Source of the DNA: Tridacna crocea
Taxonomy: Eukaryota > Mollusca > Bivalvia > Cardiida > Cardiidae
Direction: 5' to 3'
DNA length: 64,000 nucleotides
NCBI GenBank assembly: GCA_943736015.1
Contig: OX031065.1
Coordinates: forward strand, 3,851,501 to 3,915,500
The notes under the pieces are model-generated. The model saw nothing but the letters and a program-made list of their open reading frames with translations. It was not told where the DNA came from and did no database searches. The first letter of the stretch is position 1, and each line of letters begins with the position of its first letter. Positions 1 to 64,000 of the stretch are shown piece by piece. A program made the translations under genes and the position numbers.

Positions 1-56
1 GCAGAGTCAACACCACACTGTTCTTTTGAATGCTTACTGAATCCTTTCCCAAATAA

Positions 57-272
57 CTCTTTACCACACAATCCTGACTTTTGATGACCCTGAGAAGGGA
101 GCCTTATGGAAACATTGTGGGAAAAGGAGAAAATGCTGGTAACCAGCATTTTCTCCTTTTCCCACAATGTTTTCTATCCTTCCCAAAAGGAATTTCTTTT
201 GTCTCATTCATTTTGTCATCTGCAAATGCTGTCAATTTGCATCAGGCTACTATTTTGTCGTTTAATAAAGAA
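57..272 (+). mobile_element. Family A palindromic MITE (piggyBac-like)
   Basis: The left end reads CTCTTTACCACACAATCC and the right end is a decayed copy of the usual TTTGGTAAAGAG. The centre is a near-perfect hairpin (about 108-174) built on GTGGGAAAAGGAGAAAATGC and its complement. This forward orientation recurs throughout the window. Flanks are degenerate rather than perfect TTAA. Confidence 0.75.
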
Positions 273-299
273 ATAAGCCTGCTTTTAACTGATAAGAGA

Positions 300-548
300 A
301 AAAAGGCTTTTAAAAAGATTGTAGGAAAAGGAGAAAATGCTGGTTTCAGGCTTTTCTCCTTTTTCGGAATTGTTTCCAAAAGCCTCTGCCCATAAGAGTC
401 TTAAGAATCAGAATTGCATGGTAAAGGGTCAAACCTATACTATACAATCTCAAGTTTTACAAACCCTGAGTAAAAGGAGCCTTTTGAAAACAAACATTTT
501 GAAACGAGCATTTTCTCCTTTTCCCAAAATGTTTTCTATCTTGTCAAG
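300..548 (+). mobile_element. Two decayed family A MITE fragments
   Basis: 300-430 keeps an imperfect hairpin and a right part ending in GGTAAAGGGTCAA. 440-548 keeps the segment before the hairpin and one hairpin arm, and is interrupted at its right side by the SINE at 562-767. Confidence 0.55.
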
Positions 549-561
549 AATATATCTTGTG

Positions 562-767
562 GTGTGTGTAGTTGTGAGGTAGTGTGTCAGCCTTGTAACA
601 ATGTCCTGAGTTCAATAGCCTGTTACAGGTGTTAACTTCAGAATTTTTCATCGGCCCACACATATGGCGTGAGAACTGGTGCAATTTCCAGAAAGAAGAA
701 TCAAGAGAGACTAGTATCCATTGTAAGAACTTATTTCTCAATGGACATACAATAAACGTGCTAAAAT
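562..767 (+). mobile_element. SINE with 13-bp target-site duplication
   Basis: A 206-bp insertion is flanked by identical copies of AATATATCTTGTG at 549-561 and 768-780. The first 60 bases have the spacing of a tRNA-derived pol III promoter (a GTAGTTGTGAGGTAG box A-like stretch and a GAGTTCAATAG box B-like stretch). The 3' part resembles the sequence at 61195-61310, which supports a dispersed family. It landed inside a decayed family A MITE. Confidence 0.75.
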
Positions 768-797
768 AATATATCTTGTGCTTTGAGTCACCTTCAA

Positions 798-1019
798 CTC
801 ATTACCGTACCACACAATCCCTACTTTTGACGACCCCGAGAAAGCTTTTGAAAACATTGTGGGAAAAGGAGAAAATGCTGGTAACAAGCATTTTCTCCTT
901 TTCCCACAATTTTTTGTAACCTTGCCAACTAAAATTTCATTTTCTGACTCACATTTACTTTGTCGTCTGCAAATGCTTTCAATTTGGACAAGCCCGAAAT
1001 ATTGTCGTTTGGCGATGAG
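798..1019 (+). mobile_element. Family A MITE, forward
   Basis: Left end CTCATTACC..CCACACAATCCC, hairpin at about 850-910, right end GGCGATGAG followed by TTAA at 1020-1023. The left flank is TTCAA, one base away from TTAA. Confidence 0.8.
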
Positions 1020-1023
1020 TTAA

Positions 1024-1308
1024 TGTGCTGTCTGAGAATGCTTTCCATTTGGACAAGTAAAAAATTTTGTCATTTGATAAAGAATTATCTATTAAGCAAC
1101 AAAATTTTAGATTGGTTTGATTTGAAAGCATTTGCAGACGACAAATTAAATGTGGCTCAAATGATGGAATTTGTGTCTGACAGATTAGAAAACATTGCGG
1201 GAGAAGGAAAAAAAATGCCAGTTTCCAGCATTTTTTTTCCTTTTCCACAATGTTTTTAAATCCTTCATTCTTCAGGGTCATTAAAACTTGGGATTTTGAG
1301 GTAAAGAG
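1024..1308 (-). mobile_element. Family A MITE, reverse, plus a solo right-end fragment
   Basis: 1024-1085 is only the right terminal third of a forward copy. 1086-1308 is a reverse copy ending GGTAAAGAG and followed by TTAA (1309-1312). Its hairpin has A-rich expansions in both arms. Confidence 0.75.
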
Positions 1309-1347
1309 TTAAAGAACTTATTATATCTTTTCATACAAAATCCATAC

Positions 1348-4300
1348 CTGTAGCAAATACCCATCTCATGTTGTCCTGTTTTGCCATTCCCAACATAGGC
1401 AGCATGGTTCCCAATACAGCAGTCAAATGGGGTACCATGGCATACACTGAAAAGCAATCACAATTTATTTGTAATGATACTAATAAAACTGCAATTTCTT
1501 CTTTTTTATATATTCCAACCTAAAAATTCTGGACTGATTAATCTTGAACTCCTTTCTAAAGTGTTCTGTGCTTTTCTCAAAAGTATTCATGTCAAAGTGG
1601 CAAGTGCATCTATTTATGCATTCCAAGTGTTTATTACTAAAGCTTTGTTTTTTGAAAAACTTTATCAAATTCCAATCGCCACCATTTTTACCCTTTAACT
1701 GCCTTTCACCACTTTAGCTTAGTTATTGCCAGTGTAGATCAAGATCAGAATGCACGAAACATGGATTCTGATCCTAATCTACACTGTCCCCATTGCTGAG
1801 ATTCAGATGTGACTGTACATACCATTAGCTGAGGCCAGATTGGCTATGGTCTGAACAACAAAAAAGTGTGGCAGCACCCCTGGCTGGAATTTCTTCAACA
1901 TTTCTTCCATCACTTCATTACAGTGCTTCTTTCCCAGAGCTACTAGCACACCGCTGGCTGCTGTTTGCCATTCTGGTACAACATCCTGTAAGTGGATAAA
2001 GCTGTACTGGTCACATCAAGCCTATACATATAGTTAAATTATCAAGACATTTTCTGAACTGTCGCCCAAACATCATTTTCTGTGTTACTATTCTGCTCTC
2101 TCTTAACTCTTTACCACACAATCCCAACTTTTAATGACCCTAAGAAAGGGGCCTGCTGGTAACCAGAATTTTTTCCTTTTCCCACAATATTTTCTGCCTT
2201 TCCCAAAGCAAATTTCCATTTTTGAGTCAAAGTAATACTGTTCTCTGCAAAATGCTTTCAATTTGCACAAGTCTAAAAGTTTGGTCATTTGGTAAAGAGT
2301 TAACAGTATACGATACAATCTCAGGTTTAACTCTTCACCAGATGATAAAATTTCAGACTGTTCCAAATTCAAAGTATCAGTAGGGGACAAATTTCAAGTG
2401 ACTCAAAAAATCAAACAATTGTTTTGAGAAGGGTAGAAAACATTGTAGGAAAAGGAGAAATTGATGGTTACAAGCATTTTCTCCTTTTCCCACAATGTTT
2501 TCAAAAGGCTTCTGTAACTCTTTACCAAACAATAAAATTTTGGGGACCCTGAAGAAGGCTTATGAAAACGTAATGGGAAATGCTGGCTACCAACCCTGGT
2601 CAGCATTTTCTCCATTTCCTACGATACTTTCTGCCCCATCAAAGACAGAAATAATCATTGAGCCACATTTCAATCTATCGTCACCAAATGCTTTAAACTT
2701 TGTCGCTCAGCAAAAACTTAAATGGTTAACTCTTTACCAAACGACTAAATTACAAACTGATCTAAATTGAAAGCATTTGCAGACGACAAAATTAATGAGA
2801 CTGACAATTTGGAATTTGGTTTGGGAAAGGTAGAAAACACTGTGGGAAAAGGAGAAAATGCTGGTTACCAGCATTTTCTCCTTTTCCCACAATGTTTTCA
2901 AAAGACTTCTTTCTACGGGTCGTTAAAAGTCTGATAGTGTGCTAGAGAGTTAATTCAATCATTCCCCAAGGAATCCACGGAGTATGTAGCTTATTTGTAG
3001 AAATAGGCATTGAATCTTTCCAAGATTTCCAGCTTCCAACCCATTGTTTTCATGAACCTGAGGAAACTATCATTTGAAAACATTGTGTGAAAAGAAGAAA
3101 ATTCCAAGTTCCAAGACAGATAATCATACTTGTCAAAATTGGAAGCTTTTGCAGACAGCATTTCAAATGTAGCTGAAGAGATAGGATTTGTTTCTGAAAC
3201 AGTAGAAAACAGCGTGGAAAAAGAAAAGAGTTGAAAAATTTATTTGTTCAACTCTTTACCACACAAACCCGACTTTTAATGACCCTGAAAAAGAAGCCTA
3301 TAGAAAACATTGTAGGAAAAGGAGAAAATGCTGATAACCAGCATTGTCTCCTTTTACCGCAATGATTTCTACCCTGTTAGAAACAAATTTCAATATCTGA
3401 ATTACTTTTACTTTGTCATCTGCGAATGCATTCAATTGGGACAGGTCTAAAATTTTGTTGTTTGGTACAGGTTAACTAGTCATCAGTAAGAAAGAAAGTT
3501 TTGAAACCTTGGATTCTGTCAGTTCCTGTGATGCCTGGTTGATAAGGTCCACGGCCAGGTCCTTGTCCAGGTCCTCCAACCTTTCATGTATAATCCTCTC
3601 CATACTTTGTAGGATGGCCACTCTGTGACCTTGTGGAAGCTTTATACGGAAAAATAGTCAACAATGTTTTATCTCTTTACCACACAATGATGACTTTTGA
3701 GGTAGAAGCCTTTTAAAAGCATTTGGGAAAAGGAGAAAATGCTGGTAACCAGCATTTTCTCCTTTTCCAACACCATTTTCTACCCTTCCCAAATCAAATT
3801 TCGATTCTTCAGTCACATTTACTTTGTCATCTGCAAATGCTTTTAATTTAGACCAGTCAATAAATTTATCGTTTTGTAAACCCTTATACATGTATAATTA
3901 TAAGCACATACTAATTTTGATAACTCTTTGCTAAATAAAAAAAAGTTTCGAAAGCATTCTAATCATATTATGAAGTCATCAAATCAAATGTAACTGAAAT
4001 GAAAGGCTTTGTAGGTTAATTGGTAGAAAACACCATGAAGAAAAGAGAAAATACCTGTCACAAGCATATTCTCCTTTTATCTTAATGTTTTAACTCTTTA
4101 CCAAACAACAAAATTTTTGACAGGTCCAAATTGAAAGCATTTGCTGACGACAAAATAAATGTAGCTCAAAAATTGAAATTTGTTTTGGGAAGGGTAGAAA
4201 ACATTGTGGGAAAAGGAGAAAATGCTGGTAACCAGCATTTTCTCCTTTTCCTACAATGTTTTCATAAGGCCTCTCTCTCAGGGTGATTAAAAGTCGGGAT

Positions 4301-6250
4301 TGTGTAGTAAAGAGTTAAAAAGCCCTGTCCATCAGGGCTGTCTGGTAAAGAGTTAATGATGAGGACCTTTGAAAACATTGTGAGAAAAGGAGAAAATTCT
4401 GGTTACCATTATTTCTCCTTTTATCACAAAGTTTTCTACCATTCAAAAGACAAATCCCTACATTCGGGACGAATCTCACTTGTCATCTGCAAATGCTTCA
4501 AACTGGGGCAAGTCTAAAATTTTATCATCTGGAAAAAGGTTAAAGTCTGTACACGAAGAAAATGTTTTGTTACATATGCAAATGCAAAGTATGCGACTGC
4601 AATAAATTTACAAAACTTAATTGCACTGGAAATGTCCATATCTTCTAGTATACCAATTTTCGCTGCTTCCATACCGTTTACAACAGTTTCAATCTCGGGG
4701 ATCTTTCAACCTTCACCGCACAATGGTGAGTCTGAGCAATCCTGAGAAAGAAAGCTTTCGAAAACATTGTCTGAAAAGTATAAAATACTGTTGATAAGTA
4801 TTTTTTTCTTTCCCTATAATATTCAATGTCCTCCTAAAGCCAAATTCAGCTTTTGAACCCAGTTGTCTGCAGAACCTTTCAATTTGGTCAAATCTACAAT
4901 TTTGTCATGGGGTTAAGAGTTAACCCTTTCCCAGACAAAAAGAATTTAGCCTTGTCCAAATTGAGAGCATTTGCAGACGACAATTTCAATGTGGCTCAAA
5001 TGGTGCAATGTTTCTTTGATAGGGTAGAAAACATTGTGGGAAAGGAGAAAATGTTGGTTACCACAGTGACAATGTTTTCAGAAGGCTTCTTTCCCAGGGT
5101 CGTTAAAAGTCGTCATTGTGTGGGAAAGAGTTAACTCTTTACCAAATGAAAAACTCTAACCCTGTCCCTTTACCAGTCACTACCGACTTTTAACTCTGAG
5201 AAAGAAGCCTTCTGAAAACATTGTAGGAAAAAGAGAAAATGCTGGTAACATTTTTCCCACACTGTTTTCTTCCATATTAAAGAAAAATTGTACCATTTAA
5301 GCCACACTGAAACTGTCCTATACAAATGCTTTCAATTTGGACATGGCTACAATTTCAAATTCAAGTTCAAATTGAAACTTTTTGAATACAACAATTCAAA
5401 TGCAGAGTTTTGTGTCTTGGCTGAGAAAGGTTAGAAATTATTGTAGGAATGCGACTAACAGCATTTCTTTTTAAATACTATTTCCAAATGTTCAAATGTT
5501 TTCTTCTGAATCATTAAATTTCAGAATTGTGGCGTAATGGATTTATTCTTTACTACACAATCTCGACTTTTAATGAATGTGAGAGAGAAGACTATTGAAA
5601 ACATTGTGGGAAAAGGCGAAAATGCTGGTAACCAGCATTTTCTCCTTTTCCCACAATGTTTTCTATCCTTTCAGAAACAAATTCCATTATTTGAGCTATA
5701 TTTATAATTTGTTGTCTGCAAATCCTTTCAATTTCAACAATCCTGAAATTTTGTTCTTGGTAAAGAGTTAACCCTTTACCACACAATGACAACTTTAAAC
5801 GACTCCGAGGTAGGTTACCAGCATTTTCTCCCTTTCCCACAAAGTTTTCAACTCTAGCAAAGCGAAAATTGCGTCAATTGAGCCACTATGAGAATATCGT
5901 CTGCAAATACTTTCAAATTGGACAGGTCTAAAATTATGCCGTGTGGTAAAGAGTAAACTCTTTACCAAACGACAAAATTTTAGACTTGTCCAAATTGAAA
6001 GCATTTGCAGATAACAAATTGAATGTGACTTAAATGATGAAATTTGTCTGTGACAGGGTAGAAAACATTGTGGGGAGAGGAGAAAATGCTGATAACCAAA
6101 CCACACCTTTGCATGTTTCTGTAGATAATTGTGACATGAACTGAGAACCAGCTCTGGTTTCTTCTTGCCCAGGTTTAACAGGGAATCACATATAATTTGC
6201 ATACTGTCCTCGTTTCTGTCGAATGCTGCATCAATCAGTGCCATCGTCAT
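1348..6250 (-). CDS. MROH1: MROH1-type maestro HEAT-repeat protein, N-terminal exons (partial)
   Basis: Four minus-strand exons are joined by canonical splice sites and consistent phases: 6252-6107 (ATG at 6250-6248, 48 codons), 3639-3508 (44 codons), 1985-1823 and 1446-1348; the gene then leaves the window. The peptides read MTMALIDAAFDRNEDSMQ.., then LPQGHRVAILQSMERIIHER.., then DVVPEWQTAASGVLVALGKK.., then LTAVLGTMLPMLGMAKQDNM... They show the conserved N-terminal order of maestro heat-like repeat family member 1, including the LGTMLPMLG..KQDNMRWVFAT motif. The family is a large HEAT/ARM helical-repeat protein; in animals MROH1 is linked to lysosome/endosome function, but nothing here tests that. 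The ATG follows an acceptor AG by two bases, so an upstream untranslated exon is expected but was not found. No lesions are visible. Introns are packed with TTAA MITEs, and a half MITE lies less than 10 bp beyond the first donor site. It is divergent from the MCM4 fragment. Confidence 0.9.
1699..1800. mobile_element. Family B palindromic MITE fragment
   Basis: It follows TTAA (1695-1698). It contains the imperfect palindrome 1730-1789 with GTGTAGATCAAGATCAGA and its complement, in the MROH1 intron 23 bp from an exon. Confidence 0.6.
2107..2949. mobile_element. Run of four family A MITEs sharing TTAA junctions
   Basis: 2107-2299 is forward with an internal deletion. 2331-2515 is reverse and lost its right end. 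2518-2725 is forward with a badly damaged hairpin. 2730-2949 is reverse with an intact hairpin (about 2834-2898). TTAA lies at 2103-2106, 2300-2303, 2327-2330, 2726-2729 and 2950-2953. The single TTAA at 2726-2729 serves as flank for two neighbours, as expected if one element inserted into the target duplication of another. Confidence 0.8.
2950..3251. other. Intronic spacer with a decayed family A remnant
   Basis: Only 3060-3240 shows weak similarity to family A (a degraded hairpin arm near 3080 and a TTTGCAGACAG-like segment). No coding signal is visible. Confidence 0.4.
3252..3471 (+). mobile_element. Family A MITE, forward
   Basis: Left end CTCTTTACCACACAAACCC after TTCAA, hairpin at about 3304-3368, right end GTACAGG followed by TTAA (3472-3475). 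It lies 33 bp from the MROH1 exon at 3508-3639. Confidence 0.8.
3673..4314. mobile_element. Three family A MITEs
   Basis: 3673-3890 is forward. 3924-4089 is reverse, with its right end replaced by the next copy. 4094-4314 is reverse and full length with TTAA at both sides (4090-4093 and 4315-4318). The last copy carries the hairpin centre GGTAACC, which is usual for forward copies. Confidence 0.75.
4357..4919 (+). mobile_element. Two decayed forward family A MITEs
   Basis: 4357-4539 lacks the left terminus and has a degraded hairpin. 4710-4919 has TTCAAC at the left, a hairpin with many mismatches, and ends at TTAA 4920-4923. The 160 bp between them show nothing recognisable. Confidence 0.6.
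4924..5767. mobile_element. Cluster of family A MITEs of mixed age
   Basis: 4924-5130 is reverse with one hairpin arm partly deleted. 5135-5166 is a reverse left end only. 5167-5355 is forward with a shortened hairpin. 5370-5540 is reverse and strongly decayed. 5547-5767 is forward with an intact hairpin (about 5598-5662) and TTAA at 5768-5771. Confidence 0.7.
5772..6098. mobile_element. Forward family A MITE and a half reverse copy abutting the MROH1 exon
   Basis: 5772-5953 is forward, missing the left hairpin arm. 5958-6098 is the left half of a reverse copy that stops in the hairpin, 8 bp short of the end of the MROH1 exon (6107, minus strand). The break point is therefore just past the splice donor of that exon. 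Confidence 0.7.
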
Positions 6251-6314
6251 CTCTGAAAGGTATCCAATCAAAATTGAGAATGTAAACATGCTTTTTTCCG
6301 ATCCAACCGCTTAA

Positions 6315-6882
6315 CCCTTCACCACACATTGACAACTTTTAACGACTCTGAGGAAGAAGCCTATTGAAAACATTGTGGGAAAAGGAGAAAATGCTGGTAT
6401 TCCAGCATTGTCTCCTTTTCCCACAATGTTTTCAACTTTTCCCAAAACAATATTCAATTTTCAAGTCACATTTATTTTGTCTTCCGCAAATGTTTTTAAT
6501 CTGGACAAGTCTGAAATTTTGTCGTTTGGTAAAGAGTTAACCCTTTACCACACACTGACAACTTTTAACGACCCGGAGGAAGAAGCCTATTGAAAACATT
6601 TATGGGAAAAAGAGAAAATGCTGGTAACCAGCATTTTCTCCTTTTCCCACAAAGTTTTCTTCTCACAATTTCACTTTCACAATTGAGAGTTTCAGCAATC
6701 CTATGGAAGAGACCTTTTGAAAACATTATTGGGAAAGGAGAAAATGCCAGCATTTTCTCCTTTTCCCATAATGTTCTCTACCCTTGCAAAGGTGAATTTT
6801 TATTTTTGAGTCAAAATTCTTTCGGAGTCTGCAAAAGCTTTCAATTTGGCCAAGTATAAAACTTCATCATTTGGTATAGAAC
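6315..6882 (+). mobile_element. One full and one fused pair of forward family A MITEs
   Basis: 6315-6536 is full length, flanked by TTAA at 6311-6314 and 6537-6540. 6541-6882 contains a left end plus hairpin, then a second hairpin plus right end, so two copies are joined through internal deletions. The region lies upstream of MROH1 and could include its promoter; I see no clear promoter motif. Confidence 0.75.
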
Positions 6883-6929
6883 TAACCCTTGAAGGTCTTA
6901 ATTCAGATTCAATTGCTTATGGAGATAGT

Positions 6930-7355
6930 GAAGATCAGAATCAGACTGTAAAGTTACTGCTGTCTGATCTTACATCTAGACTGTTCCCTTCCTTCCCAGA
7001 GTTTTGACAAAAACAGCCCTGAAATTGCAATGAAGGCATATTTAGTTCCACAATTTGAGCCATCTTTTATTTATTGTCTGCAAATGCTTTGAATTTGAAC
7101 AAGTCTACAATTTTGTCCTGTGGTAGACAGTTAAAGCCCTTTACCACACAATCCCGAGTTTTAACGACCCAGAAAGAGAAGCCTTTTGAAAACATTGTTT
7201 GAAAAGGAGAAAATGCTGGTAACCAGCATGTTCTCCTTTACCCAAAATGTTTTCTACCCTTCCCATTACAAATGTCAACTTTTCAGTCACATATATTGTC
7301 GTCTGGTAATGCTTATGATTTGGACAAGCCTAAAATATTGTCATGTGTTAGAGAG
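6930..7355 (+). mobile_element. Family B remnant and family A MITE
   Basis: 6930-6995 holds a broken family B palindrome. 7047-7130 is a right terminal fragment of family A. 7137-7355 is a forward family A copy with hairpin at about 7187-7252 and TTAA at 7131-7134 and 7356-7359. Confidence 0.65.
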
Positions 7356-7359
7356 TTAA

Positions 7360-8283
7360 TGTTTCAGTCTCATTTGAGGTCCATTTTAGAGTCACCTACT
7401 GCAGGTCTTTCAAGCCATGATGGATATAGGAGTGTAACTGTGTTCTGCAATAGTTTGCCTAGATTGTTTGTTTATGGTTTGATTGACTGATTGATTCGTT
7501 AATTGACTAAGTTTTATTACACCTTCAATATCTTTTCAATCATATCATGGCAACAGTTTACTTATTCATGAGTCCTGGATTTCAAACATGCTACACTGCA
7601 ACTCCAACATGTCTTCCAAATGACACACCCACCAAAACTCTTTCACTTTCAGTTGGGGTCAAAGCCGCAGTTTCTTGTAACAAACTGCAGTGGTTATCAT
7701 TAGCATGTATTCTTAGCAGTCCTGATATATCTGTGGTAGTGCACTCGCCATGAAAGCAGGGGGCCCTGGGTTCAAGTAGTGGCCGACTTCTTCCCCCCGC
7801 AAATTACTTTGGAACCCTACGTGCCTTCATTGCAACTTTTGTTCTATTCAGAGGACCAAGTTTAGTAGGAAATGTCTAGAATGGCGACAGATTGATAGGA
7901 TATGTATAATTCGCTTGTTTATTTCAAGAATGCAGTTACGGTTTGTGCATCCGTGATGAAATCCGGGAATGCAGTCAGTGAAGGTAAATCAATTATCCTG
8001 ATGAAAACTCCCATTCTTTCCCAGTGTCACTCACCGTCCACTTGTCCCCCTGTGGACCGGACCTCGGCCTCTCTATCTGCCGGCATTTTTACCGTCTTTT
8101 GTGATTTTTAGTTTGATATTGGTAGGTGTTTTTCGACGAACATTTTTATCAGTCTATTGTGTACATGTCATGTGATAAACTTCGTCCTCGTCAAGGGAGG
8201 TAAGTCTAGTTTCAGTTTCAATGTGAATCAAAGTACATACTATACTATTTGCACATGAAACAAATTTGCGGCGATTAGTTTAA
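7360..8283. other. Intergenic stretch with a tRNA-like SINE piece
   Basis: The only structure I can name is a pol III promoter-like segment at about 7727-7790 (GGTAGTGCACTCG, then GGGTTCAAGT). A GGGAGGTAAGT donor-like site lies at about 8196-8206 but no exon could be supported. Short open frames here show no similarity that I recognise. Confidence 0.4.
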
Positions 8284-8488
8284 CCCTTTCCCAAACAATC
8301 CCTGGTTTATACGACTCCGAGAAAGAAGCCTACTGAAAACATTGTGGAAAAAGGAAAAAAAACCGGTAACTAGCATTTTGTTTTTTACCCTGCTATAAAT
8401 AAACTTCAATTTTTCAGTTACTTTTATTTTGTCGTCTGCAAATGCTTTCAATCATGACCAGTCTAAATTTTTGTCGTTTAGTAAAGAG
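8284..8488 (+). mobile_element. Family A MITE, forward, damaged hairpin
   Basis: It begins after TTAA (8280-8283) with CCCTTTCCCAAACAATCCC and ends GTAAAGAG. The hairpin is reduced to its left arm and a stub. Confidence 0.7.
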
Positions 8489-8514
8489 TTATCGTAAAAC
8501 GCGAACCTATATGA

Positions 8515-8737
8515 ACCCTTTACTCCATAGATACTCATTTTTACGTATCAAAAACAGTCAGCTTTTGAAAATGTTGTGGGAAAAGGAGAAATTGCTCGTA
8601 ACGAGCAATTTCTCCTTTTCCCACAATGTTTTCCATTCAATCAGATATTTGTGTCCTCATTTGTCCATATTTTTGACATCATATCTTTATTTACTGCTGA
8701 AATGGAAGAGCCTCAAATTGGCATAACAGGTAAAGGG
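8515..8737 (+). mobile_element. Family A' MITE with alternative hairpin tip
   Basis: Ends CCCTTTACTCC..GGTAAAGGG, TTAA at 8738-8741. Arms share the family A stem, but the tip is ATTGCTCGTAACGAGCAAT instead of TGCTGGTAACCAGCA. Both arms carry the matching change. Confidence 0.75.
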
Positions 8738-8798
8738 TTAAGAAAGTTCTAAGTGTTTTATACATTAATAATGGTAAAAGGTGGTATAAATGGATTAA

Positions 8799-9019
8799 CT
8801 CTTTACCACACGAGAAAATTTTAGACCGGTCCAAATTGAAAGCATTTGCAGATGACAAAATAAAAGTGACTGAAAAATTGAATTTTGTTCTTGGACGGGT
8901 AGAAAACACTGTGGGAAAAGGAGAAAATGCTGGTTACCAGCATTTTCTCCTTTTCCCACAGTGTTTTCAAAAGGCTTCTTTCTCAGGGGCGTCATAAGTA
9001 GGGTTTGTGTGGTAATGGG
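8799..9019 (-). mobile_element. Family A MITE, reverse
   Basis: Full length with TTAA at 8795-8798 and 9020-9023. The hairpin (about 8904-8968) uses the variant stem CACTGTGGG, and the same change is present in the opposite arm (CCCACAGTG). Confidence 0.85.
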
Positions 9020-9184
9020 TTAAGTGCACATAATAATTTCGAAAGTTATGGCCAGGGTTACCGTGTTTCCATAGCATTCAACTGCATGGGACATTAACCT
9101 AGCTTTGCCCCGTAAGGCATTTCTATGGTATCTCTAATTGACCCTACATAACAACAAGAATGAAGCCGTTTCTTATGTATATAT

Positions 9185-10074
9185 GACAACTTTTGATAGT
9201 GTAGAAAACATTGTTTTGCCACAATGTTTTCTAAGGGCTCCTATAAGGAATGCGTAGAAATGAGTATCTTAGAGTAAAGGGTTAACCCTTTACACATGAC
9301 CCTGGGAAATGGGACTTGAAAATATTGTGAAAGAAGGAGAAATGCTCGTAACCAGTATCTTCTCCTTTTCACACCATGTTTTCCATCTGATAAAAAAAAG
9401 AAAATTTCAGCCTGGAGTCATATTTATTTATACGGGTGTCTGGAAAAGCTTTCATTTTGTTCCAACTTAGAAATTTGGCTTTTCAGAGAAATCTCACTAT
9501 ATTAGACAGTGCAGATCCTTGATCAGACTGCATGGTTGGTGAAGTCTGATCTTTATCAATACTGTCGACAAAAGCCCTCAAAGTTGCTCTTAGAAGCCAA
9601 AGCGTTAAAACATGATGTTCAGCCCTATTGCAAATGATAAAGTTTAGGACTTGTTTAAAATTCAAAGCATTTGCAGATGACAAAATAATTGTGACTAAAA
9701 AGTGATTTTTGATGTTGGAAGGATAGAAGACATGGTGGGAAAAGGGGAAGATGCTGGTAACCAGCATTAATTTTTCTCCTTATTACCACTATGTTTTCAA
9801 AAGCTTTCTTTCTCAGGGTTGTTAAGGGCAAGGATTGTGTGGTAAAGGGTTAACCCATTAACATACAATTACGACTTTTAACAACCCTGAGGAAGTGGCC
9901 TTTTGAAAACATTTTGGGAAAGGGAGAAAATGCCGGTAACCAGCATTTTCTCCTTTTCCCACAAAGTTTTCTACTCCATGAAAAAAAAAATGCATCATTT
10001 CAGCCAATGTGAAATTATCGCCTACAAATGCTTTCGATTTGAAAAGGTTTAAAATTCTGCTGTATGGTAAAGGG
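9185..10074. mobile_element. Family A MITE cluster
   Basis: 9185-9281 is a fragment with a very short hairpin. 9286-9480 is forward and decayed. 9490-9560 holds a broken family B palindrome. 9623-9849 is reverse, with an AATTT insertion in one arm. 9854-10074 is forward with hairpin (about 9907-9970) and TTAA at 9850-9853 and 10075-10078. Confidence 0.7.
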
Positions 10075-10078
10075 TTAA

Positions 10079-10688
10079 AGGGGGCTTTGTGGGCTTAGTA
10101 AAAGTCCTCTACATGTTTGTGATGGCTATTACTGCAAAAGTATTACAGGTATTAATATCAAAATTTATAAACAGATAGATCTTAATAATAGAAAATGTAA
10201 TTTTTCCATGTTTCAAGACGTTTTAGGGAAAATGGGGGCTTCATGGTAAAGGTAGAGTCAGTTTTTCTCCATTATCTTGCTGGTCAAAATTTCACATTTC
10301 AGTTACTACCCTCCCCAAAAGAATTTTGCTGTCATTCTGTCCATTCCTTTGTTGACTTAAATATATACTGGGAATATCTCCAAGATAGTAATTACCTTTT
10401 CACTTCAATTTCTAGAGGCATGAACAGGTCCATTTAGGATAAAAGAAGTGAATTTATATTAATTTTTATATTTATTTGGGGAGCATAACCTGTCTCTGAC
10501 GGCTCTTGTCTAAACTCGTCCTATTCCACCACATTACACTTTTCAGATTCATTCCAATCTGAACAGTATAGATTTAGATCAGACTGCTCCCCGCATTAAG
10601 TTATCATGTTAATGTATAATAAGTATATCACTGAACATTAAGTTTTCAATGCTGAACCATATAGATGTACAGATCATTTTTATTGCAG
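10079..10688. other. No gene seen
   Basis: AT-rich sequence with a partial family B half palindrome near 10560-10600. I looked here for the MCM4 Walker A exon (GDPGTSKSQ motif) and did not find it. Confidence 0.5.
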
Positions 10689-10929
10689 ACTCTTGTTCTC
10701 AGTGACAATGGTATTTGCTGTATTGATGAGTTTGATAAAAAAGATTGCCAGCACAAGATCTATTCTACATGAAGTAATGGTCAGAATGTCCACGAATTCT
10801 TGTGTAGAACATTTTATTTATCATCTAGGGTTCAATACCTATATCTCATAACTTCTAGGGACCTGAAAAGAGTGTCTTCCATTGAATGCTGTTTCATTTT
10901 ATTACTCCACATTTGCCTAAATTGGCCAA

Positions 10930-11215
10930 CCCAAAAAGCTCTTGTGGTAGAGAATGAGAATTGTGAATGTTAAATCTGTGGCTGCTTGAGGGTATGGAAT
11001 CAATTCCCACAGCTGGCCACCTAAAATTAACCAAAAATTTGGATGAGATGTCAAATGAAGACAAGTGTGATGGTGCTATACTCTGAGCTTAACTTGGATT
11101 GTTTTTTGTCTTGTATCTTCTACTGTCCCATATAGCAGCTTACAGTCTTCATAGGGCTTTGCCGATATGGGCAACTAGTGGTAACGAGAATAAAGCAAAA
11201 TCAACCAAGCGTGTC
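10930..11215 (+). mobile_element. Possible old SINE
   Basis: A tRNA-like head (TGTGGTAGAGAATG, later GAATCAATTCCC) is followed by a body ending in AATAAAGCAAAATCAACCAAG, similar in layout to molluscan tRNA-derived SINEs. No target duplication was found. It occupies the place where the missing MCM4 exon would be expected. Confidence 0.4.
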
Positions 11216-11223
11216 TAAGTTAA

Positions 11224-11566
11224 CTCTTTACCACACAATCCCGACTTTCAATGACCCTGAGAAAGAAACCTTTTGAAAACACACAAAAGATCTGTATGAC
11301 ATCAGACTGGCATTTCAAAAGCATTCTAATATGTTCCATCTTTTAACCAATTACTGCACAACTACGAAGTGTTATGATGCTGAAATAGAGGGCTTTTGAA
11401 GACATTGAGAGGAAGGAAAAAAACTGCTAACCGTCATGTTCTTCTTTTCATACAATGATTTCTACCCTTTTCAAGATAAGAATTGTCATTCTCGCAACTT
11501 TAGATTTGCAGTCAGCAGATGCATTCAATTTGGTCTAGTCCAACATCATGTCATTTGTTGAAAGAG
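11224..11566 (+). mobile_element. Family A left-end fragment and a full decayed copy
   Basis: 11224-11281 is only a left third. 11347-11566 is full length (TTAA 11343-11346 and 11567-11570) with a strongly eroded hairpin, ending 41 bp before an MCM4 exon. Confidence 0.65.
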
Positions 11567-11729
11567 TTAAGCTTGTTTAGTTAAACGCGATCTATCTCTC
11601 TATACAGATTTGACCTGATTTTTCTGATTCTGGATCCACAAGATGAACTATATGACAGAAGACTAGCAAGTCACTTTGTGTCTTTGTACTTCCACGGTAA
11701 AGAATAGGAAGAAGAATTTTTGGTAAGTA

Positions 11730-12640
11730 TACGATTTGTATTTTTAGCTCCTCATGAAAAGGCCAGTGAGGTTATTTCATGGCCCAATATTTGATGTCTG
11801 CGTCCTTACGTCTGTTAATTTTTATTTCAAACATCTTCTCTGAAACTTTCTATCAGATTTGGTCCGAAATTTCAGAGAAACAGTCCTGCCATGGTCTTCT
11901 TCAGAATTTCTTGACAGAATTTGATTCTGGAAAAAACTCTGATTGTCATTGCAACAAAACTGAAAAATGCCAGTGATCATTGAAAAACTTTGTGTCTGAA
12001 ATCATACAGCCTAGGTGACCTAAATTTGGGCAAAATTTGCCTAGCTCCGTGGGGTCACAAATTTTACATGGGCTTCGGGTTTTAAAATTTTCTGGGTTAC
12101 ACCATATGGCCTAGGGCTATCAAAATTGGCATGTAGCCTCATCTGGTGGACGTCTACTAACAGTCTTGATATTACAGCTTAGGGGCCAAAATTGACCTTT
12201 CCCTGAGAGTCACAAGTTTAACATGGTGCTCTATAGGTAAAACCTTAAAAAGATTCCGGCCGATGTAGCTTCACCTAATGGACTTCAAATATCATTCTTC
12301 AAATTAAATCTCTTGGGTCAAAACTGGCTTTGTCCCAGGCGCCACACCTTTAACAAGAAATTTTATGGTGAAAATATAAAAAAAAAAAATCTACTAAATT
12401 TAGCAAATAGCCTCATCAAGTAGATCTCATTAGATTTAGTTCGAAATTCAGCTGTTGAATCGAAATAATCCCTACCTGTTATCTTAAAGAGTCGAAAAAT
12501 GTTTTTGTTTATGGCTGAATGGACCTGACCTGTATTATTTCATATGTGGCAGTATCTTGTTGACCTCTACTTGGATTTAAGGTCATATTTATAGCTTGAA
12601 ATTGTAAGTAAACGTGTTGGGTCACAATGTTCACACAGGC
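11730..12640. repeat. Old modular repeat in the MCM4 intron
   Basis: Roughly 130-170 bp modules recur in degenerate form: a TAGCCTCATCTGGTGGAC-like motif near 12137, 12267 and 12408, each followed by a GGTCAAAAT and GTCACA..TTTAACATGG segment. This resembles a repeat widespread in molluscan introns; assignment to a class is not possible by eye. Confidence 0.5.
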
Positions 12641-12726
12641 TGAGAAACTTTTATGTTTTTTATGTTTTTTCAAAACCTTTTGGCCCAGAATTGTAATGTC
12701 TGGTGTGTATAGTTTCTATGTGCATG

Positions 12727-12918
12727 CAGAGCTCAAGATAGAGGGAGTGATTTTGATTTCAAACTTGAAAATATTTTTTATCCTCCACTAAACCCTATTT
12801 TGTGGGCACTCATTAGAATCGTCTGATCGAGACGATTCTAATGAGTACCCACAACGTAGGCTTTCGAAGAGAAATAATGGATTTAGAAAACCATCGCTCC
12901 CTCTTATGTAGAGCTCTG
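12727..12918. mobile_element. Family C palindromic MITE with 6-bp target duplication
   Basis: Ends are CAGAGCTC and GAGCTCTG with subterminal GAGGGAGTG / CGCTCCCTC. The centre is the hairpin CATTAGAATCGTCTGAT..GACGATTCTAATG. TGCATG flanks both sides (12721-12726 and 12919-12924). Relatives lie at 47197-47387 and 51361-51554. Confidence 0.8.
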
Positions 12919-13088
12919 TGCATGTATTAGGTGGTGGAGTGATACAGTCATCATGGCCCTCTTGTGTCATGGAAGTATTGTAAGGCATTAGGTCTCAAAG
13001 GGGTCATATATTCGATCAAAACAAAGCAAAATAGAACAAGATTTAGTTTCTCAGAGACATGGTTAGGTTAGCTGTATTGAAGTGTTAA

Positions 13089-13214
13089 ACTCTTTTTTCC
13101 AGACGACGTAATTAAGGACTGGACCAAATATTTACCATGTAATTTAAAGGTATTGTTTTATCTTTTAATGCTTTCAGTTTGGTCAAATCCAAAATTTTGT
13201 TGCTAGGTACAGAG
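13089..13214. mobile_element. Short family A derivative with the same end at both termini
   Basis: A 126-bp element between TTAA at 13085-13088 and 13215-13218. The left part matches the reverse of the family A right end and the right part is the family A right end, so the whole is an imperfect foldback without the usual central hairpin. Confidence 0.55.
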
Positions 13215-13659
13215 TTAAAGAACAATATTTCTCATGCTTATGCTGATTTCTACCCCAAAATCAGTCAGGATGTATTGACCATCACTAATGACTGGTACAT
13301 GTTTTACCCATCCATTTTACTGTTTTTAACAGTTATATCAACACTAAGGACTAGTTGACATGTTTTATCCCTTTGTTTTACTGTTTTCAACAGGACATGA
13401 GCATGTTAAGGGACTATATTGCCTATGCTAAAGCCAACATCCATCCTAAAATCAGTGAAGATGCTGGACAAGCCTTCATTCAGGAGTATGTGAACATGAG
13501 AAAAGTTGGCAGAGGGCAGGGGCAAGTATCTGCCTACCCTAGACAACTGGAATCTCTGATCAGACTGGCAGAAGCCCACGCCAAGATGAGATTGTCTGAG
13601 AGAGTTGATGTGTCAGATGTAGAAGAAGCTGTCAGGTAAGAATTGTGTCTACAAATTTC

Positions 13660-14050
13660 AAAAGTTTTAAGCCAAGCTGTTAACCCAGTTTTTAGCCTAT
13701 CTGACTTTTGAGCTGGCCATTGCTGGTTTTATAGCTGATTGAGGGAATTTTATTTTTTGTGATTTTTAGCCCTTCACCTCCGATGTATGTGAGAAAAGCA
13801 GTCAGTAACTTGCATATAAAGTTGTTTCAATACTAGTGTGAGAAATACTTGGATCTGGACCATCAGATAATTGATAAATTCTATGAATGGATGAAAATAA
13901 ATTGTGGAAAAAGGAAAAAAAAATGTGGGAAAATGAACAAATGTTGGTAACAAGCAATTTCTTCTTGTACCACAATATTTTCTAAAGCCCTCTTCCTTCG
14001 TGTCATAATTACACAGGATTATTTGATAAAAATTGATTATTTGGTAAACA
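13660..14050. mobile_element. SINE remnant and family A hairpin fragment in an MCM4 intron
   Basis: 13660-13870 resembles the body of the SINE at 17343-17560 (GTGAGAAAAGCAGTCAG, then GTGTGAGAAATACTTGG). 13897-14050 is a decayed family A hairpin and right part. Confidence 0.5.
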
Positions 14051-14383
14051 ATTCAGATAACAGTTGTCCATGTTTTATCCAGATTGTACAAAGAAGCGCT
14101 AAAACAAGCCGCTGTGGATCCAACCACAGGTAAGATTGACATCAGTATCCTGACTACAGGTATCAGTGGAGCGGCACGTAAAAGGAAAGCTGAGGTCATA
14201 CAGGCCCTCAAAAAACTTATACAGGAAAAGGGTAAGATCGCCACGCTGAAACAACAGAAATTGTTTGAGGAACTTCGGGAGAGATCAGATCTGGTGAGTG
14301 GGTTTACTTTGAAGTTTTGAACCATCAGAAAATCATGTTGATCTACGAAAGGTTTTCTAGTAAACCGGTTCAAGTTTATTTAA

Positions 14384-14590
14384 CCCTTTACCACTTGACC
14401 TTAAGTTTTAATAACCTTGATGAAGAATTTTTCTTATCTTTTTTACATGAAAACATTGGGGTAAAAGGGGAAAATAATGGTAACCAACATTTTCTCCTTT
14501 TCCAATCATGTATTCTACCCTGTCAAAGACAAGTCCCATCACTTGAGCAATGTTCAACCTATATTTTGTAATTGCTTTTGCATTCCAAAA
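14384..14590 (+). mobile_element. Family A MITE, forward, decayed right end
   Basis: TTAA at 14380-14383, then CCCTTTACCACTTGACC. The hairpin has several mismatches (about 14443-14510). The right terminus is no longer recognisable. It lies in the last MCM4 intron. Confidence 0.65.
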
Positions 14591-15096
14591 CCCATCTTTT
14601 CAAATATACCTACCATACTTACTACTAACAGTTTTCCAATCAACTTTTGTTGTTTCATTACTTGGTAAATATTTGTGCACAAAATGACCTTAGATACTTT
14701 ATTTGTGCACAAAATGACCGTAGGTGCTTTATTTGTACACAAAATAACCTTAGATATTGTTGCTTTCTACATTACCATACATTCCTTCATTCAGTGAGAA
14801 AAATAATTTGGCTACATGTTTTATATGAATGTTCATGTAATTTTAATGCTCAATCTTTTTTACAGCCTGCTCTCAAAGACATGTTTGAAGAAGCCTTGAA
14901 AGAATTACAAGATGAAGATTTCCTTATCGTTACAAACAAAGTTATTAGACTCTGTGCTTGACGTTGACTTTGACGTTATCAAATGTGTATGGTGTGAAGG
15001 AATAGCATATCATAGAAATCTCATGATGCTGTTTAAGCCTGAACCATACTACAAAATTTTAGAAGCTTTCTAATCAAAAGTTTTTTTCAGGCAACA

Positions 15097-15102
15097 ATTA
15101 AA
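15097..15102 (+). terminator. Candidate poly(A) signal for the MCM4 fragment
   Basis: ATTAAA lies 136 bp after the TGA. It is the first plausible hexamer on this strand; there is no transcript evidence. Confidence 0.3.
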
Positions 15103-15109
15103 GCAGGTT

Positions 15110-15650
15110 ACAATCAAAATTGTTTTTGAAAGGGTAACAACATTAAAGGAAAAAATAGAAAATGCTGGCAGACAGTATTTTCTGGTTTTTTTTTCAGTCT
15201 TTCAGGCCCGTCGGAAGGAAATTTTATTTGGTCCGGCCAGTATATGGGGGGATGGAGGAGGGGGGGGAAGCGGCCGGGGGTGGGGGGTCCGGGGGCATGC
15301 ACGTTCCCCGGAGAAATTTTGAAAATAAGACGCTCTCTGGTGCATTCTAGCTCATTTTTTGAGGTTTATATTATGCATTTAAGCCATGCTAGGGGGGTCC
15401 GTGGGGCATTCTCCCCCGGAAAATTTTTGAAAAATAAGACGCTGTCTGATGCATTCTGGTGCATTTTTTGAGGTTTATATTACGCATTTTTTTTTTTCGA
15501 AAATTGGTCTGGCCATTTTTCATTTTCGGCCGAAAATTTGGTCCGGCTATGGCCGGACCGGCCGGACCGCTTCCGACGGCCTTGTCTTTCCAAAGACTTT
15601 GTCTTCATGCTTTTTTCTGTAAAATAAGGGATTGTTTGGTAAAGGGTAAC
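15110..15650 (-). mobile_element. Family A MITE, reverse, split by another MITE
   Basis: Left part with a degraded hairpin is at about 15130-15203. The right part (CCAAAGACTTTGTC.., then AGGGATTGTTTGGTAAAGGG) continues at 15584-15650 after the nested element. Confidence 0.55.
15204..15583. mobile_element. GC-rich TIR MITE nested in family A, 7-bp target duplication
   Basis: Termini AGGCCCGTCGGAAG and CTTCCGACGGCCTT; GTCTTTC is repeated at 15197-15203 and 15584-15590. Two internal direct repeats of about 60 bp (from about 15320 and 15428) share AAAATAAGACGCT..GAGGTTTATATTA. Base composition is far richer in G and C than the surroundings. Confidence 0.75.
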
Positions 15651-15839
15651 AGGAACTATGATTTTTTTCAAACATTGTGAACTTGCAGGCTTATCTATGA
15701 TGTATCTGTATTTAAGGCATTGCTTGTAAATGTCTCTTGCAATGATGCTGATTACTAGAATTTTCTTCTTTTTGGAAAACGTGTTATACCCCTTCAAAGA
15801 GAAATCACATCATTAGACACTTGTTATCTACAAATGTCT

Positions 15840-16150
15840 TCCATCTGATATTTTGGAAAAATGATAACACACTGGTAACCAGCAGTTTCTCTTCTTCTCC
15901 CAAAACTCTTTTTCTATTTAAACGCAAATCCCTTGATCGGTACAACATTTAGTTTGATTGTTGTCTGCAAAATTCAAAACCAGTTAAAATGCAAATAAAT
16001 GACCAAACTACCTTTCAATACTTTACGTTGTTTTCAATTCATAGGCTGCTAAACACCACTTGCTGATCTTTTGTGAAAAGTGCAGATCAAGATCAGACTG
16101 CTTAGAACGTGCAGTCTGATCTTGGACCTAGACTGTATAATGCGAACATG
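15840..16150. mobile_element. Decayed family A hairpin and family B copy
   Basis: 15850-15990 keeps an eroded family A hairpin and right part. 16042-16150 is a family B left half with a good palindrome at about 16076-16137. Confidence 0.55.
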
Positions 16151-16232
16151 TAGTCCACCAAAATGTCAAATTTTGGGTTTTTTTAAAGGCTCAATAAATT
16201 CAGTCCAATTATTTAGCAGGATATAGGTAAAA

Positions 16233-16332
16233 ATTCATTTTTCTATTGACAACCAACATCCGGACCGACCGTCCAATAACGGATTCATTTTTCTACTGAC
16301 AACCAATATCCGGGCGGACCGTCCAATAACAG
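16233..16332 (+). repeat. Two tandem 50-bp units
   Basis: Units at 16233-16282 and 16283-16332 share ATTCATTTTTCTA.TGACAA and end with CGTCCAATAAC. Confidence 0.75.
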
Positions 16333-16379
16333 ATAGCCATTTTCACAATTACTTCTGTATTCTAAAAAGTGTGATTTAA

Positions 16380-16600
16380 CCCTATACCAAACAACCCCTG
16401 ATTTTTACGACCCTGAGATAGAAGCCTTTTGAAAACATTGTGGGAAAAGGAGAAAATGCTGGTAACCAGCATTTTCTCCTTTTCCCACAATGTTTTATGT
16501 CCTGCTGGAAACAAATTTTAATTTTTGAGTTACGTTTACATTGTTGTCTGCAGATACTTTAAATTTTGACAAGCCTAAAATTTTGTTGTTTGGTAAAGAT
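16380..16600 (+). mobile_element. Family A MITE, forward, perfect 65-bp palindrome
   Basis: TTAA at 16376-16379 and 16601-16604, 221 bp long. Hairpin arms of 32 bp (16432-16463 and 16465-16496) match at every position around a single central A. It is the best preserved copy and a good type element. Confidence 0.9.
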
Positions 16601-16604
16601 TTAA

Positions 16605-17342
16605 ATAGAACCATACTCTGGCAAAAGGGAGCTTAATGCATCTCCATGGTAACAGATACCAAGTAAATCATGTAACTGGATCAGTAAAACCCAAGTTTGT
16701 CAAAGAACCTGTCGTCGAGTCATTAGACTTTATGTTTTATCTTGATCTACATCCTCTTTAACGATAAAACACCCCACAACGAGGTGGAGGGGGCTATATT
16801 GGAAACGCCATGATTGTCTCATCGTCCGTAGAGACAAATTTGTCCGGAGAAATACTCTTACATTTCTTCAGGCACTGAACTCAAATTTACACACAGTGTT
16901 CTTTTACATGTATATCTTTATATATGAAGTTGTGCATGTGCAATTTCCATAACCCTGTTGCGATGTGTTGCAGAATTATCTCCACTTGAACTTTCTTCGT
17001 TAATGACCAGGAACAAGTCGGCCATATGGAACTTGGGCATGGTGCATTTCAGTGGCAAAGCGTTATTTTTTGACATGGAGCTTGTGGAGGTAGTCATCAC
17101 CTTCAGTGATAGTTCTAGTTATTTTTTGGTCTAGCAGATTAAGGATTAATTGGAACAGAGGTTGAAGTTAAAAGTATAATTACAGCACGGTTACTTCATT
17201 CTTTCATTTATTCTTTCTCTCAGGTACCATTTTTATTAATTCATTATCACTCCGGTTAACAAGGCTGATCAGTGTGTCAGGTCCAGGGGTTTGAACTCGC
17301 AATCCATATGTAAGAGGCCTGATATGTCTAGTCCAGCCCAGC
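16605..17342. other. Intergenic, no gene seen
   Basis: About 16780-16850 resembles a common molluscan intergenic repeat (GGAGGGGGCTATATTGG..GTCCGTAGAGACAAATTTGTCCGG in parts). Nothing coding is supported. Confidence 0.4.
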
Positions 17343-17560
17343 TGAATAACTCTGTGGTTAACACATCTGAATCATGTGACTTTGTGGTTCAGGGTTCGAT
17401 ATTAGATGGAAGCAAACTTTCTTTTCATCTTTTTTTCGCCTCTGATCAGATATATCCGTGAAAAGTAGTCAGAGACTTAGAAAGTTGTGTTAGTATTGTT
17501 GTGAGAAAGCCAGTAAATACTTCCGTTGGTGCACTGAACACAGTGACATGACCTAGGCTG
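17343..17560 (+). mobile_element. tRNA-derived SINE (molluscan type)
   Basis: A tRNA-like head with CTGTGGTTAACACATCTGAA and box B-like GGTTCAGGGTTCGAT is followed by a body with TTGTGAGAAAGCCAGTAAAT and GTGCACTGAACACAGTGACA, the central domain layout known from bivalve SINEs. The 3' tail is replaced by the MITE at 17565. Confidence 0.7.
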
Positions 17561-17564
17561 TTAA

Positions 17565-17785
17565 CCCATTACCACACAATCCCTACTTTTGACGACCCTG
17601 AGATAGAAGTCTGTAGAAAACATTGTGGGGAAAGGAGAAAATGCTGGTAACCAGCATTTTCTCCGTTTCCCACAATGTATTCTACCCTTCACAAAACAAA
17701 TTTCAAATTTTCTGTCACTTTTATTTTGTCCTCTGCAAATGCTTTCAATTTGGACTGGTCTAAAATTTCGTTGTTTGGTAAAGAG
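17565..17785 (+). mobile_element. Family A MITE, forward
   Basis: TTAA at 17561-17564 and TTAC at 17786-17789; 221 bp. The hairpin (about 17617-17682) has two unpaired changes. It is almost identical in layout to the copy at 57255-57475. Confidence 0.85.
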
Positions 17786-17869
17786 TTACAACATCATTAA
17801 ACTCCAATACAAATGTCTTGTTAAGGAATTGACCTTGCACCTTCATTATTGCAGACATTGTGTGCCAAG

Positions 17870-18150
17870 TGTGGTAATTCAGGCAGTAAAGAAGTACTGG
17901 GTTTGCAATCCAAGGGTTGCCAGTTTAAGCCTATGCTCTACCAATCTTGTCTTCAAAAATTGATCATGGCAAATTGGATATGACTCGGCAGTCTCCCATG
18001 ATGTCTTTGTTGGAAAGCATCCAGCAACTTGGTGAAAGAAATGTGTGAAGTACTGATGTAAGAAGCTCGGAAAAAGCCTGCACAGGTGCACTGACCGCCA
18101 TGATATAACTGGATTTTGGTTGAAAATGGTGTTAAAAACCAAACCAAGCA
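17870..18150 (+). mobile_element. tRNA-derived SINE with intact 3' tail
   Basis: Head with AATTCAGGCAGTAAAG and GGTTGCCAGTTTAAG. Body with GATGTAAGAAGCTCGG and GGTGCACTGACCGCCATGA, tail GTTAAAAACCAAACCAAGC. The tail is typical of molluscan SINEs. Confidence 0.7.
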
Positions 18151-18244
18151 AGTCAGTCCTTATAAAACAGCCGAGGTTGAGATTCTTGTTCATAAACTAT
18201 CACAAATGTACTATGAAGTTGGTTACCTCACCTTTTCGTAACTG

Positions 18245-18360
18245 TTAAGTGATACTAAGTACTGACCTTTTTTGGACAGTGTAGATCAAGATCAGACTGC
18301 ACAGAACGTGCAGTCTGATCTTGGATCTATACTTGCCGATAAGGAGATATCTCTCTCCGG
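18245..18360. mobile_element. Family B palindromic MITE, partial
   Basis: TTAA at 18245-18248, then a left end related to the full copy at 61370. The palindrome is at about 18277-18335 with AGATCAAGATCAGACTGCAC and its complement. Confidence 0.65.
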
Positions 18361-19553
18361 AAAGTACCTTTGAAACAACATAATTTGGGAATTATTGCAC
18401 TTTTCATTTCACTCATTTAGCAGGATAGGAATTAATATAACACAAGAAACGTTCAGTGTTTCTCATTGTTGTGTAGAAACGATAACAAAACAACAAGTTT
18501 TCATAAGTACAAATATTCCATAATTTATTGGTGACAAAATATAGAGGATAAAGTACATTCAATCAAAATAGAAAACGAGGAAAATGCTTGATAAATTGTT
18601 TATGTAGATCTAATAAACATTTTGCTCAATGAAGACATATTTAGTATTACAGAATTTTTTTATAACAAAACTGAACATCTTATTCAAATTAACACTGGAC
18701 TATGTAAGACAGTATATGGTAAATCAAAAACAGATATGGAAGAGACACACAAAACGTAAGTTCTTTTTATATCATTTGTAATGAAATAAGTGGTCTTTTG
18801 GTGGATAAATCATAGATACAAACAATTAGACAACAATTTCTTAAAGAATTGACGGAATTGCTCGGGTTTTTTTTTTTATCAAAAATGCATGAATTTGAGT
18901 CTAAAGGTGAAAATGAAATAAAGCAAATATGCATAAAACGGGAGCTAATTCTCTCTCTCCCTCTCTGTCTCTTGTAAAACACGAATTGGACCGGAAATGA
19001 ACAAATAGAAACCCGTAATATAAAATGAAAATTACACATAATTTTATGCGCATGTGGATTATGAAGGCTAGAAAAAAAAATAGGGTAGTCTACGATTTGA
19101 CAGCAGTTTTGTAGAAAGAAAACATTTCAGAACGGCGTTAACGGTGCATACAAATATCAACTGCTGTCGCACTGTTTGACGGATAAACAATGTTTGATAG
19201 ATTCACCTTTGGTACTCAAATAATGTTTATAGATTCTCCAGAATTGTGATTTTTTTTTCCAAACGGGGAGTGGGTGGGGTAAATTCTATTCATAATTAGC
19301 TTATTACTGGAAGGGAGTGGGTGGGGAAAAAGGCGTTAATAAATAAATAAATTGAGCAAAAATAAACAATTATATGATGACAAGATTTTCCACGACAGCT
19401 TGATAACTAAACAAAGTACAATGAAATGTTGAGAATAAAGTAAATTATCTCATATCCCGCCGAGAGTCTGTCATAAACTATCACAAACATATATTTCTTG
19501 AAGTTCATCGGGAGGAAATGGAGCTCATTTTGATAAAACTTTAAATATTAAAA
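18361..19553. other. AT-rich intergenic stretch downstream of the B-box gene
   Basis: No gene, TTAA MITE or clear repeat family was recognised. A short direct repeat GGGGAGTGGGTGGGG / GGGAGTGGGTGGGG occurs at about 19265 and 19314. Confidence 0.4.
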
Positions 19554-19619
19554 GCGGAGAATGTAGACAAAGATCAGACTGCACGTATGTGCAGGCTGAT
19601 CTTTGTCTGCATTCTCCGC
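19554..19619. repeat. Isolated family B-type palindrome
   Basis: Near-perfect 66-bp palindrome (GCGGAGAATGTAGACAAAGA and complement) whose core is the family B AGATCAGACTGCAC arm. It lies 140 bp beyond the stop of the B-box gene. Confidence 0.75.
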
Positions 19620-19758
19620 AAAAGGCCTAATCAGTCACATATAAGTTATAAAAGAGACTCACCGTAACCATGGTAACGATGGAATACATTATGGTGCAGA
19701 TTTAGATGTTGGACGACTGAAGTACAGGATGATCTACAATGTCCAGGTTGAGGTGCCA

Positions 19759-21129
19759 TCACAGCAGTCGGACCACAGTAACAAAGTTACGTAATGGCGA
19801 CACGCTATGGCCGATATATAATTTGTCTCTGTAACAACACAGAGAGTAGGGTCTCTTTATACACCCTGCAGTCTGATCTAACACCGACTTGTATCGAGTC
19901 AGATCAGCATCCAGTTTATAAACTTTGTCGTCATAATATCCACACACATAGACGTTGTTATCTGGGTCTACACTGATTGCTTGAGGCTTCGACCCTTCAA
20001 TTGTAATTTGTGAGACCACGTGCCCCTCAACATTTCTACATTCTACTTTGTCAGTGAACCCATCGGTCAACAAGACTCGTCCAGAAACAACGGCGAGACG
20101 AGGATAATAGATATTAGTGTCAAACTTGTTTAGCGTCTCTCCGTCTGTAGAGAGTATAGAAACATAAAAGGGACAGTCAAGACGACCTTTCCAACTGACG
20201 GTAAAAATCTTGTCATCATAAAACTGTATATCCCAACATTGTTCCTCTGTTTTAATGACTTTTAGAGGTTTTGCGGGTTTTTTACTTAAATCTATATACA
20301 TTATTTGACGTTTCCCTGGTAACGTTACTGCTATCAAACATTGTTTATACGGATCGGCCCGGTCTGTTCCAGAAATATCAGAACTACTGCCGGACACTAA
20401 GTTCGGTTCAGTAGAATTCTGTTTTAAATGTATTTCTGTAACATCACAAGGTTCAGAGTCCCGAGGTCCAGACCCTACAAACCGTATATAACGTTGTAAC
20501 ACGTGACTTCCTACTTTAAATATTTTAATACAATCATTACGATTATCACAGACTACCCACCTTTTGTTCTCCAGTCCACAAAATCCAGATATCCAACAAA
20601 CCTCGTCCTGATCCAATTCGTGGTTTACTTCAACCCGATCACATACAATGGCGCGGCGGCTGAAAAAATTATCTTTTCTCTCTCTCTCACTCTCATTCAT
20701 AACTTTGGCAATGTACTTCCTTCTCAATCTCTCTCTCTCTTTCTTCTCTCTCTCTCGCTCCGCTCTCTGCAGCCTTTCCTTTATTCTCGCCAAAAATCCT
20801 TTTTTCTCACTCTCCTCTCTCCTCACTTTCATCCCTTCATGACCTGCATGTTCAGACAGACATTCAACACAAACATACATTTTACATACAAAACAGAGAA
20901 ACACCGCCACTCTCTCATACAACTTTCTCGTACGCTCGTGCCACACAGACATCGATTCCTCATCATTCCTCGGACACTCATCTCTAATACAGCTTTCACA
21001 CTTAGCTCCTTTTCTAACATTATCATTTACACTTAATTCTTTTAACTGCACATATAATTCTTCTTCTTCCTCTTTTCCTCTCTGTTCTTCCCTCAATTCA
21101 ACAAAGCTGCTTTCACCACCTTCGGCCAT
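19759..21129 (-). CDS. B-box / beta-propeller (TRIM-NHL-like) protein
   Basis: Intact single-exon frame of 456 residues from an ATG at 21129. That start has a strong Kozak context (AACATGG), and a possible TTATTGCAG acceptor lies about 20 bp upstream, so a 5' untranslated exon is likely. After an acidic N-terminus there is a B-box zinc-binding pattern (CESC..H..CFVC..CVECLSEHAGH, residues about 45-100), then a highly charged coiled-coil region rich in R, E and K (about 105-150). The C-terminal 270 residues contain beta-propeller-like blades such as SVDPDNNVYVCGYYDDKVYK and RPYSLCCYRDKLYIG. No RING finger precedes the B-box, so E3 ligase activity is not supported. Such TRIM-like genes are greatly expanded in bivalves and some take part in immune responses; function here is unknown. 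The antisense frame at 20503-21036 is a shadow. Confidence 0.85.
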   Translation of the reverse strand: MAEGGESSFVELREEQRGKEEEEELYVQLKELSVNDNVRKGAKCESCIRDECPRNDEESMSVWHERTRKLYERVAVFLCFVCKMYVCVECLSEHAGHEGMKVRREESEKKGFLARIKERLQRAEREREKKERERLRRKYIAKVMNESERERKDNFFSRRAIVCDRVEVNHELDQDEVCWISGFCGLENKRWVVCDNRNDCIKIFKVGSHVLQRYIRFVGSGPRDSEPCDVTEIHLKQNSTEPNLVSGSSSDISGTDRADPYKQCLIAVTLPGKRQIMYIDLSKKPAKPLKVIKTEEQCWDIQFYDDKIFTVSWKGRLDCPFYVSILSTDGETLNKFDTNIYYPRLAVVSGRVLLTDGFTDKVECRNVEGHVVSQITIEGSKPQAISVDPDNNVYVCGYYDDKVYKLDADLTRYKSVLDQTAGCIKRPYSLCCYRDKLYIGHSVSPLRNFVTVVRLL

Positions 21130-21189
21130 GTTATATCTGTATCTTGTCTGCAATAAATTTAGATCTTTCAGTTAATTAGAATTATTACT

Positions 21190-21620
21190 TAATAAAACAA
21201 TACTGCATTTTAACGAATCTAAAGAAAGAGGTTTTGGAAAACATTGAGGGAAAAGGAGAAAATGCTGGTAACCAGCATTTTCACCTTTTCCCACAATGTT
21301 TTCTCGCTTTTCAAAGAAAAATGCCGTTATTTTAAGAACATCTTATTTATCAAGATGCAGTTATTTCAGTTTTCTAGCTTTCTTGTGTTAAGAGTGGATA
21401 GATCCATTAAAATCAGGAAATTACAAAGAAGTGCTTTCAACATCCGATCAATGTTTAGACGATGGTTTTGTGGGAAAGCAGCCAATGAATTTGGTTGAAT
21501 AATTGACAAAGAGCTGTTAAAAGGAACTCCAGAAAATCATAGATGGTGCACTGGGTGCTGCGATATAATCTTAAGAGTGTTGAAAACGGCGGTAGACAAC
21601 ATTTAAACAACCAAAAAAAG
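21190..21620 (+). mobile_element. Family A MITE left part and SINE tail
   Basis: 21190-21345 carries the left end and a hairpin (about 21237-21302) with one mismatch, 60 bp upstream of the B-box gene start. 21480-21620 has a SINE 3' region: GTGCACTGGGTGCTGCGATA, then GTTGAAAACGGCGGTAGACA. Confidence 0.6.
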
Positions 21621-22599
21621 TTGTAATCTGATTTATCTGTGTTTCAAAATTCCTTTTTCCTCAGACTAATCTAGCCTAATGATTAGCCCAAATATTTTAG
21701 CTCAGCCAATCAACAGACAGGTCTTAAATCTGACCAAACATGTAGCTATACTTGTAGATTAACAGTTACCTGTTTACCTGAAATACTTAAATATCAAGTT
21801 GTGAACAAACTGGACTGTTATAGATCTACACTGGCTGTTCTTTGGATGATTTCTGGAAAAGAAGTAAACAATAATGTTGTTAGATCTATATTTAGCATAA
21901 GGTCAAGTTTAATTATTTCTGACAGATAGATCTGGCTCTAGATCTAGAATAGATCTACTGATTGTATGATCTAGATTAATCAATAATTTTGTTTAAGAAA
22001 TTCATCCAAACTCTACTGTAATGTCGCCTGTAAGCTTCCTGTAAGCTGTCGCTGTGGTAAAACTTAGATCTAGATCTAATCTAGAGTCTAATAACTGTTG
22101 AAAGTTAATTTAAATTCCATTTAACAAACATTTGTCCATTATAATCTCTAGTTCTAGACTTAATGTTCGATATTTCTAAGAAAGAAAACCTGAAAAGAAG
22201 CAGATAACGTAGATCTAAGATCAGACTGCATTTTCTGTAGTCTGATCTTAATCCATACTCTTAGAAGCAATTCGAAAGATTCCATGAACAAAACACACGA
22301 AAAACTGTGCAAATCTCATTTATAAATGATAAAAATACCCAAATATGATCAAAATATATCCAAGTTCTCTAGATTCCTCCACACCTAAAGTTCTAAAGCA
22401 ATAACTGCTAGAAATACACGGACATTGTAATGAAACGCTGGGACTGGAGACAAAAATTACGTCATAAGTTTGACGTCAGTCTTGAAGGCGGCATCGACAA
22501 TATTGCTCGACATAAATGAATGAACCTTTTTCAGAGTGCGTTATAACTTTCAATTGACGATTTTTTTTCCTCATCGAAGTTGGCGATGCACAAAACGTA
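21621..22599. other. Intergenic, AGATCT-rich
   Basis: Many short AGATCTAGATCT runs and a family B palindrome at about 22207-22262 (GTAGATCTAAGATCAGACTG and partner). No gene seen. The AGATCT runs continue as insertions in the adjoining satellite. Confidence 0.45.
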
Positions 22600-25400
22600 G
22601 TGTGTAATAAGCAAGTTTCACTGCCAATGTCGGCGTAAGTAGCTTTTACAGATGGTGTGGATCCAGATCAGACTGCACAAAACGTAGATCTAGATCTAGA
22701 TCTACTGTGTAAAAAGTTTCACTGCCAATGTCGGCATAAGTAGCTTTTACAGACGATGTGGATCAAGATCAGACTGCACAAAACATGCAGTGTGATAAGT
22801 AAGTTTCACTGGCCATGTCGTCATAGATAGCTTTTACAGACGGTGTGGATCAAGATCAGACTGTACAAAACGTGCCGTGGAATAAGTAAGTTTCACTGTC
22901 CATGCCGTCATAGATCTATAGCTTTTACAGACGGTGTGCATCAGGATCAGACTGCACAAAACATGCCGTGTAATAAGTAAGTTTCACTGCCGATGTCGGC
23001 ATGGATAGATTTTACAGACCGTGCGCATCAAGATCAGACTGCACAAAACGTACCGTGTAATAAGTAAGTTTCACTGCCAATGTCGGCATAAGTAGCTTTT
23101 ACAGACGGCGTGGATCAAGATAAGAAACGTAGATCTACCGTGTAATAAGTAAGTTTCACTGCCCATGCCGTCATGGATAGCTTTTACAGACGATGTGGAT
23201 CAAGATCAGACTGCACAAAACGAACCGTGTAATAAGTAAGTTTCACTGCCCATGTAGATCTAGATCTAGTCATAGACAACTTTTACAGACGGTGCGCATC
23301 AAGATCAGACTGTACAAAAGGTGCCGTGTAATAAGTAAGTTTTACTGGCCATGTCGAAATAGATCTAGATAGTTTTAACAGATGGTGTGCATCAAGATCA
23401 GACTGCACAAAACGCACTGTGTAATAAATAAGTTTTACTGCCAATGTTGGCATAGATAGTTTTAACAGATGGTGTGAATCAAGATCAGAGTGCACAAAAC
23501 GCACTGTGTAATAAGTAAGTTTTACTGCCCATGTCACCATAGATCTATATCTATATCTTTTACAGACGGTGTGGATCAAGATCAGACTGCACAAAACGTA
23601 CCGTGTGATAAGTAAGTTTTACTGGCCATGCCGTCATAGATAGCTTCTACAGACGGCGTGGATCAAGATCAGACTGCACAAAACGTGCCGTGTGATAAGT
23701 AAGTTTTACTGTCCATGCCGTCATAGATAGCTTTTACAGACGGCGTGGATCAAGATCAGACTGCACAAAACGTGCCGTGTAATAAGTAAGTTTTACTGTC
23801 CATGCCGTCATAGATAGCTTCTACAGATGGCGTGGATCAAGATCAGACTGCACAAAACGTACCGTGTAATAAGTAAGTTTTACTGGCCATGCCGTCAAAG
23901 ATAGCTTCTACAGATGGCGTGGATCAAGATCAGACTGCACAAAACGTACCGTGTAATAAGTAAGTTTTACTGGCCATGCCGTCATAGATAGCTTCTACAG
24001 ATGGCGTGGATCAAGATCAGACTGCACAAAACGTACCGTGTAATAAGTAAGTTTTACTGCCAATGTCAGCATAGATCTAGATCTATATCTTTTACAGACG
24101 GTGTGGATCTATATCAGACTTTTTACAAAACGTGCCGTTATTAAGCTCTTACTGCCGATGTCGTCATAGGTAGCCTTTACAGACAGCGTGGATTTAGATC
24201 AGGGAGCACAAAACGGACCGTGCGATAAGTAAGTTTTACTGCCAATGCCGTCATGGACAGCTTTTACAGACGTTGCGCATCAAGATCAGACTGCACAAAA
24301 CTTACCGTGTAATAAGTAAGTTTTACTGCCAATGTCAGCATAGATAGCTTTTAAAGGCGGTGTGGATCAAGATCAGACTGCACAAAACGTACCGTGTAAT
24401 AAGTAAGTTTCACTGCCAATGTCGTCATGGGTAGCTTTTACAGACGGTGTGCATCAAGATCAGACTGCACCAAACGTACCGTGTAATAAATAAGTTTTAC
24501 TGGCCATGCCGTCATAGATAGCTTTTACAGACGGTGTGGATCAAGATCAGACTGCACAAAACGTACTGTGTAGGTGTGCATCAAGATCAGACTGCACAAA
24601 ACGTACTGTGTAATACTAGTAAGTTTTACTGCCAATGTCAGCATAGATAGCTTTTACAGGCGGTGTGGATCAAGATCAGACTGCAAAAAACGTACTGTGT
24701 AATAAGTAAGTTTCACTGCCCATACCGTCATAGATAGCTTTTACAGACGGTGTGGATCAAGATCAGACTGCACAAAACGTACCGTGTAATAAATAAATTT
24801 CACTGGCCATGCCGTCATAGATAGCTTTTACAGACGGTGTGCATCAAGATCAGACTGAACAAAACGTACCGTGTAATAAGTAAGTTTTACTGCCGATGCC
24901 GTCATGGGTAGCTTTTACAGACGGTGTGCATCAAGATCAGACTGAACAAAACGTACCGTGTAATAAGTAAGTTTTACTGCCGATGCCGTCATGGGTAGAT
25001 TTTACAGACGGTGTGCATCAAGATCAGACTGAACAAAACGTACCGTGTAATAAGTAAGTTTTACTGCCGATGCCGTCATGGGTAGATTTTACAGACGGTG
25101 TGCATCAAGATCAGACTGCACAAAACGTACCGTGTAATAAGTAAGTTTTACTGCCGATGCCGTCATGTGTTGATTTTACAGACGGTGTGCATCAAGATCA
25201 GACTGTACAAAACGTACCTTGTAACAAGTAAGTTTTACTGCCAATGTCAGCATATATCTATATCTTTTACAGACGGTGTGGATCTATATCAGACTTATAC
25301 AAAACGTGCCGTTATTAAACTCTTACTGCCGATGTTGTCATAGGTAGCTTTTACAGACAGCGTGGATTTAGATCAGGGAGCACAAAACGCGCCGTGTGAT
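22600..25400. repeat. 87-bp satellite array, about 32 monomers
   Basis: The motif GATCAAGATCAGACTGCACA recurs at 23661, 23748, 23835 and 23922, exactly 87 bp apart. Each monomer continues AAACGTACCGTGTAATAAG, then TAAGTTTTACTGCC, then GTCATAGATAGCTTTTACAG. Some monomers carry extra AGATCT repeats or small indels. Monomers in the middle and right are most alike, those at the left edge are more diverged. A few monomers are reordered or shortened (for example near 24570). Confidence 0.95.
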
Positions 25401-27039
25401 AAATGTACACTGAAACCAACTTCTAAAAGGCCACCTTTAAGCTGTAATTCCCAATGATCATTTTTCGCGTCCACTGCCTATAAACGGGACAGCTTATTTA
25501 GTTTCAATTTTTGCAGAATAATTGACCGGTCTGAAAACATTGACCGGTCTGAAAACATACCCGAGCCAAATTCTGAAGATAATTTATTCAATTTTTATCG
25601 CGGAAGGAATTTATTTGCCGTTCATTCACTCAATATTGTAAAGTGAAGAATTAAGTTTTTGAAAACTTCATGGTTATTTTTTCTGATTATATTTTTTTCA
25701 CAGAAAGTAATTTTCATGTTTTTTTATTGCTTACAAAACTTTACTAAATCTATTGTATGCTTCTCTTTTTCAACTGTTTTGGCTGACGACACCACGCATG
25801 CGCAAACAACTAGTTTTTTTTTTTTGGAAAAGGAGAGCCCTTCTGTTGGCAAAATCGGGAATCTTTTCGTCACAATACTGTGGTTAAAATCCATATTATG
25901 TCACAATTTCCGTACGAAGATTCTAAGGCTGCATAAACACACGAACTTGTCTTTGAAACAAATGAGGCTGTTTGCAATAACTTCGATACTCTGTATGTCG
26001 AATTAACAGATAACTCGAAATGTTAGCTGCATGTTGAGAAAGCAACACTTCACAAGTATTGAATATGAAAGAAATACAATAAGAAAATCTTACCTTTTGT
26101 TGTGATTACTGTTTCTATTTTTGAAGATTTTTCTGGGTGGATTTTTGGTGTAATGTCGATAACCTTGATGCTCTTGGTGTAATTGCAAAGAGAACCTGCG
26201 GACAAAGTACAGAGCAAGTGAAATATACAACACCTTAGAAGTGCGTGGTAGGTTAGAAAATATCCAATCGTATTTGAGCAAACACGTGGCATGTATGTGT
26301 ATGGGGCGTATCAAACTTTAGGCTAATCTTGAAAGTAGCTGAGGCAGAATCTAGTCTATATTTAGACACATGGACATAGAAATAAAATGATCAAATGAGA
26401 TTTTTTTTTAAAAATCCAGCACATTCCCTTTCATGTAATATAGTTTGTATATTTCATGTATTTTCTTTGCAAGGACTTGCAGTCAGACAATACCTGTATG
26501 AATTTTAATAAAGGTATAAAGAAACGTACTACCTTGATCTTAAGAAACGAAAACTAAGGAACTTTCACGTATATCAATGGCCTTGCAGATGACGACCTTT
26601 AAAAACATAATCACGGAAAAAGGAGAAACATAATTTCTAATGCACATAGGTTGTTCTCCCCTTGTGCACACAAATCCTATCGTTTGATCCTATTTTACTT
26701 TGTCGCCTGATAATGCTTTATATTTGGAAAAAAAATACATTCTGTTTAATCCTCAGACAAATTGATGCACTCCAAGACAAATATTTATGTCGTGGCCACC
26801 ATCTTTCACTCTTGTTTGAGAATAAATTCATACTAAAGATAAACCGATCAACTGAAGAATAAAAGACTCATTTGGATTTTTTCCCTCTACTTCAGTAATT
26901 TATCGAATAACAAAATTGAATTAAACTCGTAGGACAAAGTAGACAAAAACGACAGCAACCGATAGTTTGGCATATTATCATATTGATAGCATTGTAGGTT
27001 ATCAGAATTTTCTCAGAAAAAAAATTAGAAGTTAAAATG

Positions 27040-27263
27040 CTGACTTTACCAAACAACCAAAATTTAGATTGGTCCAAATTTAATGGACTTACAGACGACA
27101 AACTAAACGTGACTCAAAACGTGACATTTGTTTCCAGCAGGGTAGAAAACATTTTTGGAAAAGGAGAAAATGCTGGTAACCAGTATTTTCTCCTTTTCCC
27201 ACAATGTTTTCAAAAGGCTTCCATCTCGGGGTCGCAAAAAGTAGAGATTGTTTTGGAAAGGGA
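27040..27263 (-). mobile_element. Family A MITE, reverse (copy 1); deleted form in copy 2
   Basis: Full copy with hairpin at about 27150-27212 in copy 1. The orthologous element in copy 2 (36979-37112) lost the left hairpin arm and about 110 bp. Confidence 0.75.
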
Positions 27264-27688
27264 TAATATAAGATTTTGGAGGTATTAAAGTCCTTGTTAA
27301 TTAATGGGCTATAGAAGGAAGCTATCAAGGAAGTTTTGTCTAAAAAACAAACTGTATCGAATACCGAGGGACTGCTGAAATACTGCACATGTTCAACTTG
27401 TACCCCTTTATCAACAAAGACTATACCGTATAGCATTCGTTGATACAAGATCAATGCAGTGGACGTATAGTATGGGTTGAATTCTGTAGTTCTTCAAAAA
27501 ATAAAGAGATTAGCTTTTATTTAATCATATATATGTCTCTATTGATAGCCGTTTAAAAAATGTTTGAGTTTATAACTTATAAATTTGACGAAAGCTTTTT
27601 CCGACACCGAAACAATTTTCTATTGTTGATAAAGTAATACAAAATTTCCTTGCGCTGAATCGACTTTTTTTGTACAGATTGTTCGTGT

Positions 27689-28684
27689 TGGGTATCTAAA
27701 CATAATGTTAATCTATACTATGCCATCTTTAATTATTTGAAAAAAAAATCTTTTAACTATAAATGCATTTACTAAAGTTAACTGGGAAACATGCAGTTAG
27801 GGCTATATGTTAAAATTTATTTTGTTTGAATGATTCTAAAACAACTTTCAACAGTTTCGGTCAAAACACCGTGAGCCAGAGCTCATTTATACATGGGACT
27901 GCAGCGGCAGTTGGCAGGTGCTCGGCAGTCCTTTCCATTATTTTCAAATTACCTTTGCTATGATAAATCTCAAACACCCATTCAAGCCCGAAAATTTTGC
28001 CCTTTACTACTGATATATGTATTTAACTCTCACCCTTGAAATCGACGTAGATCGGATTTCTCAAAGGTGTGCAGTCTGATCTTAAATGATCTGTATACAA
28101 CTGCTGTGCCATACTATGCTAAACTTTAATTATGTAAAGCTGAAGACAAAATAGATGTATCTTCAGGTTGCGGGCAAATACTGTAAAACCGCATTCAACC
28201 GCATGGAGGCTGGATAAATCAACATAACTCAAAGGAGAAAGAAAATGAACGATTGTCTTCTTGCATGTAAAGAGTATGAGATTTACAAATGTCCCACATT
28301 TGTAATTAGGTTTAAAAATCAGATTGGGATTAAACCGTCAATTGGTATGTGAGGGTTGTGGCCATCCCCCAACATACCTTACAAATAAATGTTAGTAAAT
28401 ATTTTGTTATTAGTGCATGTTGTTCATAATATCATTATGTTTCATTATGTTAACAAATATCAAGCTTTTCCTTTACAAGTTTACCATATCAAAATTTTAA
28501 ATTTAACCAATTTAGATATTAATTGATGAGCCAAACTGATTATCAGAGGTGAAAACAAAGATTCTACTTGTTACTCATTGGATTTCTCTGCTATTGAATG
28601 TTTATTTAGTTTGTTTCTGCAAGTAATATTAGACATACGTTTTGATTTCCAAAAGACGTCTATCTTATTTAATATTTGATGCAC
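27689..28684. other. Copy-1-only sequence, no gene seen
   Basis: AT-rich. It contains a broken family B half palindrome near 28045-28100. It is missing from copy 2, where the flanks are joined at TTC (position about 42010), a possible microhomology. Confidence 0.4.
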
Positions 28685-28966
28685 TTAAGCACTTAAAATA
28701 GAGCTGTTGATTCGCACATTTCGATAAAAAATGGTTATAATTCTTGTGATTCTATTCATCAAAGATCTCGTGTATCTACATTCGTAGAATAAATGTATAA
28801 TTGTTTCAGTATCTGTGCCAAAGAAAATACACAAATTTGTATCTACCAGCTTCATTTTAAAAAGTAAGGAGTTTGTAGCAATAACACGATACACTATTCT
28901 TGTTGGCGACCCTTGGGTATAAGTTTCTCGTGTGGATTTGAAACTACGGAATCCTGATGGGGCCAC
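28685..28966 (-). pseudogene. LINE reverse-transcriptase C-terminal zinc-binding remnant
   Basis: The minus-strand frame reads YRVIATNSLLFKMKLVDTNL, then CIFFGTDTETIIHLFYECRY, then TRSLMNRI. This is the layout of the reverse transcriptase zinc-binding domain found after the RT of non-LTR elements (C-x2-C-GTD-E-hLF-x-C), with the second cysteine replaced by phenylalanine. The frame stays open for only 94 codons and no RT catalytic segment is present, so it is a fragment. It lies in the 1.49-kb segment found only in copy 1 of the segmental duplication. Confidence 0.6.
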
Positions 28967-31260
28967 CTAATTCCTCGCATGTCTCTACATGCGACCATGT
29001 GAGTTTTTGTCACATTCTCACATGTCACTTAACTCAAATACATACGAAGTTTTACAATACTCGCGAGATAACAGGGGCGAGACTTTACTTTTTAAACTCT
29101 CGTCTATGTTTTCTTAAATCTCGCATCGTAATTCGATGTTTAGTCACCCAGAACACAGAGACATGCGAGATTTTTTTCTAAAACCTCACTAACTCGCCCG
29201 GTGTGTAGTAAATATTAACCCCTTTAAATTGGTGTACATGCGATATTTTTAGTTTTCGACCCTCGTGTTATCGCCAGGTGTACAAGTAAATAGAACCAAT
29301 AATGAATGGCGAATTCTTTCCCACCATTCGGCAAATCTCGGAATACAGTTTCGGAACCAGGCGAGTTGTAATGAATATCACCTAAAAACGTAAAAGGCAG
29401 GCTACTAGCACAGACTTTCAACGTCTAAGAGACGAAAAAGAGTCCTTTTCGCTACATGTCTACACTTTTGTCATTTGGCAAAGACTTCAAAGTTGTCTGG
29501 CATAAATTGTTTAGGATGTATTGAGTTTGAGACAAAAGAATGATCTTTATATCTTAATGACATGAATTTTGTTTCATACTGCTTTTCTTACAGAGGCATT
29601 TTCAAGTTGAAGGCATCGGGAGTGCTGATCTGAAAGTCTGATAATGTGAAAATCTATACTTTGAGGGAAGGGGGTTAGCGTTAAGGCCTAGACCTATGAT
29701 TGTTTAGTAAATAGTTAAAGCTTTATTTCCTGTGGAATTTCAATTAGATAGTGTAGATCTGAGATAAGACTATCTCATCTGGTTGCATACCACGTTATAT
29801 ACCTTTTGGAAAGACGCCAGTAACAAGCGATTTCTCTTTTACAACAATCTTTTCATATGGCGTTTGTATTTCATATTTTCCGTAACGTTTTATCAAACCG
29901 GATTTTTAACGTCCCTAAGGAAAAGGGCATCTAAAACATTGTAGGAAGAGAAGAAACTGCTAGTAAAAAGCATATTTTCCTTTTTCAGCAGTGTTTTCTA
30001 GCCTTTCAGAACCATATACCGGTACTATTGTTTGAGTTATACCTGGATTTGTTGTGAACAAATGCTTTCAGTTAGGACAAAATCTAAATTTCTTTCGTTT
30101 GGTAAGATAATAGGGATGGTTTCAAAGTAGTCTGGTGTAGAAGGTTAGGTCATTAAGGCTATCTCTATCCTCCCCGTAACTTATCTGTGCATGTTGTTTG
30201 TACATACATGTACTGGTACATATGAGCTGCACTCTAGCAAAAGGGGATTTAATGCATACCCATGGTGCATTTTACTGAGCAAGGCATCACACTGATGGAT
30301 CCAATCAACTTAATCATTAGGAAGAATGGTCTTAAGATATAAAAAAAATAATTAAAAATAAAAAAAAAAGTTTCAACCTGGGTCAGCCTGCCATGGGTCT
30401 TTTTCACAAAGCATGGCCAACATTGTTTGTGAAAAGCTCTGAAAGCATAACCAAATGAATTTTGAAATTCAGACACTGTGTTATATCACTTTCAGCATCA
30501 GTCATATGGTGGCGACTGAGGAGCCTGAGTTTCATTGGTTTCACCAGAACCTGGCTAAGGCTCTAGCATATGTTGCCACTTTCATTGTCCAAATTTCTTA
30601 TCCAAAAGGATCGTGGAACGGACAGAGACCTGTATATGTATGAACCATTTATTAAATAACAAAATATTAGACTTGTTCAAATTGAAAGCATTTGCAGACA
30701 ACATATTGTTCAAATAATGGAGTCTTTGAATGGTAAGAAAACATCGTGGGTAAAAGAGAAAATGATAGTAACTAGCATTAAAATGGGGAGTATGTATGTA
30801 TGTATGTATGTATGTATGTATTCATTGGCCTATAACTTCCTGGCGCATAGTCAGATTCTAATATAATTTTGCATATACATGTACAATCACCATAAACATG
30901 TATAGTTAAATGTGTGGCATGCAACACTCATGTTGTCAGCTTGCAGGTAAAGGTCTTGCTGATTTCATACTCAAAACCCTGGCTGCAAATGAATTGCACA
31001 GGACTGCCTCCGCAGGAAACAAAAGCAGAATTGGCATCGGCATCTGTATCGCTGTAGGTCCGGGCGACAATACGACAACACGAGGCTTTGTACAATCTCG
31101 CATGTTTGTAAGTAAGGACCGAGTTAGATACATGCGAGGATTTAGAAAAAACAGGCGAGGGTTTAGTAGTAAGTTGACTGACATGTGAGAAAGTGAGAAA
31201 ATTTCAAAACCTCGGATTTAGAAACATGCGAGATTTTTGGTGGCTCCCATAAGGATTCCG
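28947..31260. mobile_element. Family D: 2.3-kb element with long TIRs and TA flanks
   Basis: Termini CGGAATCCTGATGGGGCC and the complement of CGGAATCCTTATGGGAGCC, with TA on both sides (28945-28946 and 31261-31262). Similarity between the ends continues inward (CTCGCATGT, TCTCACATGTCA, CTCGCGAG, GGGGCGAGA), to about 230 bp when the copy 2 right end (about 43930-44159) is used. The interior holds a decayed family A MITE at 29884-30105 and a (GTAT)n run near 30788-30820. No transposase frame was seen. Confidence 0.6.
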
Positions 31261-31499
31261 TACGTTTGGTAAAGACTTAATAAATGCAATACAAATAAAG
31301 CCTAGACTTTCTCAATCAGAGGCTACTGTCTCACATGAATGAAGTCGAAACAAAGCTTCAAGACGTGAGATGATCAAATCTAATGTTAAGATGACTTTTT
31401 GCAGAGACGGGTAATCGTACCGTGCAGGTTCAGGATCAGACGATATGCGTTGTGTGCTCTAATCTTGATCTACACTATCTGTCCTAGATCTATTAATTT

Positions 31500-31590
31500 T
31501 TTGCCGAACAATTCTATTTTTAACGACTCTGACGTAGAAGGCTTTTGAAAACATTGTGGAAAAAGGAGAAGCGCTCGAAAGAAAAAATCC
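31500..31590 (+). mobile_element. Family A left fragment, shared by all three copies
   Basis: Contains CGACTCTGACGTAGAAGGCT and one hairpin arm. Counterparts lie at about 44400-44490 and 49055-49130. Confidence 0.55.
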
Positions 31591-31929
31591 TTTTTGGTCT
31601 ACATTTCAAATTTGAAAATTCAAATGGCATTAGATTTGCACATAGCCGAATAATCTGATGATGTGAACTCGGGATGAGACTGCACGTTTTGTGGAGCCTA
31701 ATCTTGATCTGAACAGTCTATTGCTATATTTATTAAAACACTTTCTCAAGAGAGTAAAATTTAATATACTGTAAAATATCGAACTAATAGAGGGCTCTAC
31801 ATATATTTCAACTGCAGTCTGATATTGATTTGCATAGTCTACTAAAATACCCACTATCTGCCTGACAGACCGTGGCATGACTTGAATTGCTGTGTAATTA
31901 TAAAGATGAATTGTAGGGGGAAATAAAGA

Positions 31930-32415
31930 ATGAATGAATAGTGTTTTAAGGCCCGTCGACAACTTAGGTCATATTGGGCGCACTTAGTTAGTGAACAATA
32001 ATGTGAGGTGAAAATAACATACATATCGAACAACACAAGACAAACATGATAAATGAGGAATGGATGAAACACAAAATGATGCCCCTTTTGTCGCCTTTTA
32101 CGATATGCATGCTGTCACTTTTGTTCCGCCAGATGAAATGGCAGATGTGACGATCGCGGGACTGCATTGGTTTATTCTTATACCCCCGATTAAACCACAC
32201 GGGGTCCTACAGGCCAATTGATTCCCATTCCAAACCCTATTTATATCGAGAAAAAAATACAGGATTTGGAAGAAGAACTACCCAGCCTCCTGCGATCCTA
32301 CGAATTACGAGGAAAGCAGCCGTTTGTCTCTAATTTTAGTCGCCTTCTACGACATGCCATGGAGAAAGGCCGAGGTCCTATTCTATACAGTAAAACCCCC
32401 GGAACCCCACGGGGA
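31930..32415. mobile_element. 486-bp retroposon with 13-bp target duplication, copy 1 only
   Basis: GGGGAAATAAAGA occurs at 31917-31929 and 32416-32428. Copy 2 has a single version at the corresponding place (about 44814-44826). The interior includes TTTTGTCGCCTTTTACGATA and TTAGTCGCCTTCTACGACAT, motifs of a repeat abundant in molluscs, so it probably contains two parts of such an element. Confidence 0.8.
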
Positions 32416-32703
32416 GGGGAAATAAAGAGTCGGACAGTACACAGATAGAGAGTTAGGCGACACGTTATGTGCATCTACACACAATGCTCTTTCCAAGCCA
32501 CTGGCTGCTTTCTCACATTAACAATGATCCAAGATGTGAGAGAAACGAATATGATAATCTACAGTAACAATTATGATTATCAATGTAGGTAATTGATTTT
32601 TGCCGAGTCAGGTATATGGACGATCTAGAGTTAGGATGTAGCATGATCTTAGTTAATACTGTAGATGTAAGCATTTCTTTTTAAAATCTTAAGACTAATA
32701 TAT

Positions 32704-33130
32704 ATGTCGTAGTCCAAAGTGGAATCTAGGCAGATCCGGAATCTGCCTAGACCAAACTGGAATTCTGTCCGTATACCAAATTAGGATTCCAGTTTGGCTA
32801 TGCAGCTTCACAATCTGCCTAAACCAAACTGGAATATTTTCTCATTGAATATTGTGCAGCTAACTATAAACTATCTTATTTGATTTAAACCCAAAGATAA
32901 AAGAAGTTTTAATAAGAAATCCAGAGTAAATTCAGAATAAGCATTGAATATTTTGTACTCTAGAGAAAAAGAAAATATAAAATTTCTTAAACTAAAAAAT
33001 ACCTCTCATTTGTAAACAGATATATAGATTGTTATATTTTTTTTTTCCTTAATAATTAAAGTATTTTGGTTTACACAAAATTATCATTCTTATTTGGTCT
33101 AGGCCTAGATTCCAATCTGGCCTACGACAT
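32704..33130. mobile_element. Family E TIR element in copy 1
   Basis: Termini ATGTCGTAGTCCAAAGTGG and complement of ATGTCGTAGGCCAGATTGG, extending to about 30 bp (GAATCTAGGC in both). Internal repeats of AATCTGCCTA.ACCAAACTGG occur. Flanks GACTAATATAT and GCTAATTATAT suggest a 9-10 bp target duplication. The empty site is in copy 3 near 49725-49740. Confidence 0.75.
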
Positions 33131-33149
33131 GCTAATTATATACTTAAAT

Positions 33150-33564
33150 TTTTACCAGTGGACCAAATTTTAGACTGGTACAAACCGAAAGCATAAGCAG
33201 ACGACAATAAACCTGTGGCTCAAATTATGAGAATTGTCCCATAAAGAGTAAAAAACACTGTGGAAAATGGAGAAAATTATGTTTTTTCCCTCTTCTTTTT
33301 CCAACAATGTGTTTAAAAACTGTCTTTCTCCGGGGTTCGTTAACTCTTTGCCAAACAACAAAGTATTAGACTGGTCAAAATTGAATGCACTTGCTGACGA
33401 CAGAATAAATATAACTCAGAAATTGAAATTTGTTTCCTTCAGGGTAGAAAACATTGTGGGAAAAGGAGAAAATGCTGGTTCCCAGCATTTTCACCTTTTC
33501 CCACAGTGTTTTCAGAAGGCTTCTTTCTCAGGGTCGTGAAAACCAGGTATTGTTTGGGAAAAGG
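33150..33564 (-). mobile_element. Decayed and intact reverse family A MITEs (copy 1)
   Basis: 33150-33338 is decayed. 33344-33564 is full length with TTAA at 33340-33343 and 33565-33568 and a good hairpin (about 33450-33513). Confidence 0.8.
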
Positions 33565-33978
33565 TTAAGACACATGACTGCACAGTAAATGGTTAACTAA
33601 GCATACAGGAATTTAGCTTATGAATTCGGAAGAATTTCTTGAATAGACATGTTAAGTGAGAATAGTGCAGAAGCAATTTTAATCATTTTTAGATTTATTT
33701 GTAGATCTATGAAAAATCAGAACTGCTAGCATACTGTTTTTTCAACTAACATTTCATTCCCTTATCCTTATTTATTCTTTCCTAGCCGAGTAATCCGATT
33801 GTGTGGATTCAGGATGAGACTGCATCCTTTGTGTAGTCTAATCTTGATCTACACTTCTACAAAAGTACCAAAACGCCTAATCAGGATTGTCAAATTAAAG
33901 GTGCTATGAAATATACCAAACTAATAGACCTGCATGTATTTTCAGCGCAGTCTGATCTTGATCTTCACAGTCTATTAA

Positions 33979-34398
33979 CACCTAGGCTGCTAAGCGCGAC
34001 TCGCTGACCTTTGGTGGACATTGTAGATCAAGATCAGACTGCACAGAACATGCAGACTAATCTTTGATCTAGACTGTCCGGTAAGTAGTATATGATTCCC
34101 CAAAACGTAAATTTGAAATAGCTATATTTGAGTACCTTTCCCAAACGACAAATTTTAGACTCTTCCAAACTCAAAGAGTTTGCAGACGACAATTTCAAAT
34201 TTGATAAGAATGGCAGAAAGTTCTCCAAATGGGTAGAAAACACTGTGGGAAAAGGGGAAATTGCTCGTTATGAGCAATTTCTCCTTTTCCCACTGTGTTT
34301 TCAAAAGACTTGTAATACAGACACGTAAAAACAAGGGCTTGTTTGGGAAAGGGATATCAAATTGAAAATTCGATTTTACTTATTCAGCAGGTTCAGAG
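33979..34398. mobile_element. Family B MITE with a nested family A' MITE (copy 1)
   Basis: Family B begins after TTAA (33975-33978) with CCTAGGCTGCTAAGCGCGAC. It has its palindrome at about 34017-34080 and ends CAGCAGGTTCAGAG before TTAA (34399-34402). It is split by a family A' element at 34135-34353 (ends CCTTTCCC and GGGAAAGGG, hairpin tip ATTGCTCGTTATGAGCAAT). Confidence 0.75.
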
Positions 34399-34657
34399 TT
34401 AAATTCTGTAAGTTACACCGTATAGCGGAAAATTGTTGTCTCGTTCGTTCGGACCAAAGTCAGTTATGTTAGGTTTGGTTAGTTGAATTTCTTAAGTTTT
34501 CTGAATCGGAGCAAACTTTCAATCCAATCCTTTTAAGAATAAGCGGAACATATATAGAACTATGAAACCAAAAATTTCTTATACTATGCGTCTTTAAGGA
34601 AACAGTGCTGCTAGAGTCTTGCACCATATTCTATACAAATTCTAATTTTTTAAATGC

Positions 34658-34661
34658 TTAA
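34658..34661. other. Empty TTAA target site of a family A MITE
   Basis: In copy 1 the sequence AAATGC-TTAA-GCAGATGCATTG has one TTAA. The same place in copies 2 and 3 holds a MITE (47836-48056 and 52006-52226) between CTAA and TTAA. Confidence 0.8.
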
Positions 34662-34929
34662 GCAGATGCATTGTCTAAAAAGATTATTCTTGGTAGAAAT
34701 AAACAACAAATAATTTTTTTCATTTTCATGGTTTTATTGTGGTTGGATTAAACAGGCATTGATACTGCCACCTATAATAGGAGGACAATTAGCTCTTATA
34801 AACGAGCCCCTCCCCCCTGGCGACATCTGTGACCGACAATAGATGATTAATTGATTGATTCATTCATTGAACGCACCTTTCAAAAGTATTTCTGTCATAT
34901 CACAGAGACAGCTTACATATACAGTTCCT

Positions 34930-35023
34930 GCGCCGTGTGATAAATATACACTGAAACGAACTTCTAAAAGGCCACCTTTAAGCTGTAACTCCCACTGATC
35001 ATTTTTCGCGTCCGCTGCCTATA
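34930..35023. repeat. Templated patch of satellite-edge sequence
   Basis: About 94 bp (GCCGTGTGATAAATATACAC to TCCGCTGCCTAT) match the satellite edge at 25390-25490 and 35780-35870. The patch replaces only about 10 bp present in copies 2 and 3 (GGTTTCAGTAGG region). Confidence 0.7.
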
Positions 35024-35034
35024 GTTCAGTACGC

Positions 35035-35160
35035 CCGGGCTAGGGCTTTTGTCTTGCTCAAGGACACTTCTATGAATAACTCAGTAAAACTCGAACCCCG
35101 GACCTCCAGGTCAAGCGTTCTATACATTACCACTGAGCCACGCAGGTTCCCGGCCATAGA
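35035..35160 (-). repeat. tRNA-like repeat segment
   Basis: The minus strand reads GTGGCTCAGTGGTAATGTAT and later GGTCCGGGGTTCGAG, matching box A and box B spacing. It recurs at about 48375-48500 and 52555-52680 in the other copies. The acceptor stem does not pair, so it is not called a tRNA gene. Confidence 0.55.
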
Positions 35161-35422
35161 CGATAAATGATTCTCAGCAAGCACTCATCTCCTTTGACAT
35201 TTTATCCATGTATCTTAGTTTGTTCCGTTATTTTACTCATTTGCCGAATTGTTAGTTAAGTTAGGTAATTGAAAATTGTAGGAATTATTAAACCAAATAA
35301 CATTTATTTCACACTCTCTTGCCAAATGATAGGAGTTTACAGATTTGAAAATTTAAGGCTGGTGTCAGTTTTTTATGAAGCACTGAGCAATCTCTTCAAC
35401 ATACAGGAAAAATTTGATGCAA

Positions 35423-35790
35423 AGTAAGTAGTAAGTTTTACTGCCAATGCCGCCATGGATAGCTTTTACAGACGGTGTGGATCAAGATCAGACTGCACAA
35501 AACGTACCGTGTAGATCTAATAAGTAAGTTTCACTGCCAATGTCGGCATAGATAGCTTCTACAGACGGTGCGCATCAAGATCAGACTGCACAAAACGTAC
35601 CGTGTAATGAGTAAGTTTTACTGCCAATGTCAGCATAGATCTAGATCTATATCTTTCACAGACGGTGTGGATCTATATCAGACTTGTACAAAACGTGCCG
35701 TTATTAAACTCTTGCTGCCGATGTCGTCATAGGTAGCTTTTACAGACGGCGTGGATTTAGATCAGGGAGCACAAAACGCGCCGTGTGATA
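35423..35790. repeat. Short 87-bp satellite array
   Basis: About four monomers. The last two are the diverged edge types also seen at 25215-25395, so this is the duplicated right edge of the main array. Confidence 0.85.
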
Positions 35791-37494
35791 AATATACACT
35801 GAAACGAACTTCTAAAAGGCCACCTTTAAGCTGTAACTCCCATTGATCATTTTTCGCGTCCGCTGCCTATAAACGGGAAAGCTTATTTGGTTTCAATTTT
35901 TGCAGAATAATTGACCGGTCTGAAAACATACCTGAACCAAATTCTGAAGATAATTTGTTCAATTTTTATCGCGGAAGAAATTTATTTGCCGTTCATTCAC
36001 TCAATATTGTAAAGTGAAGAATCAAGTTTTTGAAAACTTCATGGTTATTTTTTCGGATTATATTTTTTTCACAGAAAGTAATTTTCATGTTTTTTTATTG
36101 CTTACAAAACTTTACTAAATCTATTGTATGCTTCTCTTTTTTAACTGTTGCGCAAACAACTAGTTTTCTTTTTTTTTTGTGGAAAAGGAGAGTCCTTCTG
36201 TTGGCAAAATCGGGAATCTTTTCGTCACAATACTATGGTTAAAATCCATATTATGTCACAATTTCTGTTTGAAGATTCTAAGGCTGTATAAACACACAAA
36301 CTTGTCTTTGAAACAAATGAAGCTGTTTGCAATAACTTCGATACTCTGTATGTCGAATTCACAGATAACTCGAAATGTTAGCTGCATGTTGAGAAAGCAG
36401 CATTTCAAAACTATTGAATATGAAAGAAATACAATAAAAAAATCTTACCTTTTGTTGTGATTACTGTTTCTATTTTTGAAGATTTTTCTGGGTGGATTTT
36501 TGGTGTAATGTCGATAACCTTGATGCTCTTGGTGTAATTGCAAAGAGAACCTGCACACAAAGTACAGAGCAAGTGAAATATATAACAGCTTAGAAGTGCG
36601 TGGTAGGTTAGAAAATACCATCGTTTGATCCAATTTTACTTTGTCGCCTGATAATGCTTTATATTTGGAAAAAAATACATTCTGTTTAATCCTCAGACAA
36701 ATTGATGCACTCCAAGACAAATATTTATGTCATGGCCACCATCTTTCACTCTTGTTTGAGAATAAATTCATACTAAAGATAAACCGATCAACTGAAGAAT
36801 AAAATACTCATTTGGATTTTTTCCCTCTACTTCAGTAATTTATCGAATAACAAAATTGAATCAAACTCGTAGGACAAAGTAGACAAAAACGACAGCAACC
36901 GATAGTTTGGCATATTATCATATTGATAGCATTGTAGGTTATCAGAATTTTATCAGAAAAAAAAATAGAAGGTAAAATGCTGACTTTACCAAACAACCAA
37001 AATTTAGATTGGTCCAAATTGAATGGAGTAACCAGTATTTTCTCCTTTTCCCACAATGTTTTCAAAAGGCTTCCATCTCGGGGTCGCAAAAAGCAGAGAT
37101 TGTTTGGGAAAGGGATAATATAAGATTTTGGAGGTATTAAAGTCCTTGTTAAGTAATGGGCTATAGAAGGAAGCTATCAAGGAAGTTTTGTCTAAAAAAC
37201 AAACTGTATCAAATACCGAGGGACTGATGAAATAATGCAAATGTTCAACTTGTACCCCTTTATCAACAAAGACTACACTGTATAGCATTCGTTGATCCAA
37301 GATCAATGCTGTGGACGTATAGTATGGGTTGAATTCTGTAGTTCTTCAAAAAAATAAAGAGATTAGCTTTTATTTAATCATATATATGTCTCTATTGATA
37401 GCCGTTTGAAAAATGTTTGAGTTTATAACTTATATATTTACGGAACCCCTAAAGTGACATACTCGACTTTTTTTTCATATGCAAATTTCTCAAG

Positions 37495-37645
37495 TTATTT
37501 CGTTTTTACGAAATAATATTTCGTAAAAACGAAATATTATTTCGTATATACGAAATATTATTTCGTATATACGAAATATTATTTCGTAATTACGAAATAA
37601 TTATTTCGTAAAAACGAAATAATTATTTCGTAAATACGAAATAAT
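37495..37645. repeat. Array of ATTTCGTnnnnACGAAAT palindromes (left)
   Basis: About eight consecutive 16-18 bp palindromes of the form ATTTCG-TAAAAACGAAAT or ATTTCGTATATACGAAAT, separated by A, TA or AATT. Similar arrays occur at 39785-39895 and 41692-41845. Confidence 0.9.
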
Positions 37646-39014
37646 CTGATAAGTTGAAATACAGGCATCCTCGGTTCGACTCGGGGTCGATGCACTTGAA
37701 CTGCATTGCGATAGTTCTGCATTTTAGGGTTCATTGACAGCCCTCACATCATAGGCTATAGAATTCAGAGTTAAGCTGTCTTATTTCTGAATTGCCCACA
37801 CCATGTTCGAATTTGGGTTCTGTTTCAAGGGAGCTATCATCTAGAGTCATTGACCTATGTTGTGCTTTTCCAGATCGATGTCAAATATATAATCTTAATA
37901 TCGGTACATTAGACAAAAGGGGGCAAGCATGAATGATATGACTGGTAAACTCAAATCTATTCATTCAGTCAGTCAGAGAGTCAGTCAGTCAGCCCCTCGT
38001 CTATCCGTCCGTCTGGTATTTCTTCTGTTTATGAATTGTGTACGCACAGTTGTCATTGATAATTAAAAGACAGTTACAATATTCAGTTTGTTTAGAGCAC
38101 GGCCCAATCGAAAACTGGAGATTGAGGATCCGATTCCCAGCCTAGTCATTTTTTTAAATCTAATACATGTATTTAGAACATAGGGCTCTGTTTCTTATCA
38201 CTCGGGTGCAGGAACCACAACAGGCTCTTAATTGTGAAGATGGGGGACTTGTAGAGTACGGAAGTGGTTGATTGATTGATGAAAGGCTAAATAATTATCA
38301 ATCATAATGACGAATAGCACTTATTCGTGTATTCTTATGTTTCACCAGTTGCCGGATGCGGCTCTGATCTGCATTGACGAAGAACTGACGCTCAAACATC
38401 ACCACCAGTGGGATTCCAACCCAGAACCTCTTTGTTGTAAATACAGTGCCTTAACGTCCGTATATAAGAGGACTCGTAACGTTCAGGCATCTGCAAATGC
38501 GTCTTTAAGATGGACAAATCAGCGTCTATGTATTTTCGAGTAGATAGACAGCTTGTTTACTTTCATTACATTTGCATAGAATACAGTGCACACCAGAGCA
38601 TTTCTATTTCGGGAGGTTATACCGCTTCTTTAGGCAGGTGGATAGGCTGTCTTCTACTGGAGAATTGGAGGCAGCGGGGTCGATCCCCTGCAAATCCATT
38701 TTTTAAGACTTGCGTATCGGTAATAATAGCGCGTTCCTTATTCCTTTCCTTCTTTGCTCTTGGAAAGACGGGATAATATTACAACTGTGTCGCTTAAGTA
38801 TCAGGGTATGAGATTTGTAGAATGATGATTAAGAAGGAAACAGAGAGAGAGAGAGGGGGGTGAGGGGAGGGAGGGAGGGAGACAGAGACAGAGAGGCGGG
38901 CAGGCAGGCAGGCAGGCAGACAGACAGATAGACAGAGAGCTAAGGTAATATCACGGTGGTTGTCGTGAAAATATACTGAAATTTAAAAAAATAAAAACTG
39001 ATGCGACGTTAAAC

Positions 39015-40800
39015 ACGAATCAATCAGACCTGATTGAGCCTTGCTCTATGAAAAGGGGGCTTAATGCAACTGCGCGATCCATGGTACCAAGCAAGACATC
39101 ACCTGATCATGCACCGGCAGATTAGCTGGGGGTCAGGTGGGCCCTCCTCTACAATTGTCAAAGTAGCTGCTGTCTGCCGGAAATTTTGACTAAGTATGAA
39201 AGTGTCATACAAATTCTAGATCTATGCGAAGACTTAAGTCAAATGCGCAAAGAACTTCTTCTATCTAGATGAATTGCGTCAAGGAATGATGTTTAAGGCT
39301 GTACGCAGTAGCAAATTTGAAATTGAGCCAGCTCTGACAAAAGGAGGCTTATTGAATCTCTGTGATCCATGGCACCAAGCAAGCCATCACATACTGATGG
39401 ATCCATAGTAGATCTACCCGTTTTTTGTAACAGCCGACGGAATCTTACGGTAGTTCTAGTCCATTGACATACAGAAAATTTACTGATAGCGAACAGTTTA
39501 GGCCCAGGCCAGCCCAATCCGTGCAGGCTGGCCTGGGTTGATACTTATCATGCAGAAAATTGGAAGATCATATTGAAAAAGGATTGGCCCATGTCAGCCT
39601 GCACAGACTGCGCCGGCTGGTATGTGTCGATTTTTTCTCAAATGCAAAAAGTATCCTTTTCAATGAGCAGGGTTCATTATGTTTTTGCCTGGGTTTAAAT
39701 AGAATAATGATGATAGAGGCGTTAACACCAGACAATAATGGAATTCAAATCTACGGGGCCTTATTGATTATACAGACTGGTGAAATTATTTCGTATTTAC
39801 GAAATAATTATTTCGTATTTACGAAATAATTATTTCGTTTTTACGAAATATTATTTCGTAATTACGAAATAATTATTTCGTAAATACGAAATAATTTTAC
39901 CATTCAAAAAGGCCATGTAGCCTAGAATTCCATTATTGACTGGTATTAATGCCGCTGTCATCATTATGCTATCTTTATCTGGGCGAAATCATAATAAACC
40001 GTGCTCTGTGAAAAAGGTTCAATATGCATTTGAGAAAAGAATTGACCAATCTCGGCCAGCGTAGTCCACGCAGGCTGACATGGGCCGAAACTTTTCGAAA
40101 TCTTTAAGTTTTCTGCATGTCAAAAGGCTACTCGAACTCATTTTTCTATCGGACATATGACAAAAAAGATTTTCTGGATCCATAAGAAGGGCAGTTCAGG
40201 ATATTTTTCGGGAGGGAGTCCAGAATGGATCATTTTTTTATAAGACATGCTCTGTGAAAAAGGCGCTTAATGCATATGCATTTAATGTAATCCACGTAGG
40301 CTGTCTTGGGCCAAACTTTTCGCTATCAGTAAATTTTCAGTATGTCAAAGAACTAGAACTACCATAAGATTCTGTCGGCTGTTACATATATGTACTATGG
40401 ATCCATCAGTATGTGATCGCTTGCTTAGTGCCATGGATCACAGAGATTCAGTAAGCCTCCTTTCGTCAGAGAATGGGTCAACTTTGCTACTGCGTACATC
40501 TTTAAAGGTTATTCTTTTACGCATTTCAGCTACTTAGAAGAAGTTCTTTGTAGATTTGACTTACATTTGGCATAGATTTAGAATATGTTTGACACTTTCA
40601 TACTTGGTCAAAATTTCAGGCAGACTGCGATTACTTTGAAAGTTCTAGAGGGGGTGGGGATAACCCTGACCCCTACTCCCCACCCCAACCCCGCTGAGCC
40701 GCCGATGCATTATCAGGTGATATCTTACTTGGTACCATGGATCACGTAGATGCATTAAGCCTCCTTTTCATAACGCACGGCTCAATCATTTTCACAAAAA
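39015..40800. repeat. Long foldback centred on the middle ATTTCG array
   Basis: 39015-39780 is present in inverted order at 39900-40800. For example CCATGGCACCAAGCAAGCCA near 39370 pairs with the segment near 40425, and GACATACAGAAAATTTACTG near 39467 pairs with 40330. Arms are diverged and about 170 bp (40140-40310) is unpaired. A direct copy of the module next to the array occurs at 41450-41690. Confidence 0.75.
39785..39895. repeat. Array of ATTTCG palindromes (middle)
   Basis: About five palindromes at the apex of the foldback. Confidence 0.85.
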
Positions 40801-40994
40801 ATTTTTCACCAGCTAGCGCTTGAAAAGTCCCATAATCCTAACACTGGTAAGGCAGTCGTTATGCTGCACTAGATACCTTGAGTTCCAAGGAAGGAATTCC
40901 ATTACTACCATTTTAGAATTTGTTTGTATGAGAACGAAACCACTAACGTTACCCCTCGCTGTTCTCAGCCTCCAAGGCGGTTTTTTCAGAACCA

Positions 40995-41192
40995 GGGCTC
41001 GTATTCACCAACCATTCTTGAGAATATTCTTAGTCTTATTCTTCAAGGTTTTCCAAATTTGTAAGTAACGCAACTTCTGATTGGCTAAACCGAATGGTTT
41101 AGCCAATCAGAAGTTGCGTTACTTACAAATGTAGAAAATTCTGGAGAATTAGACCAAGAATGTTCTTAAGAATGGTTGGTGAATACGGGCCC
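40995..41192. mobile_element. Palindromic MITE nested in the hAT-like element
   Basis: Ends GGGCTCGTATTCACCAACC and complement of GGGCCCGTATTCACCAACC. A perfect hairpin with 35-bp arms (41057-41091 and 41096-41130) and a 4-base loop lies at the centre. Confidence 0.8.
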
Positions 41193-41691
41193 TGGTCTCC
41201 GTCTCTTAGCTTAAAAAAAGTTCTGTCAGTACTGGTGTGAGAAAGCTGGGAAACACATGGTTGCATCGCTAACCACCGTGATATTCCCTTAGCTATCTGT
41301 CTGTCTGTCTGTCTGCCCTTTGTTCACAGAGCATATCTCGTATATAATGATCTATTATGGTCCCTCTCTCGAAAAAAATCCTGGATCCGCCCTTGAAATT
41401 GATCCATAAAGTCTTATTTGCGATCGAATGATGAGGTCGATAGCTTTTTGACATGCAGAAAATTTGAAGAACGCAAAAGGTTTCGGCCCGTGTCAGCTGA
41501 CACAGTCCGCACAGGCTAACATGGGCCGAATGTGTCGATTCTTTTCTGAAATGCTTTGAGCACCCTTTTCACAGAGCACGGTCCATTATGTTTTGGCCTA
41601 GATATAGATAGAATAATGATTACATCGGCGATAACACCGGTCAATAATGGAATTCAAGGCTGAGAGGCCCTTTTGAATATACAAACAGGTA

Positions 41692-41845
41692 AAATTATTT
41701 CGTTAAAACGAAATAATTATTTCGTAATTACGAAATAATTATTTCGTATATACGAAATAATTATTTCGTAAAAACGAAATAATATTTCGTAAATACGAAA
41801 TAATATTTCGTTTTTACGAAATATTATTTCGTAAAAACGAAATAA
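41692..41845. repeat. Array of ATTTCG palindromes (right)
   Basis: About eight palindromes running into the right terminal inverted repeat. Confidence 0.9.
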
Positions 41846-42010
41846 CTTGAGAAATTTGCATATGAAAAAAAAGTCGAGCATGTCACTTTAGGGGTTCCGT
41901 ATATATTTGACGAAAGCATTTTCCGAAACCGAACAATTTTCTATTGTTGATAAAGTAATACAAAATTTCCTTGCGCTGAATCGACATTTTTTTGTACAGG
42001 TTGTTCTAAA

Positions 42011-44159
42011 ACCTCGCTCTGTCGCCCGGTGTGTAGTAAATATTACCCGTTAAATTGGTGTACATGCGATATTTTTAAAGTTTCGACCCTCATGTTGTCG
42101 CTCGGTGTGCAAGTAAATAGAACCAATGGAGAATGGCGAATTCTTTCCCACCATTCGGCAAATCTCGAAATACAGTTTCGGAACCAGTTGAGTTGTAAAG
42201 AATATCACCTAAAAACGTAAAAGGCAGGCTACTAGCACAGACTTTCAATGTCTAAGAGACGAAAAAGAGTTCTTTTCGCTACATGTCTACACTTTTGTCA
42301 TTTGGCAAAGACTTCAAAGTTGTCTGGCATAAATTGTTTAGGATGTATTGAGTTCGAGACAAAAGAATGATCTTTATATCTTAATGACATGAATTTTGTT
42401 TCATACTGCTTTTCTTACAGAGGCATTTTCAAGTTGAAGGCATCGGAAGTGCTGATCTGAAAGTCTGAAAATGTGAAAATCTATACTTTGAGGGAAGGGG
42501 GGTAGCGTTAAAGCTTAGACTTATGATTGTTTAGTAAATAGTTAAAACTTTATTTCCTGTGCAATTTTAATTAGATATTATAGATCTGAGATAAGACTAT
42601 CTCATCTGGTTGCATACCACGTTATATACCTTTTGGAAAGACGCCTGTAACAAGCGATTTCTCTTTTACCACAATCTTTTCATATGGCGTTTGTATTTTA
42701 TATTTTCCGTAACGTTTTATCAAACCTGATTTTTAACGTCCCTAAGGAAAAGGGCTTCTAAAACATTGTAGGAAGAGAAGAAACTGCCGGTAAAAAGCAT
42801 ATTTTCCTTTTTCAGCAGTGTTTTCTAGCCTTTCAGAACCATATACCAGTACTATTTTTTGAGTTATACCTGATTTTGTTGTGAACAAATGCTTTCAGTT
42901 AGGACAAAATCTAAATTTCTTTCGTTTGGTAAGATAATAGGGATGGTTTCAAAGTAGTCTGGTGTAGAAGGATAGGTCATTAAGGCTATCTCTATCCCTC
43001 CCCGTAACTTATCTGTGCATGTTGTTTGTACAAACATGTACTGGTACATATGAGCTGCACTCTAGCAAAAGGGGATTTAATGCATATCCATGGTGCATTT
43101 TACTGAGCAAGGCATCACACTGATGGATCCAATCAACTTAATCATTAGGAAGAATGGTCCTAAGATATAAAAAATAATAAATAAAAATAAAAAAAAAAGT
43201 TTCAACCTGGGTCAGCCTGCCATGGGTCTTTTTTTGCAAAATGTACTCAGCCCTTTTTTACACAAAGAATGACCAACATTGTTTGTGAAAAGCTCTGAAA
43301 GCATAACCAAATGAATTTTGAAATTCAGACACTGTGTTATACCACTTTCAGCATCAGTCATATGATGGCAACTGAGGAGCCTGAGTTTCATTGGTTTCAC
43401 CAGAACCTGGATAAGGCTCTAGCGTGTGTTGCCACTTTCATTGTCCAAATTTCTTACCCAAAAGGATCGTGGAACGGACAGAGACCAGTATGTACATGTA
43501 TGTATGAACCATTTATTAAACAACAAAATATTAGACTTGTTCATATTGAAAGCATTTGCAGACAAGATATTGTTTAAATAATGGAGTCTTTGAATGGTAA
43601 GAAAACATTGTGGGTAAAAGAGAAAATGATAGTAACTAGCATTAAAATGGGGAGTATGTATGTATGTATGTATGTATTGGCCTATAACTTCCTGGCGCAT
43701 ACTCAGATTCTAATATAATTTTGCATATACGATCACCATATACATGTATAGTTAAATGTGTGGCATGCAACACTCATGTTGTCAGCTTGCAGGTAAAGGT
43801 CTTGCTGATTTCAAACTCAAAACCCTGGCTGCAAATGAATTGCACAGGACTGCCTCTGTAGGAAACAAAAGCAGAATTGGCATCGGCATCTGTATTACTG
43901 TAGGTCCGGGCGACAATACGACAACACGAGACTTTGTACAATCTCGCATGTTTGTAAGTAAGGACCGAGTTAGATACATGCGAGGATTTAGAAAAGACAG
44001 GCGATGGGTTTAAAAGTAAAATCTCGCCCCTTTACCTCGCGAGGATTGTAAAATCTCGCATGTACGTAAGTTGACTGACATGCGAGACAGTGAGAAAATT
44101 TCAAAACCTCGCATTTAGAAACATGCGAGATTTTTGGTGGACCCCCCATAAAGATTCCG
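42011..44159. mobile_element. Family D element in copy 2, left end deleted
   Basis: Matches 29179-31259. It retains about 60 bp of the right terminal repeat that copy 1 has lost (CTCGCCCC..TTTACCTCGCGAGG region at about 44022-44045) and a shorter (GTAT)n tract. It contains the decayed family A MITE at about 42710-42945. Confidence 0.6.
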
Positions 44160-45099
44160 TACGTTTGGTAAAGACTTAATAAATGCAATACAAATAAAGC
44201 CTAGACTTTCTCAATCAGAGGCTACTGTCTCACATGAATGAAGTCGAAACAAAGCTTCAAGACGTGAGATGATCAAATCTAATGTTAAGATGACTTTTTG
44301 CAGAGACGGGTAATCGTACCGTGCAGGTTCAGGATCAGACGATATGCGTTGTGTGGTCTAATCTTGATCTGCACTATCTGTCCTAGATCTATTAATTTTT
44401 TGCCGAATAATTCTATTTTTAACGACTCTGACGTAGAAGGCTTTTGAAAACATTGTGGAAAAAGGAGAAGCGCTGGAGAGAAAAAATCCTTTTTGGTCTA
44501 CATTTCAAATTTGAAAATTCAAATGGCATTAGATTTGCACATAGCCGAATAATCTGATGATGTGAACTCGGGATGAGACTGCACGTTTTGTGGAGCCTAA
44601 TCTTGATCTGAACGGTCTATTGCTAGATTTATTGAAACACTTTCTCAAGAGAGTAAAATTTAATATCCTGTGAAATATCGAACTAATTAAGCGCTCTACA
44701 TTTCAACTGCAGTCTGATATCGATTTGCACAGTCTACTAAAATACCCACTGTCTGCCTGACAGACCGTGGCATGACTTAAATTGCTGTGTAGTTATAAAG
44801 ATGAATTGTAGGGAAAAATAAAAAGTCGGACAGTACACAGATAGAGGGTTAGGCGACACGTTATGTGCATCTACACACGTTGCTCTTTCCAAGCCACTGG
44901 CTGCTTTCTCACATAAACAATGATATAAGATGTGAGAGAAACGAATATGATAATCTACAGTAACAATTATGATTATCAATGTAGGTAATTGATTTTTGCC
45001 GAGTCAGGTATATGGACGATCTAGAGTTGGAATGTAGCATGATCTTAGTTAATACTGTAGATGTAAGCATTTCTTTTTAAAATCTTAAGACTAATATAT

Positions 45100-45525
45100 A
45101 TGTCGTAGTCCAAAGTGGAATCTAGGCAGATCCGGAATCTGCCTAAGCCATGTTGGAATTCTGTCCGTATACCAAATTAGGATTCCAGTTTGGCTATGCA
45201 GCTTCACAATCTGCCTAAACCATACTGGAATATTTTCTCATTGAATATTGTGCAGCTATCTATAAACTATCTTATTTGATTTTAACCCACAGATAAAAGA
45301 AGTTTTAATAAGAAATTCAGAGTAAATCAGAATAAACATTGAATATTTTGCGCTCTAGAGAAAAAGAAAAAATAAAATTTCTTAAACTAAAATATACCTC
45401 TCATTTGTAAACATATGTAGATTATTTTTTTTTCCCTTAAAAAATAAAGTATTTTGGTTTACTGTTTACACAAAATTATAATTCTTATTTGGTCTAGGCC
45501 TAGATTCCAATCTGGCCTACAACAT
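45100..45525. mobile_element. Family E TIR element in copy 2
   Basis: Orthologous to 32704-33130. Both copies keep both ends, so the insertion predates the separation of copies 1 and 2 in this block. Confidence 0.75.
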
Positions 45526-45539
45526 GATAATTATATACT

Positions 45540-45966
45540 TAAATCTTTACCAGTGGACCAAATTTTAGACTGGTACAAACCGAAAGCATAAGCAGACGAC
45601 AATAAACCTGTGGCTCAAATTATGAGAATTGTCCCATAAAGAGTAAAAACCACTGTGGAAAATGGAGAAAATTATGGTTTTTCCCTCTTCTTTTTCCAAC
45701 AATGTGTTCAAAAACTGTCTTTCTCCGGGGTTCGTTAACTCTTTGCCAAACAACAAAGTATTAGACTGGTCCAAATTGAAAATTGAAGGCACTTGCAGAC
45801 GACAGAATAAATATAACTCAGAAATTGATATTTATTTCCTTCAGGGTAGAAAACATTGTGGGAAAAGGAGAAAATGCTGGTTACCAGCATTTTCTCCTTT
45901 TCCCACAGTGTTTTCAGAAGGCTTCTTTCTCAGGGTCGTGAAAACCAGGTATTGTTTGGTAAAAGG
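45540..45966 (-). mobile_element. Same MITE pair in copy 2
   Basis: 45540-45736 decayed, 45739-45966 intact with a small AATTGAA duplication near 45780. TTAA at 45735-45738 and 45967-45970. Confidence 0.8.
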
Positions 45967-46382
45967 TTAAGACACATGACTGCACAGTAAATGGTTAACT
46001 AAGCATACAGGAATTTAGCTTATGAATTCGGTATGATTTCTTGAATAGACATGCCATGTGAGAATAGTGCAGAAGCAATTCTAATCATTTGTAGATTTAT
46101 TTGTAGATCTATGAAAAATCAGAACTGCTACCATACTGTTTTATCAACTAACATTTCATTCCCTTATTTTTATTTATTCTTTCCTAGCCGAGTAATCTGA
46201 TTGTGTGGATTCAGGGTGAGACTGCATCCTTTGCGAAGTCTAATCTTGATCTACACTTCTACGAAAGTACCAAAACGCCTAATCAGGATTGTCAAATTAA
46301 AGGTGCTATGAAATATATACCAAACTAATAGACCTACATGTATTTTCGGCGCAGTCTGATCTTGATCTACACAGTCTATTAA

Positions 46383-46802
46383 GACTTAGGCTGCTGAACG
46401 CGACTCGCTGACCTTTGGTGGACATTGTAGATCAAGATCAGACTGCACAGAACATGCGGTCTGATCTTTGCTCTAGACTGTCCGGTAAGTAGTATATGAT
46501 TCCCCAAAACGTAAATTTGAAATAGCTATATTTGAGTACCTTTCCCAAACGACAAATTTTAGACTCTTCCAAACTCAAAGAGTTTGCAGACGACAATTTC
46601 AAATTTGATAAGAATGGCAGAAAGTTCTCCAAATGGATAGAAACCACTGTGGGAAAAGGGGAAATTGCTCGTTATGAGCAATTTCTCCTTTTCCCACAGT
46701 GTTTTCAAAAGACTTGTAATGCAGACACGTAAAAACAAGGGCTTGTTTGGGAAAGGGATATCAAATTGAAAATTCGATTTTAGTTATTCAGCAGGTTCAG
46801 AG
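46383..46802. mobile_element. Same nested B/A' pair in copy 2
   Basis: Family A' part at 46539-46757; TTAA at 46379-46382 and 46803-46806. The nesting arose before the three copies separated. Confidence 0.75.
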
Positions 46803-46815
46803 TTAAATTCTGTAA

Positions 46816-47000
46816 GTTACACCGTACAGTGGAAAGTTGTTGTCTCGTTCGTTCGGACCAAAGTTACACCGTACAGCGGAGAATTGTTGTCTCTTTCGTT
46901 CGGACCAAAGCTACACCGTACAGCGGAAAATTGTTGTCTCGTTCAGACCAAAGTTACACCGTATAGCGGAAAATTGTTGTTTCATTCGTTCGGACCAAAA
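46816..47000 (+). repeat. 47-bp VNTR
   Basis: Unit GTTACACCGTACAGCGGAAA..TTCGTTCGGACCAAA. About four units here, three in copy 3 (51014-51150), one in copy 1 (about 34414-34460). Confidence 0.8.
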
Positions 47001-47196
47001 CCAGTTATGTGAGGTTTGTTGATTTGAATCTAATTATGAAGATATTGGTGATACGTATAGTCTCTTCTAGCAACACTTTTCGACTTACGTTATTAGCAGC
47101 ACAGCCATGGAGAAAAATGTGATAGATATCAAGGTCTTTGAGACAAACAAGGAAGAACTTTAAAAATATTTTGGATAATTATTGGAAAAGATTAGT

Positions 47197-47387
47197 CAGA
47201 GCTCCAGTTAGAGGGAGTGATTTTGATTTCAAAATTGAAAAAAATATTGATTATTCTCTACTGAACCCTATATGAGTAAACATTAGAATCGCCCCAACCA
47301 GACGATTCTAATGAGTACCAACAACATAGGTTTGAAGGAGATATAATGGATTTAGAATAATATCACTTCCTCTTATGTAGAGCTCTG
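47197..47387. mobile_element. Family C MITE in copy 2
   Basis: CAGAGCTC..GAGCTCTG, flanked by ATTAGT at 47191-47196 and 47388-47393. It lies in the segment missing from copy 1. Confidence 0.8.
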
Positions 47388-47439
47388 ATTAGTGATAATG
47401 ATAACTTTTCTTAGATAAAATAAGAGCTGTCACTGTGTG

Positions 47440-47585
47440 ACCTAATACCGCCTCAAGCGCCTTGACAGAAACAGGCAATTACTAGTATATTGTACACAGA
47501 CGGATACACGAACGGACACACGGGCGGACAGACAGGCTGATTCCAGTATACCCCCGAAAACATTCGTTTTGCGGGGGTATAATAA
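47440..47585. repeat. Hairpin-ended intergenic repeat
   Basis: Contains GACGGATACACGAACGGACA and the inverted pair TATACCCCCGAAAAC / GTTTTGCGGGGGTATA. A counterpart is at about 51640-51750. This resembles a repeat frequent in molluscs. Confidence 0.5.
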
Positions 47586-47835
47586 GTTCAATGATAAGCA
47601 AGGACACAACTAAGAAAAGAGAAGGCATTGAGAAACAATGCCAGCAAAGCGCCGAAATTTTTCTTAAGTTTTCTGAATCAGAGCCAACTTTCAATACAAT
47701 CCTTTGAGAATTAGCGGAAGATATATGAAGAACTATGAAACCAAAAAATTCTTTTACTATGCGTTTTTTATGGAAACAGTGCTGCTAGAGTCTTGCACCA
47801 TATTCTGTACAAATTCGAATTTTTTAAATGACTAA

Positions 47836-48056
47836 CCTTTTACCAAACTAGAAATTTTTAGACTGGTTCAAAATGAAAGCATTTGCAGTCGACAAAACAA
47901 ATGTAACTCAAAATTTGAAATTTGTTTCCAGCAGCGTAGAAAACTTTGTGGGAAAAGGAGAAAATGCTGGTTACAAGCATTTTCTCCTTTTCCCACAATG
48001 TTTTCAAAAGGCTTCTACTTCAGGGTCGTAAAAATCAGGGATTGTTTGGTAAAGGG
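47836..48056 (-). mobile_element. Family A MITE, reverse, in copy 2 (filled site)
   Basis: 221 bp with ends CCTTTTACCAAAC and GTTTGGTAAAGGG. Left flank CTAA, right flank TTAA (48057-48060). Confidence 0.85.
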
Positions 48057-49739
48057 TTAAGCAAATGCATTGTCGTTCCTAAAAAGATGATTCTTGGTAG
48101 AAATAAAGAACAAATAATGTTCTCATTTTCATGGTTTTATTATGGTTGGATTAAACAGGCACTGATACTACCATCTATAACAGGAGGACAATTAGCTCTT
48201 ATAAACGAGCCCCTCCCCCTGGCGTCATCTGTGACCGACAATAGATGATTGATTGATTGGTTGATTGATTGATTCATTCATTCATTCATTCATTAAATGG
48301 TGTTTAATGCAGCTTTCAACAGTATTTCTGTCATATCACAGAGACAGCTTACATATACAGTTCCTTGGTTTCAGTAGGCCCGGTCTACGACTTTTGTCTT
48401 GCTCAAGGATACTTCCATGAAAAACTCAGTAAAACTCGAACCGCGGACCTCCATTTCAAGCGTGCTATACATTACTACTGAGCCAATCAGGTCCCCGACC
48501 ATAGACGATAAATGATTCTCAATAAGCACTCATCTCCTTTGACATTTTATCCATCTATCTTAGTTTGTTCCATTATTTCACTCATTTGCCGAATTTTTAG
48601 TAAAGTTAGGTAATTGAAAACTGTAGGAATTATTAAACCAAATAACATTTATTTCACACTCTCTTGTCAAATGATAGGAGTTTAGAGATTTGACAATTTC
48701 TGGCTGGTGTCAGTTTCTTATGAAGCACTGAGCAATCTCTTCAACACACAGGAAAAATTTGATGCAAATTCCAAATATTTTCAATTTATTGAGGGTATGG
48801 CCTTTGACAAGTAACTGTCATTGTCTGAAGGCTGTCTAAACCATAGAAATTTCAGTATTGGATACGATAATTATGTTGACAACGACCTCTTAAAATGTGT
48901 AGACAATACAAGAGGAGTCGTGTAATCGTACCGTGTAGATTCAGGATCAGACGGTATGCGTTGTGTAGTCTAATCTTAATCTACACTATCTATCCTAGCT
49001 AGTCTAGCTCAATCTGTCTCGGTATCTAGCTAAGATCTAGATCTATTAACTTTTTGCCGAACAATTCTTCAAACTGACGTAGAAGGCTTTTGAAAACATT
49101 CTGGAAAAAGGAGAAGCGCTGGAAAGAGTTTACATTTCAAATTTGAAAATTCAAATCGTTTTAGATTTGAACATAGCCAAATATTTAGATTATGCACTTT
49201 CAGGATAAAACTGCACGTTATGTGGAGCCTAATCTTGATTTGCACGGTCTATTGGTATGAAAACACTTTTCCCAGAGAGTAAAATTTAATATCCTACTGT
49301 AAAATATCAAACTAATATTGGAGCGCTCTACATATTTTTTTTATATTTCTACCGCAGTATGATATTGATCTGCATAGTCTACTAAAATACCCACTGTCTG
49401 CCTGACAGACCGTGGCACGAATTTAAGTACTATGTAATTATAAAGATGTATGTAGGGGAAAATAAAAAGTCGGATAGTTCACAGATAGAGGGTTAGGCGG
49501 CATTTACTCAAATTGCTCTTTCCAAGTCATTGGCTGCTCTCTTACATAAACAATTATCCAGGGTATGAAAGGAACGAATATGATAGTCTATGGTAACAAT
49601 TATGATTATCAATATAGGTAAATGATGGTATTTGCCGAGTCAGGTATATGGACGATCTAGAGTTAGGATTAGACAGGTCTTAGTTAATGCTATAGATGTA
49701 AGCATTTTTTGTTTTAAATCTTAAGACTAATATATCTAC

Positions 49740-50163
49740 TTAAATCTTTACCAGTGGACCAAATTTTAGACTGGTACAAGCCGAAAGCATAAGCATATGA
49801 CAATAAACCTGTGGCTCAAATTATGAGAATTGTCCCGGCATAAAGAGTAAAAAACATTGTGGAAAATGGAGAAAATTATGTTTTTTCCCTCTTCTTTTTC
49901 CAACAATGTGTTTAAAAACTGTCTTTCTCCGGGGTTCGTTAACTCTTTGCCAAACAACAAAGTATTAGACTGGTCCTAATTGAAAGCACTTGCTGACGAC
50001 AGAATAAATATAACTCAGAAATTGGAATTTGTTTCCTTCAGGGTAGAAAACATTGTGGGAAAAGGAGAAAATGCTGGTTACCAGCATTTTCTCCTTTTCC
50101 CACAGTGTTTTCAGAAGGCTTCTTTCTCAGGGTCGTGAAAACCAGGTATTGTTTGAGAAAAGG
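49740..50163 (-). mobile_element. Same MITE pair in copy 3
   Basis: 49745-49938 decayed, 49943-50163 intact with perfect tip GGTTACC. TTAA at 49939-49942 and 50164-50167. Confidence 0.8.
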
Positions 50164-50580
50164 TTAAGACACATGACTATTTAGTAAATGGTTAACTAAG
50201 CATACAGGAATTTAGCTTATGAATTCGGAAGAATTTCTTGAATAGACATGTTAAGTGAGAATAGTGCAGAAGCAATTTTAATCATTTGTAGATTTATTTG
50301 TAGATCTATGAAAAATCAGAACTGCTACCATACTGTTTTATCAACTAACATTTCATTCCCTTATCCTTATTTATTCTTTCCTAGCCGAGTAATCTGATTG
50401 TGTGGATTCAGGATGAGACTGCATCCTTTGCGTAGTCTAATCTTGATCTACACTTCTACAAAAGTACCAAAACGCCTAATCAGGATTGTCAAATTAAAGT
50501 TGTTATGAAATATCATACCAAACTAATAGACCTGCATGTATTTTCGGCGCAGTCTGATCTTGATCTTCACAGTCTATTAA

Positions 50581-51000
50581 AACCTAGGCTGCTAAGCGCG
50601 ACTCGCTGACCTTTGGTGTGCATTGTAGATCAAAATCAGACTGCACAGAACATGCAGTCTAATCTTTGCTCTAGACTGTCCGATAAGTAGTATATGATTC
50701 CCCAAAACGTAAATTTGAAATAGCTATATTTGAGTACCTATCCCAAACGACAAATTTTAGACTCTTCCAAACTCAAAGAGTTTGCAGACGACAATTTCAA
50801 ATTTGATAAGAATGGCAGAAAGTTCTCCAAATGGATAGAAACCACTGTGGGAAAAGGGGAAATTGCTCGGTATGAGCAATTTCTCCTTTTCCCACAGTGT
50901 TTTAAAAAGACTTGTACTGCAGACACGTAAAAACAAGGGCTTGTTTGGGAAAGGGATATCAAATTGAAAATTCGATTTTAGTTATTCAGCAGGTTCAGAG
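50581..51000. mobile_element. Same nested B/A' pair in copy 3
   Basis: Family A' part at 50737-50955; TTAA at 50577-50580 and 51001-51004. Confidence 0.75.
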
Positions 51001-51360
51001 TTAAATTCTGTAAGTTACACCGTACAGCGGAAAATTGTTGTCTCGTTCGTTCGGACCAAAGTTACACCGTACAGCGGAAAATTGTTTTCTCGTTCAGACC
51101 AAAGTTACACCGTATAGCGGAAAATTGTTGTTTCATTCGTTCGGACCAAAGCCAGTTATGTGAGGTTTGTTGATTTGAATCTAATTATGAAGATATTGGA
51201 GATACGTATAGTCTCTTCTAGCAACACTTTTCGACTAGCAACATCGTGTTACGTTATTAGCAGCACAGCCATGGAGAAAAATGTGATAGATATCAAGGTC
51301 TTTGAGACACACAAGGAAGAACTTTAAAAATGTTTTGGATAATTATTGGAAAAGATTAGT

Positions 51361-51554
51361 CAGAGCTCCAGTTATAGGGAGTGATTTTGATTTCAAAATT
51401 GAAAAAGATGTTGATTATTATCTACTCAACCCTATGTTATGAGTAAACATTAGAATCGCCCCATCCAGACGATTCTAATAAGTACCAACAACATTAGTTT
51501 GAAGGAGATATAATGGATTTAGAATAATATCACTTCCTCTTATGTAGAGCTCTG
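51361..51554. mobile_element. Family C MITE in copy 3
   Basis: Orthologous to 47197-47387, same ATTAGT flanks. Confidence 0.8.
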
Positions 51555-52005
51555 ATTAGTGATAATGATAAGTTTTCTTAGATAAAATAAGAGCTGTCAC
51601 TGAATGTGACCTAATACCGCCTCAAGCGCCTTGACAGAAACAGGCAATTACTAGTATATTGTACACAGACGGATACACGAACGGACACACGGGCGGACAG
51701 ACAGGCCGATTCCAGTATACCCCCGAAAACATTCGTTTTAAGGGGGTATAATAAGTTCAATGATAAGCAAGGACACAACCAAGAAAAGAGAAGGCAATGA
51801 GAAACAATACCAGCAAAGCGCCGAAATTTTTTCTTAAGTTTTCTGAATCGGAGCCAACTTTCAATACAATCCTTTGAGAATTAGCGGAAGATATATGAAG
51901 AACTATGTAACCAAAAAATTCTTTTACTATGCGTTTTTTATGGAAACAGTGCTGCTAGAGTCTTGCACCATATTCTGTACAAATTCGAATTTTTTAAATG
52001 ACTAA

Positions 52006-52226
52006 CCTTTTACCAAACTAGAAATTTTTAGACTGGTCCAAAATGAAAGCACTTGGAGTCGACAAAACAAATGTAACTCAAAATTTGAAATTTGTTTCCA
52101 GCAGGGTCGAAAACATTGTGGGAAAAGGAGAAAACGCTGGTTACAAGCATTTTCTCCTTTTCCCACAATGTTTTCAAAAGGCTTCTACTTCAGGGTCGTA
52201 AAAATCAGGGATTGTTTGGTAAAGGG
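52006..52226 (-). mobile_element. Family A MITE, reverse, in copy 3 (filled site)
   Basis: Orthologous to 47836-48056 with few changes; TTAA at 52227-52230. The hairpin centre has ACGCTGG in one arm only, an unpaired change. Confidence 0.85.
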
Positions 52227-53198
52227 TTAAGCAAATGCATTGTCGTTCCTAAAAAGATGATTCTTGGTAGAAATAAACGACAAATAATGTTCTCATTTTC
52301 ATGGTTTTATTATGGTTGGATTAAACAGGCATTGATACTGCCACCTATAACAGGAGGACAATTAGCTCTTATAAACGAACCCCTCCCCCCTGACGACATC
52401 TGTGACCGACAATAGATGATTGATTGATTGATTGATTGATTCATTCATTCATTCATTCATTCATTCATTAAATGGTGTTTAATGGAGCTTTCAACAGTAT
52501 TTCTGTCATATCACAGAGACAGCTTACATATACAGTTCCTTGGTTTCAGTAGGCCCGGTCTACGGCTTTTGTCTTGCTCAAGGATACTTCCATGAAAAAC
52601 TCAGTAAAACTCGATCCGCGGACCTCCATTTCAAGCGTGCTATACATTACTACTGAGCCACGCAGGTCCCCGACCATAGACGATAAATGATTCTCAACAA
52701 GCACTCATCTCCTTTGACATTTTATCCATCTATCTTAGTTTGTTCCGTTATTTCACTCATTTGCCGAATTTTTAGTTAAGTTAGGTAATTGAAAACTGTA
52801 GGAATTATTAAACCAAATAACATTTATTTCACACTTTCTTGCCAAATAATAGGAGTTTAGAGATTTGAAAATTTCCGGCTGGTGTCAGTTTTTTTTATGA
52901 AGCACTGAGCAATCTCTTCAACACACAGGAAAAATTTGATGTAAATTCCGAAAATTTTCAATTTATTGAGGGTATCGCCTTTGACAAGTAACTGTCACTG
53001 TCTGAAGGCTGTCTAAACCCGATATAAATTTCAGTATTGGGTATGATAATTATGTTGACAACGACCTCTTAAAATGTGTAGACAGTACAAGCGGGCATAA
53101 AACAACAAATAATTACCACTAATTGACTTTGGCAAAAGTTACTAGAGAAAAAATAGACTCTCTCCCTCTCTCTTCTAAATGTCACTTTGCACTATTAA

Positions 53199-53402
53199 CC
53201 CTTTCCCAAACGATAAATTTTAGACTCTTCCAAACTCAAAGAGTTTTCAGACGACAATTTCAAATTTGATGAAAATGGCAGAAAGTTCTCCAAATAGGTA
53301 GAAAACATTGTGGGTGTTACGAGCAATTTCTCCTTTTCCAACAGTGTTTTCTAAAGACTTGTACTGCGGACACGTAAAAACAAAGGCTCGTTTGGGAAAG
53401 GG
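53199..53402 (-). mobile_element. Family A' MITE at a tandem-duplication junction
   Basis: TTAA at 53195-53198 and 53403-53406; hairpin partly deleted. The 135 bp before it (about 53065-53198) and after it (53403-53537) are copies of each other. Confidence 0.75.
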
Positions 53403-53539
53403 TTAAAATGTGTAGACAATACAAGCGGACATAAAACAACAAATAAGTACCACTAATTGACTTTGGCAACAGTTACTAGAGAAAAAGTAGACTCTCTCTC
53501 TTTCTCTCTCTCTCTCCTCTAAATGTCAATTGGCACTAT

Positions 53540-55380
53540 TAAATAAACATTGCGAGAGGAGGAGTGAGAGGAAAGACAAATGCATGGTTTGAATAAAATA
53601 ATTAGCTAAATGTTTTCCCGAGTTTTAACAGTCAAATGAAGGAAGCTTTCTGGAAAACATGTTTGAAAAAGAAGAAAATGTTGAAAAAACGTATTTCCTG
53701 TCGTTGCCAAAATGTGTTTTACCCTCTCAAAGAAAATTCCTTCTATATGAGTCACGTGTAATTTGTTGTCTTCCTGTTTCCAAAATCGCACAATATGCCA
53801 TATTTTTTTTCTAATGAAGAGTCTTATACTCGGATGACCATCTAAACAAGACTTTAACTTTTAATCGTGCAAAAAAAAACCCAACAAACTCCTGTCATTA
53901 GTTCTAAACCAGGATGTCTAGTTTCCCATAATTAATGAAAAAAAAATAGAGAGAAACCTTTTTATTACAAATTCAAAAATAGAAGTAAAACATTGTGAAA
54001 GATTCAGAGAACACCATGCAGAAAAAAAATATACTTACTTATATGCCTATTTTTTTTTTTTCCAAATCTACGGTCTGTTGTCCCCTTGTTATAATGTTAT
54101 ATTCTGACGATGTGAGCATTAGAAGATAAAACAGCAAGAATGACGAAGCCTTCACAACCGCTCGACTATAAAGATCTGGTGTATTATTGTTTAGCGTGTT
54201 GTCATGGGGTTAAAGGTGGGCATTTAGATTTTTCACATCTCACCAAATTAAAAAATACGTATACCACTGAAATTTATATAAAGAAAAATACAAATCATCA
54301 ATAATTAAGAATCATAAAATTATCCCAAACATTTTTCTTGATGGTATTCCCTTAAAAGGCTACGTAGCCTCTTAAGGTATTTTTAGATTTCGCGCCAAAA
54401 ATGAAAAAAAGCATTGTGGGAATGTAAAGTGACCGGCACGTAACTAATGGTGCTTAAATTCCATAACATAACAAACATTTAATTATTTTCCATAATGTCT
54501 TCTTCGGACGCTATGTTTGAAGTGTTGGCTGTGTACTTCCTGTATGTAAATGAGCAAGTTGCTCATCTAAAAATAGACCGTATTTCCCGTCGGTGTCGAC
54601 CTGAACCGTAGTAAATCTCTAATTTTCCTTGTTGTCTGGTGGTTTTCGACTGCTGGGGTTTTATGAATGAAAATTAAAAGGCCTTGGGAATATAAGGATG
54701 AATTTTTTGTATTTTTGTAAAATTTTCGTCCCAAAATCTGAAGGGCCACCTTTAATGTTGCTAGGTAAAACATTGAATTGTCAATCAGGTAAATGTTCCG
54801 TCCGGGTACCTCTTTTGAAGAAATAGAAACATTACACTACATTATGACGAAAGCATAAAGTGCCGGTATCTGATATATTCTCCTTTTTCCATCTGTTTTA
54901 GCAAATGCTTTGAATTTAGAAGAGCTTAACATGTCGTCTGCAAATACTTTTATTTGAGCAAATCTAAAACGTTGTCGTAGTCCAGTTAAAAATTGACAAA
55001 CACAAGATATTAAAGGGGGTTGTGTAGATTGTTCAAAACTTTTAGAAATTGATTTGTACTGACATGATTCTGTTCTTTTTCGTGTAACAACGCTTTATCA
55101 AATGACAAAATAACAGGCTTTCCAATATTGAAAGTATTTGCAGAAAAAACGTTAAATAACATTAGAATAATAGAATATGTCTTCAAAGGACAGACAACTC
55201 TGTGGGGAAAGAGCTTGACTATGGTAACCAGCAATTTCATCTTTTCCCACAATGTTTTCGAAAGCCATTAGGGCTGTTAAAACAGGAGATTGTGATGGAT
55301 GGATATATGGCTAAAGAGCTGCAAACAATTCATAAGAAACCTACAAGAAAATGAGATATATAGCATATTGTTGTTTCCTT
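53540..55380. other. AT-rich intergenic stretch with decayed family A copies
   Basis: Degraded MITE traces at 53610-53795, 54840-54975 and 55090-55316. No gene is supported; the short frames at 53606-53791 and 55010-55252 are MITE translations. Confidence 0.45.
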
Positions 55381-55384
55381 TTAA

Positions 55385-55606
55385 CCCTTTCCCAAACAAC
55401 AAATTTTAGACTCTTCCAAATTGAAAGAGTTGGTAGACGACAATTTTAACTTTCATAACAATGCAGAACATTATCTGAAGTGGCTAAAAAAACACAGTGG
55501 GAAAAAGGAGAAATTGCTCGTTACGAGCAATTTCTCCTTTTCCCACAGTGTTTTCAAAAGACTTGTACTGCAGACACGTAAAAACAAGGGCTTGTTTGGG
55601 AAAGTG
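55385..55606 (-). mobile_element. Family A' MITE, reverse
   Basis: TTAA at 55381-55384 and 55607-55610. Hairpin tip ATTGCTCGTTACGAGCAAT, stem arms perfect at about 55498-55552. Confidence 0.85.
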
Positions 55607-55610
55607 TTAA

Positions 55611-56325
55611 AATCGATCGGCACATGAAAGATATAACTACATACTGACTTTGACTAACTGCCGAGCTTTTTATCTCTAGTTTGCTTTGATAAGAATCTAA
55701 CAAAAAATAAAAAAGATGGGAAAATATTTTGCTAAATAAATCTAAACATCTCCCTTTTATTTGTCTTTTCATAAACAGATACGTGTCAGGGTAAATGCAA
55801 TATGATTATGTTGATTTGTAAAACAAAACAATAAAAAAAGCCGACACACTTTAAACTTTCTCAACCAAATTATGCAGGTTCGAATACCCCGCTAGGCCAA
55901 TATCTTTCCGAATATTTATGAGAGTCATTGCGCCAGTCAATCCTTTCTCGGTGCTGATCGTTGTTTCGATATCTGTTATATTGCAAAGCAGCCAGTGGCT
56001 ATAGAAGAATATTGTGCGAAGTACTGCTAAAAATAACCTCAACACGGTATGGCTAGGTCCATGAAAACAAACGACCAACTCGACAGAACTCTAACAATAA
56101 CCATTGCTGTAAAAACTTTAACAGTTTTTTTTAAAGAAGTTATCTTGATTTTGCGGCTATTCAATCTTAGAGCCTGCCCAGTGCTCGAACTCACCACTCA
56201 GGTATAGGACAAATTCTCAGGCGATTTAAAAAGAAAATAGACTAAAACTTTCATTTGCTATAATTTTAAAAGAGTGAAGGAGATTTTTGGTCAAAACGTC
56301 GTCTCCTTATAATTTTTTTTTTTGA
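55611..56325. other. Intergenic, no gene seen
   Basis: A possible tRNA-like segment around 55865-55900 (GCAGGTTCGAATACCCCGC) and another around 56180-56210. No coding exon could be supported. Confidence 0.35.
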
Positions 56326-56530
56326 CTCTTTACCAAACGACAATATTCTAGGCTTGTCCAAATTGAAAGCATGTGCAGACGACAAAATAAAAGCGACTGA
56401 AAATTTGAAATTTATTTTGTGAAAAGTAGAAAAAGTTGTGGGCAAAGGAGAAAATTTCTCCTTTTCCCACAATGTTTTCTAACGGTTTCTTTCTCAGGGG
56501 CGTCAAAAGTAGGGATTGTGTGGTAATGGG
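56326..56530 (-). mobile_element. Family A MITE, reverse, tip deleted
   Basis: TTAA at 56531-56534. The hairpin lost its apical TGCTGG..CCAGCA pair symmetrically, leaving GGAGAAAATTTCTCC. Confidence 0.8.
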
Positions 56531-57254
56531 TTAAATCTGGTTTGTATAAACTACTGTCGGAATCTTCATGATCAATAAAAGTGGCTATCCGCTTTTTTAC
56601 AATATCACTAGACTTTAAAATGATTTATCACGGAATTAGGTGAGGTGGTAGGTAGCTATCATCCAGTCAATGAAATGGCAATTGTTACAAAAAAAAACAC
56701 CAATGGTATTTCCTTAACGAGCTATGAAGCCTTTCAATATATTTTTAGATTTCACCCTAAAGTTTAGGGATGGTGTTTCGGGGATATCGTGTGACCAAGT
56801 ACATTTACTGAGAAAAAAGTATGTTTAAGTATATAAACAATATGTAAGGGCAATTTAAACATGTGCCTGTGATTACAGACTGATAAAGAAATAAACTTGA
56901 AAAAAAAATCATAATGACTGGCGATATCGGTATGAAAAGAAATCGCCCTCCACTAACGTATCGTGTTGCGTGTCCCGTAATCATAATGTTTGTCTTGATC
57001 GACAACAAGACAAAAGCTTTTGTCGTTATGACAGATTTTGATCATCTATTAGTGGTATGTAAAAAGATTATTTTTCTTAAGTTAAATAAACCGTGAATTG
57101 AATATAGAGGATCGTTCAATTGCTTTTGTATAAGAATACCTCTGATAAAATATTTTCTCTCCTACAGCGAATGTAATTAATGTTTCTTTGTTATGTTTAA
57201 CGTTTGAAATAGGTATGTAACAGAAAATCAAATATGGACTGATCTTTTTCTTAA

Positions 57255-57475
57255 CCCATTACCACACAATCCCTACTTTTGACGCCCCTGAGAAAGAAGC
57301 CTTTAGAAAACATTGTGGGAAAAGGAGAAAATGCTGGTAACCAGCATTTTCTCCTTTTTCCACAATGTTTTCTACCCTTCACAAAACAAAATTCAAATTT
57401 TCAGTCACTTTTATTTTGTTGTCTGCAAATGCTTTCGATTTGGAGAAACCTAAAATTTTATCGTCTGGTAATGAG
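57255..57475 (+). mobile_element. Family A MITE, forward
   Basis: TTAA at 57251-57254 and 57476-57479, 221 bp, hairpin intact except one T insertion near 57357. Confidence 0.85.
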
Positions 57476-57479
57476 TTAA

Positions 57480-58158
57480 AGTACTAGACCCGTAATACCT
57501 CTAATACAGTATGGCATAAAATTTCTTGATAATTCATCAATACGGATTTACACAGATATAATACTTTTGCACATTTTTAACCGACCAGAAATTCCTTTGA
57601 TGTCTATCTGGAAATTATTGGTTGATACTTTTGATAATTTTCAGAAAAGGGGAGGTAATTATCATCTCCCTTTGTGATGAGAATATAATGGTTTTAGATT
57701 TATAAATGATAATTCTAAGAGGGGCATAAAGGAAAAGGCTAAAGTAGTACAATAATGTCCACTTTTAATCATAGCAAAATTTCGTAGCCTAATATTAAAG
57801 TGGAAATAACTGTTTCCTATTCCGGGTACACTATCTTAAAAAAGAAATGTCTTCAGTGAAATAAGTTTGTAAAAATCAATATTCTAATATTTTAAGGTTC
57901 ATAGGGACTCCGCTGAATTTTGAAATATCTTAAAAAATGCTCTAGCTATTGTACTGAAAACTTGCATTGTTAATAATATGACCTTTACCAACTCTTGGTA
58001 AAATTTTTTCAGAATTTTTGATAACCGAGTTTGACTTTTGTTTTGCTATAATTGCAATGTTGAAAATTATGAACAAAACAGCTTATAAAGGGTGGGAGTG
58101 TTGAAGGCTATTCCGAGTAAGGGGTTTATATGTTTATGAAAACAATTTTCATTCTATA
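57480..58158. other. AT-rich intergenic, nothing recognised
   Basis: No open frame of interest and no repeat family recognised. Confidence 0.4.
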
Positions 58159-58416
58159 GTACTCAACTTTTGCTAGGCACCATATGTTAAATAGTGTGAA
58201 TATTTTTGGGGTAATTTTATTAACGCCGTGCAAAAGGTTTGAAATGTTCGTTTACTGTTTGATCAATTCAGGTGAAGGACAAATTCAACCCTATAAATTA
58301 GTTTTACACTGATTTTGTGCTAGAGATGAGGACGACCCCACTTTTTAAAGCCTACAGAACATGCAGCGTGTTTTCCAAATTTGTTAAATTGCATTTTTTG
58401 TTTACAGGTTTTAGAC

Positions 58417-60506
58417 TTAATACCGTGTGTGTGACCCCTGACTATCAATGACAAATTGGCAGCGCCTTCTTATACTCCCTACTAAGTTTCTGAGCGTTCT
58501 AACGGGTATGGCGGCCCATTCTTGGACAAACATGGCTCCAGGATCCTGGATGGTTCTGGGTTGCACCTGACGAGTTGAAATTCGAACCTGCAGCTCATTC
58601 CACATGTGTTCTATTGGATTTAAGTCAGATGAGCGAGCTGGCCAGTCCATGCACTCAATAGTCTCCCTCTCTAGGTCGTCCTGGACCACCCTGGCCCTAT
58701 GGGGGCGAGCTTAAACATCGTCCATTAGAATGAACTGATCGCCGACTGCTCCAGCATACAACCTTACCTGGTGTCTAAGATGTCGTCTATGTATCGCTGA
58801 CCTGTCAATGTGCCTCTATTTAGCACAACCAGGTTGGTTCGTCCATCCCAGCTGATGCCTCCCCACACCATAACTTACCCACCTCCGTAGCTGTCATGCT
58901 CAGCTATATTTGCAGCAAGAAACCATTTATCTCGTCTTCTCCAGACTCTAGCACGCCTATCTGTGAAGTCTAGGCAGAATCTGGACTCATCAGTGAACAG
59001 AATGTGTCTCCAGTGTTGCATGGTTCACCGTGCATACTCCCTGGTCCATTCCAAACGGGCCAGTCGATGTCGTCGCGTCAAGGCGATATGTATGCAAGGT
59101 CTTCTCGACCGCAAATTACTTTCATGCAGCCTTCTACGTACCGTCTGCGTGGAAACACGGACCCCCGCAGCATTAGCAAGGTTATTTCGAAGAGAAGTTG
59201 CCGTTGAAAACCTTGCACGACGTGCCAGAACGACCAAAAACCAATCATGACCTCCAGCATGCCTCCTGGCGGGTTAGTACAGATAACTGTCCCCAAAGGC
59301 GATGTTACTTTTCGACTGGTCGCCTCTGGGTACAGAGACAATCCGGACAAAATCAGTTGAAAGTTCCGCACAGATTTTGTGCGCAAGTTTGAACTCTTAT
59401 AATTTCCTAAATAGAGCACAAAACTAGGATTTAAACATACCTGTGCTTTGCGTATTCAATATTCTTTCATTTGAAATACAAATATTTTCAATTCAAACGC
59501 TGCTCGTGAGAAAATACCGTGCATTTCATCAGTGACCCGAGCTGTTTACGTTCCCGAAAACATTCAAAATGGCCGCCACGCACGATAAATTTCGTCCGTG
59601 ATTTTTCCGAGATAAACATGTTGTAAACGACTTCTACAAGCTTTTTATGTAATGTATGGTTTAACAATTTGTTTTTGGTCATGATTAGTACTAAAATTTA
59701 ATTGCATCTCACTGCAATACAGATAAAACCGACGAAACCGAAAGTAGGTATAGCGCTCTATATTTGGTGTCGCACCACTGCGAGATTGCTTCCGGGTCTA
59801 CAAAAGTAGTCCTATGTGAAATTTTTCAGTAGCACTTTTGTTGCACTGTTACACGGAGCCGAGATGGCTTGGAGGTATATGATTTAGATTTGCTTGAAAT
59901 CTGGGCAATGGGGGACCACTTAGATGTGTTTTTATTGTGCACTGACAGGACTACTTTGTATTAGTGGAGGAACAAAAACTTGGGGTCATGGCGGTGAATC
60001 GGTGTTCCTGAGAGGATAAAATTTAGGGTGCCTAAGTTGGTTGGAAATTAGCGAAAAACGCAATCGGTTGACATATTGTTTTTTTTTTTTTGCATTTTTT
60101 TGCAGGCCTATGGTGGTACTTTTCAGAGTAAGGAACGGACAAGCCATAATTTTGCCGTCAAGCAATATGCGAAGCTTCAAATATGGTCAATTTTGCTCTA
60201 TATTCAATTAGGGAAAAAACCACACGTGTGACACCATTTGCTACCGGAAAATTTACGATGGACTTGAGACGGTACGGTGTACAGTAAATGTCCAAATATG
60301 AAAAAGATAACCGGGGCGTCTCATTATTGAGACTACCTGGCGGGTGTACCATGTAACCGGTATCTCCGCCAGGCTCTGGTGATGACGGTGTGGTGTACAC
60401 CAAGCGCCGCGCCAACCTGGCGGTGTGTGGCCCCCTGCTGCACCATCCCTACAGCCCTCCATAACTCTGCTTCTCCCAAATGCCGCCAGATGTTAGCTTT
60501 CGCCAT
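58417..60506 (-). pseudogene. Tc1/mariner transposase remnant
   Basis: The start is at 60506: MAKANIWRHLGEAELWRAVG, followed by GATHRQVGAALGVHHTVITR, the first helix-turn-helix of Tc1 transposases. The second DNA-binding motif (GVRVSTQTVRRRLHESNL) is at about 59160-59100, the first catalytic aspartate (FTDESRFC) near 59000, and the last part DWPARSSDLNPIEHMWNEL near 58610-58660, which fits the DD34E arrangement. Lesions: an insertion of 1061 bp after the TPAR residues, TAA stops in the GGG-VMVWGG and DILDTR regions, and a frameshift near the second aspartate. It cannot encode an active enzyme. Confidence 0.85.
59275..60335. mobile_element. 1061-bp insertion inside the Tc1 element
   Basis: CCTGGCGGGT is present on both sides (59265-59274 and 60336-60345), a 10-bp target duplication. 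Ends TAGTACAGATAACTGTCCCC and complement of TAGTCTCAATAATGAGACGC are only weakly inverted. No transposase frame was recognised; a 64-codon minus-strand frame (59488-59682) has no recognisable identity. Confidence 0.7.
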
Positions 60507-60832
60507 ATCGAAGTGACAGATGTAAGAAATGTAAGTCACCGAATGACGATAAGCCGGTAATATCGGCGTATAACAAAAAACATGTGATTGTTTACACCCT
60601 CAAAACATGAAAATATAGAGATGCATGCTTTCCATGCCACCTGGACGAGTTGTAACGGATTAGTCAACACGGATTCATGTCGGGGGACTATCTCAAAACA
60701 TTGTTGAATCATAATGTTCAAAAATTGGAAAGAAATCTGTTTTATACTGGTGATAATATAAAAAATAACTTATGGTGCTTAGCAAAAGTTGAGTAGTATA
60801 CATTATAGTAACTATGGTCTTCGATTGTTTAA

Positions 60833-61056
60833 TCCTTTACCAAACAATCCCTGTTTTTTACGAACCTGGGATAGAAGCCTTTTGAAAACATTGTGGGAGA
60901 AGGAGAAAATGCTGGTTACCAGCATTTTCTCCTTTTCCCACAATGTTTTCTTTCCTACTGCAAACAAAATTTCTATTTTTGAATTATGTTTACTTTGTTA
61001 TCTTCATGTGCTTTGAATTTTGGACCAGTCTAAATTTTTATCCTTTGATAAAGGGT
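60833..61056 (+). mobile_element. Family A MITE, forward
   Basis: TTAA at 60829-60832 and 61057-61060; hairpin perfect apart from one base (about 60886-60950), centre GGTTACC. Confidence 0.85.
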
Positions 61057-61194
61057 TTAATAGAAACTTCATTTTTTGAGGCCTTGATCTCTTCTTTTAT
61101 TTAGGTTTTATTTTCATGATTAAATTTTGGAGACTTGAACACACTTGAGTTCATCTCCAGACATATGACTGTGCATTTTGTACTGCATGTTTTT

Positions 61195-61310
61195 AGAAAA
61201 GAAATGAAACAAAAAAAAAAAGGAAGCAGAATCGAGAGAGATTAGTTTAAGTTGTAAGAACTTGTTTCTCAATCGATGTAACATATATATACGTTTAAAC
61301 TAAACTAACA
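61195..61310 (+). mobile_element. SINE 3' part
   Basis: AGAATCGAGAGAGATTAG and GTAAGAACTTGTTTCTCAAT match the 3' part of the SINE at 562-767. Confidence 0.55.
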
Positions 61311-61369
61311 AAAAGTATCAATATTGCAAATTAAGACATTGTACAAAATAGCAGAAAGTCTAGATTTAA

Positions 61370-61573
61370 CCCTTAGGCAGCTAAGCGCGACTCACTGACC
61401 TTTAGCGGACAGTGTAGATCAAGATCAGACTGCACAGAACGTGCAGTCTGATCTTGCATCTACACTGTCCGATTAGGAAATATTTTTCTCCAAAAACTAA
61501 ATCTGAAGTAGCATTATTCGGGATTTTACAACCGGCATGAAAGTTAAGGTAAAGTAATGAAGCAGGTAACGGG
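61370..61573. mobile_element. Family B MITE, full length
   Basis: 204 bp between TTAA at 61366-61369 and 61574-61577, ends CCCTTAGGCAG and GTAACGGG. Palindrome at 61407-61470 with 29-bp arms differing by a single inserted C. It serves as type copy for family B. Confidence 0.85.
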
Positions 61574-61577
61574 TTAA

Positions 61578-62050
61578 ATATCGACTGTCCTTTGCATTTT
61601 GTCCGATCTTGATTCTTATTGTCGACCCAAGCAAATAAATTCTACTTTGTACTGCAAGGGTTTTTCTTTTGTAAGCTATTAAGTTACCGATATGTTTTTT
61701 TGCCACTGTGATTTATATTCAAATGTGTACCTTGGTATTTGACAACAAAAGAGACAAAGAGATATTGAGCTATTTTGAGAACAATTGGTATGAAATCTTT
61801 AACTAAAAGAATTTTAAGCGTGACTTGCAGCTCTTATGAAAATAATGTAGACTAGGATCAGACTACAGAGTACACATAGGTTGATCTTTGATTTACATTG
61901 TGCAATATTCTCCAGAATATTTTGACAGAGATGTTGGAGCTTACAATGTTTGGTCCTTTTTTACTTTAAAAATCTTTACATCATGCCTTTATCAGACATT
62001 TCTTTGTTTGTCCGGTCATTCCGTACAGCGTGTTTTAAAGTTTTGCCGAC
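61578..62050. other. Intergenic, family B remnant
   Basis: Broken family B palindrome at about 61844-61904 (TGTAGACTAGGATCAGACTA and partner). No gene before the ORF at 62051. Confidence 0.4.
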
Positions 62051-62907
62051 ATGGTCCTTTTTTTTGTCACCATGACGGTGAAGAACCCCGTCAAAGTGAA
62101 CACTATAAGAAACAGCTCGAAATTACATTCATATGAATTATACACTATGTTTCTGCATGCAACAGGCCAGTGTCTCAAACTGAACCAAAGATCAAGAACA
62201 CTCGTACCAAACATCCGTCAGTACAAGTCACTACATGCAGCAAGCTCTTCATTAAATAACTGCTGTGACGAGTCTCCAAGCAGGACACTTGGTTTTGGAA
62301 ACAGTTACACCTTGAATACAGCTAAAGTAACCTCTAAACAAAATGTGATGAGGGTAAATAACCCATTTAACTCATTACCACACGAGAAAATTTTGGACTC
62401 GTCCAAACTGAAAGCATCTGCAGACGACAAAATAAAGGTGACTGAAAAATAGACATTTGTTCTGGGAAGGGTAGAAAACACTGTGGGAAAAGGAGAAAAT
62501 GCTACCAGCATTTTCTACTTTTCCCACAGTGTTTTCAAAAGGCTTCTTTCTCAGGGGCATCAAAAGCAGGGATTGTGTGGTAATGGGTTAACTATAGGTC
62601 GTTACTGAATAGTGGCACCATCACAAACATCACATTGTATCAAACTTACAGTGCTTACCCAGATCAACCACTGCCTGGTAACCCAAGTCGTGAATATAAT
62701 GGATCTTTTGCAAGTAACCAGGTACATCTGTACCATAGCAACACAGAAGAATCGATTGGGATAATGGCGGAAAATCTACACAGAAACAAAATTTCTCCAT
62801 TATCTTATAGCAATTACATCAATAGGAGATTGAGATCAGTTGAAAAGGAAAGAGAGCAAAATGGCAATCTGATCATTGATCTTGAATTCGGGAAGAAACA
62901 TTGTTAA
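62051..62907 (+). pseudogene. Unrecognised ORF split by a TTAA MITE
   Basis: The first part starts at an ATG in good context (GCCGACATGG) and stays open for about 107 codons to the TTAA at 62367-62370. The second part, from 62588, stays open for about 105 codons and ends at a TAA (62905-62907) that belongs to the flank of the next MITE. Joining 62370 to 62592, that is removing one MITE and one TTAA, keeps the same frame: codons run VNNPF before and NYRSLLN after. Sample peptides are SLHAASSSLNNCCDESPSRT and EESIGIMAENLHRNKISPLS, polar with no signal peptide, membrane segment or known motif. I do not recognise the family. A possible acceptor at 62165 and donor at 62354 mean that part of it may be a conventional exon and the MITE may be intronic. 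Confidence 0.5.
62371..62587 (-). mobile_element. Family A MITE, reverse, inside an ORF
   Basis: 217 bp with perfect TTAA flanks (62367-62370 and 62588-62591). The stem arm carries CACTGTGGG with the matching CCCACAGTG. The apical TGG..CCA of the hairpin is shortened. Confidence 0.85.
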
Positions 62908-63762
62908 ACCTTTATCAAAAGACAATACTATGGCGAAAATGAAAGCATTGGCAGGCAACAACAAAACTTTGACTTAAAATTGAAACTTGTTTATGAAAGG
63001 ATAGAAAGGATTGTCCTTAACTCTTTACTAAACGACAAAATTTTTGACTTGTTCAAATTGAAAGGATTTGCAGACGACAAAATAAATGTGAGTGACAATT
63101 TGATTTGTGAAGGGTAGAAAGCATTGCGGGAAAAGGAGAAAATGCTGGTTACCAGCATTTTCTCCTTTTCCCATAATGTTTTTAAATACCTCTTTCTCAG
63201 AATGGTAATGGGTTAATAAGAAAAAAAATGCTAGTTATCAGCGTTTTCTCATTTTCTCACAATATTTTCAAAAGGCGTCTTTGTAAGGGTTGCTAAAACC
63301 GGGGACTGTGGGGTGAAGAGTTAGGTATTTCTTTGAACTTGTCCAATTTGAAGGCTTTTGCAGACAACACAATATATGTGACTGAGAAATTGATATTGCT
63401 ATTGAAGGTAGAAAACACTATGGGAAAAGGAAATATTGTTGATGACAAGTGTACTGTCCTTTTCTGACAATGTTTTCAGAAGCTGTCTTCCTCAGGATAG
63501 TTAAAAGTCAAATATGTGCGAAAAGGGGTACACCTGTACCCACACAACAAAATTCTGGTACGGGAATTTTTCAATATCGATATCTAAATGAATTTAGCTC
63601 GTATTAAATTAATACGTCTTTAGAATGGTAGAAAACATTGTGGAAATTACGATTTCCAGCTTTGAAAGGAAAGAAAACATTATTAGGAAAAATTGATGCT
63701 TGCCAGCAATTTCTGCTTTTCCAGCAGTATTTTCAAAATGGTTCTTCTTCATGGCCATTAAA
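62908..63762. mobile_element. Run of damaged family A MITEs
   Basis: 62908-63016 is a reverse left part. 63021-63212 is reverse with a good hairpin (TTAA 63017-63020 and 63213-63216). 63217-63322 is a hairpin plus right end. 63330-63524 is reverse and decayed. 63525-63762 is reverse and strongly decayed. Confidence 0.65.
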
Positions 63763-63982
63763 CCCATAACCACACAATCCCTACTTTTGACGACCCTGAG
63801 AAAGAAGCCTTTAGAAAACATAGTGGGAAAAGAAGAAAATGCTGGTAACCAGCATTTTCTCCTTTTCCTACATTGTTTTCTACCCTCACAAAACATATTT
63901 CAAATGTTCAGTCACTTTTATTTTGTCGTCTGCAAATGCTTTCAATTTGGACAAGCCAAAGATTTTGTCGTTTGGTAATGGG
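63763..63982 (+). mobile_element. Family A MITE, forward
   Basis: Ends CCCATAACCACACAATCCC and TTTGGTAATGGG, TTAA at 63983-63986. Hairpin at about 63818-63881 with two unpaired changes. Confidence 0.8.
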
Positions 63983-64000
63983 TTAATAGGGGATTACATG

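Follow-up and report, generated by a model that had tools for sequence, protein, structure and literature searches.

The window analysed here is a stretch of 64,000 nucleotides, C10:3851501-3915500. In it, a 217-bp element at 62371-62587 is bounded on each side by TTAA (62367-62370 and 62588-62591), the two copies of a target site duplication recognised in the sequence and by BLASTN against L026, a copy of the same site elsewhere in the assembly. We annotate it on the minus strand as a non-autonomous TTAA element (a MITE) from the comparison of its ends with a transposase-bearing unit. On either side lies plus-strand sequence belonging to a single pseudogene piece, of which the left part, 62143-62370, has the left TTAA as its end, while the right part, 62588-63015, comprises a coding tail down to a stop codon ending at 62907, followed by 3′ flank. 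The element and its two TTAA sites lie exactly where a preliminary description of this DNA had placed them, and its claim about the flanking frames also holds: open frames at 62039-62452 and 62584-62907 are in phase after the removal of 221 bp, that is, the MITE and one TTAA.

The split exon and its parent gene

Each half of the split frame was searched separately against the assembly (1.05 Gb in 31 contigs), and six copies were found at E<=0.01. The parent copy, L026 (C10:989000-998000, around 994 kb), lies on the same chromosome about 2.9 Mb from the window and has an open frame of 1354 codons, the last of which correspond to both halves of the window sequence, unbroken and free of the element. 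A homologue spanning both halves is therefore present in the same genome, open and empty; the preliminary description had named the lack of such a homologue in related species as grounds for refutation. The left part of the window piece matches L026 5334-5557 at 91.7% identity (BLASTN, together with protein matches), and the right part matches L026 5554-5992 at 90.9% identity (BLASTN). These two matches overlap by exactly four bases, TTAA (L026 5554-5557), which occur once in L026, once in a further copy, L027, and twice in the window, so that the window and L026 form a filled/empty comparison showing the TTAA duplication.

L026 has C2H2 fingers: its positions 1809-5870 score over the Pfam cut-off for PF13465, PF13894 and PF00096, and the solved chain closest in sequence to its protein, among the best 60 of 67 matches, is 5wjq_D, zinc finger protein 568. 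In the window, matches to the parent protein are confined to residues 1176-1354 (tblastn, E<=1e-3); its zinc-finger part is matched neither in these 64 kb nor in the 10-kb stretches surrounding the three further copies that carry the element. Neither half alone reaches the cut-off of any Pfam family; RNF111_N, a sub-threshold match (E 0.061), was rejected as the identity of the left half. Window positions 62143-63015 hold a duplicated fragment from the stop-codon end of a C2H2 zinc-finger coding exon, and this common origin in one exon accounts for the matching open phase on the two sides of the element. Like other duplicated, non-processed C2H2 pseudogenes, the fragment is a genomic copy that includes 3′ flank and is truncated and frameshifted, but it differs from an ordinary duplicated pseudogene in that a TTAA element has multiplied along with it.

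The reading of 62051-62907 as one continuous ORF, also part of the preliminary description, stands only in part. Homology to the parent starts only at 62143, and about 31 codons of the ORF precede this point, outside the homology. Moreover, alignment places a 4-bp insertion on the plus strand at about 62234-62237, shared with L028 and found relative to L026, L027, L029 and L030, so the codons of the reported ORF upstream of it are off the ancestral frame. This affects the next 31 or so codons after 62143, and thus about 62 codons in all represent a chance frame. What is ancestral in the ORF is about 43 codons to the left of the element and about 105 to its right.

Filled and empty copies

Four of the six copies are filled, namely, the window and those at C10:3439633, C10:3549131 and C10:3705969, all within C10:3.44-3.91 Mb. 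The two empty ones are L026 and L027 (around C10:1066 kb), the latter a near-complete duplicate of the parent (C10:1061000-1070000) that is empty at the element site and has three stops in the parent's frame as well as insertions of 1, 24 and 10 nt. All four filled copies begin mid-exon at parent base 5334 and have the element at an identical position, which argues for one old insertion that was multiplied together with the truncated pseudogene; the element is retained in every copy that bears the truncation. Between the window and L028, L029 and L030, the element differs by 0 of 217, 6 of 217 and 12 of 216 positions (0%, 2.8% and 5.6%), and the flanks differ by 0.6%, 5.6% and 4.5%, respectively. 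Element and flanks have thus diverged roughly alike, as expected if the element predates the multiplication of the copies. Across longer stretches, identity between the window and L028 is about 98.5%.

The filled copies also acquired changes of their own after copying, such as a 2-bp insertion in L029 and, in L030, a 4-bp deletion to the right of the element and a further insertion to its left. In addition, the pseudogene piece of L030 has an insertion of about 460 bp (~4511-4969) with similar inverted ends, flanked by the 8-bp repeat GTAACCTC (window 62327-62334), and this insertion may be hAT-like. The insert at the shared site measures 225 bp in L029, 224 bp in L030 and 221 bp in the window and L028, and was probably 225 bp originally, with 221 bp a later state; in the hairpin loop of the element, 4 bp present in L029 and L030 are absent from the window copy. 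If the frame is read straight through the element, a TAG is met inside it in three of the four copies (window, L028 and L029), L029 has an additional TAA at the end of the element, and in L030 the frame is open across the element with a stop just after it. The left flank and the element group the window with L029, while the right flank groups it with L030, and this different grouping on the two sides suggests that exchange between the duplicated filled copies probably took place.

The comparison of L026 and L027 shows past selection on the zinc-finger gene: synonymous and non-synonymous changes number 44 each (dN/dS 0.24), where neutrality predicts 62.9 non-synonymous changes (sd 4.0, lowest 52 in 400 simulations). 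When compared with the parent, the window copy is not distinguishable from drift: in blocks that keep the ancestral frame, 15 of 24 changes relative to L026 are non-synonymous, with 17.6 (sd 2.1) expected neutrally (P 0.16). Six pairs were simulated, with L030 left out; L029 against L026 gave fewer non-synonymous changes than expected (12 of 22 versus 16.3 under drift, P 0.035), which weighs against the pseudogene reading, and the other five pairs gave P values of 0.15 to 1. For the right half alone, dN/dS is about 0.35 between the window and L029 (Fisher p 0.055) and about 0.44 between the window and L026 (p 0.12); all these tests on filled copies involve few changes, and the comparisons with L026 take in the constrained branch of the parent. 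The filled copies may hold a trace of past constraint, part of which the parent's branch would account for.

The element and its piggyBac affiliation

The terminal inverted repeat of the element (62367-62383 and 62575-62591) spans 17 nt including TTAA and is 94% complementary, which leaves 13 bp without the TTAA. Its centre is a hairpin at 62474-62536 with 30-nt arms that are 97% complementary. As single-stranded DNA, the element folds at -50.8 kcal/mol, compared with -20.6 (sd 3.0) for shuffled sequences, none of 200 of which was as good. The CCC end, inward CCCATTACCACACAATCCC, is its right side; since the counterpart of this end in the transposase-bearing unit is the left one, we write the element on the minus strand.

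The piggyBac transposase domain PF13843 has at least 118 matches in the genome, many of them in long open frames (116 of 196 candidates scored). When 30 such loci were compared, two families showed TTAA ends on each side, and a third showed a left end. A further unit, 7.2 kb long and bounded by TTAA at C5:7864470-7871664, contains PF13843 in an open frame of 492 codons; its two ends are unequal, reading CCCATTACCGTTCAATAACGCC and (inward) CTCATTACCACTCAGAG. Another copy, on C9, keeps 99.9% identity over the whole unit and has no TTAA at its right flank. The CCC end of the MITE agrees with that of the 7.2-kb unit at 13 of 16 and 27 of 35 positions and the CTC end at 12 of 16 and 15 of 35, whereas the left ends of three other piggyBac families agree with the CCC end at only 8, 5 and 5 of 16. 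The unit shares with the MITE the two unequal ends CCCATTACC and CTCATTACC, TTAA flanks and a similar CCC end, and differs from it in having a transposase frame and in that the CTC ends are alike over the outer 12 or so bases only.

Given these matches, the MITE is best filed as a non-autonomous relative of piggyBac, with the reserve that its termini are CCCA and CTCA rather than CC[C/T]T. The latter motif is given as general in a study of coral elements, in which the piggyBac element AmiPB4 nevertheless begins with CCCATT (PMC2872659), and the 7.2-kb transposase-bearing unit has the same ends as the MITE. The preliminary attribution to a piggyBac-type TTAA element is thereby supported, both by the target site duplication and by these ends, and the 7.2-kb unit is a likely source of transposase for the MITE, judging from its termini. 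The unit (loci L061, L049, L062 and L065) also contains at least one full-length and several partial MITE matches, which look like nested copies or pieces.

Family size and the central hairpin

A 32-bp query for the CCC end of the family, allowing at most one mismatch, has 104,252 matches in the 1.05-Gb genome (52,111 forward and 52,141 reverse), a count of ends rather than of proven full copies, and the reversed control pattern has none genome-wide. The query is one mismatch away from the window's own end (62560-62591). For sequence comparison, 43 distinct full copies were collected, and 41 rows remained after the L029 and L030 copies of the same insertion were dropped; the set includes 11 copies from the window in addition to the element at 62371-62587, which has the same sequence as the L028 element and is represented by it. 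Mean pairwise identity among the 41 is 0.91 in the central hairpin, 0.85 at the ends and 0.78 in the rest, in a set biased toward this element because it was collected by similarity to it. The window contains 68 complete or partial occurrences of the hairpin core (62474-62536 and 67 others), 16 of which lie between two recognisable family ends.

Arm-to-arm correction was considered as an explanation for the conservation of the hairpin and rejected. Paired changes numbered 11, whereas 500 shuffles gave 3.8 (sd 1.6) and never more than 9; however, a single pair of positions, 62481/62529, contributes 8 of the 11, which may reflect common descent. The proportion of paired cells was 91.7%, compared with 90.8% in the shuffles. 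Another possibility, which we regard as doubtful, is that the central palindrome serves as a mobilisation module of the family. If so, it may help explain how more than 100,000 TTAA-element ends came to be in one genome.

The closest known parallel among those considered here is provided by the CMITEs of corals, TTAA MITEs of about 100 bp, estimated at around 1,600, that are linked to a co-resident piggyBac and vary less in the interior than at the ends; the conserved interior was suggested to help account for their spread (PMC2872659). As described there, they resemble our MITE in being small and non-coding, in their TTAA duplication, CCC-type terminus and piggyBac-like ends, in having their interior best conserved and in the existence of filled and empty versions of one site. 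The MITE differs from them in its length (217-225 bp), in its two end sequences, CCCATTACC and CTCATTACC, in its central hairpin with 30-nt arms and in its abundance, with 104,252 ends against those estimated 1,600 CMITEs. What deserves another look in this analysis is how large the family is and how well its hairpin has been conserved.

Origin of the split frame

The explanation that we favour, with a probability of somewhat more than 90%, is that a piggyBac-type MITE inserted once in a 5′-truncated exon duplicate, after which segment and element were copied together and drifted. A miniature piggyBac-type element would have entered a TTAA of the truncated zinc-finger exon duplicate, doubling the TTAA, presumably by cut-and-paste insertion through the transposase of the 7.2-kb unit or a related one. 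The truncated segment and the element would then have been copied together within C10:3.44-3.91 Mb in at least three copying events, given that there are four filled copies. The filled copies would subsequently have drifted, accumulating small indels that are private or, as in the window and L028, shared. We infer that the exon duplicate was truncated before the element inserted, or at about that time, but the order could have been the reverse, with a full-length third copy hit first and truncated later.

The preliminary description had offered two other readings, a recent insertion that destroyed a gene and an element tolerated as an intron, and the data support neither. The phase of the two halves and the existence elsewhere of an open gene with the same tail would agree with the recent breakage of a working gene at the window locus. 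However, the insertion is common to four of six copies, among which the element has diverged by as many as 12 substitutions, the host begins mid-exon with no zinc-finger match in the 64-kb window or in the 10 kb searched at each other filled copy, and a 4-bp frameshift lies to the left of the element; thus, we consider such a break very improbable. An intron similar to introners is, in our judgement, the least probable of the readings considered. It could find a donor in the GTAAAT at 62354, and 71 GT/GC-AG pairs hold the ancestral frame open from 62255 to 62907. Nevertheless, an intron of exactly 221 bp must begin within 62367-62371, TTAAC, where there is neither GT nor GC, and the only acceptors that preserve the frame with the 62354 donor lie at 62721 or farther downstream, at the cost of real coding sequence. 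The other pairs, judged by eye among 60 of the 71, look weak or remove coding sequence, and the region is in any case a truncated, frameshifted pseudogene. Among introners, according to PMC9860276, there are non-autonomous DNA elements that have inverted ends, duplicate their target and lie inside genes; the MITE differs from those described there in that its boundary has no splice site and its host is a truncated pseudogene.

A further scenario is that the ancestor shared by all six copies already had the element and that L026 and L027 were emptied by seamless excision. As stated in PMC7351741, piggyBac can leave without a footprint, and an empty TTAA alone is therefore indistinguishable from one that was never filled. 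Such a history, however, requires one extra event, and truncation and filling go together throughout, with all four truncated copies filled and both untruncated copies empty; in addition, the stop inside the element in three of the four filled copies (all but L030) would clip the tail of a constrained gene. We thus give it hardly any weight, slightly less than a recent break and slightly more than an intron. Since an open, empty exon copy explains the phase of the two halves, neither a reversible break nor a new intron need be invoked. Under the single old insertion that we favour, the window locus looks like a TTAA element lodged in a truncated, duplicated pseudogene, a case of ordinary genome decay and not a switchable gene. 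The by-products of the analysis are more useful, namely, the pair of filled and empty sites, the likely transposase source and the count of more than 100,000 ends.

Other repeats near the locus

Several other repeated sequences were observed in the window. Immediately 3′ of the pseudogene piece, 63017-63216 is occupied by a further such element, likewise flanked by TTAA. At a distance from this piece, positions 54210-54755 match L026 7438-7984, in the 3′ flank of the open zinc-finger gene, at 85%, and perhaps represent another repeat. Finally, the repeated blocks at 33975-34122, 46379-46526 and 50571-50724 also match 61366-61512, upstream of the pseudogene.
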